Shown here: piece by piece, positions 1-56,400 of the stretch
Layout: the number at the start of each line of letters is the position of its first letter
How positions within the stretch are numbered: position 1 is the stretch's first letter
Position numbers and translations under genes: made by a program
The notes under the pieces: generated by a model
Databases searched by the model: none
Told to the model about the DNA's origin: nothing
Seen by the model: the letters and a program-made list of their open reading frames with translations, nothing else
Assembly (NCBI GenBank): GCA_011772865.1
Contig: WVYQ01000046.1
Location: 62,419 to 118,818 of the forward strand
DNA: 56,400 bases
Reading direction: 5' to 3'
Origin: Woeseiaceae bacterium
GTDB taxonomy: Bacteria > Pseudomonadota > Gammaproteobacteria > Steroidobacterales > Woeseiaceae

Positions 1-440
1 AGCAACGCCAGGTAGCGGTCGATGGCCTGTTCTTCATTCGGGAACATCCGCACGAGATTGTTGCGGAACTTGGTCTTGCCGGCCCGGGCGCAGAAGACCT
101 TGTCGCCCACGTAGAACCGGTCGTACTCGTTGTCCATCGGCGCCCATTCGAGCCGGCCCTCGGACACGAAGTCGAACATGCGCTTGTTGCGCGTCTGGGC
201 GCCGACGTCGCCGATGTAATGCACGCCCGGGTCCCACTCGTAGCCGTGGCGTTCGAACGAATGCGTGTAGCCGCCTGCCGTGTAGTGCTGCTCGAGCACG
301 CAGACTTTCCAGCCCAGTTCGGAGAGGAAGGCCGCGGTCGTCAGGCCGCCCATGCCCGAGCCGATGATCAGGGCGTCGTAGTCGGGATCCAGCCGATTGG
401 GCCGATAACGGCGGCCGATGCGCAGCGTAGACGGTTTCAT
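1..440 (-). CDS. Phytoene-dehydrogenase/retinol-saturase-like FAD oxidoreductase (N-terminal part, cut by window edge)
   Basis: Only the first 146 codons lie in the window; the gene runs off the left edge. Translation of the minus strand from the ATG at 440 gives a basic leader, then a dinucleotide-binding fold DALIIGSGMGGLTTAAFLSE, followed by LEQHYTAGGYTHSFERHGYE and DPGVHYIG. This arrangement (GxGxxG Rossmann motif, acidic end of beta-2, then a GG-x-x-H/S segment) is typical of the CrtI/CrtISO/RetSat flavoprotein family, which desaturates, isomerises or saturates polyene chains. The substrate cannot be told from the fragment. The gene is divergent from the sirtuin gene, with 37 bp between the start codons, so their promoters must overlap. 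Confidence 0.8.
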   Translation of the reverse strand, partial: MKPSTLRIGRRYRPNRLDPDYDALIIGSGMGGLTTAAFLSELGWKVCVLEQHYTAGGYTHSFERHGYEWDPGVHYIGDVGAQTRNKRMFDFVSEGRLEWAPMDNEYDRFYVGDKVFCARAGKTKFRNNLVRMFPNEEQAIDRYLAL

Positions 441-477
441 GGTTTCGCAGTATACCGATGTATGTTTCCATAGGCCG

Positions 478-1305
478 ATGAGCCCGATGACCGATTCGCT
501 CCGCAACTTCCTGGCCGACGTGCGCTCGCTCGTCGTCCTGAGCGGGGCCGGCGTCAGCACGGGTTCCGGCATACCCGACTATCGCGACCGCAACGGCGAC
601 TGGAAGCACAGCCAGCCGATTCAGTTCGGCGACTTCATGGCGAACGCGAGTTCGCGCCGTCGCTATTGGGCTCGCAGCTACATCGGCTGGCGGCGATTTT
701 CGGGCGCGAGACCCAACGCGGCGCATCATGCGCTTGCGCGTCTCGAGCAGACGGGCAAGGTCGATACGGTCATTACCCAGAACGTTGACCGTCTGCATTC
801 CGAGGCGGGCAGCCGCAAAGTCATCGACCTGCACGGCGATCTGAGCAAAGTGCGGTGCATGAGCTGTGAGGCCAGAACCGAAAGAAGCGATTTCCAGGTG
901 GCGCTCGAAGAAGCCAACCCCGGCTGGACGGCACAGGCGAAACAGTTTCGGGCCGATGGCGACGCGGAACTCGTCGAGAATGCCGAGGCCGATTTCAACG
1001 TGCCCGGCTGCACGGCGTGCAACGGCATCCTCAAACCCGATGTCGTGATGTTCGGCGAAAACGTGCCGCAAGGCCGTGTCGACGAGGGGATGCAAGCCGT
1101 CGAGCGGGCCGACGCGCTGCTCGTGGTCGGTTCGTCGCTGATGGTGTTTTCGGGCTTTCGTTTCGCGCGCCGGGCCGGGGAGCTGGGCAAGCCGCTGGCG
1201 ATCGTCAATCGCGGCCGCACGCGCGCCGACGACATCGCCGGACTCAAGGTCGACGAGGACTGTGCAAGCGTATTGCCGGCCGCCGTCGATTGTGTCGCGG
1301 GCTGA
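478..1305 (+). CDS. Sir2-family NAD-dependent protein deacylase (sirtuin)
   Basis: A 275-residue sirtuin. Visible motifs are the NAD-binding LSGAGVSTGSGIPDYRD (residues 21-37), TQNVDRLH (100-107), the catalytic His in DLHGD (His119), and a zinc ribbon made by CMSC (127/130) and CTAC (178/181). Family knowledge: these enzymes remove acyl groups from lysines, consuming NAD and yielding nicotinamide and O-acyl-ADP-ribose. The spacing between the two Cys pairs is long, as in the SIRT4-like class II group. ATG codons at 478 and 487 are both possible starts; an earlier in-frame TTG at 418 would lie inside the divergent gene and adds nothing conserved. The SDR-DUF2867 gene follows after 14 bp, suggesting co-transcription. 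Confidence 0.93.
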   Translation: MSPMTDSLRNFLADVRSLVVLSGAGVSTGSGIPDYRDRNGDWKHSQPIQFGDFMANASSRRRYWARSYIGWRRFSGARPNAAHHALARLEQTGKVDTVITQNVDRLHSEAGSRKVIDLHGDLSKVRCMSCEARTERSDFQVALEEANPGWTAQAKQFRADGDAELVENAEADFNVPGCTACNGILKPDVVMFGENVPQGRVDEGMQAVERADALLVVGSSLMVFSGFRFARRAGELGKPLAIVNRGRTRADDIAGLKVDEDCASVLPAAVDCVAG

Positions 1306-1319
1306 GGGCCAGGCACGTC

Positions 1320-2744
1320 ATGGACGACGGACCAGACCTCGTATTCGGCGCCAGTGGCTACATCGGCGGCAATCTCGTCGAGTTTCTTCATGCCGAGGGC
1401 CGGGCTGTGCGTGCGAGCGCACGCAATATCGAAGTGCTCGAGGCCCGCGAATGGGAGGGCGTGGAGATCTGCCAGGCCGACGCACTCAAGCCCGATACGC
1501 TGGGCCCGGCGCTCGAGGGCGTCGATACCGCCTACTACCTCGTGCATTCGATGGCGGCAGGCCGCGAGTTCCCGGCAATCGATTCCACGGCGGCCCGCAA
1601 CTTTGCTGCCGCGGCGGCAGAGCAGGGTGTGCGCCGCATCATTTATCTCGGCGGGCTGACGCCCGATAACCCGCAATCCGATCACCTGAAGTCGCGGCGG
1701 GAGACCGGCGATATCTTGCGTGAAGGGACCGTTCCGGTGACCGAGTTGCGCGCGGGCATGATTATCGGACCCGGCTCGGCAGCCTGGGAAGTGGTGCGCG
1801 ACCTCGTAAATCACCTGCCGCTCATGGTCACGCCGCGCTGGGTGGAGTCGAGATCGACGCCGATCGCGTTGCGCAATTTGCTGCGCTACCTTGCCGACGT
1901 GCCGCAATACGAGGAATGCGCCGGTGAGATATACGATGTCGCAGGTCCCGATGAACTCACCTACGCCGAGATCATGCGCACCTATGGGGCACTCGTCGGC
2001 AAGCGGCCGGTCATTCTCCCGGTGCCGGTTCTGACGCCCAGGCTATCGTCATACTGGCTGCGTCTCGTGACTGCAGTGCCGACCAATATTGCCAGGGCAT
2101 TGATCGACGGCCTGTCGCAGAATGTGATCGCGCGCGACAACCGGCTTGCGACGCTGATACCGCAGGACCTGATGACGGTCGAACAGGCTGCCGCCGATGC
2201 ACTCAATGCCGATCGGCAGCACGCTGTGCCGGTGCGCTGGGTAGAAGGCTCGATCGCCTTCAAGAGTTTTCGGCCCGAATACAGCTTCTACGCCAAGCAG
2301 GCCAGTGGCACGGCGGAGACAAGCGCCAGGGCGGAAGATATCTGGAAAGTCGTCTGCCGGATCGGCGTCGGTGGGGACTTCTTTTATGGCCGCCCGTTGT
2401 GGTGGTTGCGGCGAGCCATCGACTGGGTACTCGGTGGACCGAGCTTTCGGCGCAAGCGGCGGCACCCGACAGAACTGCGGGTCGGCGATGTCGTCGACGC
2501 CTGGCGTGTTATCGCGATAGAGACCAATAAACAACTAACGATGATGATGGAGAAAAAAGCGCCGGGCGCCGGTGTACTCGAATACCGGATACGGGACGGG
2601 GGAGAGGTCCGCAGCGTATCGGTTCACGGCTATTGGCACCCGGCGGGAGCCTGGGGACTGTTGTACTGGTACCTGACGTTGCCGATACACAGCCTGTTGT
2701 TCAAAGGCATGTCGCGCGAAATCGCGCGTCGTGCCGGCCTTTAG
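1320..2744 (+). CDS. NAD(P)-binding SDR/NmrA-like protein with C-terminal DUF2867 domain
   Basis: The 474-residue protein starts with an atypical-SDR Rossmann fold (LVFGASGYIGGNLVEFL) and a YYLVHSM segment, followed by IIYLGGLTP and LRAGMIIGPGS, as in NmrA/YbjT-like NAD(P)H-binding proteins. From about residue 320 it changes to a DUF2867-type domain (WKVVCRIGVGGDFFYGRPLWWLR, then a beta-rich WRV...EYRI segment and a C-terminal hydrophobic LLYWYLTLPIHSLLF). Proteins of this two-domain layout are widespread in Proteobacteria, but their substrate is not established. ATG 1320 was chosen because the Rossmann fold starts right after it; an in-frame extension upstream would overlap the sirtuin gene. 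Its 3' end overlaps the convergent peroxidase gene by 4 bp. Confidence 0.85.
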   Translation: MDDGPDLVFGASGYIGGNLVEFLHAEGRAVRASARNIEVLEAREWEGVEICQADALKPDTLGPALEGVDTAYYLVHSMAAGREFPAIDSTAARNFAAAAAEQGVRRIIYLGGLTPDNPQSDHLKSRRETGDILREGTVPVTELRAGMIIGPGSAAWEVVRDLVNHLPLMVTPRWVESRSTPIALRNLLRYLADVPQYEECAGEIYDVAGPDELTYAEIMRTYGALVGKRPVILPVPVLTPRLSSYWLRLVTAVPTNIARALIDGLSQNVIARDNRLATLIPQDLMTVEQAAADALNADRQHAVPVRWVEGSIAFKSFRPEYSFYAKQASGTAETSARAEDIWKVVCRIGVGGDFFYGRPLWWLRRAIDWVLGGPSFRRKRRHPTELRVGDVVDAWRVIAIETNKQLTMMMEKKAPGAGVLEYRIRDGGEVRSVSVHGYWHPAGAWGLLYWYLTLPIHSLLFKGMSREIARRAGL

Positions 2745-3280
2745 GTTCCGAGCGCTGCCTCGATCTCGGCAACCAGCTTCTCGTCGTAAGGCTGGGTGCG
2801 CGGGCTGAACTCGCGAATCACTTTGCCATCGCGGCCGACCAGGTACTTGTGGAAGTTCCAGGTCGGATAGGTTCCAGCCGCATCCGCCAGCGCGTCATAA
2901 AACGGGTGCGCCTTGCCTTTCTTGACCGTGACCTTCTCGAACATCGGGAACTTCACCTTGTAGGTCAGGCGGCAGAACTCCTGGATCTGCTCCTCGGTGC
3001 CCGGCTCCTGGCCGAAGAAATCGTTGGACGGGAAGCCGAGTACGACCAGGCCCTTGTCGCCATAGTCCTGGTATAGCTTCTCCAGGCCATCGTACTGCGG
3101 GGTGTTGCCGCACTTCGACGCGGTATTGACGATCAGCAACACCTTGTCCTGGTACTCGTCACCGAGATTGATGACTTCGTCCGAGGCCAGGCGACGAAAT
3201 TCCTGGTCGAGCAGAGCGCGGTCTGCGGCAATCGACATTGAAACTGCCATAATGAATAAAACTCCTGTCAGAAAACGCAT
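2741..3280 (-). CDS. Exported glutathione-peroxidase-family thiol peroxidase
   Basis: A 179-residue protein with an N-terminal hydrophobic segment (FLTGVLFIMAVSMSIAA) that looks like a cleavable signal peptide, so action in the periplasm is inferred. The GPx catalytic set is visible: peroxidatic Cys57 in NTASKCGNTPQY, Gln91 in GQEPG, and Trp141-Asn142 in TWNFHKYLV. Cys103 sits where thioredoxin-dependent family members carry the resolving cysteine (EEQIQEFCRLTYKVKFPMF), so reduction by a thioredoxin-like partner is more likely than by glutathione. The usual FPCNQF block reads FPSNDF here, so that conserved but non-catalytic Cys is absent. Convergent with the SDR-DUF2867 gene (4-bp overlap). 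Confidence 0.92.
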   Translation of the reverse strand: MRFLTGVLFIMAVSMSIAADRALLDQEFRRLASDEVINLGDEYQDKVLLIVNTASKCGNTPQYDGLEKLYQDYGDKGLVVLGFPSNDFFGQEPGTEEQIQEFCRLTYKVKFPMFEKVTVKKGKAHPFYDALADAAGTYPTWNFHKYLVGRDGKVIREFSPRTQPYDEKLVAEIEAALGT

Positions 3281-3401
3281 GAGTCACTCCGTAAAATCCA
3301 GGCTGATATCCTGCCGCGGACCGCTGGCCAGCGCCATGCTAAATCCGTAACAATGTGTAACGATGATTGTCCGCAACCGCGAACTCATTTAGCCTCTACC
3401 C

Positions 3402-3839
3402 ATGGACGATAGACGCATCTATTCGGCGCTGATGATCGCCGGGGCCTCTCCTTTCCTGGCCTGCGCCTTGCTTCCCGCGGCCGGAATCAATTCGTTCGGC
3501 CGGCTTGGCCCGCTCAATGAGCTGGCTGCCGATTATGGCCTGGCCATCCTGTGCTTTCTGACCGGTATCCACTGGGCGACACAGCTCTACGAGCGCTCGC
3601 CAATACCAATCAACCTATTCATCGGCAGCAACGTCGTATTCCTGGCTGTGTTCATCGCGTACGTCGCATCGAGCCTCAACTGGGCTCTTGCCACGCAGCT
3701 GATTGCATTCTTGTTGCTGCTCGCGGTTGACTACCAGCTCATGAGAAGGGAGGTAATTACCCAGCATTATCTCTCCATGCGCTTTGTCGCGACAGCCGTG
3801 GCCTGTTTCTCGATTCTGTTCATTCTCGTTTCCGGCTGA
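3402..3839 (+). CDS. DUF3429 family membrane protein
   Basis: A 145-residue integral membrane protein with about five hydrophobic helices. The segment LNELAADYGLAILCFLTGIHWATQL matches the conserved core of the DUF3429/TMEM69 family as I know it. No catalytic residues are evident and the function of the family is unknown. The photolyase gene starts 32 bp downstream on the same strand, so the two are likely transcribed together; whether that link is functional cannot be judged from one locus. No strong ribosome-binding site precedes ATG 3402. Confidence 0.8.
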   Translation: MDDRRIYSALMIAGASPFLACALLPAAGINSFGRLGPLNELAADYGLAILCFLTGIHWATQLYERSPIPINLFIGSNVVFLAVFIAYVASSLNWALATQLIAFLLLLAVDYQLMRREVITQHYLSMRFVATAVACFSILFILVSG

Positions 3840-3871
3840 TCGCCGGCCGCTTGCGCTCGGTTCATCGCGGT

Positions 3872-5347
3872 ATGCTGGTCATCTTGGGTAACCAGTTGTT
3901 CGGGCTGCGATACCTGCCGCCACCGGGCTCGATGACCGTCTTCATGGCCGAGGACATCGGGCTCTGTACCTATGAGCGACACCACCAGCAGAAGATCGTG
4001 TTGTTCCTTGCGGCGATGCGCGCTTATGCCGATGAGCTGCGCGAGGCCGGTTACGACGTGCATTACCTGTCGCTGGATACCAGCGATACCCGGCCCTATG
4101 CCGAGAAGCTCGCCGCGGCCCTGGAAGAGCATGGCGCGCAGCGGTTCGTGCATTTCGAGATCGAAGACAAGCCGCTGGAGCAGCAGATCATCGAATTCGC
4201 CGACGCGAAAGGCGTCGAGCGCGAGGAGCTGACGTCGCCGATGTTTACCTGTTCGCGCGACCGGTTCGCCGGGTTTGCATCGGGCAAGTCGCGCCTGCTG
4301 ATGGCCGATTTTTACCGGCAGCAGCGGCAGCGACTCAACATCCTGGTCGAGGACGACGGTCAGCCGACGGGCGGGCGCTGGAGTTTCGACGCAGACAATC
4401 GCAAGAAGCTGCCGCGTGACGTCAGCCCGCCCGACATGCCCGCGACGAGTCGCAGCCGGCACGTCGAGGCGGTCATCGATCTCGTCGAGCAAGAATTCGC
4501 CGACCATCCGGGCAGCGCGGCGGACTTTTGCTGGCCGACGACGCGTACCGAGGCCGAGGACTGGCTCGACGACTTCATAGCTCAGCGCCTCGAGCAGTTC
4601 GGCCCATACGAAGACGCCATGACGACGCGCTCGGCAACGGTCTTTCACAGCCTGCTGAGTCCCTGCCTCAACCTGGGTCTTCTGACCCCCGAAGAGCTAA
4701 TGGAAAAGGTGCTGCATCGCGCCGCCGAGGTTCCCCTGCAGAGCCTCGAGGGCTTCGTGCGCCAGGTCATCGGCTGGCGCGAGTTCGTGCGCGGTGTTTA
4801 CCGTGAGTTCGGTGAGCATCAGGAACAAACGAACTTCTGGCAGCACGATCGGGAGCTCACTGACGCCTGGTACGACGGCACGACCGGGATTTTGCCGCTC
4901 GACGACACGATCCGGACGGCGCAGCGGCTCGGCTGGACGCACCACATCCCGCGGCTCATGGTGCTAGGCAACCTGATGACACTCTGCGAGATCCGGCCCG
5001 CATCCGCCCATCGCTGGTTCATGGAAATGTTCATCGATTCGTCGGAGTGGGTCATGGGGCCCAATGTTTACGGCATGGGTCTCTTCAGCGACGGGGGCGT
5101 GTTTGCGACCAAGCCGTATATTTGCGGTTCCAACTACCTGCTCAAGATGAGCGACTACGGCAAGGGGACCTGGTGCGACATCGTCGACGGACTTTACTGG
5201 CGGTTTATCGACAAGCATCGTGAATTTTTTGCAAGCAATCCGCGGCTGGCGCTGATGCCTCGCGCGCTCGATCGACTGGCGCCGGAACGGCGCGAAAAAA
5301 TATTCGCGTCTGCCGAATCTTTTCTTCAAAACGCGACTTCTGGTTGA
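3872..5347 (+). CDS. Cryptochrome/photolyase-family protein of the Fe-S (PhrB-like) class, with two of the four cluster cysteines missing
   Basis: A 491-residue flavoprotein of the FeS-BCP/(6-4) photolyase lineage, recognised from GNQLF at the start, the EIEDKPLEQQ and SPMFTCSRDRF segments, and the FAD-binding half with VRQVIGWREFVRGVY and MVLGNLMTL. The C-terminal NYLLKMSDY...LYWRF block is the family hallmark. In relatives this block carries YCxxC plus a downstream Cys that, with a Cys after the GN motif, bind a [4Fe-4S] cluster. Here Cys372 and Cys435 are present, but the YCxxC pair reads YGKGT and the loop is about ten residues shorter. ATG 3872 places the motif at the N-terminus; an earlier TTG is less likely. 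DNA repair or light sensing is inferred. Confidence 0.88.
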   Translation: MLVILGNQLFGLRYLPPPGSMTVFMAEDIGLCTYERHHQQKIVLFLAAMRAYADELREAGYDVHYLSLDTSDTRPYAEKLAAALEEHGAQRFVHFEIEDKPLEQQIIEFADAKGVEREELTSPMFTCSRDRFAGFASGKSRLLMADFYRQQRQRLNILVEDDGQPTGGRWSFDADNRKKLPRDVSPPDMPATSRSRHVEAVIDLVEQEFADHPGSAADFCWPTTRTEAEDWLDDFIAQRLEQFGPYEDAMTTRSATVFHSLLSPCLNLGLLTPEELMEKVLHRAAEVPLQSLEGFVRQVIGWREFVRGVYREFGEHQEQTNFWQHDRELTDAWYDGTTGILPLDDTIRTAQRLGWTHHIPRLMVLGNLMTLCEIRPASAHRWFMEMFIDSSEWVMGPNVYGMGLFSDGGVFATKPYICGSNYLLKMSDYGKGTWCDIVDGLYWRFIDKHREFFASNPRLALMPRALDRLAPERREKIFASAESFLQNATSG

Positions 5348-5411
5348 TCACTTTGCTGTACCCTGTCACGAAACAAGTTCTTCAAGAATCGCCAAAACAG
5401 GGAGAATAAAA

Positions 5412-6686
5412 ATGAAGATCGAGACGCTGGCGGTACATGCCGGATACGAACCAGACCCCACAACCAATGCCGTCGCGGTACCGATCTACCAGACGACGGC
5501 CTACGCGTTTGACGACACGCAACACGGCGCCGACCTTTTCGACCTGAAGGTCGAGGGCAATATCTATTCGCGCATCATGAACCCGACAACCGCGGTTCTC
5601 GAGCAGCGCGTTACCGAAATGGAGGGCGGCCTCGCGGCGCTCGCCTTGTCGTCGGGACAAGCGGCGACGACGTACTCGCTGCTGACGATCGCCGAGGCCG
5701 GTGACAATTTCATCACGACGTCGACGCTGTACGGCGGTACTTACAACCTGTTCGCGCATACATTCCCGCAGATAGGCATCGAGGCACGTTTTTCGGCGCC
5801 TGATGACATCGAGGGAATGGCGGCATTGATCGACGATCGCACCAAGGCGATTTACTGTGAGTCGCTCGGCAATCCGGCCGGCAACGTCGTGGACCTCGAG
5901 GCACTCTCCGATATGGCGCACGCACACGGCGTCCCGGTGATCGTGGATAACACGGTGCCCAGCCCGTATCTCAACAATCCGTTCAAGTGGGGTTGCGATA
6001 TCGTCGTTCACTCACTGACCAAGTACATGGCCGGCCACGGCACGATCATCGGCGGGGTGATCGTGGACTCGGGCGAGTTCGACTGGGTCAAGAACAAGGA
6101 CCGCTTCAAGCGGCTCAACGAACCCGACGTGTCCTACCACGGCGTCGTGTACACCGAAGCGCTCGGCGCCGCCGCCTACATTGGTCGCGTCCGCGTTGTG
6201 CCGCTGCGCAACATGGGGTCGGCGATATCGCCGATGACGAGCTTCATGACGTTGCAAGGTATCGAGACACTGCCGCTGCGCATGGATCGCATCTGCGAGA
6301 ACACGCTTGCCGTCGCGCAGCACCTGCAGGGGCAGGACCAGGTCGAGTGGGTGCGTTACGCGGGACTTCCCGACAGCGAGTTCAAACCGCTGGCCGACAA
6401 GTACATGGGCGGCCGCGCATCGGGCATCCTGAGTTTCGGCATCAAGGGTGGCATCGAAGCCGGGACGAAGTTTATCGACGCGCTGCAGCTGATTACGCGA
6501 CTCGTGAATATCGGTGACGCCAAGTCGCTGGCCTGTCACCCGGCGTCGACAACGCATCGGCAGTTGGCGCCCGAGGAACTCGAAGCCTCCGGAGTCACTG
6601 ACGACCTCGTCCGACTGTCGATCGGCATCGAGCACATCGACGACATTATCGAGGATATCGACCAGGCGCTGGCCGCGGCGAAGTAA
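5412..6686 (+). CDS. metY: O-acetylhomoserine aminocarboxypropyltransferase (O-acetylhomoserine sulfhydrylase)
   Basis: A 424-residue fold-type I PLP enzyme of the Cys/Met metabolism family. The N-terminal LAVHAGYEPDPTTNAVAVPIYQTTAY, the SGQAATTYS and ESLGNPAGNVVD blocks and the PLP lysine in HSLTKYMAGHG (Lys204) are present. The length and the GVIVDSGEFDW insertion after the PLP lysine are typical of MetY rather than MetB or MetZ. Known reaction: O-acetylhomoserine plus sulfide gives homocysteine and acetate, in the cytosol, for methionine synthesis. A good ribosome-binding site (AGGGAG) precedes the ATG. It appears monocistronic, with 64 bp upstream and no SAM riboswitch-like structure that I can see in that short gap. 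Confidence 0.93.
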   Translation: MKIETLAVHAGYEPDPTTNAVAVPIYQTTAYAFDDTQHGADLFDLKVEGNIYSRIMNPTTAVLEQRVTEMEGGLAALALSSGQAATTYSLLTIAEAGDNFITTSTLYGGTYNLFAHTFPQIGIEARFSAPDDIEGMAALIDDRTKAIYCESLGNPAGNVVDLEALSDMAHAHGVPVIVDNTVPSPYLNNPFKWGCDIVVHSLTKYMAGHGTIIGGVIVDSGEFDWVKNKDRFKRLNEPDVSYHGVVYTEALGAAAYIGRVRVVPLRNMGSAISPMTSFMTLQGIETLPLRMDRICENTLAVAQHLQGQDQVEWVRYAGLPDSEFKPLADKYMGGRASGILSFGIKGGIEAGTKFIDALQLITRLVNIGDAKSLACHPASTTHRQLAPEELEASGVTDDLVRLSIGIEHIDDIIEDIDQALAAAK

Positions 6687-6996
6687 GGTACTCGCAGTCT
6701 TCGTTTCTTGCGCCTCCTCACATTGGGTGGAGGGGCTATCGGCTACACTTTGCCGATGGCCAAAGCTGAACAACTCCTGCATGAAGCGCAGTACGCGTTC
6801 CAGAGCATCAGCTTCGGTGAGTCTCGCGATCTTCCTGTTTACAGGACCCTTCCGTGGGTTGCTGCAGCCCAGGCAGCGGCAGGAGATGAACAAGTTTGTC
6901 GTTCAGGCCAATGCGTGGATCGATGAGCGGCTCCGCTCCGATGGCAGGCCCGGGTAAACCGGAACCCTCGTCGCGCGTTGGAGTCACAATCCTCAT
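6687..6996. other. Gap between metY and the secreted orphan
   Basis: This 310-bp stretch holds only the broken small gene described above. Apart from the TACACT hexamer, no tRNA-like fold, convincing terminator or repeat was seen. Confidence 0.5.
6756..6957 (+). pseudogene. Small gene with an apparent frameshift (unknown product)
   Basis: From ATG 6756 the reading frame gives an amphipathic, protein-like start (MAKAEQLLHEAQYAFQSISF), then continues to a stop at 6926 in a stretch with poor third-position GC. From about 6820 the overlapping frame ending at 6957 has the third-position GC bias typical of real genes here and encodes RQRQEMNKFVVQANAWIDER. The simplest reading is one small gene of about 65 residues broken by a single indel near 6820-6840, either a real mutation or a sequencing error. 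A TACACT hexamer 15 bp upstream of the ATG could be a -10 box. I do not recognise a family with certainty. Confidence 0.35.
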
Positions 6997-8232
6997 ATGC
7001 AAAACGGCGAATCAGACAGGACGTCCAGGACCCGGATAGCGCCGCTCGTGCTCGGTGTGGCGTTGGCGGCCGGCGTGGTGTGCGCCCAGCAGCAGAACCC
7101 GCTGCTGGAAACGGGACCACCGATGTCCGAGGCTCTTCGTTCGACCATCAAGAAAGTCGTTATCAAGCCCGGCCTGAGCCCCGCCGAAGAGGAAGTCGGC
7201 GGAACGTACAAGAAAGAGACCTACGGCCTCGAAGGTGGCATGGTGGCCGGGGCCGGCGGCACGGTCATGAATACGCAGGTCGGCGGCGTCAACGTCGCAG
7301 TTCCGATCCCGATACTGCAATTGCCAGCCATGCTTGCGGGCGGCATCGCGGGCGTCACCCAGAAAGAGATCCAGGATTTTCGTGATGCCCTCACCGAGGA
7401 TCTTGCCCAGGCGTCGAGCCAGCAGATCGTCAATGACAAGATTGCGGCTGACGTCTACAACGAAATCAGGACATCGCCGAGCCTCGAACCCGATGTGTTC
7501 GCACGCGAGACACAAGTGCCTGCAGCGACCGACGCTGTCGTCTATGTCAGCGTCAAGGAGCTCTTCCTGCACGTCGAGAAAAACGAGGCCGTCATCACGG
7601 CGACGGTCGATGCAACGGTGACGCGGCTCAGCGACGAGAAAGACGTTTACCGCACCGCGGTGATTTACCAGGACCGTGACACGCTCAGTAACTGGACCGA
7701 GAACGACAACGCTGTGTGGCACGACTATGCCAACTTCGCGCGGCATTACGTGGGACGCGAGATCGCGAACCTCGTTTTCGAATCGGCGGGTGTCGCGCAG
7801 ACCCTCAGGCCGGTCAGGACCGGCGACGTCAAGGTCAGCAAGGACGATCCGTGGGACGCCAGCAGCAAGAAGCTGAGCCCGACGCTGGCCTGGGAGCTGG
7901 ACTTGCCGGGTGGTGACGACGATCCGGCCTGGGCGGGCACGATCGATGAGTCGAACATCTACTACGACCTGGAAATCTACGACCTGCGCCAGCCCGTGTA
8001 TTCGGCGCGGCGGATCCCGGACCCCCGGCACACGGTCACCGCACAACTGGAGTCCTGCCGGGACTACCGCTGGTCGGTCCGTCCTGTGTATCACGTTAAC
8101 GGCGACGATAAATACGGCCCATGGATGCGCTCCGGCACCAACGGCAATGGCAACATCGGCGTCAAGGCTTCGGAAGCGCCGGCCTATATCTACGATTTCG
8201 CCTCGCTGGAGATACGCTGCGGCGCCAAATAG
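6997..8232 (+). CDS. Secreted protein of unknown function
   Basis: A 411-residue protein with a signal peptide (IAPLVLGVALAAGVVCAQQQ; cleavage probably after VCA or AQQ). It is not one I recognise. Residues 70-125 form a Gly-rich hydrophobic patch (GLEGGMVAGAGGTVMNTQ, then PAMLAGGIAGVTQ) that could insert in or cross a membrane, followed by an alpha/beta region with DAVVYVSVKELFLHVEKNEA, reminiscent of lipoproteins that assemble on the outer membrane. The C-terminal third (LSPTLAWELDLPGG... YYDLEIYDLRQPVYSARRI... SCRDYRWSVRPVY) resembles a fibronectin-III-like or carbohydrate-binding beta-sandwich. ATG 6997 gives the signal peptide directly. The DUF2157 operon begins 77 bp later, so co-transcription is possible. 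Confidence 0.75.
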   Translation: MQNGESDRTSRTRIAPLVLGVALAAGVVCAQQQNPLLETGPPMSEALRSTIKKVVIKPGLSPAEEEVGGTYKKETYGLEGGMVAGAGGTVMNTQVGGVNVAVPIPILQLPAMLAGGIAGVTQKEIQDFRDALTEDLAQASSQQIVNDKIAADVYNEIRTSPSLEPDVFARETQVPAATDAVVYVSVKELFLHVEKNEAVITATVDATVTRLSDEKDVYRTAVIYQDRDTLSNWTENDNAVWHDYANFARHYVGREIANLVFESAGVAQTLRPVRTGDVKVSKDDPWDASSKKLSPTLAWELDLPGGDDDPAWAGTIDESNIYYDLEIYDLRQPVYSARRIPDPRHTVTAQLESCRDYRWSVRPVYHVNGDDKYGPWMRSGTNGNGNIGVKASEAPAYIYDFASLEIRCGAK

Positions 8233-8309
8233 CGGCCGTCGGTTCACCGCTTCGCGCGACGCGGCAGTAACAATGCGGTAACCTGTACGGGTCGAACGGG
8301 AGTCCATGA

Positions 8310-9356
8310 GTGAGTCTGCCGAAGACCGCCAGCCAGTCCAGGGTGCGCGAAATGGCCGTCGCCCTGAAGATGAGCGAAGCTGCCTACGATCGTGCACTCG
8401 AGATTGCCGGCTGCCGACCCGATCGATTCACTTGGCGGCGTTACATCGATACGTTTCTGATCGCGGTTGGCGCCGCTTTAATCGTCGCGGGCGTCGCGGC
8501 ATTTTTCGCCTGGAACTGGGCGGATCTCGATCACCTCCACAAGTTCGCGCTCATCCAGCTCGGCATCGTGGCAACGGCCATCGCCGCCTGGCGCCTGTCG
8601 CTGGATTCTGCGGCGGGGCGGGCCGCCCTGTTCGCAACGGCTGCGCTCACGGGTATCCTGCTCGCGGTATACGGGCAGGTCTACCAGACGGGCGCCGACC
8701 CGTACGGCCTGTTTCTTACCTGGGCACTGCTGATCGCGCCGCTGTGTCTCATTGGGCGGCAGGCGGGGCTGTGGATCCTGTTCGTTATTCTCCTCAACCT
8801 CAGCCTGATCATGTACTACACGCAGGTGCTCAATCCGCCCGACGGCTGGTGGCAACTTACCCAGGTCCTCGGGCCGCTCGTCTGGCTGGCAAGCACCGTG
8901 ATGGATTCGACGCTGGCGAGTTACCTGTTCGCGCTCAACGCCGTGGCACTCGTCGCCTGGGAGGTCGGTGCCAACCGCGGTATCGGGTGGATGCAAGGGC
9001 GGGTACTGCCCGGCCTGATCGCGATGATGGCATTTAGCACCGTGCTGCCGCCGAGCCTGATTATGATCTTCGTCGGTGCGCTGGACGACAATGCGAACCT
9101 GCATTTCGTGTCTCCGCTCCTGTTGGCGATAACCACGGCCGCCTGCCTGTGGTACTACCAGTTCAGGCGACGCGATCTCTTCATCCTGACGCTGTGCCTG
9201 TTCGCGGCCATTCTCGTGATCACGTCGTTTTCCATCCGCTACTCGATGGGTGGCGTCGGGACGCTATTGCTGCTGGCCATCCTGATCATCGGCCAGGTCG
9301 CAGGTGCGGCCTGGTGGCTCAGAAACATTGCGCGCCGCTGGGAGGATGAGGCGTGA
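8310..9356 (+). CDS. DUF2157 domain-containing membrane protein
   Basis: A 348-residue protein with a short cytosolic N-terminus and about ten hydrophobic helices. The motif FFAWNWADLDHLHKFALIQ followed by AVYGQVYQTGADPYGLFLTW is the DUF2157 signature. Its function is unknown; it is usually encoded just before DUF4401 and GDYXXLXY proteins, exactly as here. GTG 8310 was chosen: a GGGAG sequence lies 7 nt before it, and the nearby ATG at 8306 is in another frame that lacks protein character. The stop codon overlaps the next start by 4 bp, so translation is probably coupled. Confidence 0.85.
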   Translation: MSLPKTASQSRVREMAVALKMSEAAYDRALEIAGCRPDRFTWRRYIDTFLIAVGAALIVAGVAAFFAWNWADLDHLHKFALIQLGIVATAIAAWRLSLDSAAGRAALFATAALTGILLAVYGQVYQTGADPYGLFLTWALLIAPLCLIGRQAGLWILFVILLNLSLIMYYTQVLNPPDGWWQLTQVLGPLVWLASTVMDSTLASYLFALNAVALVAWEVGANRGIGWMQGRVLPGLIAMMAFSTVLPPSLIMIFVGALDDNANLHFVSPLLLAITTAACLWYYQFRRRDLFILTLCLFAAILVITSFSIRYSMGGVGTLLLLAILIIGQVAGAAWWLRNIARRWEDEA

Positions 9357-10450
9357 GCAAGACAATGGCACAGGTGATCGATCAGCTGGCCGCTGAACAA
9401 CTGCTCGCCGGCGATGATCTGCAATCGGCCATTGCCTACGTTGAAGACCGGCCGGTTCAGCAGCCCTGGTACATCCGGACGATGGTCGGTTTTGGGGCCT
9501 GGCTTGCGAGCCTGCTGCTGATTGGCTTTGTCAGCAGTTTCACTTTCGCAATGGAGGGTGGATACGCGTTCGTCGGCATCGTGTTCATCGTTGCCGCCGT
9601 GATCGCGCGCTACCGCTTCGACAACGACTTCATGGTGCAGAGCGTGCTGGCGCTGAGCCTGGCGGGGCAGGCGCTCGTTGCGTTCGGATTTGTCGAGACT
9701 ATCGGCAAGGAGGAGCCGGAGAATTTCTGCATATTCGTGGTCGTCATGAGTTCCGTTCTTTTCTTCGTCATGCCGGACCGGATTCACCGCGTGATCATGG
9801 TGCTGCTCGCCGCGGGCTGTGCCACCGCATTGCTGTACTTCGTGAACCTCAACGATCTCGTGCCGGCCCTCGGCCCGTTGCTTGCTTTCGCTCTGATCGT
9901 CCTGCACATCAGCCAGGGAAGGCTCATCGCGGCCGGGTACGGTGAGTATGTCAAGCCGCTGCTGAACGGACTGATGCTCGCCGCGTTCGGCTTGCTGCTG
10001 ATCTCCACGATCTACGTTCTGCCCGAGTTGTCCGGGGGCGATACCCGAATCTATCCGCGGCCCTGGGTCTCGACGATCCTGCTGGGAGCGCTGCTCCTGT
10101 GGGTCGGTGCGCGCACGTGGTCAAGGATCGGGAATACGGGAAGCAGGCAGAACAGTGCAATGCTGATTGCGCTGATACTGACCATTACGGCGAGCTGTTA
10201 TGCGGCTCCCGGTATCCTGCTCGCGCTCATCGTCATCATACTCGGGGCCGATTCGGGTGACCGGAACTTCGCGGCCGTCGGCACCGGGTTCCTGATCATA
10301 TTTCTCGCAACTTATTTCTATGGTATCGAGGTGACGATGCTCACCAAGTCGATCAGCCTGGTCGCGACGGGCGTCGTGCTGCTTCTGGCTCGCTGGCTGT
10401 TACTCACCCTTATCGACCGCGATGCACGCGGGGAGGAATCCGATGCTTGA
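9353..10450 (+). CDS. DUF4401 domain-containing membrane protein
   Basis: A 365-residue multi-span membrane protein. The N-terminal soluble stretch (QVIDQLAAEQLLAGDDLQSAI) followed by PWYIRTMVGFGAWLASLLLIGF matches DUF4401, the usual second member of this three-gene set. About ten TM segments follow. The last ones contain the Gly-Ala-Asp segment ILGADSGDRNFAAVGTGFL, also conserved in the family as I recall. Start GTG 9353 lies within the stop of the upstream gene (4-bp overlap) and its own stop overlaps the downstream gene by 8 bp: a translationally coupled operon. The role is unknown; a membrane complex with both neighbours is inferred from the gene coupling. Confidence 0.85.
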   Translation: MSKTMAQVIDQLAAEQLLAGDDLQSAIAYVEDRPVQQPWYIRTMVGFGAWLASLLLIGFVSSFTFAMEGGYAFVGIVFIVAAVIARYRFDNDFMVQSVLALSLAGQALVAFGFVETIGKEEPENFCIFVVVMSSVLFFVMPDRIHRVIMVLLAAGCATALLYFVNLNDLVPALGPLLAFALIVLHISQGRLIAAGYGEYVKPLLNGLMLAAFGLLLISTIYVLPELSGGDTRIYPRPWVSTILLGALLLWVGARTWSRIGNTGSRQNSAMLIALILTITASCYAAPGILLALIVIILGADSGDRNFAAVGTGFLIIFLATYFYGIEVTMLTKSISLVATGVVLLLARWLLLTLIDRDARGEESDA

Positions 10451-10973
10451 TTTGTCGTTCCGTATCCCGCAGAAAGCACGTCTCGTCGTGCTCGCAATTA
10501 CGCCGCTCGCAATATTGGGGCTGGTCAACAGCCAGATAATGAGCAAAGAGGCCATTGTTGCTGATGGTCACGTGGTGCTCCTGCGACTCGCTCCCCGGGA
10601 TCCGCGCTCGCTTCTACAGGGCGACTACATGGCGCTTCGATACAGGATAGCCGAAGAGGTGGCGAGCGCGGCGAGAGACGCACAGCTGTCTGACGGTGTC
10701 GTTGTGATTCGCCTCGATGAGGACCGCGTCGCGGCGTTTGAAGCGATCTACGACGGACAGCAACTCATGGCCAACCAGCTGCTGCTGCGTTTCCGAAAGC
10801 GCGGCGACTCGGTACGGCTGGCGAGCGACGCCTTTTTCTTCGAGGAAGGCGAATGGCCGACCTATCAAGGCGCGGTCTACGGGGAACTCGCTGTCAATGA
10901 CGACGGTGAGGCAGTCCTCACGGGACTCCGCGGCGGCGACCGGCAAAAACTGGGGCCGGTGCCCGACCAATAA
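10443..10973 (+). CDS. GDYXXLXY domain-containing protein
   Basis: A 176-residue protein with one N-terminal TM helix (ARLVVLAITPLAILGLVNSQI) and a C-terminal extracytoplasmic domain. The family motif is seen as LLQGDYMALRYRI, preceded by VLLRLAPRDPRS, so the assignment to the GDYXXLXY family is firm even though its biochemical role is unknown. ATG 10443 was chosen because it sits inside the end of the DUF4401 gene and leaves the TM helix at the N-terminus. It is the last gene of the three-gene set. The next gene starts 87 bp on with its own ribosome-binding site. Confidence 0.88.
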   Translation: MLDLSFRIPQKARLVVLAITPLAILGLVNSQIMSKEAIVADGHVVLLRLAPRDPRSLLQGDYMALRYRIAEEVASAARDAQLSDGVVVIRLDEDRVAAFEAIYDGQQLMANQLLLRFRKRGDSVRLASDAFFFEEGEWPTYQGAVYGELAVNDDGEAVLTGLRGGDRQKLGPVPDQ

Positions 10974-11060
10974 GCGCCAGGGCATTGCGGTAAACCACAG
11001 TTGTCGGGGTTACTCGCACCGTCAAAATAGTTGTGACAGGCAGCTGTTTTCCGGGAGACC

Positions 11061-12128
11061 GTGGTGATAAGAGATTTTCGCAACGTCCTGATGACGATCA
11101 GCGCGCTGTTCCTCGCGCTGCCTTCCGCTGCCCATGCCGCGGACATCGACAACGGCCGGCAGATATACGATACCTATTGCACGTCCTGCCACGGCGCGGG
11201 CGCCAGGCTCGACCCGTCGAGCCCAGTGATCCAGGGCCTCGGAGTCACGCCTGCCGATTTCTCGGATCCGCTTTTCAACAGCCGCGAGCCCGCGGCCGAT
11301 TGGGAGATGGTCATCAAGCACGGCGGCCATGCCCTTGGCCTCTCCGAGCAAATGCCGGCGCAGGGCGAGGCTCTGGATGATGAGCAGATAGCTGACGTCA
11401 CGGCGTACCTGAAGTCCGTCGTGGACACGAGTGCTTTCCCGCCCGGGGAAATGAACCTGATGCTCGCGATCCGGACCAAGAAAGCGTTTCCCGAGGACGA
11501 GGTCGTCTACGTCGGGCGATACACGGAGCAGGACGGCGATAACGCCTTCAAGCAGGTCCTCGAGTATGAAAAACGCATCGGCAAGGCCGGGCAGGGCATC
11601 GTCGAGCTCGTCCATGAGCGGGAAGGATCGGTGAGCGAACTGGCCGAGGCGGAGATCGGCTACAAGCACGCTGTCTCGTTCAGCAGGTCACACGTGTTGT
11701 CTGCGGCAGCGGTCGTCGCTATCCCGATCGAGGCCGACGGTGACGGCGAACTGCAGACCTACCTTGCGTACGGCAAGGTATTGTCCCCGTCCTGGATATT
11801 TCAGAGCAGCCTGCGATTGAAATTCCCGTTCGAAGGTGCGAGCGACGGCGAGGCCGAGCTGGCCGGCATCGTCCACTACGTGCATTCGCCCTGGCCGCGG
11901 CGTGTCTTCCCGGCACTCGAGATCGTCGCCACCAATCCATTCCGGTCCTCTAACGGCGACCTCGAGTGGACGGCCATGCCGCAGGTCAGAATCGGGCTCA
12001 CGCGCGGCGGCCATGTCGCGCTCAATCTCGGGGTCGAGTTTCCGCTATCCGATCAGTCGTGGGACCAGCGGTACTACATGACGCTGCTGTGGGATTTCGC
12101 GGACGGGGGTTTCTTCCAGGGCTGGTAA
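11061..12128 (+). CDS. Periplasmic cytochrome c with C-terminal beta-rich (barrel-like) domain
   Basis: A 355-residue protein with a signal peptide ending at AHA-AD, a class I cytochrome c domain (heme motif CTSCH at residues 40-44, probable axial Met98 in SEQMPAQGE), and from about residue 125 a long region of alternating hydrophobic and polar beta-strands (KHAVSFSRSHVLSAAAVVAI, LQTYLAYGKVLSPSWIFQSS, GHVALNLGVEFPL, YYMTLLWDFADG). The second region reads like the C-terminal strands of an outer-membrane transporter-like beta-barrel, though it is short for a complete one. Starting at GTG 11061 or 11064 puts GGGAG at proper spacing. A cytochrome physically joined to a barrel-like domain suggests electron transfer at the outer membrane; that is inference. 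Confidence 0.78.
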   Translation: MVIRDFRNVLMTISALFLALPSAAHAADIDNGRQIYDTYCTSCHGAGARLDPSSPVIQGLGVTPADFSDPLFNSREPAADWEMVIKHGGHALGLSEQMPAQGEALDDEQIADVTAYLKSVVDTSAFPPGEMNLMLAIRTKKAFPEDEVVYVGRYTEQDGDNAFKQVLEYEKRIGKAGQGIVELVHEREGSVSELAEAEIGYKHAVSFSRSHVLSAAAVVAIPIEADGDGELQTYLAYGKVLSPSWIFQSSLRLKFPFEGASDGEAELAGIVHYVHSPWPRRVFPALEIVATNPFRSSNGDLEWTAMPQVRIGLTRGGHVALNLGVEFPLSDQSWDQRYYMTLLWDFADGGFFQGW

Positions 12129-12189
12129 GCGCCAAAGCCATGCCCCCGCCGTGATAGCATCGCTCCGCAGACGGACCGGAGAACTCATC

Positions 12190-12675
12190 ATGCCAGAGAT
12201 CACGCCTCTTGGCTGGTTTCATACCGCGCTGGGCATTGTCGCGTTATCGAGCGGTGTCTACACACTGGCCAGATACAAGGAAATCTTGCTGCGGACGGGG
12301 TCGGGAAAGATCTATCTGCTCGCGACACTGGTTACGGCGGCAACCGCCCTGGGTATTTTTCAGCATGGTGGATTCGGACCCGGCCATGCGCTGGCCATAG
12401 CGACCGTACTGGCATTGGCGACCGGCACAGTCGCAGCCACAACGGGCCTGTTTGGCAAGTTGTCCCGCTATATGCAGGCGATCAGCTACTCCGCGACACT
12501 GCTTTTTCACACCGTACCCGCGGTGACCGACGGCCTGATGCGACTGCCTAAAGGCGATCCGGTGGTTGCCTCGCTTGACGACCCGATCCTTAGGACCTGC
12601 TACCTGGTCCTGGTCGTTCTTTTCCTGATCGGGATCAGCCTGCAATTGCGGTGGATATATCGGCAGGCCGCGTAA
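12190..12675 (+). CDS. Four-TM membrane protein of unknown function
   Basis: A 161-residue protein with four hydrophobic helices (FHTALGIVALSSGVYTLA, IYLLATLVTAATALGIF, HALAIATVLALATGTVAATTG, YLVLVVLFLIGISLQL) and histidines at helix ends (FHTA, FQHGGFGPGHA, FHTVPA) that could bind heme or metal. The layout resembles DUF2306-like predicted membrane proteins, but I would not assign it firmly. ATG 12190 follows a CGGAG sequence at good distance. It lies 61 bp after the cytochrome gene on the same strand, so a redox-related membrane role is a weak inference. Confidence 0.7.
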   Translation: MPEITPLGWFHTALGIVALSSGVYTLARYKEILLRTGSGKIYLLATLVTAATALGIFQHGGFGPGHALAIATVLALATGTVAATTGLFGKLSRYMQAISYSATLLFHTVPAVTDGLMRLPKGDPVVASLDDPILRTCYLVLVVLFLIGISLQLRWIYRQAA

Positions 12676-12716
12676 AACACTTATTGCCTCCGGCGCCCTG
12701 ATGTCTTAAAGGTAAA

Positions 12717-13976
12717 GTGTGGCCGTGTTCGGCCACAAAGGACAGGGCGCTGAACATACTGCTGATCATCCTGATCCTGCTGGTGGTGACCCGTACGTTC
12801 GGGGAGCTGGCCGAGCGTGGTCGTCTGCCGGCGCTGGTCGGCGAGCTCGTGGCCGGTATTTTTCTGGGTTACTTGCTGCAGCGCTTCCAGGCTTTGGCGC
12901 CCTCTGTCTGGTTCGCTGCAAACAGCGAGATTTTCGCAGGGCTTGCCGATCTCGGCATGTTTTTCCTGATGCTGCTGGCCGGTATCCGCATGGAGCCGCT
13001 GGATTTTGCGCGATCGTCGAAGTCAGCTGTCCTGATTGCCTTGGGTGGCATGGCGCTCCCGGTAGGCATCGGTTTTTTCCTGGGTCAGGCGATTCTGCCG
13101 GAGTCCGATTACAAGAATGCGCAGGCCCTGTTCATCGGTGTCGCTCTTGCGATTACCGCGGTGCCGGTCGCGGTTCGAATCTTCATGGATCTCGATGCCC
13201 TGGAGACCCGGATCGGAAAGGCCGTTATCGCCGCAGCACTTTGGGACGACGTTCTCAGCCTGTTATTGATGGCACTGCTGCTGGCTGCAATCGGCAGTCA
13301 GGCTACCGGTTCGTTCTCGCTGGATAATATCTTGCCCGTTATTGGCAAGGTATTGCTGTTCTTCGTCATCACGATCCCCGTCGGCCTGTATGTCTTTCCG
13401 TTGATCGGCAAATCCTTCCGGCACCTGAGCTTTCCCGAAGTCGATTTCAGCATGCTGCTGATCGGTGCGCTGTCATACGCCGTGCTTGCAGAAGTCCTGG
13501 ACCTGCATCTGATCATCGGTGCGTTCATGGCCGGTATGTTCTTCCACCCGAAGGTCGTCGAGCGGGGCATCTACGACCGGGTAGAACAGCAGATGTCGGG
13601 CCTGACACGTGGCTTCCTGGCGCCGATCTTCTTCGTTTCGGTGGGTTTTCATCTCGATTTCAGCAGCGTTGCCGCGGCGCCGGGATTTGTCGTTGTACTG
13701 ACCGCCCTGGCGCTCGCCAGCAAGTTGATCGGGTCGGGCATCCCCGCCTATTGGACAGGGTTTACAAAACGCGAGTCACTGCTGGTCGGCGTCGGTATGA
13801 GCGGCAGGGGGGCCGTTGAGCTCGTTATCGCAGGCGTCGCGCTCGAGGCCGGACTGTTCCTGCAGCCGGACCCGCCAGGCGTCATTGTCCAGAGCCTCTT
13901 CTCCGCGATCGTTATCATGGCAATCGTGACGACCGTGGCAACGCCAATCGCCCTCAGATTGTTGTGGAAAAAGTGA
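12717..13976 (+). CDS. Cation:proton antiporter, CPA2 (KefB/NhaS-like) family
   Basis: A 419-residue integral membrane protein with about 12 TM helices. The family motifs are LPALVGELVAGIFLGYLL, ADLGMFFLMLLAGIRM, ALAITAVPVAVRIFMDLD, LGKAVIAAALWDDVLS-type (seen as RIGKAVIAAALWDDVL, holding the conserved acidic ion-binding residue), and GAFMAGMFF. No C-terminal RCK/TrkA-N domain is present, so it is a bare transport unit exchanging monovalent cations for protons across the inner membrane. The start is uncertain: GTG 12717 has AAAGG only 4 nt upstream, and no ATG precedes the first helix. The 3' end overlaps the convergent TPR gene by 23 bp. Confidence 0.88.
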   Translation: MWPCSATKDRALNILLIILILLVVTRTFGELAERGRLPALVGELVAGIFLGYLLQRFQALAPSVWFAANSEIFAGLADLGMFFLMLLAGIRMEPLDFARSSKSAVLIALGGMALPVGIGFFLGQAILPESDYKNAQALFIGVALAITAVPVAVRIFMDLDALETRIGKAVIAAALWDDVLSLLLMALLLAAIGSQATGSFSLDNILPVIGKVLLFFVITIPVGLYVFPLIGKSFRHLSFPEVDFSMLLIGALSYAVLAEVLDLHLIIGAFMAGMFFHPKVVERGIYDRVEQQMSGLTRGFLAPIFFVSVGFHLDFSSVAAAPGFVVVLTALALASKLIGSGIPAYWTGFTKRESLLVGVGMSGRGAVELVIAGVALEAGLFLQPDPPGVIVQSLFSAIVIMAIVTTVATPIALRLLWKK

Positions 13977-15975
13977 TCGGGTTCGGGTCCGAATACCGTA
14001 TATAACCGTGTTCGCCACGATGCCCGACCATGATCGGGTGCTCGGTGGATACCGCATCGAGATCGAGGCGATTGAGCGGTCTGCCTTCTTCCTGCTTCGT
14101 GTCGTCGTACATGAAGCCGATGATCCATTGACCAGGGGGCGTCGATGCCGCGCGCTGGCAGGCAAAACTGAGCGATGCGACTTCGTGCCGCATCACCCCC
14201 AATTCCTCGAGGTGCCTGGTCAGGTTGGAGTAGGGCGCCGGGTCGAAATGCGTATACGACAGTAGCTGGATGAGACGCCCGAGGAATTCGGGTCGGTCGA
14301 GTGGCTGCAGCACAGCTTGCGCCTCCTCGACGCGACCCAGCGTCTTCAGCGCGAGCCACTGGATGTTGTTGTTTTCTATTGAGTAAGGTGAAAAGTCGAA
14401 ATCGGCGTACAGTTTGTCGGCGTCCGCCACGCGACCCTCGGCGCAGGCCTGTCGAATCCGCACCATGAGCTTCCAGGTCGGATCATCCGCGCTGTCGATG
14501 TAGCGTTGACCGATGTCCGCCGCCTCCTTGACCCTGTCACCGTAAAGAAGGATTCGATGGATCTGGTAGTAGTCACCGGCTGCAGGCGACGGGAGCGCCA
14601 GCATTCTTTCTGCGCCAGCCAGGCCGGCCTCGAGATCGAGGCGAGTTACGATCGCATAGAAATTCGACATCTGGTCGTTGTTCTCGAAATCGTGCGCCAC
14701 AGCCTCGTCTATAAAAGACCTGGCATCGTCGAAACGCGAAACTTCGATCAGGGCAGAAATATGGTCAACCCAGAAGTCGCGCTCATAAGGGTGGAACTCG
14801 AGCTGGGCGCGCGTGAGCTCGACGATATCGGTAAGGCGCATCTGGGCGCGGGCGCGAATAATTTCGGCGCCGAGTTTCGAATCGTCATCGCGTGCATAGC
14901 GCATCGCGCTGGCCGACGCTGCTGCGAATATGTCCTGCAGTTCAGTTTCGGAGAGATCTGCAGGCGCAGCCGTCATATTGGCCGGGCTCATCCAGCCGTA
15001 GACGATGGTGGCGAACAACAGGTGTGCCTCGGCGAACTCGGGGTCTTCGCGGATGATGTTCTCGTACAGGCGCAGCTGCTCGGCCGCAGCCGCCAGGTCC
15101 ACTTCGTCGAGAATCCGGATTGTCAGTTCGCGCAGCTGTACGAATAACTCCCAGGCTGCAATGGACTCGGTGCCGGCGGCTACCATTCTGCGCAGTTCTT
15201 CGGGATCCATTGCGGTATCGAGCAGTGACGCGATCTCGAATGCGATTCTTTCCTGGATATCGATCGAGTCATCGCTGCTCGCGTCGTAGGTCTCCGACCA
15301 CAGGTGCGCATCGTCGGATGCCCGGATTAACTGAGCGGTTACACGAATACGATCGCCGGCGCGCCGCACCGAGCCTTCGAGAATATGGGCCACATCGAGC
15401 TCTGCTGCGATGGCTTTTGCGTCTTTGTCCGAGTCGCGATAGGCAAAGGCGGAGGTACGGGACGCCACTCGCAGATCCCGGGTGCGCGCCAGGGCATTGA
15501 GGATTTCGTCCGTCAGGCCGTCGGCAAACCAGGCGTGGTCGCTGTCGGGACTGAAGTCGGCGAACGGCAATACGGCAATCGATTTATCGACGACGGCGCT
15601 GGCAGGCTCAGGAGACGATTCGGCAGCAGGCCGCTGCAGCTTGTCCCAGCCCAGCGCCGCAACGGCGATGACGAGCGCCACGAGGGTGATGCGGTTGAGG
15701 GTCTTTTTTGATCGGGGGTCCTTGGGCGTGTCCGCCGGCAAGTCTTTCGCCAGCTTCACGCCCTCCGGCGTCAGTTCGTAGGCCCAGGCGAGAAACAACG
15801 CGACAGGCAGGCCGAGCAGCAGCACGACGATGAGCATCTGCATGAACCAATCAGGCGCATTGAAGGCGTCGGCGGCCAGGTCTGCCACCTGCGCGACGAG
15901 CCAGCCCGCAACGATGTAGGCGATCGCAACGCGAAAAACATTGCGATAGCGAAGCTCCTCGATGAACCCCCGCAT
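13954..15975 (-). CDS. Membrane-anchored TolB-like/TPR protein with an amidohydrolase-derived C-terminal tail
   Basis: A 673-residue protein. Residues 1-110 hold a basic N-terminus (EELRYRNVFRVAIAYIVAGW) and three TM helices, so the rest is predicted to lie in the periplasm. Residues about 130-250 form a TolB-amino-terminal-like (COG5616/FlgO-like) domain: SIAVLPFADFSPDSDHAWFADG, then LRVASRTSAFAYRD and ILEGSVRRAGDRIRVTAQL. Helical TPR-like repeats follow up to FACQ (residue 607). The last 66 residues (TPPGQWIIGFMYDDTKQEE, RLDLDAVSTEHPIMVGHRG) instead match YtcJ-type amidohydrolases, see the separate entry. It is one of five paralogs in the window. Function unknown; a scaffolding or sensing role is inferred from TPRs. 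Confidence 0.85.
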   Translation of the reverse strand: MRGFIEELRYRNVFRVAIAYIVAGWLVAQVADLAADAFNAPDWFMQMLIVVLLLGLPVALFLAWAYELTPEGVKLAKDLPADTPKDPRSKKTLNRITLVALVIAVAALGWDKLQRPAAESSPEPASAVVDKSIAVLPFADFSPDSDHAWFADGLTDEILNALARTRDLRVASRTSAFAYRDSDKDAKAIAAELDVAHILEGSVRRAGDRIRVTAQLIRASDDAHLWSETYDASSDDSIDIQERIAFEIASLLDTAMDPEELRRMVAAGTESIAAWELFVQLRELTIRILDEVDLAAAAEQLRLYENIIREDPEFAEAHLLFATIVYGWMSPANMTAAPADLSETELQDIFAAASASAMRYARDDDSKLGAEIIRARAQMRLTDIVELTRAQLEFHPYERDFWVDHISALIEVSRFDDARSFIDEAVAHDFENNDQMSNFYAIVTRLDLEAGLAGAERMLALPSPAAGDYYQIHRILLYGDRVKEAADIGQRYIDSADDPTWKLMVRIRQACAEGRVADADKLYADFDFSPYSIENNNIQWLALKTLGRVEEAQAVLQPLDRPEFLGRLIQLLSYTHFDPAPYSNLTRHLEELGVMRHEVASLSFACQRAASTPPGQWIIGFMYDDTKQEEGRPLNRLDLDAVSTEHPIMVGHRGEHGYIRYSDPNPITFSTTI
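13957..14154 (-). pseudogene. Relic of a YtcJ-like amidohydrolase, read in frame as the tail of the TPR protein
   Basis: The 66 codons after the TPR domain encode PPGQWIIGFMYDDTKQEEGR, then PLNRLDLDAVSTEHPIMVGHRG, the order and spacing known from the substrate-entry part of YtcJ/AepA-type metal-dependent amidohydrolases (PPGxWIxGxGYDDT...R...LDxVxxxHPVxxxHRGGH). Similarity stops near 14020, where HRGEHGYIRYS replaces the expected HRGGHT...NS; switching frame at that point gives NTVIYG, consistent with an indel. Everything else of an amidohydrolase (metal ligands, about 500 residues) is missing, and the antiporter gene begins immediately. A deletion or recombination that joined two genes is the likely origin. 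Confidence 0.65.
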
Positions 15976-16067
15976 ACGGGACCCCGCATGACCCTAAGAC
16001 AGCCCAAACAATACCAAAATTGACCGGTTATGGCCTCGACTGCTCGATCGGAACTAAGGGGCCCTGG

Positions 16068-16622
16068 TCAATGGTCGGGATCTTCAGGTTCCCGCTGTTT
16101 GATTCGTTCCATGTGCAATATGAGCGAATCGACCGTCTCCTTCAGCAAGTCGAGTTCCTCGACAGAGAGTTCCTGCAGGTGTTCCAGGTTGTACTCGATG
16201 GTTTCCACGAGGCGATGCACCGGCCGCTGCAGGCGCCGCATGAAATACCCCGTGACCGTGGCCACGATGATGCCGAAGAAAATCATGGAGCCCAGGACAA
16301 TCCAGGCGCCGCCAATGGCTTGCGACAGGCGCGCGGATGGCATGTCGGCGATACCGGCTGTCGAGAATGCCGCAATTCCCCAGTACAACGCTTCGCCAAA
16401 AGTCCTTATGACGGGGTCGGCCGCCCGTTGCTCGGCAAAGTACAGCGCGGCCGCAAAGAGAAACCACAACGCCACAAGCAGGACGGCGAAACTGACCAGC
16501 GGAGTGTCGGTCGCCATGGACCGCACATAACGAATTACGGCGAATCCACTGGCTCTGCGAAGGCGCCTTCGAGATCCACGCAGTTTCGCCGACCGCGGAC
16601 TCCTGTGCGAATGACCGGCCAT
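16068..16622 (-). CDS. Two-TM ion-channel-like protein with non-canonical selectivity filter
   Basis: A 184-residue protein with a TM1-pore-TM2 layout of the ion_trans_2 type: TM1 VSFAVLLVALWFLFAAAL (about 43-60), pore helix EALYWGIAAFSTAG (77-90), TM2 GGAWIVLGSMIFFGIIVATV (104-123), then a cytosolic, coiled-coil-prone tail RLVETIEYNLEHLQELSVEE. Where potassium channels have T-V-G-Y-G-D, this protein has S-T-A-G-I-A-D (residues 87-93), so K+ selectivity is doubtful. The N-terminal 35 residues are very basic; an internal Met36 is an alternative start. It lies alone between the TPR gene and the crotonase gene, on their strand. Confidence 0.75.
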   Translation of the reverse strand: MAGHSHRSPRSAKLRGSRRRLRRASGFAVIRYVRSMATDTPLVSFAVLLVALWFLFAAALYFAEQRAADPVIRTFGEALYWGIAAFSTAGIADMPSARLSQAIGGAWIVLGSMIFFGIIVATVTGYFMRRLQRPVHRLVETIEYNLEHLQELSVEELDLLKETVDSLILHMERIKQREPEDPDH

Positions 16623-16703
16623 ACCGTACTCCGTAGTTATGATGCGCCCGGTTGGCCTTGTCAGACATACGTAATCCGCGCAAATGGCGCGCTGCCGACA
16701 TTG

Positions 16704-17426
16704 CTAGCGCGGTTTACCACCTCGCAGGGCCAGGAGCAGGGCGTCGAGGAGGTCGAGCGGGATAGAAAAGCGAATCTTGCGAATCAGCCTGGCGCGGATC
16801 CGGCGCTTGGTTTTCGCGTGCGCCTGCGCATCAAGCCGCTTGAATTGCTCTGCAAGGGCATTGGCGCGGTCCATCAAGGCGGCTGGTTCGGTCAGTTCAT
16901 CGAAAAAACCCGCGCCGAGGGCCGATTCGACGTTGAAGTACTCCGACAGCGTCACCGCGCGCTGGTAAGCACCCGGGATTAGCCGGTGGTGCAACACGGC
17001 CGCGGCGACACGCGGCATCGTGAGCCCCAGGGCTACCTCGTTAGCCGCGATTTTGAAGTCGCCCCGGCTGCCGATGACGTGGTCGGCCGACAGCATCAGG
17101 AACACGCCCATTGCCAGCGCATGGCCGTTGCACGCCGCGATGACCGGGCGAGGGTAGGCGAGGACCCGGGCGGTCAGGGCATAGCCGCTACCCAGCATTC
17201 TCAGCGCATGCATGCCGCCGCGTTTCATGACATTGAGGTCGAAGCCGGCCGAGAACACGTCTTCGCGCCCGGTGATGATCACGATCGCATCGTCCGACTC
17301 GGCCTGGTCGAGTGCCCGGTAGATTTCCCGCAGCACCCGGGGCGAGAGCGCATTGCGCTTGCCATCGTCGATGCGGATCGTGGCCACGCCGTCTTGCAGG
17401 TCGTATTGGATCAAATCAGCATTCAT
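16704..17426 (-). CDS. Enoyl-CoA hydratase/isomerase (crotonase) family protein
   Basis: A 240-residue crotonase. The oxyanion-hole segments GREDVFSAGFDLNVM and PVIAACNGHALAMGVFLML are present, and Glu in AANEVALGLTMP occupies the position of a catalytic Glu in hydratases and isomerases. The second catalytic Glu of classical EchA is not obvious, so an isomerase or hydrolase activity on acyl-CoA is as likely as hydration. The C-terminus is basic (KTKRRIRARLIRKIRFSI), hinting at membrane surface contact. It is divergent from the trans-acting enoyl-reductase-like gene, 49 bp between starts; both could act in lipid metabolism (inference). Confidence 0.88.
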   Translation of the reverse strand: MNADLIQYDLQDGVATIRIDDGKRNALSPRVLREIYRALDQAESDDAIVIITGREDVFSAGFDLNVMKRGGMHALRMLGSGYALTARVLAYPRPVIAACNGHALAMGVFLMLSADHVIGSRGDFKIAANEVALGLTMPRVAAAVLHHRLIPGAYQRAVTLSEYFNVESALGAGFFDELTEPAALMDRANALAEQFKRLDAQAHAKTKRRIRARLIRKIRFSIPLDLLDALLLALRGGKPR

Positions 17427-17475
17427 TCGTGAAGATTACTACGTCGCGGCCGAACTCGCGGCTATACTGCCCAAC

Positions 17476-18708
17476 ATGACTGACCGTGACTTCGACATCA
17501 TTGTCTGGGGTGCCACCGGATTCACGGGCGCGCTCGTGGCCGAGTACCTGGTTTCGCATTATGGCGTCGGCGAGTCCCTGCGCTGGGCGATTGCCGGCCG
17601 CAGCGAAGAAAAGCTCGAAGCGCTGCGCCATGCCCTCGGACCAAAGGCGGTGTCGCTGCCCGAGGTCGTCGCCGACAGTTTTGATGAGGAAAAGCTCGAC
17701 GCGATGGCTGCGAAGACGCAAGTCGTCATCTCGACCGTAGGCCCCTACGCGAAATATGGGTCAAAGCTGGTCGCTGCGTGCGTCGCGAACGGCACACACT
17801 ATTGCGATCTGGCCGGCGAAGCGCATTGGATCCGGCATATGATCGATGAGCATCACGAGGCCGCTGCGAAAAGCGGGTCGCGGATCGTGCATTGCTGCGG
17901 TTTCGATTCGGTGCCGATGGACATCGGCGTGTGGTTCCTGCAGCAGGAGGCGATGCGCCGCTACGATCAGCATTGCTCGACGATCGCGATGCTCGTCAAG
18001 GCGACCAAAGGTGGTCCCAGCGGTGGCACGATGGCGAGCATTCTGAACCTGATCAAGGAAGCACGTGCCGACCGCGACGTAGCGCGGGTACTCGGCAATC
18101 CGTATGCCCTCAATCCAACGGACGAACGCGAGGGCCCCGACAAGCCGGACCAGCGCAATGTGCGATTCGACGGGACTGCCGATGCCTGGACTGCACCGTT
18201 CATCATGGCCGGCATCAACACCAAGGTTGTGCGTCGCAGCCAGGCGCTGCTCGGCTACCCTTTCGGCCGTTACTTCCGTTACCGCGAAGCCGTGATGATG
18301 GGGAAGGGACTTTCCAGCTGGCTCAAAGCAACCTTGATGACCATGGGACTCGGAGTCTTCGTTGGCGCAGCCAGCCTGGGAGTTACGCGGCGCCTGCTCG
18401 AACGCTACGTGCTGCCCAAGCCCGGCGAGGGCCCGAACCTGGAGCAACGGGAGAGCGGTTTCTTCGACCTCCGGCAATTCGGCACGCTGCCGAATGGCAC
18501 CGTCATCAAGAGTCGGATTACGGGCGACCGCGACCCCGGTTACGGCTCAACGAGCAAGATGCTGGCCGAAAGTGGTGTCTGCCTGGCGCAGGACGAACTC
18601 GAATCCGGCGGCGGGGTGCTGACACCGGCAGCGGCGATGGGTGATGCGCTATTGACGAGGCTTCAGGAGAACGCCGGACTGGCCTTCGAGGTCCTGGAAG
18701 ATTCGTGA
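17476..18708 (+). CDS. Saccharopine dehydrogenase-like / trans-acting enoyl reductase-like protein
   Basis: A 410-residue NAD(P)-binding protein. The N-terminal Rossmann fold reads FDIIVWGATGFTGALVAEYL, followed by WAIAGRSEEKLEAL, VVISTVGPYAKYG, THYCDLAGEAHWIR and IVHCCGFDSVPMDIG. These are the hallmarks of the group containing mycobacterial trans-acting enoyl reductase and eukaryotic SCCPDH. A hydrophobic segment LMTMGLGVFVGAASLGVTRR (about 278-300) may associate with membranes. A role in reducing lipid-linked double bonds is suggested by the family, but not shown. ATG 17476 lies right before the Rossmann strand; an upstream in-frame extension would run into the divergent crotonase gene. Confidence 0.88.
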   Translation: MTDRDFDIIVWGATGFTGALVAEYLVSHYGVGESLRWAIAGRSEEKLEALRHALGPKAVSLPEVVADSFDEEKLDAMAAKTQVVISTVGPYAKYGSKLVAACVANGTHYCDLAGEAHWIRHMIDEHHEAAAKSGSRIVHCCGFDSVPMDIGVWFLQQEAMRRYDQHCSTIAMLVKATKGGPSGGTMASILNLIKEARADRDVARVLGNPYALNPTDEREGPDKPDQRNVRFDGTADAWTAPFIMAGINTKVVRRSQALLGYPFGRYFRYREAVMMGKGLSSWLKATLMTMGLGVFVGAASLGVTRRLLERYVLPKPGEGPNLEQRESGFFDLRQFGTLPNGTVIKSRITGDRDPGYGSTSKMLAESGVCLAQDELESGGGVLTPAAAMGDALLTRLQENAGLAFEVLEDS

Positions 18709-18807
18709 CGGCATTATAGCGGTAGCTGTGCCTTGCGGATCTTTTGCTTGCCGCCTGTACGTCCCGACGACTCGAGTGGGCCTTTGACGATTTCGTCAGG
18801 ACCGGTA

Positions 18808-19614
18808 TCAGAGCGAATCCAGAAAGTCCTTTATACCGTTGCGGTAGACCGTCGCTGACATGGCATGGCCGTCGTTGTGCCCGCCACGTATCTCGAGAAA
18901 CGTCTTTGGCTCGTTCGCAGCGCTGAAAATCTCCTTGCCGTGATGAAACGGAATAATCTCGTCATCACGGCTGTGCACGACGAGGACCGGGCACGCCACC
19001 TTTGTCACCTGATCGAGAGTCGAATGCCGGAAGCGCGATAACAATCGCACGGGCAGCCACGGGTATGCTTCCTGCCCGATATCGGGAACCGACGTGAACG
19101 ACGACTCGACGATCAACGCTGCAGGCTGCTCGCGCGCGGCGAGCCAGGAGGCCACGGAGCCGCCGAGTGAGCGGCCGAAAAGGATGATGTTCTGGGCCAC
19201 AATACCGCGGTCGCCGGTCAGGTATCGCCACGCCGCCTCACCATCGCGGTACAGGCCTTGCTCCGTCGGCTTGCCGTCGCTCTGACCATAACCGCGGTAA
19301 TCGATGATGAACACCGAGAGCCCGAGGTCGTGAAACTCCTTGATCGAGTAAAGCCGGTGAGAAATGTTGCCGGCATTGCCGTGAAAATAGAGCAACACCT
19401 GCTGCGACTCACCGGGCACGAACCAGCCATGCACACTCACGCCGTCGCTTGCTTCGAGGGTTACGTTCTCGTAGCTCAACCCAACCGTGTCGGGCGCGGC
19501 GAGGAGTTCCCGGCCCGGTATGCCAGGCAGGTACAGCATGCTGGCCTGTGTCATGTAGATGAAGGCCACCAGCAGCAGGTAAGCGCCTGCGACGATAAAC
19601 AGCAGTTTCAACAT
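18808..19614 (-). CDS. Alpha/beta hydrolase (ABHD13/BEM46-like), membrane-anchored
   Basis: A 268-residue hydrolase with an N-terminal TM anchor (LKLLFIVAGAYLLLVAFIYM). The fold is clear from LYFHGNAGNISHR (oxyanion HGN), IIDYRGYGQSDG, nucleophile Ser in FGRSLGGSVAS, Asp in VVHSRDDEIIPF and His in RGGHNDGH. The arrangement is that of the BEM46/ABHD13 group found in many bacteria; the natural substrate is unknown, probably an ester or acyl compound near the inner membrane. ATG 19614 was preferred since it starts at the TM anchor; an ATG at 19686 would add 24 polar residues. It is divergent from the AlgH-family gene. Confidence 0.87.
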   Translation of the reverse strand: MLKLLFIVAGAYLLLVAFIYMTQASMLYLPGIPGRELLAAPDTVGLSYENVTLEASDGVSVHGWFVPGESQQVLLYFHGNAGNISHRLYSIKEFHDLGLSVFIIDYRGYGQSDGKPTEQGLYRDGEAAWRYLTGDRGIVAQNIILFGRSLGGSVASWLAAREQPAALIVESSFTSVPDIGQEAYPWLPVRLLSRFRHSTLDQVTKVACPVLVVHSRDDEIIPFHHGKEIFSAANEPKTFLEIRGGHNDGHAMSATVYRNGIKDFLDSL

Positions 19615-19746
19615 CGCCGACTGATTGTAGCGCGAGAGACGCTCTGTTACGGCCAGATATCCCGTTGCAGCATGTTTGGCTTTCACGTCGTGCGCGGTGA
19701 GTGTTGTTATCTGGCACTCGAGTGCAGAGAGCCTATACTGGTGATC

Positions 19747-20370
19747 ATGATGGTCAGAGTCCTCGCATGGCTGATGTTGGCGGCCTGGCTGTTGCCGGCG
19801 CTCGCCGGCGCGGATCAGCGGCCCGCGAAGGGAACACTATTGGTGGCCACCGAGCTGGTGCGGGGCGATTTCTTCGAAGAGACAATCGTGCTGCTCCTGC
19901 ATTACGACGAGACCGGCGCGATGGGGCTCGTCGTCAATCGCCCCACCGAAATGGGGACAGAGGAGCTACTGGCCGGGCTCGATGCCGTTGCCGATTACCA
20001 GGGCACAATTTTCTGGGGCGGGCCCGTGGAAGTAGGGAGTCTGCGCGCCCTGCTGCGCACGGACACCCCGCCTGAGGGCGCGCAGGCGATCGTCGATTCG
20101 GTGCACCAGGTGCCCATGGACGACTGGCTGAAGGATGCACCGCAGGATCCGGCCAGCCTGCGATTCTTCATCGGCTACGCTGGCTGGGGCCCCGGGCAGC
20201 TGGATCACGAAATGGCCCGCGGCAGCTGGCATGTCGTGCCGGCGTCGGACGAACTTGTCTTCACAGAGGACCCGCACACGCTCTGGCAACGACTGACGCC
20301 GCCACGCGAGTTTCGCGCAGCTGTGTATCAGGACCGGTGCCGGTATGGGCGTCTATTCAATCCGAAATGA
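19747..20370 (+). CDS. YqgE/AlgH-family protein with a signal peptide
   Basis: A 207-residue protein of the YqgE/AlgH (DUF179) family: KGTLLVATELVRGDFFEETI, HYDETGAMGLVVNRPTE, FWGGPVEVGSLRALL and RFFIGYAGWGPGQLDHE all align with the family core. Known members are mostly cytosolic and lack leaders, but here MMVRVLAWLMLAAWLLPALAG-A is a convincing signal peptide, placing the domain in the periplasm (inference). ATG 19747 and 19750 are both usable. Two cysteine-poor, acidic C-terminal stretches follow the family pattern. The gene converges with the DUF3667 gene with a 14-bp overlap. Confidence 0.87.
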   Translation: MMVRVLAWLMLAAWLLPALAGADQRPAKGTLLVATELVRGDFFEETIVLLLHYDETGAMGLVVNRPTEMGTEELLAGLDAVADYQGTIFWGGPVEVGSLRALLRTDTPPEGAQAIVDSVHQVPMDDWLKDAPQDPASLRFFIGYAGWGPGQLDHEMARGSWHVVPASDELVFTEDPHTLWQRLTPPREFRAAVYQDRCRYGRLFNPK

Positions 20371-21082
20371 TCAGGTACGAGCTCGTTCCCTCAATCAGCA
20401 GCGAGAACACCACGAGGTAGCCGAACAACACCGCTGCGGCTCGTCCGATCGTTCCCGGCCAGGTCACCGAGTACACCCGCCGCATTGAAGTGACGAGATA
20501 GAAGATGAAGTAAGCCATCAGTGTGACCTGCAGGGCCAGCGCCGGCAGGTTCTGGTTCGCGATCTTTTCGAATGGCAGGATCAGCGCGAGAATGACAAAC
20601 GCCGCGCTGTGCAGGTGCACTGAGAATATCAGGTGATCAAAATACAGCCGTCGCGGGAAGACGGCTTTAAGGAGCAGCGCAAACACCGGCAACAAAAGAA
20701 ACATGAGTCGCGGCATGTCGTCCGACATGAACCTTGCCTGCGACTCGGCGTGTGTCTCGGCGGATTGCCCCTGGTCGAGCAGCAGACCCTGCCCGGCGAT
20801 CCAGGCAATCAGGATGAAAAACCCGACACTGATAAACAGGTACAGGCGCAGTGGCGGCGTGTACTTTCTGCGCTTGCCGGCCAGGAACTCGGCCGTCAAC
20901 TGGCCGGGGTGCGCAAACAGCGTTTTGAGGGTCCGCCAGGCCCGCCCGTCGACGTCGAATGTTTCCCTGGTGATCTCTCCGAGCAGTTCGAGGAATGGGC
21001 GCTCGAGATTGACGTCTTTCTGGCCGCATTTCGGGCAGAACGGGCCGCTGAGTTGCGTGTTGCAGTTGGAGCATTGCGCCAT
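20357..21082 (-). CDS. DUF3667 zinc-ribbon membrane protein
   Basis: A 241-residue protein starting with a zinc ribbon (Cys4, Cys7, Cys16, Cys19: CSNC...FCPKCG), then ETFDVDGRAWRTLKTLFAHP and AEFLAGKRRKYTPPLRLYLF, which is the DUF3667 signature, and about five TM helices. The pattern suggests a cytosolic ribbon attached to an inner-membrane bundle. Function is unknown. It lies 41 bp upstream of the histidine kinase gene's stop codon on the same strand, so the RR-HK transcript could read on into it. Convergent with the exported AlgH-family gene. Confidence 0.85.
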   Translation of the reverse strand: MAQCSNCNTQLSGPFCPKCGQKDVNLERPFLELLGEITRETFDVDGRAWRTLKTLFAHPGQLTAEFLAGKRRKYTPPLRLYLFISVGFFILIAWIAGQGLLLDQGQSAETHAESQARFMSDDMPRLMFLLLPVFALLLKAVFPRRLYFDHLIFSVHLHSAAFVILALILPFEKIANQNLPALALQVTLMAYFIFYLVTSMRRVYSVTWPGTIGRAAAVLFGYLVVFSLLIEGTSSYLIISD

Positions 21083-21123
21083 CGGCTCAGGGTATCGACT
21101 GGAAGCCCGTCAATCCACCAGGA

Positions 21124-23193
21124 CTACGAAATTGCCTTGAACACGACCCGGAATTCCGCGCCCGGGTCGACGTTGACGAGATCGACACTGCCGCCCATGG
21201 CAGTCGCGAGCTGGTAGACAATCGCGAGTCCGATTCCCGTGCCCACTGTTTCGCGTGTCAGCTCGGATTCGGAGCGGTAGAACAATTCGAAGATCTTTTT
21301 CATCTGATCCTGAGGGACGCCGGGGCCGTAGTCGCGAACGGATAGCACGACATTGCCATCGGCGGTCTGTTTGCTGCGTACCTCGACGACTTTTTCCGCG
21401 GCGTCGCGCGAGAACTTGATGGCGTTGTCGACGAGGTTAATGACGATCTGCATAAAGCAATCCTCATCAACAGAAATGGACACGTCATTTGCGTCATTCA
21501 CAAAGCGAAGCTCGAAGCCGGCGCGTTCGACCTGGCTGGCGATCTTCGATTCGGTATTGCTCATCAGTTGTCCGATCGCGATCGGCTGCATGTCGTACTG
21601 CGGCTCGTTCCTGGAGATCTTTGCGAGTTGCAGCACGTTGGAGATCAGTCGTGACAGGCGTTCGGACTCGTCGTGGATATAGTCGTAGTACTGCTTGCGT
21701 TTTTCCTCGTCGGCCCATCCTTCTTTCAGAATTTCGCCATACATGCGAATCGAGGTAAGCGGGGTCTTGAGTTCGTGGCTCACCGAGGCAACGAAGTCCT
21801 GCTGCTGGCGCGCCAGGTTGATCTGCCCGAGGCCCAGGCGGTAAAGGGCGATGAAGCCGCCGACGAGAACAACGGCGAGTACCAAAGTGACCCAGCCCAG
21901 GACGCCGGCGCCGGCCGGCGCAGGCAGACGATTGATGCCGAAAACGAGTTCGAGGCTTTCCAGCGGCGCGCTCAGACGACTGCGATACAGCAGCTCGCCT
22001 TCGAAGCCGATGCCGGTGTCGGAATAGGCGTAGTTATTCGTGCCTTCGAACGCCCGTATGACATCGCCCTGGTACGTGACGACCAGGTTGGCCATCGCGG
22101 ACAACGCGGTACCCGCAAATGGTGAACCGATGGCCTCGGCTACGAATTGCGCCTGGTCGACGATGAATCCCTGGATGAAGCGCTCGCCGTTGCGCCATAC
22201 CTTGCGGTAGAACACGAGGTGACCGTCGTCGAGCAGGCTGAACTCCAGCGGATCGATCTCGCTCTCGAATGTGCTGATGCGCAGACCCGCTGTCCCCGCC
22301 AGGTTCTGGATCGGTTCGGCTTCTGCCGGTGACACAGACTCGGGTAATGCGCTTTGTTCCTTGCGCTTGCTGCGCCCCGGGGACACCAAGCTGTCGGCTT
22401 CTCCGCCGAGCGCCTGTTCTTCGGCCAGGTCGCGCTCGAGCGTCTCGCTTTTTTCTTCCACGTCGGCAAACTCGAGAAAACCAGTCACCTTGCGGGGCTC
22501 GTTCTGGCGTTGCCTTAGCTCGTCGAACACGCCCTGGTCATAGGCCCGGTCGTCCTCAGGCTCCGCCTCTATTTCGTCCAGCGACTCGGGTGTGACACTT
22601 GATGTTGCTACCGACGGCGCTGCCTCCTCGGCTCGTGCCTGCGGCGCCGCGGCCTCAAGCCTTGCCACCGAGCCCAATCCGCCATCGTCCGCCCGGAAGC
22701 GGACCAACGCATTGTTCGCAAGAATGTTCTGGATTCTGATGGCGAGATTTTGCCGTGCGTAGAGTTCACGGTCGCCAATGCCCAGATCACTCACTTCGGT
22801 TCCGGCAGGCGGAAGAAGCGGCGTGCTCAACGTGCCAGTTGAGTCGACCTGGAAGAAACCCACGACACCGGGCGGACCCGCCGTCACCGGGTAGCCCGAG
22901 AGCTGCGAACGCTGCACGAAGTTGGCTTCCGGATCGCCCGTAACGACGAGGAACGAGTAGTCGGCAAACGCATACGAGTCGGCGATGCCGACTATGTTGT
23001 TAAGCTGCTGGTCGATACGACGGGTGAGCTCTTCGGCGTCACCGCGATACTGGTGAAACGCTTCCCACTTGAGCTGCCCGTATGCCTGCCATATCAGGAT
23101 GGCTGTCGGAATCGCGAGCGCAACGAAGAACAGCACGAGCAGGTTGCGCAGGCGAGTCCGGCTGAAGCCCTTGACAATAGACCTGGGCAACAT
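21124..23193 (-). CDS. Sensor histidine kinase with large extracytoplasmic region
   Basis: A 689-residue kinase. TM1 is at about 15-36 and TM2 at about 428-452, enclosing an extracytoplasmic region of nearly 390 residues, of which 180-297 is acidic, Ala/Glu/Ser-rich and probably disordered. After TM2 there is no HAMP domain; the HisKA box follows directly (FVASVSHELKTPLTSIRM, phospho-acceptor His473). The catalytic domain has NLVDNAIKFS (N box), DYGPGVP (G1) and GTGIGLAIVYQL (G2). It phosphorylates the response regulator encoded just upstream; the two genes overlap by one base, so they are co-translated. Its signal is unknown; the divergent PspA-vWA operon suggests envelope stress. Confidence 0.93.
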   Translation of the reverse strand: MLPRSIVKGFSRTRLRNLLVLFFVALAIPTAILIWQAYGQLKWEAFHQYRGDAEELTRRIDQQLNNIVGIADSYAFADYSFLVVTGDPEANFVQRSQLSGYPVTAGPPGVVGFFQVDSTGTLSTPLLPPAGTEVSDLGIGDRELYARQNLAIRIQNILANNALVRFRADDGGLGSVARLEAAAPQARAEEAAPSVATSSVTPESLDEIEAEPEDDRAYDQGVFDELRQRQNEPRKVTGFLEFADVEEKSETLERDLAEEQALGGEADSLVSPGRSKRKEQSALPESVSPAEAEPIQNLAGTAGLRISTFESEIDPLEFSLLDDGHLVFYRKVWRNGERFIQGFIVDQAQFVAEAIGSPFAGTALSAMANLVVTYQGDVIRAFEGTNNYAYSDTGIGFEGELLYRSRLSAPLESLELVFGINRLPAPAGAGVLGWVTLVLAVVLVGGFIALYRLGLGQINLARQQQDFVASVSHELKTPLTSIRMYGEILKEGWADEEKRKQYYDYIHDESERLSRLISNVLQLAKISRNEPQYDMQPIAIGQLMSNTESKIASQVERAGFELRFVNDANDVSISVDEDCFMQIVINLVDNAIKFSRDAAEKVVEVRSKQTADGNVVLSVRDYGPGVPQDQMKKIFELFYRSESELTRETVGTGIGLAIVYQLATAMGGSVDLVNVDPGAEFRVVFKAIS

Positions 23194-23897
23194 CAGCTGG
23201 ACCCTGTCATGAGCCGGTATCCGGCGCCGCGCACAGTAACGAGGTTCTCGGGTGCTTTGGGGTCGGTTTCAATCTTGCGGCGCAGTTTCGCAATATGAAT
23301 GTCGACTGTGCGGGTCTCGATATCGAGACCCTTGGCATAGCCCCAGACCTTGGACAACAGCTCCTCCCGGGACACGGGCCGTTCCGGGTTTTCTGCGAGA
23401 TAGCACAGCACTTCGATCTCGCGCCTGGTGAAGGCGATTTCGTCGTTGCCGTTCATACCGGAAAGATTTTCGGTATCGATCACGACGTCGCCAATGCTCA
23501 ATGTGCGCGCCTGTTCGAGACCGACCTGCGAGCGCCGGAGCACGGCCTCGATACGCAGAACCAGCTGCTGTATCGAAAACGGTTTCGGCACGTAGTCATC
23601 GGCGCCAAGTTTGAGGCCGTGGATAATGTCGTCATCCGATGACTTTGCCGTCAGCATGATGATGGGCTGGTGGCGGTCTTCGGCCCGAATTCTCTCGCAG
23701 ATCTCGTAGCCATCGAGGCCGGGCAGCATGATGTCCAGAAGGATCAGGTCGAAACGGCCCGTCAGCGCTTTGTCGAGGCCGTCAGGGCCTTCTGCGGCGC
23801 TGTCCACCTCGTAACCGTGGAAGACGAGCACGTCGATCAGGCCTTCCCGGATCGCTGCCTCGTCTTCTACGATCAGAATGCGAATCGGCCTCGTCAT
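23193..23897 (-). CDS. OmpR/PhoB-family response regulator
   Basis: A 234-residue two-domain regulator. The receiver has the acidic pair in IVEDEAAIREG, the phospho-acceptor Asp55 in LILLDIMLPGLDGYE, and Lys85 in MLTAKSSDD. The C-terminal winged helix ends with LSKVWGYAKGLDIETRTVDIHIAKLRRKI, typical of OmpR-type DNA binding. It is the first gene of the regulator-kinase pair and is divergent from the PspA operon. The 156-bp region between them contains GTAA(C/A) direct repeats of the size and spacing such dimers bind, so it probably controls both directions (inference). Confidence 0.94.
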   Translation of the reverse strand: MTRPIRILIVEDEAAIREGLIDVLVFHGYEVDSAAEGPDGLDKALTGRFDLILLDIMLPGLDGYEICERIRAEDRHQPIIMLTAKSSDDDIIHGLKLGADDYVPKPFSIQQLVLRIEAVLRRSQVGLEQARTLSIGDVVIDTENLSGMNGNDEIAFTRREIEVLCYLAENPERPVSREELLSKVWGYAKGLDIETRTVDIHIAKLRRKIETDPKAPENLVTVRGAGYRLMTGSS

Positions 23898-23944
23898 AGT
23901 GTGCCTAGGCTAGCACCCAAGCCGCGTTAAGTGCGTGATTCCGT

Positions 23945-23980
23945 GTAACGTTTTTGTAAATTTCCGGCTCGAGATTTTAC
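23945..23980. promoter_or_regulatory. Candidate response-regulator box (GTAAC-N6-GTAAA direct repeat plus inverted GTAAA)
   Basis: GTAAC at 23945-23949 and GTAAA at 23956-23960 are direct repeats 11 bp apart; with one more base on the left, both halves read TGTAA. A third copy in the opposite direction (TTTAC) is at 23976-23980. Known OmpR-type regulators, CpxR in particular, bind GTAAA-N5/6-GTAAA. The location midway between the regulator gene and the PspA gene supports a control function. No sigma-54 type GG-N10-GC promoter, usual ahead of pspA in enterics, was seen here. Confidence 0.55.
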
Positions 23981-24040
23981 GTTTTCATGTCTTATTAATC
24001 GTGCCGGGTCTTTCTACCATGCCTCCATGTACCCGCTACC

Positions 24041-24047
24041 AAGGAGG
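24041..24047 (+). promoter_or_regulatory. Strong ribosome-binding site of the PspA-like gene
   Basis: AAGGAGG, a complete anti-16S match, lies 6 nt before ATG 24054 and decides that start over the earlier in-frame ATG at 24027. Confidence 0.85.
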
Positions 24048-24053
24048 CAGCAC

Positions 24054-24608
24054 ATGGCACTCATCAACCGCATTTCACGGCTGTTCAAAGCCGACTTTCA
24101 CGCCGTACTCGACCAGATCGAGGAGCCAGAGGCGTTGCTCAAGCAGGCCATTCGCGACATGGAGGATGACCTGGCCAACACCGAGCAGCGCATCAAGGTT
24201 TGCGCGCACGAACAGGATGCCCTGAAAAGGCGCAGCGCCGAGTTCGAAAACTCGATCGCCGAGATCGATACGCAACTCGATCTGTGTTTCGACTCCGGCA
24301 AGGATGACCTGGCCAAGGGCCTGATCCGCAAGAAGCTCGAGGCCGAGCGCTTGTCGAAGCGGCTCAACAGCAAGGTCGAATCGAACGAGCGCTTTCTCGA
24401 TGAGCAACAGAAGATGCTCGACGACAACACGGCAACGCTCGAGAGCCTGCGGCAGAAGGCCGAGCTGTTCGCGCAACGGTCTTCCGTTCGGGCCGACGTT
24501 CGTTCCGAGTTCGATGACGCCGCCTGGATGTCGCGGGAAATGACCGTCGACGACAACGAGGTCGAGATCGCGTTTCTTCGTGAGAAAGACCTGAGGAGTG
24601 CGTCATGA
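24054..24608 (+). CDS. PspA/IM30-family membrane stress protein
   Basis: A 184-residue, almost entirely helical and highly charged protein. The N-terminal amphipathic helix MALINRISRLFKADFHAVLD and the following DQIEEPEALLKQAIRDMEDD are the classic ESCRT-III-like PspA/Vipp1 start; long coiled coils follow (KKLEAERLSKRLNSKVESNE). It is shorter than E. coli PspA by about 40 residues and lacks the last helix. Known role: binding stressed membranes and limiting proton leak. PspB, PspC and PspF homologues are not nearby, so control by the divergent two-component pair is inferred. Its TGA overlaps the next ATG by 4 bp. Confidence 0.92.
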   Translation: MALINRISRLFKADFHAVLDQIEEPEALLKQAIRDMEDDLANTEQRIKVCAHEQDALKRRSAEFENSIAEIDTQLDLCFDSGKDDLAKGLIRKKLEAERLSKRLNSKVESNERFLDEQQKMLDDNTATLESLRQKAELFAQRSSVRADVRSEFDDAAWMSREMTVDDNEVEIAFLREKDLRSAS

Positions 24609-25171
24609 AACGGCCGACATTTCTTCACGGCGTGGCCGTTGCCGCCGTGCTTGCGTTCTTTGCAAGCGCGATCGTCGCGACACTCACACCATTCGTTGGG
24701 TTCGGCAGCGTAGTGCGACTCGTGATCCCGGCGCTGGGACTCGCGTACCTGCTGTATCTGTTCAGCCGCAGCACGGAGCGCCTCGGTCGCGTTACGGCGC
24801 TTGCCGCGTGGGCCGTCATGGCCGCCGTCGCGTGGTGGATGGCGCCACCGATCGCGCTGTACCTGCTGATTCACGTCACAGCCATCTGGTTGTTGCGCTC
24901 GCTGTACTTCTATTCCGGTGTGATGCCGGCATTGATGGACCTGGGATTGAGCGCATTGAGCATCACCGCCACCGTCTGGGCGCTGACCCGCTCGGGCAGC
25001 ATTTTCCTGGCGACCTGGTGCTTTTTCCTGGTGCATGCGTTGTTCGTGACGATCCCGCCGGCGATTCGCAGCAAGCACAGCGCCGAGACGGATACCCGAA
25101 CCGACAACGAACGCTTTGATGCAGCAAGGCGCCAGGCCGATGCAGCCTTGCGCCAGTTATTCACGCAATAA
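24605..25171 (+). CDS. Membrane protein of the PspA-vWA operon
   Basis: A 188-residue protein with about five TM helices (VAVAAVLAFFASAIVATLTP, LVIPALGLAYLLYLFS, ALAAWAVMAAVAWWMAPP, ALYLLIHVTAIWLLRSLYF, GLSALSITATVWALT, IFLATWCFFLVHALFVTI) and a charged C-terminal helix. I cannot name a family with confidence. The 4-bp ATGA overlap with the PspA gene and the 27-bp gap to the vWA gene make it the middle gene of an operon. A role as membrane anchor for PspA is a fair hypothesis. Confidence 0.8.
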   Translation: MKRPTFLHGVAVAAVLAFFASAIVATLTPFVGFGSVVRLVIPALGLAYLLYLFSRSTERLGRVTALAAWAVMAAVAWWMAPPIALYLLIHVTAIWLLRSLYFYSGVMPALMDLGLSALSITATVWALTRSGSIFLATWCFFLVHALFVTIPPAIRSKHSAETDTRTDNERFDAARRQADAALRQLFTQ

Positions 25172-25198
25172 ACCCATTCAGAGAGAGAGGAACGAATC

Positions 25199-26389
25199 AT
25201 GAAAACCAAACTGATAGGCATTGCCTTATTCGCCCTGACACTCGGCGCAGTCGTGTACTACCCGCAGCTGTCAGCCAAGACCCAACCCGTGGATCCGGTC
25301 GACCCGATCACGCACCACATCACGGCCAACCCGAAGATCGACGTGGTGTTCGTGCTGGACACGACGGGCAGCATGTCGGACCTGATCCAGACGGCCAAAG
25401 AAAAGATCTGGTCGATCGCTACAACAATGTCATCGGCCCAGCAGACGCCCGACATTCGCATTGGGCTCGTCGCGTACCGCGACCGTAGCGATGCCTACGT
25501 GACCAAGGTTGTCGACTTGTCCGATGACCTCGACTCGGTCTATGCCACGTTGATGGACTTCCAGGCAGACGGTGGCGGCGATACGCCCGAGAGTGTCAAC
25601 AAGGCGCTCTACGATGCCGTTCACGCGATGTCGTGGAGCGAACAGGACCAGGCGTACAAGGTGATCTTCCTGGTCGGCGACGCGCCACCTCACATGGACT
25701 ACAACGAGGTCCAGTACCCCGAGATCGTGGCGTCTGCGCTGGAGAAAGGGATTGTCGTCAATACGATTCAGTGTGGTGATATCGAATCGGCCGTTCAACC
25801 GTGGACACAGATCGCCGCCCTGGGGCAAGGCAACTTCTTCCAGGTCGAGCAGTCGGGCAGCGCCGTGGCTTACACGACGCCGTACGACGAGAAAATTGCC
25901 GAATTGTCCGCGCGGCTGGACGACACGAGGCTCTACTACGGCACCGAGGAAGAAAAGGAAAAGATGGCCGAGAAAGTGGCCGCGACTGAAAAAGTGCACG
26001 AAATCGCCTCGTATGCGGCCCGCGCACGCCGCGGCGTCTTCAATGCCTCGACCGCCGGCCGCCTGAACATGCTGGGCGACAACGAGCTGGTTGACGCCGT
26101 AGTCAGTGGCGAGGTCGAGCTCGAAGAACTCGAGCCGGAGGCCTTGCCGGCATCGATCGCCGCCATGGCGCCCGCCGAGCAACAGGCGCACATCGAGGAG
26201 CTTGCCGTTGAACGGGACGAGCTGAGAGCTCAGATCCGGCAACTGGCCGAAGATCGCGACGGCTACCTCCGCGAAAAGGTCGAAGAGGCCGGCGGCCTGG
26301 CGAGCTCGCTGGACCAGAAGCTCTACGACACCGTCAAGGAGCAGGCCGGCAAGCGAGGGCTCGAGTACGAAGACGGGCCCGCGTACTAG
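25199..26389 (+). CDS. Von Willebrand factor A domain protein, membrane-anchored or secreted
   Basis: A 396-residue protein with an N-terminal hydrophobic segment (LIGIALFALTLGAVVYY) and a vWA domain at about 46-235. The MIDAS motif is complete: D54-x-T-G-S-M-S60 in VFVLDTTGSMSDL, a Thr in GGGDTPESVNKALYDAV and Asp in IFLVGDAPPHMDY. The C-terminal 130 residues are helical, with a coiled coil EQQAHIEELAVERDELRAQI. Such domains bind partners through Mg2+ and often act as assembly or chaperone-like factors. It is preceded by GAGAGAGGA-like ribosome-binding sequence at 25182-25192 and followed by a hairpin terminator, closing the PspA operon. Confidence 0.9.
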   Translation: MKTKLIGIALFALTLGAVVYYPQLSAKTQPVDPVDPITHHITANPKIDVVFVLDTTGSMSDLIQTAKEKIWSIATTMSSAQQTPDIRIGLVAYRDRSDAYVTKVVDLSDDLDSVYATLMDFQADGGGDTPESVNKALYDAVHAMSWSEQDQAYKVIFLVGDAPPHMDYNEVQYPEIVASALEKGIVVNTIQCGDIESAVQPWTQIAALGQGNFFQVEQSGSAVAYTTPYDEKIAELSARLDDTRLYYGTEEEKEKMAEKVAATEKVHEIASYAARARRGVFNASTAGRLNMLGDNELVDAVVSGEVELEELEPEALPASIAAMAPAEQQAHIEELAVERDELRAQIRQLAEDRDGYLREKVEEAGGLASSLDQKLYDTVKEQAGKRGLEYEDGPAY

Positions 26390-26416
26390 TCAACCACACG
26401 CGAAGTGTGGCCCCCC

Positions 26417-26454
26417 GGCCGGATCGCGATTTCCCCCACCGTCGCGGTCCGGCC
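26417..26454 (+). terminator. Hairpin terminator after the PspA-vWA operon
   Basis: A 13-bp stem (26417-26429 with 26442-26454, one G-U pair) encloses a 12-nt loop and is followed by TTTCTC. The U-run is short but the stem is very GC-rich. It lies 28 bp after the vWA stop codon and 15 bp before the stop of the convergent MFS gene. Confidence 0.7.
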
Positions 26455-26469
26455 TTTCTCGTCAATCCG

Positions 26470-28188
26470 CTACCGGCGCTCCGGCGTGGTGAGATCCCTG
26501 AAGAAATCCGCGATGCTTCGCGTCGAAAGGTCCTTCAACTCACCCGCATCGAGATACGATCCATTGCAGCCGCCACAGGTCTCGTACCAGATGTGACGCT
26601 GGACCGGGTCGACGACCCGCACCATGGCGCCGCCGCATCGCGGGCAATCGTAACTATCGATCGCATTGCTCTCTCGACCCGTTTTCCTGTCGCCAATATC
26701 GAGCGCGGCGGCAGCCTTCTTGTTTTTCAGGGCCTCTATCTCACCGGCATCGAACCAGATGCCGTGGCAGATCGTGCACCGGTCCACTTCGGTGCCCTCA
26801 TAGAGGATGGGTTCCATATCGGCTCGGCACTTGGGGCAGCGCATCGCGCCTGACACGAACATGCCGGCTTCATTGCTGCCCATGCCCACCGTGTACATGG
26901 CATGCTTGCGTTTGCCACCGCTGTCGTCGTGAGCCTGGTGCCTGTGGAGCAGAATCGCGATGATCAGCGCGATGAACAGGGCGCTGAGCATCGTATAGGA
27001 CTGCACATAGGTCGACTTCTCGGCGACCAGGCCGTAGATCTTCGATCCCGCCGAATGGCCGAGGTTTGCAGCCGACATGTAAATCGCGAATTGCGTGGCC
27101 GAGTTGACGCTTTTGCAAATCGCCATTGCCAGCGCAAGCGCCGACACCATGACGATCGGCAGCATCAATACCCAAATCGACAGCATCAATCGCACATAGA
27201 GCGTGTTCTGCCACAGATGCTGCGTCTGGGCGATCAGGAATGCGTGAACACAAAGCAATGAAACGGCGAGCAGCATCATGCGCTTTGCGCCCATGCGATC
27301 GATAGCGGGTCCGATCGACAGGGCGAGCACGGCGCCCACGAGTCCCATCATCGCCACGAGCTGCGACCACTGCGCGGTCGAATAGCCAAACAGGTTGACC
27401 GCAGCAATCGGCATCAGGGCCTGGCCATACCCGTAAACGAGACCGTCGAAAAACATGATCGCCATTACGATCAGGCTCGTGCGCACCCACAGGACCGTGT
27501 TGAGCTCCTTGAACACGGCGCGGAACGAGGTTTCGGCGCGATGCACGGATGCGGCGACGCCTTTGGACCATGGCAGTGTCCTTTCACCGTCGCGCTCGAT
27601 AATGACGATCATGACGAGCAGGGCGAGAGCCGCGACGATCGAGGCCATGATCGCCGTCGTCCCGAGCCCGACAGTCGTGAGCAGCACACCCGTTACTGCC
27701 GCGGTCGCGGCCCAGCCGATCGTCTTGCCGAAACTCATGAAGGCATTCAGCTTGCCTTGCTCCCGCACCGGTGTGAGATCGATCGCCATGCCGTCGACAG
27801 CGACGTCCTGCGTCGCCGCAAAGCTGTTGATGAGCACGCCAATCAGCATCAGTAGGCCGACCTGTTCCGCGGGTTGGTCGATGAGTGTCAACGCCAGCAA
27901 GGAGAGCGTCAGTCCGGCCTGTGCACCGAGAACCCATGGACGTCTCTTGCCCATCGCCAGGTACTCGTAACGATCCATCAGTGGTCCGGTCACTAGCTTG
28001 AAGGCCCAGGGCAACGTGATGACCGCCAGGTATGAACCGATGTCCCCGGGGCCGACGCCCTGGCTCACCAGCCATACCGGTATGGCGATTCCCAGCAGGC
28101 CATGGGGGATGCCCTGGGCGAAATACATGATGGATCCGGTTGCATACCGAACTCGCTCGCTGTTTGCGAGCGTTAACGTGGCTGCCAT
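26470..28188 (-). CDS. MFS (AmpG/PAT-like) transporter fused to a TFIIB-type zinc-ribbon domain
   Basis: A 572-residue protein. Residues 1-415 form a 12-TM major facilitator (YFAQGIPHGLLGIAIPVWLV, LPWAFKLVTGPLMDRYE, AATQDVAVDGMAIDLTP) of the AmpG/PAT-like type, which in known cases moves muropeptides or acyl-CoA-like solutes. After a polar linker, residues 449-555 carry two zf-TFIIB ribbons (MRCPKC...CTICHGIWFDAGE and DCPRCGG...CGGCNGSYLDAGE). The frame is open across the joint. The internal ATG at 26844 could also initiate a free 124-residue zinc protein. The upstream DUF1295-like gene is 30 bp away on the same strand. The same ribbon exists as a separate gene at 36644. Confidence 0.85.
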   Translation of the reverse strand: MAATLTLANSERVRYATGSIMYFAQGIPHGLLGIAIPVWLVSQGVGPGDIGSYLAVITLPWAFKLVTGPLMDRYEYLAMGKRRPWVLGAQAGLTLSLLALTLIDQPAEQVGLLMLIGVLINSFAATQDVAVDGMAIDLTPVREQGKLNAFMSFGKTIGWAATAAVTGVLLTTVGLGTTAIMASIVAALALLVMIVIIERDGERTLPWSKGVAASVHRAETSFRAVFKELNTVLWVRTSLIVMAIMFFDGLVYGYGQALMPIAAVNLFGYSTAQWSQLVAMMGLVGAVLALSIGPAIDRMGAKRMMLLAVSLLCVHAFLIAQTQHLWQNTLYVRLMLSIWVLMLPIVMVSALALAMAICKSVNSATQFAIYMSAANLGHSAGSKIYGLVAEKSTYVQSYTMLSALFIALIIAILLHRHQAHDDSGGKRKHAMYTVGMGSNEAGMFVSGAMRCPKCRADMEPILYEGTEVDRCTICHGIWFDAGEIEALKNKKAAAALDIGDRKTGRESNAIDSYDCPRCGGAMVRVVDPVQRHIWYETCGGCNGSYLDAGELKDLSTRSIADFFRDLTTPERR

Positions 28189-28218
28189 GAACTGCTCCTT
28201 ATTATTGTTCTTGTCGCT

Positions 28219-28974
28219 CTAGATGATGTACGGGACTAACCACCAGGTTCGTTGCTTGTAACCTGTCCATTCCGGGTAGCGTGACATGCTGGCTTCTTTC
28301 ATCGCCATGTTGACCGCGAATATGCCGAGCCAGACCCATGCCAGGACAACCACGGGCAGCCAATGCCACACCATCAGCGCGAAGCTGCCGTAGACCATGA
28401 TTTCGCCGAGATAATTGGGATGCCGCACATAGCGATGCATGCCGTCGGTGATCAGTCCTTTCTGGATGCGCAGTGTAAAGTACTTCTGGGCATCGGCAGC
28501 GATCATGATAGCGCACCCGAGGATGCAGAGGCTGATACAAAGGCCGTACCACGCGAAGTCGGGTAACGGATAGTCGGGTTGGGCCACGCCGGATACGAGC
28601 AGCCAGCCGAACACCCAGTACCATCCGAGCACACCGACGAAGGCGTTGATCCCGCCGCCAATCGTGATGCGCTTCTGCCAGCTGGGGTCCGGGAATGCCA
28701 CGTCCTTGAGGATCCAGACCAGGCCGTAGCTGCCGTGCATGGCCGTATAGATCCATGCGGCTGCTGAGAAATTGTCATACCAGGCCATCAGGCCGAGCAG
28801 GAAAACGAAGGTGCCGGCCTTCTGGAAGTTGATGACCCAGGAGAACTTCCAGGGCCGCGGCCCCCCGAGGAAATCCAGGACGAGATAGTCTGTGAGGCGC
28901 CGCATCGTGCGCGCCCATCCGGGCGCGTCATACGACACGGTCGATCCCGTCGTCGCCGCTGTGTCCGTAGTCAA
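28219..28974 (-). CDS. DUF1295/ICMT-like membrane methyltransferase-family protein
   Basis: A 251-residue membrane protein with about six TM helices. The C-terminal block DGMHRYVRHPNYLGEIMVYG, followed by MSRYPEWTGYKQRTWWLVP, is the SAM- or NADPH-binding signature shared by isoprenylcysteine carboxyl methyltransferases and 3-oxo-5-alpha-steroid reductase-like DUF1295 proteins. Either methylation or reduction of a lipid-like substrate is possible. It is the first gene of a two-gene unit with the MFS-zinc ribbon transporter, which could carry its substrate or product (inference). Confidence 0.8.
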   Translation of the reverse strand: MTTDTAATTGSTVSYDAPGWARTMRRLTDYLVLDFLGGPRPWKFSWVINFQKAGTFVFLLGLMAWYDNFSAAAWIYTAMHGSYGLVWILKDVAFPDPSWQKRITIGGGINAFVGVLGWYWVFGWLLVSGVAQPDYPLPDFAWYGLCISLCILGCAIMIAADAQKYFTLRIQKGLITDGMHRYVRHPNYLGEIMVYGSFALMVWHWLPVVVLAWVWLGIFAVNMAMKEASMSRYPEWTGYKQRTWWLVPYII

Positions 28975-29228
28975 GGTTCAGTCTCCATCTCGATGCGGGG
29001 CGCGCTGGTCTTGCTTGGAACCCGCCGCCTGCTCCAGGCCAAGGCAGCCAAAAGGGATCGGGTTACAGCCTGACCGCATCATCGTTTCCCCGGTATTCTT
29101 GTTGTCAACCAATTCTGGCTCGTGCGAAAAATTTCGCAAGTCGGCGCTGGTAGAATCGGGCATTTATTTCCCACGGGTGCCCGGCGAATCTTCAGCCTCG
29201 GGCCGACGGGCGCATCGGTAGATTGTCA
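28975..29228. other. Divergent intergenic region
   Basis: This 254-bp region separates the DUF1295-like gene from the TlpA-like gene. It contains a small palindrome (GCGAAA-AA-TTTCGC, 29124-29137) and a TAGAAT hexamer at 29151-29156 that may be a -10 box for the rightward gene. No gene or RNA was seen. Confidence 0.4.
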
Positions 29229-29738
29229 ATGAACCTGGAGAAGATCCGCTCGTTCCTGCTTAACGCGGGCCTCGTGGCCGCTGTGTTTTTCGGCGTGCTC
29301 GTATTCCAGATGCGCGGCATGCTCGCGGCCGACGGTCAGGTTGCGCCCGCGTTGCAGGGAGTAACGATTGCGGGAGAGCCCTACAACTTCGAGGATGTGG
29401 GCGCGCGGCCCGCGATGGTTTACTTCTTTGCGCCCTGGTGCAGGATCTGCGCGGCCAGCGCCGGCAACCTGAACCGGCTGCGCCGCTGGCGGGATGCCGA
29501 TGACATCGAGATCGTTGCGGTCGCTCTCGACTGGACCACTGTGGAGGAGGTACGTGATTACGTGGAGCGTCACGATCTCAATGTCACGGTCGTGCTCGGC
29601 GACTCCGATGTCGCCCGGCAATGGCAGATCCGGGCCTTTCCGTCCTACTACGTGCTGGATAGCGCGCATCGCGTCATAAGGCGTGACATCGGTTACAGCA
29701 CTCAGCTGGGGCTGTGGCTTCGGGCCTGGATAATCTAG
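29229..29738 (+). CDS. TlpA/ScsD-like membrane-anchored thioredoxin-fold protein
   Basis: A 169-residue protein with one N-terminal TM helix (LNAGLVAAVFFGVLVFQM) and a thioredoxin fold exposed to the periplasm. The active site is FFAPWCRICAAS (Cys71 and Cys74), with AFPSYYVLDS as the cis-Pro loop (Pro in FPSYYV). TlpA-like proteins of this type reduce periplasmic disulfides in cytochrome c maturation or copper/oxidative stress; the exact partner is not visible. ATG 29229 was preferred over a TTG two codons earlier. It ends 4 bp from the convergent TPR gene. Confidence 0.9.
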   Translation: MNLEKIRSFLLNAGLVAAVFFGVLVFQMRGMLAADGQVAPALQGVTIAGEPYNFEDVGARPAMVYFFAPWCRICAASAGNLNRLRRWRDADDIEIVAVALDWTTVEEVRDYVERHDLNVTVVLGDSDVARQWQIRAFPSYYVLDSAHRVIRRDIGYSTQLGLWLRAWII

Positions 29739-29742
29739 CCGC

Positions 29743-31734
29743 CTAATCCAGCCTCGCATGCAGGTGCTCGAACGCCGGGTCGTTCTGAATCATGACGGGA
29801 CCCAGCATCCAGTTGAGCGGGACCGATATCAGGGTTCGCAAATCCTCGAGTGCGGCGTCGTCCTCGCCGAGCATTGCAAGCGCCCGGGCCCGATTCAGCA
29901 GGCGGGCCGGGCCTCCAAAGCTGTCACGGCTGATGGGCTCGAGGGCGATGGCGGCATCGGCTGCGGCCTTCGCCTGCCCGGCGTCGCCAAGGCCCGCATA
30001 CGCGAGAGCGAGAGCATCCAGGATTCGCGGATCCTCTGGAGACTCTTGCCGTGCCTTCTGCAGCATGGTTTTCGCCGACTCGAACCGGGTACGAGCCGCA
30101 TCGCGGTCGCCGATCAGGAACTCTGTCAGGCCGACCATCAGGTCCATGGGGTAATACGCCTGGTTGATATCAAGGAGACTGGACGTGGTATTGCGCAGCG
30201 TCGCCATCGCCACATCGTAATCGCGTTCGAGCAGCGCCATCTGCCAGCGATACAACAACCAGAAAACACTCTGGCGATCCCTGAAGTTCGGATCATCCAA
30301 CAGGTCGCGGATCGCCGTCGATTCCGGGTCTATTGCGCGCAGGTTGTATGCCCTGGCGGCATGCATGGTGTAGTCGTCAGGCGCTAGCGCGACGGCTCTG
30401 TCGAAGTAGTCGCTGGCTTCCTCAAAGCGGCCGACCATATGCAGCGTCTGGGCGAGGTTGTAGTGCCTGTTGGCCGACAATGGATCCAGCTCGACCGCCT
30501 CCCTCAGCGGGTCGATTGACTCCTCGACTTTGCCGCTGCGACGCATTACGAACGCGCGTTTGGAGATAGCGCTCGATAACTGCGGTGCGCGTGGAATGGC
30601 GTCGTCGAGCAGCTCCAGGGCGCGGCCGAAGTCGCTGAATCCCTTGTAGTAATAGTCCGCAAGTACAATCTGCGCTTCGGGCATGCCGGGAACGAGATCG
30701 AGCGCCGTATCCAATGCCGACTTGGCGCGTTGCAGGTTCGCTTCATCTCTCCAATACCAGTAATGGTTGACATAGATCTGGGCGAGCTCGACGTAGGCGA
30801 GCGCGAACGACGGGTCGAGCAGCACCGCATCCTCGAGCAGCGCCGCAGCTTCCCTGGACGTGCGCCAGTTGCTCGTCGCGAGGATGGCGCTGGCTTTCTG
30901 GAAGGCGTCGTAAGCCCGCAGGTTGTCGGTGGGCGCCGCCGCGGTCTGGGCCGTCAGATTCGAACCGAGGTTTGTGTGGAAGGAGCGGGCGATCGAGGCT
31001 GCGATTTCGCTCTGGATCTCGAAAATATTCGACGTGTTGAGCTGGCGATCGTAAGTCTCGGCCCAGAGGTGTTCATCATTAACGGCGTCGATGAGCTGCA
31101 CGTTGATGCGAACCGAGTCGCCGGCGCGCTGCACGCCTCCTTCGAGAATGGTGGCGACGTGCAATTCCGCGGCAATCTCCGGGATACTCTTGGTGGAATC
31201 CTGGTAGCGCATTACGGATGTGCGCGAGATGACCTTGAGGGAATTGATCCTGGCGAGCTGGGTCAGGATGTCATCGTGGATGCCGTCGACGAAGTGCGTG
31301 TCCTCCGGATTTGCGCTGCGATTGTCGAACGGCAGCACGGCGATGGATGCCTCAAGTTCGGCGCTGGTGGCACTCCCGCTATCGTCGTCGGTGGAGAGCA
31401 CAAAGCGGTCGAGCAAGAGGAAGGCGACGGCCAGAGCAAGGACGCCGAAGATGACCGCATCGAGCTTGCGACTGGGCGCTGCGGCTGGCCGGTCGGCCCT
31501 GGCCGCAGACTCGCGCCGAATGCCGTCCGGCGTCAGTTCGAAGGCCCAGGCCAGCAGCAGTGCGACGGGGAAGCCGAGTAAAAGCAGGATCACGAAGGTC
31601 CGGAGCGCCCAGTCGGGCGCGCCGAAGGCGCCGAAAAGGAGGTCGGCAATCTGCGCCAGCAGCCAGGCCACGATCGCGTAGGCTACGGCCACGCGGGCGA
31701 CATTTCGTCGTTTGAGCTCGGCAATCAGTGACAT
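29743..31734 (-). CDS. Membrane-anchored TolB-like/TPR protein (paralog 2)
   Basis: A 663-residue protein with the same build as its paralogs: basic start MSLIAELKRRNVARVAVAYA, three TM helices (third: AVIFGVLALAVAFLLLDRFV), then ASIAVLPFDNRSANPEDTHFVDG, LKVISRTSVMRYQDS and TILEGGVQRAGDSVRINVQL of the TolB-amino-terminal-like domain, and TPR repeats to the end (for example FALAYVELAQIYVNHYWYW and RHYNLAQTLHMVGRFEEASD). With three TM helices and a basic N-terminus, the bulk is predicted in the periplasm. No known enzyme motif is present; binding of proteins by the TPRs is inferred. Confidence 0.87.
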   Translation of the reverse strand: MSLIAELKRRNVARVAVAYAIVAWLLAQIADLLFGAFGAPDWALRTFVILLLLGFPVALLLAWAFELTPDGIRRESAARADRPAAAPSRKLDAVIFGVLALAVAFLLLDRFVLSTDDDSGSATSAELEASIAVLPFDNRSANPEDTHFVDGIHDDILTQLARINSLKVISRTSVMRYQDSTKSIPEIAAELHVATILEGGVQRAGDSVRINVQLIDAVNDEHLWAETYDRQLNTSNIFEIQSEIAASIARSFHTNLGSNLTAQTAAAPTDNLRAYDAFQKASAILATSNWRTSREAAALLEDAVLLDPSFALAYVELAQIYVNHYWYWRDEANLQRAKSALDTALDLVPGMPEAQIVLADYYYKGFSDFGRALELLDDAIPRAPQLSSAISKRAFVMRRSGKVEESIDPLREAVELDPLSANRHYNLAQTLHMVGRFEEASDYFDRAVALAPDDYTMHAARAYNLRAIDPESTAIRDLLDDPNFRDRQSVFWLLYRWQMALLERDYDVAMATLRNTTSSLLDINQAYYPMDLMVGLTEFLIGDRDAARTRFESAKTMLQKARQESPEDPRILDALALAYAGLGDAGQAKAAADAAIALEPISRDSFGGPARLLNRARALAMLGEDDAALEDLRTLISVPLNWMLGPVMIQNDPAFEHLHARLD

Positions 31735-31997
31735 GCAAGGAGTACCCTCCGCCCCGATAACCCGATAATAGCCAGAATCACACCGGAAATTGCGGTGAAT
31801 GCCGGTTTTCGATCGTGCGGCAGCTCAGCATCGACCAATTGATCTGAGCGGCATCGAGCATTGGCATGTGCCGGGGAGTCAGGTTGCCGATCACCGGCGT
31901 CCTGTACGAGCAGCCTTGATTTGAAACGGGGTCAGACACCCGGCCCGATGTACTGTATGTTATCCCGCAGCGAAATGTCCTGTCCGCACGGCTGCCC
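31735..31997. other. Divergent intergenic region with a REP-like fragment
   Basis: This 263-bp region lies between TPR paralog 2 and the SDR gene. GGGGTCAGACACC at 31928-31940 resembles the GTC-rich elements scattered in many proteobacterial genomes near REP-associated transposase genes, but only one copy is visible here and no transposase. No gene was seen. Confidence 0.35.
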
Positions 31998-32807
31998 ATG
32001 ACCGACCCCCTCAACAAGACCGTCCTGATCACAGGTGCCGCCGGCGGCTTTGGCCGCCAGATGGTGCGCCAGTTCCGTGCCGCGGGGGCGAAACTGGTAC
32101 TCACCGACGTCAGCGATGATGCGTTGCGCGATGCTATCGAGGATGCAGGCAGCGACCTCAAAGCTTCCGTGGTCGCCGATCTTGCAACGGAAAAGGGGTG
32201 CAGCTCGATTGCGGAGTTCTGCGCATCTCGCGACGCTATCCCCGATATCCTCGTGAATAACGCGGGCATTGCTGTTGCGGGGCGCACGGACCATGTCCCG
32301 CAGGATCATTGGGAAACCCTGATGCAGTTGAACCTGCTGGCGCCGATGCGGCTGTGTAGCCTGTTCATCCCGGCCATGATCGAGCGCGGCAGCGGCCACA
32401 TCGTCAACATCTCGTCGCTCGCGGGCTGGATCGGGGCGCGGGGCCTGTCCTCGTATTGCGCATCGAAGTTCGGCCTGCGCGGCTTCGGCGAGTCGCTCGC
32501 CTACGAGCTGAAGGACACGGGCGTGCAGGTGACCAACATCTACCCGAGCTTCAGTCGCACTCCGATTCTCGACTCGCCGCAGTACGGCTACGACGAACCG
32601 CGCGTGGTGCCCGAGTCCCTGATCTCGGAACCTGCCGACGTGGTCGCGCGCGTGATCAAGGGTGTGCGCCGCAATCGCCTGCATGTCTTCCCGGACAGGC
32701 ACGCACCGGTCATTCATTACATCGCCCGGTTCATACCCTGGCTCGTGCCGATGCTCGACCGGCGGCTCGACGCCAGATCGGTCGAGGCAGGCAAGCGGGC
32801 GGGCTAG
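31998..32807 (+). CDS. Short-chain dehydrogenase/reductase
   Basis: A 269-residue classical SDR. NAD(P) binding: VLITGAAGGFGRQMVRQF; NNAG: ILVNNAGIAVAG; catalytic tetrad Ser-Tyr-Lys in NISSLAGWIGARGLSSYCASK, followed by ITNIYPSFSRT-type region (VTNIYPSFSRTPIL). Asp after beta-2 (VLTDVSDD) favours NAD(H). The hydrophobic C-terminal tail (VIHYIARFIPWLVPMLDRR) suggests membrane contact as in dehydrogenases of lipids or retinoid-like compounds. The creatininase-family gene follows after 46 bp, with its own ribosome-binding site. Confidence 0.92.
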   Translation: MTDPLNKTVLITGAAGGFGRQMVRQFRAAGAKLVLTDVSDDALRDAIEDAGSDLKASVVADLATEKGCSSIAEFCASRDAIPDILVNNAGIAVAGRTDHVPQDHWETLMQLNLLAPMRLCSLFIPAMIERGSGHIVNISSLAGWIGARGLSSYCASKFGLRGFGESLAYELKDTGVQVTNIYPSFSRTPILDSPQYGYDEPRVVPESLISEPADVVARVIKGVRRNRLHVFPDRHAPVIHYIARFIPWLVPMLDRRLDARSVEAGKRAG

Positions 32808-32853
32808 GCTGCTTTGCCTTATCCTGTGGCCTGGAAGTACTCGAGGAGCACCC

Positions 32854-33597
32854 ATGGAACTCCGTTTTTCCACCTGGCAGGAGGTGGATGCCTACCTGCA
32901 GGACAGCAAGACCATCATTCAGCCGATCGGCTCCACGGAACAGCACGGCCCCAACGGGCTGATCGGCACCGACGCACTGTGCCCCGAGTCGCTGGCCGTC
33001 GCCCTCGGGGAAAAGACCGGCGCGCTGGTCGCGCCAACGATCGCCGTCGGCATGGCGCAGCATCACCTCGGTTTCGCGGGCTCGGTCACGCTGCGCCCTT
33101 CGACCCTGATCGCCGTGATCCAGGACACTGTCAACTCGCTGATCCGGCACGGCTTCGAGCGCTTCTACTTCCTGAACGGGCACGGCGGCAACGTGGCCAC
33201 CGTGAACGCAGCCTTTGCCGAGATCTACGCGCAATCGAGCATGGCAATGACCGCGGCGGATCGGTCACAAGTGCGCTGCAAGCTCGTCAACTGGTGGCAG
33301 GCCGAGGGCGTCATGGCGCTGAGCGAGGAACTGTTTGGCGAGGCGGAGGGCAGCCACGCGACGTGTGGCGAGGTATCGCTGACGCAGTACGTCTACCCGC
33401 ACAGCATCAAGTCGGCCGAGATGGACCCGCCGATCGCACCGACCGGTCCCTTCTACGACGCTGCCGACTACCGGCGCCGATTCCCGGATGGGCGCATCGG
33501 CTCCAACCCGTCGCTGGCAAGTCCCGAGGCGGGTGAGAAACTCTTCAAAAAGGCCCTGGCCGGGCTCGAGAAAGACTACCGGGCGTTTAGCGCGTAA
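32854..33597 (+). CDS. Creatininase-family amidohydrolase
   Basis: A 247-residue protein of the creatininase/FAPy-deformylase-like family. Metal-site residues are seen in PIGSTEQHGPNGLIGTDAL (Glu29, His31, Asp40) and LNGHGGN, with Glu in GSHATCGEVSLTQYV matching the last ligand position. Members cleave cyclic or linear amides such as creatinine, formamidopyrimidines or mycofactocin precursors; no specific context gene (for example mftABC) is nearby, so the substrate stays open. ATG 32854 follows GAGGAG at good distance. Cytosolic, as no leader is present. Confidence 0.9.
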   Translation: MELRFSTWQEVDAYLQDSKTIIQPIGSTEQHGPNGLIGTDALCPESLAVALGEKTGALVAPTIAVGMAQHHLGFAGSVTLRPSTLIAVIQDTVNSLIRHGFERFYFLNGHGGNVATVNAAFAEIYAQSSMAMTAADRSQVRCKLVNWWQAEGVMALSEELFGEAEGSHATCGEVSLTQYVYPHSIKSAEMDPPIAPTGPFYDAADYRRRFPDGRIGSNPSLASPEAGEKLFKKALAGLEKDYRAFSA

Positions 33598-33670
33598 GCC
33601 GTGTCACGCACTCTCGTCGCGCATCCTCTGCTTGCGACGAACCGCTTGCTTGCAGCGACGATCGGGGTGG

Positions 33671-33687
33671 CACCCGGTCCCCGGGTG
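33671..33687. other. Perfect GC hairpin upstream of the molybdenum hydroxylase gene
   Basis: CACCCGG and CCGGGTG pair over a 3-nt loop. No U-run follows, so it may be an attenuating structure, the end of the creatininase transcript, or chance. Confidence 0.35.
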
Positions 33688-33721
33688 GTCTAGCCTGTCA
33701 GGCACGCCGGGGAGTATTACT

Positions 33722-35863
33722 GTGATTAATCGTCGCGACTTCATCCGCCTGGGCGCTGTCAGCAGCCTGGGGCTCGTGATCGGAATTCCTAAACTGGGGC
33801 GCGCGGCCGACGCGGTATCAGAGCTTCACCCGCTGATCCGCATTGGTGAAGACGGTGTTATTACCCTGTATGCCCAGAATCCCGAGATGGGCCAGGGTGT
33901 GAAAACGGCGCTGCCGATGATCATCGCCGAGGAACTCGATGTTGGCTGGGACACGGTACGCGTCGAGCAGGCCGACTGGGATCCGCGCCTCGACAACCAG
34001 TTCTCGGGCGGCAGCCTGAGCATCCGGCTCAATTACGCGGCAATGCGCCAGGCGGGCGCGACGGCGAGGGCGATGCTGCTGGGCGCGGCATCACACAGGT
34101 TGAACGCACCAGCGACAGATCTCGCCACACGCAATGGTTACGTCGTCGATGACGCGACAGGTACACGGCTCGGCTACGGCGAACTCGCCACTAAGGCGGC
34201 ATCCCTGCCGGTGCCGGCGGATCCGCCGCTGAAAAGCGAGGACGACTTCACGCTGGTCGGCACGTCAGTGCCCGATGTCGATCTCGAGCCCATGCTGACG
34301 GGGGCGCAGCAGTACAGCTTCGACCTGCAGCTGCCGGGCATGCTCTATGCCGTCGTCAAACGCTGCCCCCATGGTGATGGCCAGCCGGTCTCGTTCGATG
34401 CGACCGCCGCGAAATCCGTTCCGGGCGTTGTCGACTTTCATATGCTGAAAAACGTCGACCACGGCGGCCGGATCATCCTCCCGAACTGCCCGAACTTCGT
34501 GTCGGGCGTGGCCGTGCTCGCGACAAGCACCTGGGCAGCGCTCGAGGGCGCACGCAAGCTCGAGGTCGAGTGGCAGATGCCGGATGATGGCGACGACATC
34601 GATGAACTGATGCAACAGTTTGAACAGGGCCTCGACGACGAGGCGCTCGAGGTGCGGCGCGACGGTGACGCGGTCGCCGCCGATACCGACATCGATGTCG
34701 TCTACGAGCTGCCTTATCTCGCCCACATACCGATGGAGCCGATGAACTGCACGGCGCGCGTGGACGGGGACGCGGCCGAAGTCTGGGCGCCGACGCAGAA
34801 CCCGCCGATGGCGGCCGAGGCCGTCGCCACGGTGCTGCGTATCCCGCAGGACAATGTCACGATTCACGTGATGCGCTCGGGTGGCGCCTTCGGCCGGCGC
34901 TACTACGCCGACTTCATTACCGACACGGTGCTGCTCGCGAGGCAGTTCCGGCGTCCGGTCAAGGTCGTCTGGCCGCGCGAAGACGATGTTCGCCACGATT
35001 ACTTCCGCCCGGGCAACGTGCAGCGTGTGCGAGCCTCGGTGCGGGACGGGCGCATCAGCGACTGGCACCAGAAGGTCGTGAGTCATCCCCGGGAGATCTA
35101 CCTCGAGCGCGACGGTTCGCCCGCCGAGATCTACAACTTCGAGTTCCCGGCCGGGTTTGTCGCCAACCTGCTGTTCGAGTACGTCGCGGTGCCGGCGCGA
35201 ATCCCGCTCGGGCAATGGCGGGCGACCGAGCACTCGGGCAACGTCTTCGTCGTTTCGAGCGCCATCGATGAACTCGCCCATGCACATGGCATCGACACGC
35301 TGGCGTTATGGCTCGCACTGATCGGCGACGAGCAGTACGTGCAGGTGCGCGAGGACTTCAGGTTCGACGCGTCCCGGCTACGGCGTGTCGTCGAACTCGC
35401 CGCCGGGAAATCGGGCTGGGGCACGCCGTTGCCGGAGGGCAGGGGTCGCGGCATCGCGGCGAGCTACAACCAGGGGGCCTGGGTGGCCGAAGTTGCCGAG
35501 GTCACGGTCGACAACAACAACGTCGTCGTCGACAGGATCACGTGCGCGGTGGACTGCGGTCGCGTCATCAACCCGCAGGGTGCGCGCAACCAGGTCGAAG
35601 GGGGCATCGTCGAGGGGCTGTCGACTGCATTGCACGGCAGGATCACGGTCCGCGACGGCATCGTCCAGGAAAGCAATTTCCACGACTACCGGTTCTGCCG
35701 CATGCGAGAGATCCCGGAGATCGACGTTTACTTCGCCGATAGCGCCGATGCGCCGCGCGGCCTTGGCGAAGGGCCTTTGCCGCCCGTTGCGCCTGCCGTC
35801 ACGAATGCCATCTTTGCGGCGACGGGCAAGCGCGTCCGCGAGCTACCGATACGGTTGAGCTGA
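33722..35863 (+). CDS. Tat-exported molybdopterin-binding large subunit of a xanthine dehydrogenase-family hydroxylase (IorB-like)
   Basis: A 713-residue protein. The N-terminus MINRRDFIRLGAVSSLGLVI is a twin-arginine signal, so it folds with its cofactor before export. Mo-cofactor motifs are NPEMGQGVKTALPMIIAEEL, SGGAFGRRYYADF and the C-terminal LGEGPLPPVAPAVTNAI with the presumed catalytic Glu683. This layout fits isoquinoline-1-oxidoreductase/aldehyde dehydrogenase beta subunits, which hydroxylate N-heterocycles or oxidise aldehydes. The expected [2Fe-2S] small subunit is not encoded next to it. GTG 33722 was chosen: it follows GGGGAG by 7 nt and begins the Tat signal. Confidence 0.9.
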   Translation: MINRRDFIRLGAVSSLGLVIGIPKLGRAADAVSELHPLIRIGEDGVITLYAQNPEMGQGVKTALPMIIAEELDVGWDTVRVEQADWDPRLDNQFSGGSLSIRLNYAAMRQAGATARAMLLGAASHRLNAPATDLATRNGYVVDDATGTRLGYGELATKAASLPVPADPPLKSEDDFTLVGTSVPDVDLEPMLTGAQQYSFDLQLPGMLYAVVKRCPHGDGQPVSFDATAAKSVPGVVDFHMLKNVDHGGRIILPNCPNFVSGVAVLATSTWAALEGARKLEVEWQMPDDGDDIDELMQQFEQGLDDEALEVRRDGDAVAADTDIDVVYELPYLAHIPMEPMNCTARVDGDAAEVWAPTQNPPMAAEAVATVLRIPQDNVTIHVMRSGGAFGRRYYADFITDTVLLARQFRRPVKVVWPREDDVRHDYFRPGNVQRVRASVRDGRISDWHQKVVSHPREIYLERDGSPAEIYNFEFPAGFVANLLFEYVAVPARIPLGQWRATEHSGNVFVVSSAIDELAHAHGIDTLALWLALIGDEQYVQVREDFRFDASRLRRVVELAAGKSGWGTPLPEGRGRGIAASYNQGAWVAEVAEVTVDNNNVVVDRITCAVDCGRVINPQGARNQVEGGIVEGLSTALHGRITVRDGIVQESNFHDYRFCRMREIPEIDVYFADSADAPRGLGEGPLPPVAPAVTNAIFAATGKRVRELPIRLS

Positions 35864-35894
35864 TTCTCACCTGGATGGAACAGGTACCGGCGTA

Positions 35895-36545
35895 TCAGCC
35901 GAGCTTTGCCTTGATCGCGGCGACCTCGGCTTCGAGCTGACTGACGCGCTCGGCCAACTCCGCATCGCCGTGCCGTTCGCGGGAACTCTCCGACCGGGTT
36001 TCGCGAGCCTGGCTGGCATGGGCCTCGACATCGACCGGCCCTGAGAACAGGTGCATGTACTCCGAGTCCTTGCGGCCCGGCGTTCGCGGCAGCTTGACGA
36101 CAAGTGGATCCGGCTCGCGTTCGACCAGGCCCGCAAGGACCTGGACTACATCGGCGTTGTCGTCGAAGCTGTACAGGCGACCGCTACGCGAGCGGAGTTC
36201 GCCCGGTGTTTGCGGCCCGCGCAGCAATAGCAGGCAGACGACGGCAAGTTCGGCGTCACTGAACTGCAGGTTGCTGTAGCGCGTGTTGCAGAACCGCTGC
36301 ACGTATTTCTCGACGCGGCTCTTGAAATTTTCGTCGGTCCGCACGAGGTGCTTTGCCTCGAGTTCGCGAATGGCGTGCTGCACCTCGCCCTGCGTCAGCG
36401 ACATGACGGGATTGCGCGATGACTTCTGGTTGCAGGCGTTCGTCAGGGCGTTCAGCGTCAGCGGATACTGATCGGGTGTGACGACGGATTTTTCGATGAG
36501 GCAGCCGATAACCCGGGCCTCTATGTCGTTGAGTTGGGTGAGCAA
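35895..36545 (-). CDS. yceH: YceH-family (DUF480) protein
   Basis: A 216-residue protein with two winged-helix-like domains and a C-terminal coiled coil (ELAERVSQLEAEVAAIKAKL). DIEARVIGCLIEKSVVTPDQ, YPLTLNALTNACNQKSSRNP and LLLLRGPQTPGELRSRSGRL are the family signatures. The start is a TTG at 36545 with GGAG 7 nt upstream; this gives MLTQLNDIEARV, the usual N-terminus of the family, while the longer in-frame stretch upstream has no such character. The function is unknown. It is divergent from the small zinc-ribbon gene and convergent with the hydroxylase gene. Confidence 0.9.
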   Translation of the reverse strand: MLTQLNDIEARVIGCLIEKSVVTPDQYPLTLNALTNACNQKSSRNPVMSLTQGEVQHAIRELEAKHLVRTDENFKSRVEKYVQRFCNTRYSNLQFSDAELAVVCLLLLRGPQTPGELRSRSGRLYSFDDNADVVQVLAGLVEREPDPLVVKLPRTPGRKDSEYMHLFSGPVDVEAHASQARETRSESSRERHGDAELAERVSQLEAEVAAIKAKLG

Positions 36546-36643
36546 GACCAAATCTCCGCAGGCGACGATGTAAGATGACGCAATTCTAGCCGATGGCGAA
36601 GAACCCCATGACCAATTCCGCGAACCCGACAGCCTGAGATACG

Positions 36644-36979
36644 ATGATTTGTCCCAAATGCCGGAGCGACATGGAAGCCTTCGTCTACGAGGGCGTCGAG
36701 GTCGATCGCTGCAAGTCGTGCCAGGGCATCTGGTTTGACGCAGGAGAAAGTGATTGGCTGCGACATGAGGAGGCGGCGGCAGCCATCGATACCGGCGATC
36801 CTTCAACGGGCGTGCAAACGAACATGATCGACCGCTACCGATGTCCGCGCTGCGATGGCGGTATGTTGCGCAGGGTCGACCCGAAGCAACTACACATCCA
36901 GTACGAGGAATGCACTTCCTGCAGGGGCTCGTTCTTCGATGCGGGTGAGTTCGCGCAACTAATGCGGCTGCGCAGCTAA
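36644..36979 (+). CDS. Free-standing TFIIB-type zinc-ribbon protein
   Basis: A 111-residue protein with two ribbons: MICPKCRSDM...CKSCQGIWFDAGE and RCPRCDGGM...CTSCRGSFFDAGE, eight cysteines in four CxxC pairs. It is a direct paralog of the C-terminal part of the MFS fusion at 26470, with the same spacing, including VEVDRC and IWFDAGE. Function is unknown; DNA, RNA or protein binding through zinc is possible. Divergent from yceH, 98 bp apart. Confidence 0.88.
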   Translation: MICPKCRSDMEAFVYEGVEVDRCKSCQGIWFDAGESDWLRHEEAAAAIDTGDPSTGVQTNMIDRYRCPRCDGGMLRRVDPKQLHIQYEECTSCRGSFFDAGEFAQLMRLRS

Positions 36980-37066
36980 TATCCGCGGGCCAGACTCCCC
37001 TGATGCAGTTTTCGCCGCTGCACCGCGCGGCTTCGTCGGGCTCGCAATAGCGACGAGCGGGCGAAG

Positions 37067-38761
37067 TTACCGACCAAATTTTTCGCCAAAAAAGTCGCCT
37101 TCGTTCCAGGTCGGACGGGCATCATCATTGGCGATCGCGAAGCCGATTCGGACATTCGCGCGGGCAAATCGTTCTGCCGAGGGCCAGTCGATCGGCCGTG
37201 TGAGGTCGTCGCTCGGCTGATGGTAGTGGGTCTGCAGGAAATCGCGCCACACGGGCTGGCCGTCAATGTCGGGGTCGGACGACGTAAATCCGGGCACGAG
37301 GAAAACGGCAGGGACGCCCTGTTTGACGAAGGAATACTGGTCGCTGCGAATGAAGATGACTTCTTCGGGCATCGGGTCCGGCGTAAGGTCAAAATCCTCC
37401 GCGGCAATCGCCTCGCTGATCACGCCCTCGAGGGATGAATGTTCGGCGCCAAACGCGATGATGTCGGCGAGCGGAAACAGGAATAACGGCATATCGAGAT
37501 TGACGTTCGCCACGATCGCGTCGCCGGGCAGGGTCGGATAGTGGGCGTAGTAGTCGGATCCGACCAGTCCGCGTTCTTCGCCTGTGAGTGCGATGAAAAC
37601 GATCGAACGCCTGGGCGGCTCGGGCATCGCAGCGAACGCACGCGCCGTCTCGATGAGCTGCGAAGAGCCCATCGCGTTGTCGTACATGCCGTTGTAAATC
37701 GTGTCGCCGTCAACCGGCACGCCCAAACCGACATGGTCGAGGTGCGCGGTATAGATAACGTACTCGTCGGCGAGTTCGGGATCGCTGCCACGAAGAATGC
37801 CGATAACATTCGGGCTGGTGATCGACTCATGGTTCGTCTTTCTCGCGAGCGTGACTTCAACACCGAGTGGCGTCGACATCGGCGTTCCAGCATCGGCGGC
37901 GTCGAGTGCGTCCTCGAACGTAATAGGCGAACGACTGAACAGCTGTTCGGCCGGCGGCACGTTGATCAGCGCGCCGCCCTCGAGTTCGGGGAAATAGTTG
38001 GCCACATCACCCGACAGGTTGATCCACGACATGCCCGGGCGAACGCCCGCATTCTCCGATACCCGTTTCCACGTATAGCGTTTCTGGTCGGTTCGTGACC
38101 GCAGCCCGATAAAGCCGATGGCGCCGCGACGCACGGCTTCTTCTGCTTTCGTCAGCCCCGACGAGTAGTACGCGCGCTCATTGTGCGGGAAAGAATCCGG
38201 CGCGCCGCCGAAGACAGCGATAATTTTCCCTGCGACGTCGATGCCGTCGTAATCCGAATAGTTCATGTCGGGCGCATGCACGCCGAAACCGGCAAACACC
38301 ACCTCCGCGGTGACTGCCGTCTCCGGCCGGACGACATCGCCGGCCATGACGAAATCTTCCTGCCAACGCTGCGCCATCTGCTCTCCGTCGCGGTGGAACA
38401 CGACTTTTGCCGAGTCCACGTCTATCCGCTGCGCGAGCATCGGTACCGCCTGGAACCAGGTGCCATCTTCACCGCCGGCCTCGAGCCCGATTTCCTCGAA
38501 CTGTCGGGCGACATAGGCCGCCGCCTCGTCGTACTCGGGCGTGCCTGTCATCCGTCCTTGCATGTCGTCACCGGCAAGAAAGACAAGATGAGACTCGATT
38601 CGGTCCCGGCTTATTGCCGCCAGGCCCAGGTCAAGCGCGGTGTCTGCCGCGGACTCCGGCGGTTGCGGTGCGGCCGTGTCGGCCACGTCTTCGGATTTGC
38701 CACACGCGGTCAGCACCAGGCCGGCCGCCACGACAGCCAGGAATCTGGTCGGTCTGGTCAT
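37067..38761 (-). CDS. M28-family metallopeptidase lipoprotein
   Basis: A 564-residue lipoprotein (lipobox LVLTAC, Cys20). A protease-associated (PA)-like insert (VVFAGFGVHAPDMNYSDYDG and GAIGFIGLRSR) is followed by the M28 zinc peptidase core: IYTAHLDHVGLG (His, Asp), YDNAMGSSQ (bridging Asp), LTGEERGLVGS (base Glu and ligand Glu), VNLDMP (Asp) and HYHQPSDD (His). All five expected zinc ligands are visible, so it is probably active as an aminopeptidase in the periplasm or outer membrane. ATG 38761 yields the lipoprotein signal; longer starts do not. Confidence 0.92.
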   Translation of the reverse strand: MTRPTRFLAVVAAGLVLTACGKSEDVADTAAPQPPESAADTALDLGLAAISRDRIESHLVFLAGDDMQGRMTGTPEYDEAAAYVARQFEEIGLEAGGEDGTWFQAVPMLAQRIDVDSAKVVFHRDGEQMAQRWQEDFVMAGDVVRPETAVTAEVVFAGFGVHAPDMNYSDYDGIDVAGKIIAVFGGAPDSFPHNERAYYSSGLTKAEEAVRRGAIGFIGLRSRTDQKRYTWKRVSENAGVRPGMSWINLSGDVANYFPELEGGALINVPPAEQLFSRSPITFEDALDAADAGTPMSTPLGVEVTLARKTNHESITSPNVIGILRGSDPELADEYVIYTAHLDHVGLGVPVDGDTIYNGMYDNAMGSSQLIETARAFAAMPEPPRRSIVFIALTGEERGLVGSDYYAHYPTLPGDAIVANVNLDMPLFLFPLADIIAFGAEHSSLEGVISEAIAAEDFDLTPDPMPEEVIFIRSDQYSFVKQGVPAVFLVPGFTSSDPDIDGQPVWRDFLQTHYHQPSDDLTRPIDWPSAERFARANVRIGFAIANDDARPTWNEGDFFGEKFGR

Positions 38762-38849
38762 GATTGGTCTGCAGTGATGTCGGGGCCGAGCATCATACCA
38801 GCCCATCGCACAATAGTGTCGTCGCGGTCTGAAGATAAAACCGGCGACG

Positions 38850-39656
38850 CTATTTCAGGTCACTGCGAGCGGCCTTGATCAGGTCGTAGGCCGAGTTGAT
38901 CTCGCGCGAGCGTTCCTCGGCGACGGCGCGCATGCTCTCCGGCAGACCGCGGGCGGCCAGCTTGTCGGGGTGGTTCTGGCTGATGAGCTTGCGGTAGGCG
39001 CGCTTGATCTCGGCCGCGCTGTTATCCGGCGTTACCCCGAGTGCGGCGTAGGCATCGGCCAGCCGGTCCTTTGGCGGCGGCGCGCCGGCCGCTGACGGGC
39101 CGCCGGTTGCGGCGCGCAGCAGCGCCTCGAGCCGCGACACGTCGACCTCGTGCAGGCCCAGCCGGCGTGCGACGCGCACCATCATCGTGTGCTCGGCCGG
39201 GTCGATACGCCCGTCGGCCGCCACGGCCATGATCTGCAGCTGCAAAAAGAGCTGCACGAGCGGGCCGCGACGGTGGCTTAATCGTGCGAAGTCGTCGACG
39301 GCGGCGTCGAGATTGAAATCGGCTTGCTTGCCTCGGGTGAAGGCGGCTTTAGCCTGCTCGCGCTGCTCGCTGTCGAGGTTCAACATCTCGAAAGCGCGTT
39401 CCACGGCCTTGATCTCGTCGCGGGTAACAACATTGTCGGCCTTGCACAGCGCACCCATGACGCTAAAGGTCGAGTCGATGAGCTGCGACTGCGCGACACG
39501 CAAACCACCAACGATCGACTGCCTGAGCGCAATGCCGGCACCGTAGCCGATAAGGCCGCCAATGATCGCGCCCGGCAGCGAACCGAAAAGCGCGCCGATG
39601 ATGGCGCCGATGAGGATCAGGAACATAAGGTGAATAGTAGGGTGGTGCCGAGCCAT
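38850..39656 (-). CDS. djlA: Co-chaperone DjlA (TerB-DnaJ membrane protein)
   Basis: A 268-residue protein with a Gly-rich N-terminal TM helix (MFLILIGAIIGALFGSLPGA), a TerB-like helical domain (MGALCKADNVVTRDEIKAVE and MAVAADGRIDPAEHTMMVRV) and a C-terminal J domain with YAALGVTPDNSAAEIKRAYR and HPD at 229-231. DjlA stimulates DnaK through the J domain from an inner-membrane anchor; here the TM is followed by GYGAGIALRQ. ATG 39656 (or 39626) fits the known start; a TTG upstream would add a Cys-containing extension not typical of the family. Confidence 0.92.
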   Translation of the reverse strand: MARHHPTIHLMFLILIGAIIGALFGSLPGAIIGGLIGYGAGIALRQSIVGGLRVAQSQLIDSTFSVMGALCKADNVVTRDEIKAVERAFEMLNLDSEQREQAKAAFTRGKQADFNLDAAVDDFARLSHRRGPLVQLFLQLQIMAVAADGRIDPAEHTMMVRVARRLGLHEVDVSRLEALLRAATGGPSAAGAPPPKDRLADAYAALGVTPDNSAAEIKRAYRKLISQNHPDKLAARGLPESMRAVAEERSREINSAYDLIKAARSDLK

Positions 39657-39862
39657 TTGGAACAGCACCTGCCAGAGACGCCCGGCGGCAGTTTGGAGCT
39701 CTCCGTTACAACGGCGGCACCTGGGTGGAGTCAAAAAGCGCTACTGCAACTAAATGCAAGGCTTTGCCACAATGGCCGCATGTGCGGTGCTGCCGTTTGC
39801 TATAAACTGGTAGCTTGGGTGCCACGCAAACGTTCGTTCCTCAATGAGCGGTGTACCGCGAT

Positions 39863-41692
39863 ATGTCTACGCAGACGATTACGCCGGATGCACACGGAAT
39901 CGCCGTCGTCGCCTTGATCGTGACGGCGCTGATCCTGTTTACGCGCGACAGGCTGCCGCTGGAATCCTCGAGTCTCGCCGTAATTGTCCTGCTGCTTGTC
40001 GGATTTCATTTCTTTACTTACGACGTAGACGGAGTACCGGTCGACCCGGCACAGTTCCTGCTCGGCTTCGGCAATGAGGCATTGGTCGCGATTTGCTCGC
40101 TGATCGTGATTGGTAAAGCCCTCGAGACCACGGGCGCACTGCAGCCGGTGGCCGTATTTGCAGCCTGGCTGTGGTCGAAACGGCCAAAAGCAGCGCTGCT
40201 GCTCATGCTGGTCGCCGTGTTTGTTATGAGTGCGTTCGTTAACGACACGCCAATCGTCGTACTGATGATTCCGATTCTCGTCGGTATCGCTTTGCGAGCC
40301 AAGCTTTCGGTATCAGGTTTCATGTTGCCGATGGGGCTCGCAACCATTATTGGCGGTATGACGACAACCATCGGTACTTCGACGAACCTGCTGGTCGTCG
40401 GGATTACGCGAGATCTTGGCATCGCCGATATCGCAATGTTCGACATCACGCTCCCGGCAGTAATAGTGGGCGCGGTCGGGCTGCTTTATATATGGCTGGT
40501 TGTGCCGCGCTTACTGCCGGATCGGGCCATGCCGATGATTGATACCCAGCCGCGCCTGTTCGATGCCCAGCTCACCATTCGCGAGGATGGATTTGCCGTG
40601 GGCAAGACCTTGAAGGAAGTGTTGGACAAAACGCAACGCGAAATGCGCGTTGACCAAATTCGGCGAGGTGAAACCTTGCTGCTGGCGAAAATGCCTTCGG
40701 TCGTACTACAGGCCGGCGATCGTCTGTGCGTCAAAGACACGCCGAAGAATCTGAAACACTTCGAGACGGAAATCGGGGCCACACTTTTCGACTCTGCGGA
40801 TGAGCCGGGTTCAGAATTGCCGAAAGAGAGCGAGCAGCAGCTGGCCGAAATCGTCATCACCGCCGGCTCGCCCCTGCATCGTCGGAGAATGTCGGACGAT
40901 GCCCTGGGTTCTTCTCTGGGTTTGATTCTGCTGGCGGTGCATAGGGCGAGATTGCCGCGCCAGCGCACGGCGCCGGTTCCGGGTTCGGTACGCCTGCGTG
41001 CCGGTGACGTTGTGTTGGTGCAGGGCACGCACAAGGCACTGGATGCCCTGAAATCCGATCGCAAGATGCTGGTTGTTGATGGCACGACCGACCTTCCCAG
41101 GCGACATCGTGCCAAGCGGGCGCTATTCGTGCTGGCGCTGGTGATCGGGACTGCAGCGACCGGCCTGCTGCCGATTTCGGTCTCGGCGTTTATCGGCGTG
41201 GGCCTGATGATCGTTTCCGGATGCCTTGACTGGCGTGACGTCGGTCGATCTCTCCCGGTCGCCATTATCCTGCTGATCGTCGCGAGCCTGGCAATGGGCA
41301 AGGCGCTGATTGTGACCGGCATGGCGGAATATCTCGCGGCTGGTTTTGTCAACGCTGCGCAAGGCTTGCCGATACCGGCAATTTTGAGTGCATTCATCCT
41401 TATCATGGCAGTGCTGACCAACATCGTATCCAACAATGCAGCAGCTGTTATCGGCACTCCGATCGCAATTGCAGCCGCGCAACAATTGCAGGTCGATCCA
41501 CTGCCGTTTGTCCTCGCGGTTCTATTTGGCGCGAACATGAGTTTTGCCACGCCTTTTGGCTACCAGACAAACCTGTTGATCCTGAGCACGGGCGGTTATC
41601 GTTTTGCCGACTTTCTCAAGGCGGGCGTGCCGTTAATTCTGATTTTGTGGGCTGGCTTCTCTATCGTACTACCGGTGGTGTACGGTCTTTAG
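39863..41692 (+). CDS. SLC13/DASS-family permease with two TrkA-C domains
   Basis: A 609-residue transporter. It has about 11 TM helices split by a cytosolic insert of some 200 residues holding two RCK_C/TrkA-C domains (FAVGKTLKEVLDKTQREMRV ... AGDRLCVKD; AGSPLHRRRMSDDALGSSLG ... AGDVVLVQG). Substrate and Na+ loops show SAFVNDTPIVVLMIPI, IGTSTNLLVVG, LTNIVSNNAAAVIGTPIA and GYQTNLLI, as in SLC13-type sulfate, dicarboxylate or citrate carriers. The TrkA-C domains suggest control by a small ligand. ATG 39863 starts at STQTITPD; an alternative GTG lies 12 nt earlier. Confidence 0.92.
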   Translation: MSTQTITPDAHGIAVVALIVTALILFTRDRLPLESSSLAVIVLLLVGFHFFTYDVDGVPVDPAQFLLGFGNEALVAICSLIVIGKALETTGALQPVAVFAAWLWSKRPKAALLLMLVAVFVMSAFVNDTPIVVLMIPILVGIALRAKLSVSGFMLPMGLATIIGGMTTTIGTSTNLLVVGITRDLGIADIAMFDITLPAVIVGAVGLLYIWLVVPRLLPDRAMPMIDTQPRLFDAQLTIREDGFAVGKTLKEVLDKTQREMRVDQIRRGETLLLAKMPSVVLQAGDRLCVKDTPKNLKHFETEIGATLFDSADEPGSELPKESEQQLAEIVITAGSPLHRRRMSDDALGSSLGLILLAVHRARLPRQRTAPVPGSVRLRAGDVVLVQGTHKALDALKSDRKMLVVDGTTDLPRRHRAKRALFVLALVIGTAATGLLPISVSAFIGVGLMIVSGCLDWRDVGRSLPVAIILLIVASLAMGKALIVTGMAEYLAAGFVNAAQGLPIPAILSAFILIMAVLTNIVSNNAAAVIGTPIAIAAAQQLQVDPLPFVLAVLFGANMSFATPFGYQTNLLILSTGGYRFADFLKAGVPLILILWAGFSIVLPVVYGL

Positions 41693-41888
41693 TCACCATA
41701 TTCGTTATGTCTGACAGGTGCCCCGAAGAGCTGCGTGTCGGCGATTGATTCGAGGCCCGCTCGGTCGACAGACACAGGGGATGGCGTCACTGAAGTGTAG
41801 TCCGCAGTACAGGAAATTCTATCGCGACACGGTAACCTGCTGCTTCTGCGCCGTGTCACGCGCAGAGTCTTCGACGTGGTTGGGGCGG
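41693..41888. other. Convergent intergenic region
   Basis: About 196 bp between the convergent permease and TonB receptor genes. I see no gene, no clear hairpin with U-run, and no repeat. Confidence 0.4.
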
Positions 41889-44639
41889 CTACCAGCGAAC
41901 CCGGCCCTGCAAGTAGTAATAAGGGCCCTGCCAGTCCATGAGCGAGCTCCTGAAGACGACGAACCCGCAGCAGGCACCAAATTCTGCAGGATCGGGCTGT
42001 TCGTCGAACACGTTGTTGCCGCCTAACGTCAGACCGTAACGGTCGTCAACAGACTTCCAGTTCAGCGTTACGTCGGTCTGCACCAGCGCACTAAACTCTT
42101 GTATCTGGCTCGGGTTGCGAGAGTTCATAACCTCGTAACCGCCGAAATAATTGCCGCGCAACAGTAGCGACCAGTTGTCACCCCAGGAATGTCTGATATC
42201 GAATATCGCCCTCGGCCGTGGCGAACCTCGTTCGAGGTCGAATACGCCCTCATCGCTCAGGAAGAATCCACCAGGTCGCGGCGTTCTGCGGGTAACCGTC
42301 GTCTCGTTCCAATTGGCACTGAGCGCCAGATCCGTTACGCCGGCCGCCCACTCCTTGGTATACGTTACGACCAGGTCCACGCCCTCGGTCTTCGTGTCGA
42401 TGTCGTTCGTGAAGAATCTGACGATCTCGATAGATGCGGCGCCCGGTACTCCGGTCGCAACGAGTATAGCGCGTTCCGTCGGGCCGACCTGGAAGTCACT
42501 CGACATAAAAAAACGGTCATCGACATCGATACGGTAATAGTCAAGCGTTATCGACAACCGCTCAGAAGGTCTCGAAGTCAGGCCGATAGTCCATTGTCGG
42601 GACGTTTCCGCATCGAGTGGCACCGCGCCGAATACCTGCGCCGCCGGATGATCCTGGGGGAAGACCCCGACGAGCAACGGATCGCCGGCAATCTGGCCGG
42701 GGCGTCCCGATACATTGATGGTCGCAATCTGGCCGGGGGTTGGGGCGCGGAACCCTGTACCCGCCGAGCCGCGAACCGCGAATTTATCCGTGAACTCGTA
42801 CCGGCCCGCCAGCCGCCAGCTAAAGTTATCGCCGAAATCGGAGAATTTTTCGTAGCGACCTGCACCGGTGATGAGCAACCTGGCCGTAATATCCAGCTCG
42901 AGATCAGCATACGCAGCCCAGCTGTTACGGTCGTAGTCGAATACAGAGAAGGGCCCGTAGCCGGGAAAAGCCTGCGACCCGACCGACATGACATTGTTGA
43001 TCGGGTCCCGTGCCGGGCACGGCGTGCCTACACTTTCGAGTCCGGGGACACGGCACTCGATAATTCCGCCGTTCTCGCCATTTGCCGCTTCCTCAGCCGA
43101 GGTCTCGAGGTCCCAAGGGTCTGCGACGTTGTATGGACCTGCCGCATGGGAGTCGGGGTCGCCGAATTCACTTTCATATTGTTCTTCGCGCAATTCGAAC
43201 CCAAACGCCAGGAACGCATTGTCGGCAAAGCCGACTTCGAGCGGCCTGGTGAAGTCGGCCGTAAACCCGGTCTCCGTCGATATCAGATTGCCGGCATGAA
43301 ACGTTGTCGGCGATGCCGGGCCAAGGGACGGGTTCCAGGTATTCTTTATGTCGTAGCGTATCTCGCTGCTGCCATAACGACCGCCAAAGTCGTAACTCAG
43401 GCCATTCGACCATTGCCCTTTAACGCCGCCCGTCACGCCCTGATCGATCACGTTACCGAAGAACCTCGGCGTGAACCCGGCGGGAAACACGTCGCGCGGG
43501 TCCCACATCGATCCGTCAGGCGTCCTGACGATGGCGAGGGCGGAGGTGCCAACACGCCGATGGCCTGAATTCCGGTCTGCATTGCTGTCGGAATAGTTGG
43601 CCCAGCCGTAAAGCGACATCGAGCCGGACAAGTCGTATCCGGCATTGATCACGGCATGGAACGCGTCGCGGTTGGGCCGGCCCCATACCTGCAGGAGTTC
43701 GCTTTTGCTTATCTCGGCAAACCTGAGGTTGTCGGCAAAACGCGTATCGATATCGTCCGGAATACCGTCGCTACCGCGGAAAATCGACACGAGCTGGCCG
43801 CCGCTGTATATCTCGGTGGCGGCATCGGGCCCGAAGCGTTGCTGGTCCGGCGTGTTCGGATCGCCATCGTGATCGAAAACACCTGACACGAGAGCAGCCT
43901 CGGCAGGTGTCAGCCCTGACTGTGCGATAGTGCGGTCATATTCCACGCCTCGCGACGTAGCCTCGGCATCATTCCATTCGGCACTAATATTTACAAAACC
44001 CTTGTCACCCAGGGGTAGACCGACATTACCGGCGATGATTATGGCGTTCTCGCCGCCAATCTCGAACTCGCCATACTGCGCGCGCAGTTCAATTCCCCCG
44101 GGTGTATCTTTGAGATTGAAGTTCAGTACACCGGCAATGGCATCGGAGCCGTACATTGCAGATGCGCCGTCGCGGAGGACTTCCACATTCTGCAGGGCGA
44201 TGCCTGGGATAGCAGCCAGGTCGGGGCCATGGGTACCGAAGTTGCCGAGCTGGACCAGTGCAGACCTGTGCCGTCGCTTGCCATTGACGAGCACCAGCGA
44301 CTTGTCGGAGTCCAGCCCTCGCAACTGGAATGGCCGGACGAATGAAGCTCCGTCGCCGAGCGGCCATCGTGCCACGTTCAGGGATGGCACGAGTTTATTA
44401 AGAACGTCCAGCAGTTCCGGCGACGAAACGCTGTGAATATCGCGGTCGTCGAATACGTCGATCGGCACCGGGGTCTCGGTTGCCGCGCGGTCCTGGCGGC
44501 GGGTGCCGACGACGATGATTTCCTCGAGCGCGTCGCGAGCCGACGTGTCCTGCGCAAGTGCGGGGCCACCCAAAGGTGTCAGGCCTATGATGGCCATCGA
44601 CAGGCCGGGCAAGGCGTATTGTCGCGGAAGTACCTGCAT
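41889..44639 (-). CDS. TonB-dependent outer-membrane receptor
   Basis: A 916-residue receptor: signal peptide ending at PALAQ, TonB box-like EEIIVVGTRR, plug domain (VNGKRRHRSALVQL, VEVLRDGASAMYGSDAIAGV, LNFNLKD) and a barrel ending in ...YYLQGRVRW, with the C-terminal aromatic residue needed for BAM assembly. TonB motifs of the TonB-box III region occur as GRYEFTDKFAVRGSAGTGFR. The short Asp-rich loop DHDGDPNTPDQQ could bind Ca2+. Substrate unknown. It lies 57 bp downstream of TolB/TPR paralog 3 on the same strand, with AGGGGGAG before the ATG, so both are probably one transcript. Confidence 0.93.
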   Translation of the reverse strand: MQVLPRQYALPGLSMAIIGLTPLGGPALAQDTSARDALEEIIVVGTRRQDRAATETPVPIDVFDDRDIHSVSSPELLDVLNKLVPSLNVARWPLGDGASFVRPFQLRGLDSDKSLVLVNGKRRHRSALVQLGNFGTHGPDLAAIPGIALQNVEVLRDGASAMYGSDAIAGVLNFNLKDTPGGIELRAQYGEFEIGGENAIIIAGNVGLPLGDKGFVNISAEWNDAEATSRGVEYDRTIAQSGLTPAEAALVSGVFDHDGDPNTPDQQRFGPDAATEIYSGGQLVSIFRGSDGIPDDIDTRFADNLRFAEISKSELLQVWGRPNRDAFHAVINAGYDLSGSMSLYGWANYSDSNADRNSGHRRVGTSALAIVRTPDGSMWDPRDVFPAGFTPRFFGNVIDQGVTGGVKGQWSNGLSYDFGGRYGSSEIRYDIKNTWNPSLGPASPTTFHAGNLISTETGFTADFTRPLEVGFADNAFLAFGFELREEQYESEFGDPDSHAAGPYNVADPWDLETSAEEAANGENGGIIECRVPGLESVGTPCPARDPINNVMSVGSQAFPGYGPFSVFDYDRNSWAAYADLELDITARLLITGAGRYEKFSDFGDNFSWRLAGRYEFTDKFAVRGSAGTGFRAPTPGQIATINVSGRPGQIAGDPLLVGVFPQDHPAAQVFGAVPLDAETSRQWTIGLTSRPSERLSITLDYYRIDVDDRFFMSSDFQVGPTERAILVATGVPGAASIEIVRFFTNDIDTKTEGVDLVVTYTKEWAAGVTDLALSANWNETTVTRRTPRPGGFFLSDEGVFDLERGSPRPRAIFDIRHSWGDNWSLLLRGNYFGGYEVMNSRNPSQIQEFSALVQTDVTLNWKSVDDRYGLTLGGNNVFDEQPDPAEFGACCGFVVFRSSLMDWQGPYYYLQGRVRW

Positions 44640-44696
44640 GAGCTCCCCCTGACCTTATTATGCCGACCTAGCTGTCTGATTTCATTGAGATAAGGG

Positions 44697-46556
44697 CTAA
44701 AAGCACTCGAAGCTGTCGTTTTGCAGTGGCCGACACAGGTCGGGCCAGCCGTATTCGCGATAAATCCGGTCGAGTCCCATGTCGATGAGCATCTGCCGAA
44801 ATTCGGGCTTTTTACGCATGTCGCTGAAGAACGGGTGCCACACGCGGTGGAAGCGGCCGAACGCGACCTCGAATTCTTCCGCGAGGACCTCGAGCGCGAA
44901 GTCCGGGTCACCGAAATGCGCCGCGATACTTGCCGTGATGATCCGGCCCTCGCCCGTAAGATTCACCGTTTCGGCGTAGCGACTCTTCAGGGTCTCGAGC
45001 AGGCGTGCGGGCGGTGCGTCAAATGCGTCGATAACCGGGGACAGCAAGGGCGCGTCGACCGGCGCAGCATTCGCATAGTCTCTCAGTAATTCTCCGGCTG
45101 CAGCATTGTCCTTCTCGGCAAGCGCGATGAAGAAGTGACGCTTGATGATGCTGGGCTCGTCCCGGGCAGGGAAACTGCTCGAGATTTCGAGAATCTCCCG
45201 CGCCTTGTCATACCGGCGGTTCTGGATATACAGCTCCGCCAGCGTCTGTGCGCGAAAATAGGCCAATGGCTCGATCTGGCGTCGAAGTTCGGCCCCGCGA
45301 ATGCCTTCGCGGATGTGGCCGAGACGATGGAAGAAGCCGTTTCGCGACATCTGGATTGTTATATCGCCTGGCGCCAGCTCCGCCGCTGTGTTTGCCGCAT
45401 CGAACGCTGCGGGAAAGTCGCCCAGTACGCGATTGAACGCGGCGAGACGCGCATAGGCCTCCGCAAGCGTCGGATCCAGCTCGATAGCCCGCATGACCAG
45501 GTCGCGACCGCGTTCAACATGCCGCTGTGTATCCGCGGGTGCTGTTTTGTCGGTCTGCAGACCCACCGAGACGCCACTGGCGAGCCATGCCTGGGCATAT
45601 TCGGGGTCAATCTCGGTTGCCCTTCGATAATGCGGTTCCGCATAAGCAGGGCCCAGTCTTGCCATGGCATCGCGCCCTTCGAGGAGAGCATCGTACGCCT
45701 GGATGTTGTCGGTACCGGTGCCGGGTAGATGGTTTCGCCCATCGACATCGAGTGCAATGCTCAGCGCGGCTGCAACGGCTTTGGCGATTTCTTCCTGGAC
45801 GTAAAAGATATTCCCGTATGTCTCGTCGAATGACCGGGACCAGACTTGTCGCTCAGCGCCTTCACGAATCTCGACGAGCTGCGCCGTAACGCGCAGCTGC
45901 TCGTCATCCTTGCGCACGCTGCCCTCGAGCAAGTACTCCACGCCGAGCTTGCTTGCGATAGCAGCCGAGGTTTCGGTCGTGCCTTTGAAGGTGAAAGACG
46001 ATCGTCGACTCGCGACGTTGAGTTCTTCGAGCTTGCCGAGCTGGTTCAACAATTCTTCCGCGATGCCATCGGCAATGTACTCGTGGTCCCTGTCCGCGCT
46101 CAGATCGGTGAACGGGAGGACGGCGATCGATTTGTTGGTCTGGTAGGCCGCGATTGCGCTGGACAGAATTTCAATTCGGATGTTCTTGGCGAACTCGAGT
46201 TCACGCTGCTTTTGTAATGCGAAGCGGTCAAAGGAGAAGAACGCGACGGCGACAGCAAGAATGATCATTACGATGCGGTCGAATCGCTTGACGGCCGTCA
46301 CGTCGACCTTCGGCGACCGGTCGACCTCGGAGTCTTTCCTGAGACCTGCTGGCGTGAGTTCAAATACCCAGGTGAGGACCAGTGTCGGGATAAAGCCGAC
46401 GGCGAAAATGATGACGACGATTCGCGCCGGTGTTTCGTCGTAACCAAACAACGGGAAAGTCGTGGCGGCTACCTGGATCAGTAGCCATGCCGTAACCGCG
46501 TAAGCCGTGCCAACACGGATAACATTCCGGCGTTTGAGTTCGGCGAAAAGCCCCAT
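44697..46556 (-). CDS. Membrane-anchored TolB-like/TPR protein (paralog 3)
   Basis: A 619-residue protein: MGLFAELKRRNVIRVGTAYA, three TM helices (third: IVMIILAVAVAFFSFDRFAL), TolB-like domain (SIAVLPFTDLSADRDHEYIA, LNVASRRSSFTFKG, YLLEGSVRKDDEQLRVTAQL), then TPRs. The three-TM layout predicts a periplasmic TolB/TPR part. The start MGLFAELKRRN matches its paralogs; ATG codons 12 and 15 nt earlier are possible. The TonB receptor gene follows directly, so the two may cooperate at the outer membrane (inference only). The TIR-TPR gene lies divergently, 294 bp away. Confidence 0.87.
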   Translation of the reverse strand: MGLFAELKRRNVIRVGTAYAVTAWLLIQVAATTFPLFGYDETPARIVVIIFAVGFIPTLVLTWVFELTPAGLRKDSEVDRSPKVDVTAVKRFDRIVMIILAVAVAFFSFDRFALQKQRELEFAKNIRIEILSSAIAAYQTNKSIAVLPFTDLSADRDHEYIADGIAEELLNQLGKLEELNVASRRSSFTFKGTTETSAAIASKLGVEYLLEGSVRKDDEQLRVTAQLVEIREGAERQVWSRSFDETYGNIFYVQEEIAKAVAAALSIALDVDGRNHLPGTGTDNIQAYDALLEGRDAMARLGPAYAEPHYRRATEIDPEYAQAWLASGVSVGLQTDKTAPADTQRHVERGRDLVMRAIELDPTLAEAYARLAAFNRVLGDFPAAFDAANTAAELAPGDITIQMSRNGFFHRLGHIREGIRGAELRRQIEPLAYFRAQTLAELYIQNRRYDKAREILEISSSFPARDEPSIIKRHFFIALAEKDNAAAGELLRDYANAAPVDAPLLSPVIDAFDAPPARLLETLKSRYAETVNLTGEGRIITASIAAHFGDPDFALEVLAEEFEVAFGRFHRVWHPFFSDMRKKPEFRQMLIDMGLDRIYREYGWPDLCRPLQNDSFECF

Positions 46557-46850
46557 ACGCCGCATCATAACTGCTTTTACGCAGTGTTGTGGAGTCAACG
46601 GCGATTAAAATCAATGACTTAGGCCAGTTCGCTTATCGTCGGATATCCGGACCCGGGCGTCACTCAGGTGCTGGTGGATTCCGCTCGGCCCGGCAATCGG
46701 CGCCAATAAAATGCCCGTCAATGGGGTCGCGATGAGCCCGCGACGCTGAGAACGAGTGACGTTCCCGTTGCTATCGCAATCTTCGCCGCTGGGTTATCCT
46801 TGCCCAACAAGAATAACAGGGGCAACAGATGAACCCAGGATCGGCCACGC
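46557..46850. other. Divergent promoter region between TPR paralog 3 and the TIR gene
   Basis: A 294-bp region with no gene-like frame. It is less GC-rich near 46590-46620 (GGCGATTAAAATCAATGAC), where a promoter may lie. No clear operator or RNA was seen. Confidence 0.4.
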
Positions 46851-48614
46851 ATGGCTGATGTTTTCGTATCCTATGCTCGCAGCGACAAGTCCCGTGTCGC
46901 GCCGCTGGTGAAGGCCATTCTCGCAAAAGGATGGACGGTCTGGTGGGATCCCGAAATTACGCCGGGCCAGGAATTCGATGACCAGATCGATGCCGAGATT
47001 GATGCCGCCAAGGCGGTGGTGGTCGTCTGGACACCGACGTCGGTTGCGTCACGATGGGTGCGGGGCGAGGCACGTGAAGGCGCCGACCGCGGCATCCTGG
47101 TGCCGGTCCGATTCGACAATGCGCGTCTGCCCATGGACGTGCGCGCTATCCACACGATCGATCTCGACAGCTGGGGCGAAGATCCCTCGAGTCCGCCAGT
47201 GCAGGAGTTGCTGGACGCGCTGGGCGGCATGATTGCGCGCGCCCCGGCACAGGCCGGGAGCCCGGCGGGCGGCGCGGCGTCGCCCGAGGAAAAGGAAGGG
47301 CCGCTCTTCAAAATTTGCGTGCTGCCTTTTGTCAACATGAGCGGCGACCCGGAGCAGGAGTATTTCAGCGACGGCATCACCGAAGACGTGATCACGGACC
47401 TGAGCAAGGTCTCGGCATTGGGCATCACTTCGCGAAACAGCGCGTTCATGTACAAGGGTGAGCATGTCGACATTCCGAAAGTGGCCAGCGATCTCAATGT
47501 GAGTCACGTATTGGAAGGCAGCGTCCGCAAGGCCGGTGGACGCGTTCGCATCAGTGCCCAGCTGGTCGATGCCAGCACCAACAACCACATCTGGGCAGAG
47601 CGCTATGATCGCGACTCGAGCGATATCTTCGCGCTGCAGGACGAGATTTCGGAAGCTATCGTCAAGGCGCTGAGGCTCAGGTTGCTGCCGGAAGAAAAGG
47701 AAGCCATCGAGCGGCGCAGCACCGGCAACGCAGAGGCCCACAACTTTTACCTGATGGCTCGGCAAGCTTACGTCAACAGCAACGACATTGACCCGCGCGC
47801 TTCCGAAGCCATCATCCGACTTTGCAAACGGGCTATCGAGATCGATCCGGAGTATGCGCTGGCCTGGACGCTGATGGCGATCGGGTACCGGCGGTTGCGC
47901 GAGGCTCACGGTGGTACGTCGGACGAGGGGATGGCCTCCGTTGATCGTGCGCTGGAACTGAACCCCAACCTTGCCGAAGCGCATGCGATCAAGGCCCAGC
48001 TCCTGCTGGGCGACGGTGAGGCCGAAGAGGCAGCGAAAGAGGTCGCCATTGCGCTCGAGGCCGATCCCGAGTCTTACGAAGTCAATCGTTCGGCAGGCCG
48101 CCTGAACTACCAGCTTCACGAATACGCCGAGGCAGCGCGCTACTATGAAAAAGCGGCCGCCCTGATGCAAACGGATCTCAACTCCTCCTCGATCCTGATC
48201 AGCATATACACGGCGCTGGGCGATTCTGCCGGCGCCCGCCGCGCCGGAGAGATGACGCTCGAACGCACCGAGGCCGTCCTCGAACACGACCCGAACAACT
48301 CCATGGTTGCGGGCTACAGCGCTTATGCGCTGGCAGCGCTCGGGGAGGGCGATCGCGCAAAGGCTCGCATGGAACGCGCGCTGTTGATCGACCCCGACAA
48401 CCTCAACATGCGTTACAACTTCGGCTGCGCCTTGTGTGTATATCTGCAGGACAAGGAAGCAGCGCTGGAAATGATGGGCCCGGTCTACGAAACGATTACC
48501 GAAACCTTCCTGCCCTATGCGAAGGCGGACCCGGACCTCGAGCTGCTGCGCGACGAACCGCGCTATATCGCCATGGTCGAAGCAGCCGAAGCGCGGCTGG
48601 CGAAAGAAAAATAG
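46851..48614 (+). CDS. TIR-TolB-like-TPR protein
   Basis: A 587-residue soluble protein without TM helix. Residues 1-125 are a TIR domain: MADVFVSYARSDKSRVAPLV, GWTVWWDPEITPGQEFDDQI, and SRWVRGEAREG, where Glu73 is four residues after Trp69 as is the catalytic Glu of NAD-cleaving TIR domains. Residues about 150-270 are the TolB-like domain (KICVLPFVNMSGDPEQEYFS, LGITSRNSAFMYKG, VLEGSVRKAGGRVRISAQL), then TPR repeats to about 560. It replaces the membrane anchor of its paralogs by TIR. A NADase or a scaffold role is possible; neither is proven. DUF885 follows after 37 bp. Confidence 0.9.
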   Translation: MADVFVSYARSDKSRVAPLVKAILAKGWTVWWDPEITPGQEFDDQIDAEIDAAKAVVVVWTPTSVASRWVRGEAREGADRGILVPVRFDNARLPMDVRAIHTIDLDSWGEDPSSPPVQELLDALGGMIARAPAQAGSPAGGAASPEEKEGPLFKICVLPFVNMSGDPEQEYFSDGITEDVITDLSKVSALGITSRNSAFMYKGEHVDIPKVASDLNVSHVLEGSVRKAGGRVRISAQLVDASTNNHIWAERYDRDSSDIFALQDEISEAIVKALRLRLLPEEKEAIERRSTGNAEAHNFYLMARQAYVNSNDIDPRASEAIIRLCKRAIEIDPEYALAWTLMAIGYRRLREAHGGTSDEGMASVDRALELNPNLAEAHAIKAQLLLGDGEAEEAAKEVAIALEADPESYEVNRSAGRLNYQLHEYAEAARYYEKAAALMQTDLNSSSILISIYTALGDSAGARRAGEMTLERTEAVLEHDPNNSMVAGYSAYALAALGEGDRAKARMERALLIDPDNLNMRYNFGCALCVYLQDKEAALEMMGPVYETITETFLPYAKADPDLELLRDEPRYIAMVEAAEARLAKEK

Positions 48615-48651
48615 GCAGGAGCCAATTCCCTGGCTGTTGGAGGCATACGTC

Positions 48652-50424
48652 GTGCCAAAACCAATTTTTGAGTTGACCATTACATGCCTGCTGGGGCTGG
48701 CGCTCGTATCCTGCTCCCCGGAGACGACTGAAGCGCCAGCCGAAACGACCGACAGCGCCGAGGCGGCAGTAATGGCGACAGCCGATACCTATATAGAGGC
48801 GTGGTTCGAGCATTTTCCGGAGATGGCGACGTTTTACCGGATCGAGGGCAAATCCCACGATCGCCTGACCGACAACACGCCCGAAGGTCGCGCAGCGTGG
48901 CAGGCGGTGGAGGACCAGCTGCTTGCCGATCTTGCGTCCGTGGATCCTGATCTGCTGGAAGGGTCGGATGCCTGGCTGCCTTACGGCATTTTGCTCGAGA
49001 GCCTCGAGGCATCGCGCGATTCCCGGGTATGCGAAACCCACGGCTGGAATATCGACCAGGTGTGGGGCTGGCAGATCTGGCTCGGTGAGCTGGCGACCGC
49101 ACAGCCGGCGTCGACAGACGAGGAGACGGCATGGGCGTTGGCCCGCTGGCAGCGGATTCCTGCGTATATCGACAACGAAATCGACAACCTCAGGGACGGA
49201 CTGGGAGCCGGGTACAGCGCACCGCAGCGCAATGTCAGCCTGGTCGTCGAACAGATCGACAGCCTGCTTGGCATGAATTCGAGCGAATCCCCGCTATATG
49301 CCCCGGCCGTCACGGCAGAAGACGACGCATTCAGCGAAGCGCTGGCGCAGTTGATTGAGGATGACATCTACCCGGCCATGCAGCGTTATCGCGACTTTCT
49401 CGTCGACGAGTACCACGACCGTGCGCGCACGGAAATTGCTGTTGCGGCCTTGCCGAACGGCGCAGCCTGCTACGTGGCGCAACTGCGGACATACACCACC
49501 TTGCCCTATGAGCCCGAAGAGATGTTCGAGGCCGGCAAGGAGGCTGTTGCCCTTCGGGAAGAGCAGATCACGGTTGTGGGCGAACGCGTCTTCGAAACCG
49601 GCGATCTGGCTGAAATACGAACACGCATGAACGATGACGAGTCGAATCGGTTCGAGTCGCGAGAGGAAGTGCTCGAGTACACGACTGCTGCCGTGAATCG
49701 GGCGCGCGAGGCAACGCCGCTGTGGTTCGGGAAAGTGCCCGAGGCCGACGTCGTCATCAAGCCCGTGCCCGAATACCAGGAGCAGAGTTCCACGTCCCGG
49801 TACGTCCCCGCATCCGATGACGGGGCGCTGCCCGGCACGTACTTTATCAACCTGTTCCAGCCCGAAGAACAGACTCGCGGTTCCGTGGAAAGCCTGTCCT
49901 TCCATGAAGCGTATCCGGGCCATCACCTGCAGATAGCGCTGGCGCAGGAACGCAGTGCTGCTCACCCGGTCACGCGCTATATCGGCAACTCGGGCTTCAT
50001 CGAGGGCTGGGCGAGGTACACCGAAACGCTCGCGAACGAGATGGGCCTGTACTCCTCGGATCGCAATACCCTGGAAATGCTGTCGGGGCTGCCGACCGGC
50101 ATGGTCGTCGACCCGGGCATTCATGCCATGGGGTGGAGCCGGGACGAGGCGATCGAGTACACGCTGAGCAAGCAGACTCACTGGACCCCGGAAGCGGCGG
50201 CCACCTACGTGGACCGGATCGTCGTCTGGCCGGGCCAGATGACGACCTACGGCGCCGGCGAGCTGGAGTTTATCCGCCTGCGCCGCCAGGCTGAGGCCAC
50301 ACTGGGTGACGATTTCGATATCCGCGAGTTTCACGACCAGGCGCTGGGCAACGGCTCGGTGACCCTGATCATGCTGCGGAGCCAGATCAACGACTGGCTG
50401 AACAGGTACGAGCCGGGAGACTGA
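48652..50424 (+). CDS. DUF885-family lipoprotein, putative metallopeptidase
   Basis: A 590-residue lipoprotein (lipobox ALVSC, Cys21). The DUF885 core is visible: YEPEEMFEAGKEAV, VESLSFHEAYPGHHLQIALA (HExxxGHH-type zinc site, His418-His425), IEGWARYTETLANEMG and the C-terminal GQMTTYGAGELEFIRLR. These proteins are gluzincin-like peptidases with poorly known substrates. GTG 48652 follows GGAGG by 8 nt, giving the lipoprotein signal. It is the second gene of a unit with the TIR-TPR gene, but is exported while the TIR protein is not. Confidence 0.9.
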   Translation: MPKPIFELTITCLLGLALVSCSPETTEAPAETTDSAEAAVMATADTYIEAWFEHFPEMATFYRIEGKSHDRLTDNTPEGRAAWQAVEDQLLADLASVDPDLLEGSDAWLPYGILLESLEASRDSRVCETHGWNIDQVWGWQIWLGELATAQPASTDEETAWALARWQRIPAYIDNEIDNLRDGLGAGYSAPQRNVSLVVEQIDSLLGMNSSESPLYAPAVTAEDDAFSEALAQLIEDDIYPAMQRYRDFLVDEYHDRARTEIAVAALPNGAACYVAQLRTYTTLPYEPEEMFEAGKEAVALREEQITVVGERVFETGDLAEIRTRMNDDESNRFESREEVLEYTTAAVNRAREATPLWFGKVPEADVVIKPVPEYQEQSSTSRYVPASDDGALPGTYFINLFQPEEQTRGSVESLSFHEAYPGHHLQIALAQERSAAHPVTRYIGNSGFIEGWARYTETLANEMGLYSSDRNTLEMLSGLPTGMVVDPGIHAMGWSRDEAIEYTLSKQTHWTPEAAATYVDRIVVWPGQMTTYGAGELEFIRLRRQAEATLGDDFDIREFHDQALGNGSVTLIMLRSQINDWLNRYEPGD

Positions 50425-50435
50425 ATCTCCGCGTG

Positions 50436-51977
50436 TCAGGAGGCGTTGCTGCGTAGCCTCGCCATCAAAGCCTGGAACCGCGGCTCGCCTCGCAAGGGAT
50501 CGAGATCCGGATCGTTGTCCATCCAGTCGGTGTCGTGGACTCCTCCGCGCTCCAGGCAATCCAGCGACTTCTCGATTTCACCGGCGCGCGCATAGAGACA
50601 GGCACCATTGTAGAGTGTGTCTTCGGAGTCCGGGTCGGCCTGCAGCGCGGCTTCCGCGAACTGCATTGCCTTGTCTCTGTCGCCCAGGTGATAGAAGGCG
50701 TTTGCGCCAAGCATCCAGGCACGGGCGTTTTCCGGGTGCTGTTCGACGTACAGGGCGGCCGTACGGGCACCGTCCTGCGCGGCCTGGAGCGCCCCGTCCG
50801 TGTCACCCAGGTGCTCGTAAACGCCGACGCTGACGTTAGGCGTCTGGAAGTCGTCCGGATCGATCTCGCGCGCCCGCTCCCAGAGTTCGATGACCCGCTC
50901 GAGCTTGCCTTGCTTGTACATGTAGCGGCCGAAATGGTAGTAGGCCTCGAAGTTGTCGGGATCGAGCTCGACGGCTTTCCTGAACGCCGCCTCGGCTTCC
51001 TTCCCGCGCGAACCGGCTGAGCAAACCACGATGCGGGCCACATAGCCGTCAGCGAGTTTCGGGCTCAGCGCGATGGCGCGACTGCTTGCCTCGTCGGCCG
51101 CATGCATGTCGGCGGCACCGGCACCGTAGAGCAGGACGCAGTAGGCGTGGCCCAGCGCCAGCCCGGCCCAGGCGCGGGCAAACTCCGGGTCGGCGATCGT
51201 GGCTTTCTCGAACATGCCGATGGCATTGCGGATGTTCTGGTGACCGAGACGGTTGAAGAAATTGCGGCCCCGCAGGAAGTACTCGTAGGCCTCGACGTCG
51301 TCCGTCGTAGGCGATGGCAGGGAGTCGGGCAGCAGCTTGACCTGCAGGACCCTGGCGATCTGCCGGGCGATGTCGTCCTGGATGGCGAACACGTCGTCGA
51401 GTTCGCGGTCGTAGGTCTGTGACCACAGGTGTGTGTCGGACGCGGCCTCGATGAGCTGCGCAGTAATTCGCAGGTTGTCGTCGGCTTTGCGCACACTGCC
51501 TTCGACGACGTAAGCCGTGCCAAGCCTCTCGGCCACGGTGTGGATGTCGGCGTTCGCGTTCTTCAGCGAGAAACTCGAGGTGCGCGAGCAAACGCGCAGG
51601 CCGGGCAGTTGCGCGAGGACGTTGAGCAACTCCTCGGTCAGGCCGTCCGAGAAATACTCCTGGTCCTTGCCCGGACTCATATCGGCGAACGGCAGTACGC
51701 CGACGGACTTGTCGTCGGCGCTCGCAGGGGCATTGTCCGTGTCGCGCCTGTCGCGGCGAATGCCGCCGGGCCCGGCCTCGTAGGCCCAGCTCAGTACCAG
51801 CGCGACCGGAAAGCCCACGATCAGGAAGGCCGCAACGAGCGTGACGGACCACTCCGGCAGCCCGAGGGCGGGGAACATGACGTCCGCGATCTGCATGACC
51901 AGCCAGCCGGCCACGAGATAGACGATCGCGACACGAAAGACCTTGCGGTCCTTGAGTTCTGTAAGGAATGCCTTCAA
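50436..51977 (-). CDS. Membrane-anchored TolB-like/TPR protein (paralog 5, two-TM form)
   Basis: A 513-residue protein: MKAFLTELKDRKVFRVAIVY, two TM helices (VYLVAGWLVMQIADVMF, LVAAFLIVGFPVALVLSWAY), then directly the TolB-like domain (SVGVLPFADMSPGKDQEYFS, LRVCSRTSSFSLKN, VVEGSVRKADDNLRITAQL) and TPRs. Unlike paralogs 1-3 it lacks the third TM helix, so the TolB/TPR part is predicted in the cytosol. TPR pairs such as FEAYYHFGRYMYKQGKLERV and ARAWMLGANAFYHLGDRDKA are clear. Convergent with the DUF885 gene (11 bp apart). Confidence 0.87.
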   Translation of the reverse strand: MKAFLTELKDRKVFRVAIVYLVAGWLVMQIADVMFPALGLPEWSVTLVAAFLIVGFPVALVLSWAYEAGPGGIRRDRRDTDNAPASADDKSVGVLPFADMSPGKDQEYFSDGLTEELLNVLAQLPGLRVCSRTSSFSLKNANADIHTVAERLGTAYVVEGSVRKADDNLRITAQLIEAASDTHLWSQTYDRELDDVFAIQDDIARQIARVLQVKLLPDSLPSPTTDDVEAYEYFLRGRNFFNRLGHQNIRNAIGMFEKATIADPEFARAWAGLALGHAYCVLLYGAGAADMHAADEASSRAIALSPKLADGYVARIVVCSAGSRGKEAEAAFRKAVELDPDNFEAYYHFGRYMYKQGKLERVIELWERAREIDPDDFQTPNVSVGVYEHLGDTDGALQAAQDGARTAALYVEQHPENARAWMLGANAFYHLGDRDKAMQFAEAALQADPDSEDTLYNGACLYARAGEIEKSLDCLERGGVHDTDWMDNDPDLDPLRGEPRFQALMARLRSNAS

Positions 51978-52024
51978 GCCCGGCCCCCGGTTTTTCGGCG
52001 ATTATACGCGTTTGGGTGGCCGGT

Positions 52025-53590
52025 CTATGGCCGGGCCGCTGACCGATCCGTCTGGCGCCCGAGCGTCGGTGCGGGCACGCTTTCGTGCTTCCTGAAATAC
52101 TCGATCATGAGGTCGCCTAGCGCGGCATGCTCGCTGATGATCGTCGTCTCGGTGAACACGTCGTAATGATCGCCGCCAAGGGCCAGGAACCGGGCCACCG
52201 CGACGTCGTACATTGCATCGGGATCGATCTCGCGGCCGTTGTGCTTTATCGATACGGCTCGCTGGTACTCGGGCTGCGACAGGTCGTAGACGAGTTCGAG
52301 CCCCGAGACCTGGAGTAGCCCTCGCAACTGTGTGAACGATTGCTCCAGTGCTTCGATCAATTGCGCCCCGGTCATGCGCGTGACGACCGTCGGGTCGACG
52401 AACGGGCTGATGTCGAGCGCGTCGCTGATCTCGACGTCACCAGCCGCCAGGTCGGCACGAATCGCGCCCGATCCGAGCAGCGCCATGTCGACACCGGTCA
52501 TTTCGGCCATGATGTCCGTCATGAGGTTGCCGATCGTCGACTCGTCGAAGTACTTGCGGTTCATGCGCGACTCGGCGCGACCGACGACCTCGGTGATCGC
52601 GGGATGCGCGGCACGATACGCGGTGTACTTTCGCTCGATGACCGGGTCGGGCTCGAGCCTTCCCGCATCGACGGGTACGAGTTTGCCGTCGTAGCCCACG
52701 ACCTGCCGGGTCTCGGCGTCGAGCGTCAGCTGGAGGAAGCCGAGGTAGAAGGCCTGGCCAAAGGTCTGCATGATCAGCGTGCCGTGTTTCGGGCTGACGA
52801 CCGGCTCCCAGGTGCCGGCATCGGCATGGCCGCCGAAGAGCACGTCGACACCGGTGACCGTATCGGCAAGCGCAATGTCCTTGTCGATGTCGCGGTCGAG
52901 TCGCGGATCCGCCTCGGCATCGGTCTGCATCGGCGCCGTGTGGCCCTGGTGCGTCAGCAGCACGACGAGATCGACATCATCAGCGATCTCGTCGACCGAG
53001 CGCTGCGCGGCGACGGCCGGGGAGATGACGTCGAGTTCATCGATGTGGTCCTTTGCGATCGCAGTCGCTGCCGCGTCCTGGCCGAGTGTGCCAATGACGC
53101 CGATGCGAACGCCGCCGCGCTCGATGATTGCGTGCGGCTGGGAGTAGGGGTGTTTCGTGTCCTTGTAGAACAGGTTGGCGCCAAGCACGGGGAACGCGGC
53201 GCGGTTCTTCTGCCATTCGAGCACGGTCTCGTTGTAATCGAACTCGTGATTGCCGATGGCCATCGCGTCATAGCCCATCGTGATCATGAACTCGAACATC
53301 AGTTCACCATCGGTCACCTGCGACAATGCGCCCGTGAAGATATCGCCCGAGTCGAACAGGAACACGTTCGGTTCATCGCGGCGGATCTCTTTGATCAATG
53401 TCGCCAGTTGCGCGAGGCCGCCGATGCGCTCGATGTCGTCTCGCCACCATGCGGGCACCGGGTCGTAGGCGCTTTCCATGTCGTTGGTGAACAAGAGCGT
53501 AACGACGACATCGTCGTCCGCCGGCGGGGCCGCGCACGCAGCGCAAAGGACGAGTATCAAACTGATTGGCAGTGACTTTCGATGACGCAT
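52025..53590 (-). CDS. 5'-nucleotidase/UDP-sugar-hydrolase-family metallophosphatase, possible lipoprotein
   Basis: A 521-residue protein with a hydrophobic leader (ISLILVLCAACAAPP, possible lipid attachment). The metallophosphatase domain has DSGDIFTGALS, AIGNHEFDYNE, LTHQGHTAP and FGGHADAGTWEP; the C-terminal 5'-nucleotidase domain has YFDESTIGNLMTD, ALLGSGAIRADL and SGLELVYDLSQ. The first metal motif, normally TND-x-H, is TNDME (Glu39 in place of His), so metal binding or activity may differ. Family members hydrolyse nucleotides or UDP-sugars in the periplasm. ATG 53590 follows GGAGGAGG at good distance. Confidence 0.9.
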   Translation of the reverse strand: MRHRKSLPISLILVLCAACAAPPADDDVVVTLLFTNDMESAYDPVPAWWRDDIERIGGLAQLATLIKEIRRDEPNVFLFDSGDIFTGALSQVTDGELMFEFMITMGYDAMAIGNHEFDYNETVLEWQKNRAAFPVLGANLFYKDTKHPYSQPHAIIERGGVRIGVIGTLGQDAAATAIAKDHIDELDVISPAVAAQRSVDEIADDVDLVVLLTHQGHTAPMQTDAEADPRLDRDIDKDIALADTVTGVDVLFGGHADAGTWEPVVSPKHGTLIMQTFGQAFYLGFLQLTLDAETRQVVGYDGKLVPVDAGRLEPDPVIERKYTAYRAAHPAITEVVGRAESRMNRKYFDESTIGNLMTDIMAEMTGVDMALLGSGAIRADLAAGDVEISDALDISPFVDPTVVTRMTGAQLIEALEQSFTQLRGLLQVSGLELVYDLSQPEYQRAVSIKHNGREIDPDAMYDVAVARFLALGGDHYDVFTETTIISEHAALGDLMIEYFRKHESVPAPTLGRQTDRSAARP

Positions 53591-53732
53591 GGCAGGCTCC
53601 TCCTCCGCCCAATGTAGCGCAGCGAACCCCGTGCTTGCACACTCCGGGTACACTATTCCTCAATGTAAACGATCGGCGGCCGTATACGGGTATTGACGCC
53701 GCCGATCGGCGCGGCAACACAGGCGGGAACAG

Positions 53733-54344
53733 ATGGTCGACCAACTGCTGGCAAGCACCCTGGTGCCGTTATGGCTCAAGGTCGCGTGGACCACGATGGT
53801 TATCGTCATCGTCCTGATTTACTGGCGGCATCGCGGCCCGGCCAATTTTCTCTGGTTTTCCGACATCACCTTTCTCGTCCTGGTCCCGGGGCTGTGGCTG
53901 GAAAGTTCGTTCCTGGTCAGCTTTGCGGCATGCTTGGTGCTGGTTGCGGAGCTGTTATGGAGCGTGAGCTTTTTCGGCCAGCTGTTGCACCTGCCGCGCG
54001 TGATCGGCCTGGCCGACTACATGTTCGACCAGGGTACGCCGCTGTGGCTGCGCGCGGTGTCGCTGTTCCACGTGCCGTTACTGGCGGTAATCATCTGGGC
54101 CCCGTGGCGACTCGGTTACGAACCCGGGGTATATCCGTGGGTGGTGCTCATTACCTGGATCGTGCTGCCGCTGACGCGCTGGCTGACCATACCGGAACGA
54201 AACATTAATCATGTATACCGGTTTCCGTTCGCCGCGGGCGCAGGGCTCACGGCTGTACAGCACATGCTGGTGCTGATGATTGCGGTACCACTGGTGCTGC
54301 AGTTACCGGGCCACGTTTTGCTGCGGGCGCTGTTCGGCAACTGA
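53733..54344 (+). CDS. Membrane protein of unknown function
   Basis: A 203-residue protein with about six TM helices (LVPLWLKVAWTTMVIVIVLI, FLWFSDITFLVLVPGLWL, LVSFAACLVLVAELLWSVSF, AVSLFHVPLLAVIIWAP, WVVLITWIVLPLTRWL, MLVLMIAVPLVLQLP). A His-containing HVPLLAVIIW helix and NINHVYRFPFAAG loop stand out. I do not recognise a family. Divergent from the nucleotidase gene and convergent with the ATPase gene. Confidence 0.75.
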   Translation: MVDQLLASTLVPLWLKVAWTTMVIVIVLIYWRHRGPANFLWFSDITFLVLVPGLWLESSFLVSFAACLVLVAELLWSVSFFGQLLHLPRVIGLADYMFDQGTPLWLRAVSLFHVPLLAVIIWAPWRLGYEPGVYPWVVLITWIVLPLTRWLTIPERNINHVYRFPFAAGAGLTAVQHMLVLMIAVPLVLQLPGHVLLRALFGN

Positions 54345-54390
54345 CACGGCAGCCGCCCGAAGGCCGAACGAAGCGAGTCTATTGCGCCGC

Positions 54391-56400
54391 TCAGGCCACG
54401 GGAACCCACACCAGCTTGGCCTCGGCCACCCGGATGTCGTTCTTCTCGAGACCAATCTCGAGCGTTTCGATCGCGGCGGCCAGCTCGTCATGTTCCTGCT
54501 GGATGCTCACCAGCTCATCCTGCAGGTCGCGTTCCAGTTCAATCAGGTCTTTCCGCTTTGCGTCGGCTTTTTGCCGGGCGGTCGCCAGCCGGACCTGGGC
54601 TTTCTTTGACGCCGCCCTGCGCGATGCGGCCCTGTTCAAGGTTCGCGAGCTCACTCTTCCTTTCAGCAGGCCGCCCAGCAAGTCACCGACGCCCGACATC
54701 ACCTCGGTCTGAGTGCGGGTCGATACATCCACCTGCAGTTCGGTGACCCGGGCATCGGCCGACGAGATCTGGTCCTGCAAACGGTCGATGCGCCTGGCGT
54801 ATTTATCGCGCAACTGGCTGACCTTGACGTCGGCAGCCTCGTCCGCGGCCTGCTCGCATCGTGCCCTGAAGTTCTCCTCGCTCTCGCCGACACGCGAATA
54901 CAGTTTCAGGCCCGGGCACTTCCAGATCTCGATGCTGCGGTTGGCGGCCAGGTAGTTCTTGATGTCAGAGCGCAGGCGGGTCCAGAACGTCTTGTTCTGA
55001 AGCCTGGTGTTGCCCAGCTGGTAACTCGCGCCAGCCGGCGCTTCTGACTGGAAATCCCGATCGTCATGATCGACCGACAGGACGTCCTCGACATCGATGA
55101 GGCCGTCCAGCGGAAAGATCACGGCCTCGTAGACTTCGTTGTGGCTGACATCGGCCCGGGTTTCGTCGTACAGCAGTTGCACGTTCACGGCAGCCGCCGG
55201 TGCAAAGGATGTTCCGGTCGGATCGGCTCCGAGGTTCGCGGCCCAGGGCGCGGCCGGGTCGAGGTAAACCACCTCGATGCCCGCGGCGACCGGCGGGGCG
55301 ATCGCTGCCGGGGCCGCCGTCGCCTCGACCTCGGCGACCGGCGCAGGTTGCTCGGCCTCGGGCGCTTGTGGAGCGTCCTTCTTGTACGGCTCCATCAATG
55401 CAGTCACTTGCGCCCGGGTAAACGGTCCGAAGCGGTAACACATCGAGTGCCGCCGGCTGAGCACGGTCTGTTTGTTCTTCTTGGCCAGGTGCAGCACGAA
55501 CTGGCGCTTCTCGAGGTTGGAGATGCGCGCGTCGAGATCCGGCATGCCGCCCGATATCCCGTCGAGAATGCGGCGCTTGTCGTTGTCGGTCTGCAAGCGC
55601 CCGACGATCCAGGCGCCGGCGTTCGACTGGGCCTTGTAGTCGATGTCGACCGGGTTCTGGGTGACGAGGACCAGCCCGACACCAAAGGCACGGGCTTGTT
55701 TCAAAATGGTGAGGATCGGTTTCTTGGACGGCGGCTCGGCGGACGGGGGCGCATAGCCGAAGGCCTCGTCCATGTAGATCAGTGCGCTCAGTTCGGAGGT
55801 GCCCGGCTTCGAGCGCATCCAGGTGACCACCTTCGACAGCAGCAGCGTGACGACGAACTGGCGTTCTTTCTCGTTGAGGTGCGCCATGTAGATGATGGCG
55901 CAGGGCGTTTTACCGTCGGCTCCGAGCATGTTTTCGATATCGAGCGGCTCGCCCTCGAGCCACGAGGCCATCGACGGGGAGGCGAGCAGGCTGTTGAGCT
56001 GCAGGGCCAGCTTCATGCGCTGCTTTTCGGGGAAGAACATCTCGAGGTCGAACACCCCCAGCTTGCGGAACGGCGGTTTCGGAATCTGGCCAACCAGCGT
56101 CGCCAGGTCGAGGTCTTTGCCCTGGCGCCACCAGGTTTCAATGATCGTGGCGATCAGGATGTGCTCGGGCCCGGATACGGGGTCGGATTTGATGCCGGCA
56201 AGTACGAGAATGGACGAGACCAGGCCTTCGATCTCGTCGCGAATGGTCTCGGCGCTGTCCTGCCAGTCCAGGTCGGGCGCCTTGAGCGACCCCAGCACGT
56301 TGATCGGGATACCGATCGATGAGCCCGGGGTGTAGATCTTGAACTCGGTGTTGTCGCGAAGCTTTGCGATCCGTTCCGGGGTGATGCCGTCCCCGGCAAG
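54391..56400 (-). CDS. HerA/DUF87-like ATP-binding protein with C-terminal coiled coil (N-terminus beyond window)
   Basis: At least 669 residues; the reading frame is open to the right window edge, so the start and Walker A motif are not in view. Visible are the HerA-type region FKIYTPGSSIGIPINVLGSL, the Walker B ALIYMDEAFGYAPP, and sensor-like LVLVTQNPVDIDYKAQSNAG followed by IVGRLQTDNDKRRILDG. A Pro/Ala-rich linker (about 330-370 of the visible part) leads to a globular segment and a long coiled coil (VKVSQLRDKYARRIDRLQDQ, LIELERDLQDELVSIQQEHD). HerA-like ATPases translocate DNA or act on protein-DNA complexes; the true role here is unknown. Confidence 0.85.
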   Translation of the reverse strand, partial: LAGDGITPERIAKLRDNTEFKIYTPGSSIGIPINVLGSLKAPDLDWQDSAETIRDEIEGLVSSILVLAGIKSDPVSGPEHILIATIIETWWRQGKDLDLATLVGQIPKPPFRKLGVFDLEMFFPEKQRMKLALQLNSLLASPSMASWLEGEPLDIENMLGADGKTPCAIIYMAHLNEKERQFVVTLLLSKVVTWMRSKPGTSELSALIYMDEAFGYAPPSAEPPSKKPILTILKQARAFGVGLVLVTQNPVDIDYKAQSNAGAWIVGRLQTDNDKRRILDGISGGMPDLDARISNLEKRQFVLHLAKKNKQTVLSRRHSMCYRFGPFTRAQVTALMEPYKKDAPQAPEAEQPAPVAEVEATAAPAAIAPPVAAGIEVVYLDPAAPWAANLGADPTGTSFAPAAAVNVQLLYDETRADVSHNEVYEAVIFPLDGLIDVEDVLSVDHDDRDFQSEAPAGASYQLGNTRLQNKTFWTRLRSDIKNYLAANRSIEIWKCPGLKLYSRVGESEENFRARCEQAADEAADVKVSQLRDKYARRIDRLQDQISSADARVTELQVDVSTRTQTEVMSGVGDLLGGLLKGRVSSRTLNRAASRRAASKKAQVRLATARQKADAKRKDLIELERDLQDELVSIQQEHDELAAAIETLEIGLEKNDIRVAEAKLVWVPVA

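Follow-up and report, generated by a model that had tools for sequence, protein, structure and literature searches.

The window, a stretch of 56,400 bp from a Woeseiaceae bacterium, carries five ORFs encoding TolB-like/TPR proteins (P0001–P0005), which raises the question of whether they form a local expansion whose copies each serve an adjacent gene, as an earlier note had proposed, or belong to a wider family. The five ORFs and the crowding of P0003, P0004 and P0005 within 7.3 kb were confirmed (Table 1). The ORF of P0003 opens at 46598, and its true start is probably 46556, also the start given by the earlier note, because the protein-database entry of the same contig is 619 aa long. The common central domain described in the note was found in all five proteins as a TolB-N-like core (mean column identity 58%, 24 invariant columns) followed by TPRs, and all 10 pairs were significant in BLASTP (E 2e-35 or better, 29–38% identity). 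Such a conserved core with TPRs (motif elements VLPF, DG, SR-S, EG-V, W and Q-I, then TPRs) is that of the TolB-like/TPR family, which we take to be COG5616-like; proteins with the JGI name "TolB-like protein" have the same architecture, the name carrying no attached function, and at least 7258 of the 8000 candidates scored for P0003 were relatives of this kind at E <= 1e-30. The variable heads and anchors were likewise borne out by hydropathy.

Table 1. Coordinates of the TolB-like/TPR genes of the window and of their parts.
Feature	Position	Strand	Description
P0001	13954..15975	-	three-TM anchor, TolB-N-like core (about residues 129-260), TPR-like tail
P0002	29743..31734	-	three-TM anchor, core, TPR tail
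P0003	44697..46556	-	three-TM anchor, core, TPR tail
P0004	46851..48614	+	TIR head, core, TPR superhelix, no TM helix
TIR domain of P0004	46860..47180	+	residues 4-110, Pfam TIR_2 80.3 bits (cut-off 28)
TolB-N-like core of P0004	47307..47720	+	residues 153-290
TPR superhelix of P0004	47730..48608	+	residues 294-586
P0005	50436..51977	-	two-TM anchor, core, TPR tail; body predicted cytosolic
P0005 block	50435..52023		90% DNA identity to genome G018; gene and 46 bp upstream, including a TATAAT box

Pfam profiles detected mainly the TPRs, above the cut-off in P0002–P0005 and below it in P0001 (TPR_19, 21.2 against 25), whose closest relatives align only to about residue 610. TolB_N (PF04052) matched P0003 alone (18.0 bits, under the cut-off of 22.4), with no match at E <= 0.01 in the other four proteins. 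A PDB sequence search with the core returned CcmE (E 0.9) and, at E 0.4, two FlgO-domain proteins.

The five proteins are part of a genome-wide, not a local, family. The window's own genome (G000, 3.26 Mb) contains 37 copies, two of them on the same contig to the right of the window (C2:119639 and C2:124511), and 24 same-genus genomes contain 0–33 copies each, these counts resting on draft, partly incomplete genomes. In the class Gammaproteobacteria, a family match of any kind was found in 36 of 276 genomes, a set made up of the window's own genome and of others with a completeness of 90% or more; at most 15 candidates were scored per genome, and the survey was therefore used for presence and low counts alone. 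The copies are clustered, with 15 adjacent pairs within 20 kb versus 6.4 expected (p 0.0002) and 7 copies in a single 56.4-kb span (p 0.0004; uniform placement, 5000 draws, the 31 copy-less contigs approximated as equal in length). Adjacent copies were no more similar than other pairs, and in none of the 15 pairs was either copy the best match of the other; since neighbouring copies are not closest relatives, recent tandem duplication was ruled out as the cause of the clusters. In the tree of copies, the five window proteins were scattered, P0004 and P0005 excepted. Copies that lie close to the ends of contigs C28 and C32 are 84% identical. Thus, what had been described as a lineage-specific local expansion with variable heads is lineage-specific and does vary in its heads, whereas the local part did not hold. 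No shared promoter motif was detected in the 37 upstream regions (one of them a contig stub), TATAAT preceding one copy versus 0.67 expected by shuffling.

The proposed link of each copy to a different client gene could be followed in the relatives of three window proteins. According to this explanation, the copies are scaffolds, each serving an adjoining gene (antiporter, TlpA, TonB receptor, DUF885 peptidase or nucleotidase), and the neighbours do indeed differ from copy to copy. However, none of the TonB receptor, DUF885, nucleotidase, SLC13, hyp43 and HerA-like genes was found beside the 34 TIR loci of P0004 relatives (drawn from the best 80 of at least 593 relatives, a set biased towards P0004-like ones, and counted without L137–L139, which repeat L056–L058). 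The nucleotidase and DUF885 genes were absent beside the six loci of P0005 relatives, including the 90%-identical one, and the antiporter and ion channel genes beside the four loci of P0001 relatives; several of the relatives' contigs are short (4–8 kb), so the flanks are partly out of view. For P0002 and P0003, the best relatives in 60 same-genus genomes, where the top candidates of each genome were scored under E limits of 1e-80 or 1e-90, reached at most 48% and 45% identity, respectively. Of 14 reciprocal best matches between G000 and G018, two retained their neighbours: one at C13:205585, with a long conserved block, and one at C39:73631, a winged-helix copy. A third, C3:909, had just one 27%-identical neighbour match, several G018 flanks ending at contig ends. 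Gene order between these two genomes is poor for ordinary genes too, and therefore the loss of neighbours is not peculiar to the family. A DUF1295 gene lies near P0002 and, in a different gene order, near a TolB-like copy of G018, where a weak core match also has a 43%-identical DUF885 relative at a distance of about 4 kb. Weighed against the missing neighbours and the missing common upstream motif, these cases leave the client explanation very improbable.

Structural comparison pointed to a different role. The modelled fold (AlphaFold model of P0004, mean pLDDT 87.9) is the periplasmic-type two-part sensor fold of CadC, a ToxR-like one-component regulator (3LY7, 3LY8, 3LY9 and 3LYA), at 15% sequence identity over the aligned part; the NCBIfam CadC model gave at most 35.4 bits with the window proteins (cut-off 400). 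In contrast to CadC, four of the five bear a TM anchor and P0004 a TIR domain, and the cytosolic winged-helix DNA-binding head of CadC/ToxR-like regulators is present in none of them. The core is also similar in fold to the N-terminal domain of Tol-Pal TolB, but the window proteins have TPRs in place of the beta-propeller, and TIGR02800 matched only the core region of P0002 and P0003 (20.9 and 20.1 bits, far under the cut-off of 343). The best structural matches of the core alone (FlgT 3w1e, GNA1162 4hrv, TolB, PelC and LpoB), together with the predicted periplasmic position of the three-TM bodies, are consistent with envelope-assembly scaffolds, whose TolB-N/PelC/FlgT-like core would form rings or bind Pal-like partners while the TPRs recruit envelope enzymes. 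We consider this decidedly unlikely, given that the same body is found behind TIR, winged-helix and cyclase heads, that the body of the two-TM copies is predicted to be cytosolic, and that 0–37 copies per same-genus genome ill suit a core assembly part.

On balance, we give roughly even chances to the reading that P0001–P0005 belong to a family of modular one-component sensors that is spread over the genome and is gained and lost rapidly. Common to all copies would be the alpha/beta TolB-N-like core and the TPR superhelix, with the overall modelled fold of the CadC periplasmic sensor, while the head would set the membrane side and the output. In the 29 three-TM copies of the 37 in the genome, including P0001–P0003, the body is predicted to lie in the periplasm, as judged from the positive-inside rule and a winged-helix/three-TM chimera; no recognizable output domain was found in the three such copies scanned, which may report the envelope state to a partner protein or regulate it. 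The three two-TM copies, P0005 among them, probably keep the body at the inner membrane face. A TIR head, as in P0004, would give an NAD-type output, a winged-helix head (three genome copies) a transcriptional one, and a cyclase head, in other bacteria, cAMP or cGMP. The likeliest step would be the binding of a protein or small ligand to the fast-diverging TPR part, which may alter the oligomeric state of the core and thereby switch the head. Of the sensing or scaffolding system suggested in the earlier note, the sensing role is favored, by the fold only. If true, this would give a testable meaning, that of a CadC-type sensor body with an output set by the head, to a family whose database names are merely "TolB-like protein" or the misleading "adenylate cyclase", and one proteobacterium would hold dozens of one-component sensors beyond the usual two-component census. 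The literature search, which covered papers outside subscription, yielded no paper on TIR-TolB-TPR proteins or on this expansion, and the part of PMC7159879 consulted contained no TolB-TPR protein.

The copies could also be accessory or conflict genes that spread laterally as single-gene units and gather in variable regions; their variable TPRs might serve in surface recognition or in the sensing of phages for defence. The P0005 block is more similar to G018 than the HerA-like gene of the window is (81% DNA identity); in G018 the copy lies between efflux-pump genes, and homology ends at the gene plus 46 bp, with unrelated flanks. Among 60 same-genus genomes, searched as for P0002 and P0003, just four contain a full-length relative of P0004 (76–78% identity in three, 52% in one), yet Rhodanobacter and Lysobacter records contain relatives at 70–74%. 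The clustering of divergent copies and the multi-TIR loci and SLATT-type neighbours of other genomes fit as well. On the other hand, the P0005 block is not flanked by paired repeats in G000 or in G018, the window contains no tRNA gene, and the poor G000/G018 gene order extends to ordinary genes. PADLOC gave only weak matches to TIR parts for P0004 (best ThsB, E 1.4e-5) and none for the other four proteins, and no relative of the SLATT-type protein was found in the other stretches searched, including G000 and G018. This explanation is considered unlikely. Plasmid or phage carriage was rejected; the 7.3-kb region had no near match in plasmids.

Of the five window proteins, P0004 is the one with a TIR head. 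Its TIR fold is that of TIR NADases/cyclases, matching SARM1/TIR-1 TIR domains in the PDB sequence search (E 1e-4 to 5e-4), and the S.WV..E motif (residues 67–73), whose Glu is presumably catalytic, is more than 90% conserved across 57 TIR rows. Full-length TIR-TPR relatives from Rhodanobacter, Luteimonas and Woeseiaceae were 72–94% identical among the 120 matches listed. Adenylate/guanylate cyclase-core-TPR proteins of rhizobia and other bacteria have a class III cyclase head instead of a TIR or TM anchor, their core and TPRs being 37–51% identical to P0004 in most non-TIR loci (best 80 of at least 593 relatives) and 40–46% in plasmids (among the matches listed). The best plasmid relatives of P0004 matched its residues 149–587 only, the cyclase-annotated ones being rhizobial or from Microvirga, and four relatives of P0004 occurred in viral contigs, none with the TIR part matched. 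As in Thoeris (ThsB TIR/ThsA), a TIR head may produce a nucleotide signal that a partner senses, but the TIR of P0004 is fused to core and TPRs, and PADLOC detected no neighbour like ThsA (SIR2/macro/TM plus SLOG) between 41.9 and 56.4 kb. Beyond the TolB-like genes, this interval encodes a TonB receptor, DUF885, a nucleotidase, an unassigned 203-aa ORF and a HerA-like ATPase. A sirtuin-like ORF, named by eye, is located at 418–1305, 45 kb from P0004.

In some genomes, TIR-core-TPR genes form tandem arrays, some adjoining a SLATT-type gene, whereas P0004 is solitary. A rather doubtful, tentative extension is that one CadC-type body, common to at least five head classes, has given rise to dozens of interchangeable sensors whose TPRs diverge fast, and that its TIR branch is a new Thoeris-like system. 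The loci of this system would each contain 2–7 TIR-core-TPR sensors, conserved in TIR and core but divergent in the TPRs, the TIR nucleotide product would open an adjoining membrane protein with two SLATT-like repeats, and P0004 would be a solitary member. Multi-TIR loci adjoining a SLATT-type protein are a concrete, testable candidate defence or stress system. Searches of plasmids (E 1e-10) and phages (E 1e-8) gave no match to the SLATT-type neighbour (family of L069:11819-13582), and viral contigs yielded no confirmed relative of it. The N-terminal part of this neighbour appears SLOG-like by eye only: neither the PDB (E <= 1) nor the Pfam SLOG models matched it. Four-fold-site identities, pooled per locus and domain, were 32–69% within multi-TIR loci versus 40–50% between them, and very recent gene conversion was rejected; for the TIR of closer relatives, the values were 53–65% versus 47% between loci, so older homogenization of heads is possible. 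In locus L134, amino acid identity was 84% for the TIR, 45% for the core and 21% for the TPRs, a pattern that resembles TIR heads joined to unrelated bodies.

All five TolB-like/TPR proteins of the window (P0001-P0005) matched one another in BLASTP (10 of 10 pairs, 29-38% identity), and the VLPF, DG, SR-S, EG-V, W and Q-I motifs marked a TolB-N-like core of about 130 residues common to all five ORFs, with 24 invariant columns, a mean column identity of 58% and TPRs C-terminal of the core. The earlier note was correct in describing a common core with TPR tails and heads (N-terminal parts) that vary among the copies (table). Pfam barely saw this core (TolB_N against P0003, 18.0 bits at a cut-off of 22.4). 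The final 60-75 residues of P0001 resembled an amidohydrolase (Amidohydro_3, 23.5 bits, cut-off 29.7), and alignment with its closest relatives ended near residue 610; on these grounds, the stretch is probably left over, in frame, from a neighbouring gene that has since been lost.

The core profile search detected 37 copies in the window's own genome (46 contigs, 84.6% complete), five of them inside the window, 0-33 copies per genome across 24 genomes of the same genus and as many as 47 copies in one same-order genome, these counts resting on draft, partly incomplete genomes. Class-wide, 36 of 276 genomes (those at least 90% complete and the window's own, which is counted in, with at most 15 candidates scored per genome) had any match at E <= 1e-10. 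Consequently, the expansion is real and is a property of the lineage, within which it varies strongly.

Copies were clustered in the window's genome: 15 adjacent pairs at <=20 kb were observed vs 6.4 expected under uniform placement (p = 0.0002), and the densest 56.4-kb span held seven copies (p = 0.0004), in a test of 5000 draws that treated the 31 copy-free contigs as equal in length. Similarity within adjacent pairs did not exceed that within the remaining pairs (normalised bit score 0.150 vs 0.155, p = 0.61), and the partner was the best hit in none of the 15, which argues against the local expansion that the earlier note had proposed. In the tree of the 37 copies, P0004 and P0005 grouped together (support 89/66) with C14_30k and C44_37k, the window's five being otherwise spread over different groups; P0002 grouped (97/60) with C3_27k, C45_251k and C2_124k, of which C2_124k shares the contig of P0002 at a distance of 31 kb. 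The sole close pair in this genome (84% identical, both near contig ends) represents either two tandem genes separated by a gap in the assembly or a repeat at contig ends. Regular tandem arrays exist in other genomes, for example, four cores at 1842-bp spacing in G032:C45.

The idea that each copy serves its different neighbour gene found no support, since the window neighbours were absent beside relatives of P0005, P0001 and P0004. In the same-genus ortholog searches (best candidates per genome scored, strict E limits of 1e-80 or 1e-90), the closest ortholog of any window copy was the P0005 relative in genome G018 (90% identical), which had an AcrB-type efflux gene on either side (ACR_tran scores of 209 and 571 bits), with the nucleotidase and DUF885 genes absent beside it. 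The DNA homology comprised the gene and 46 bp upstream, including a TATAAT box; the flanks were unrelated, and no repeats bracketing the block were found. Neither the antiporter nor the ion channel was kept in any of the four loci of P0001 relatives (best relatives: G057, 66%; G009, 52%; G072, 49% and 47%; G056, 47%). The TonB receptor, DUF885, nucleotidase, SLC13, hyp43 and HerA-like genes were found in 0 of 34 TIR loci (loci of TIR-core-TPR relatives of P0004) among the best 80 of at least 593 relatives, a set biased to P0004-like sequences, with L137-L139 (= L056-L058) excluded from the TIR counts. For P0002 and P0003, the top ortholog identity in 60 same-genus genomes was <=48% and <=45%, respectively. 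Reciprocal best hits with G018 were obtained for 14 of the 37 copies, with several neighbours kept in two and one further marginal hit. The HerA-like gene (PADLOC HerA, E = 5e-10; no Pfam match at 1e-5) had 81% DNA identity in G018, on a different contig from the P0005 relative, and the genes following it differed from those in the window. Ordinary window genes were likewise scattered in G018, and several contigs in these comparisons are short, some G018 flanks ending at contig ends; therefore, this family is not alone in having lost its neighbour linkage.

Coordinates of the TolB-like/TPR genes, associated features and loci of relatives (G000, the window's genome; C, contig; L, locus)
Feature	Location	Description
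P0001	window 13954-15975	head with three TM helices
P0001 C-terminus	window 13954-14190	amidohydrolase-like
P0002	window 29743-31734	head with three TM helices
P0003	window 44697-46556	head with three TM helices
P0004	window 46851-48614	TIR head, no TM
P0005	window 50436-51977	head with two TM helices
P0005/G018 DNA homology	window 50435-52023	
HerA-like ATPase	window 54391-56298	
Chimera (L034)	G000:C45:245029-247404	winged helix + three TM
C28:2804	C28:2414-4252	close pair
C32:31811	C32:30758-32677	close pair
SLATT-type protein	L059:2055-3806	beside TIR genes
SLATT-type protein	L065:13638-15407	beside TIR genes
SLATT-type protein	L067:11836-13662	beside TIR genes
SLATT-type protein	L068:5838-7661	beside TIR genes
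SLATT-type protein	L069:11819-13582	beside TIR genes
Multi-TIR loci		L060, L062, L065, L066, L067, L069, L079, L081, L134
Tandem TIR genes	L134:4706-11881	Croceibacterium salegens
TIR gene and second TolB-like/TPR gene	L057:10001-14542	same genus

The heads in the window's genome comprised 29 three-TM (assigned by exclusion, 28 of them showing three hydropathy peaks), three two-TM, two winged helix + one TM, one winged helix + three TM and one TIR, the remaining copy being cut by a contig end. Pfam confirmed Trans_reg_C in all three winged-helix copies, and Guanylate_cyc heads were found in all seven non-TIR relatives scanned, drawn from 47. Positive charges around the three-TM anchors (3.8/0.6/5.5/1.2) predict periplasmic bodies (core + TPR), and the two-TM and TIR copies would then be cytosolic. 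The chimera with a winged helix ahead of the three-TM anchor requires the same orientation, which is that of CadC, a protein described as having a periplasmic input domain and not requiring phosphorylation (PMC3096576). Mean identity among the copies fell from 41.8% in the core to 34.7% in the anchor and 18.7% in the TPR tail. A tail that carried specificity would produce this gradient, and weak constraint on the tail would give the same pattern. On the best reading, the family consists of modular, high-turnover sensors resembling CadC, for which we infer a signal step: in such a one-component switch, the TPR part would bind a protein or ligand, the core would relay the change, and the head would then act through DNA binding, a cyclic nucleotide or a NAD-type signal, or, in TM-only copies, through contact with a membrane partner.

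A lead of higher value lies in the multi-TIR loci outside the window. Full-length relatives of P0004 were present in 4 of 60 same-genus genomes (three at 76-78%, one at 52%), with none in G018 at the same threshold, yet Rhodanobacter and Lysobacter records were 70-74% identical to P0004, which suggests lateral transfer. Among the best 80 of at least 593 relatives, 9 of the 34 TIR loci contained at least two (2-7) same-strand TIR genes, arranged head to tail in eight and lying about 3 kb apart in L069. Between copies in the six closer-relative loci, the TIR and core were 74-98% alike and the TPR 60-71% (84% in one pair); four-fold sites between copies in multi-TIR loci were near the between-loci level, so these loci are old. 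The four tandem genes of L134 were 80-92% alike in the TIR, 33-74% in the core and 15-35% in the TPR, a pattern that may reflect either head shuffling or homogenisation.

A recurring neighbour of about 590 aa with DUF4231/SLATT_3 and SLATT_1 regions (NCBIfam SLATT scores under the curated cut-offs; database names 'hypothetical' or DUF4231), possibly SLOG-like at its N-terminus, was detected in 5 of the 22 TIR loci that extend 1.9 kb or more downstream; 0 of 47 non-TIR loci had it, a weak control because many of them come from other taxa (both sets among the best 80 of at least 593 relatives). These proteins fell into two groups with a mutual identity of about 29%, both adjoining TIR genes. The gene was found in all three closer-relative multi-TIR loci with downstream sequence; it was absent from the distant-relative loci L079, L081 and L134, from the neighbourhood of P0004 in the window and from the 10 kb around its same-genus relatives in L057 and L058. 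Published work presents SLATT as a predicted membrane effector under the control of ADP-ribose derivatives and links it to phage TIR genes (PMC9503650). In L057, a second TolB-like/TPR gene lay about 1 kb past the TIR gene, comparable to P0003/P0004 with a different orientation.
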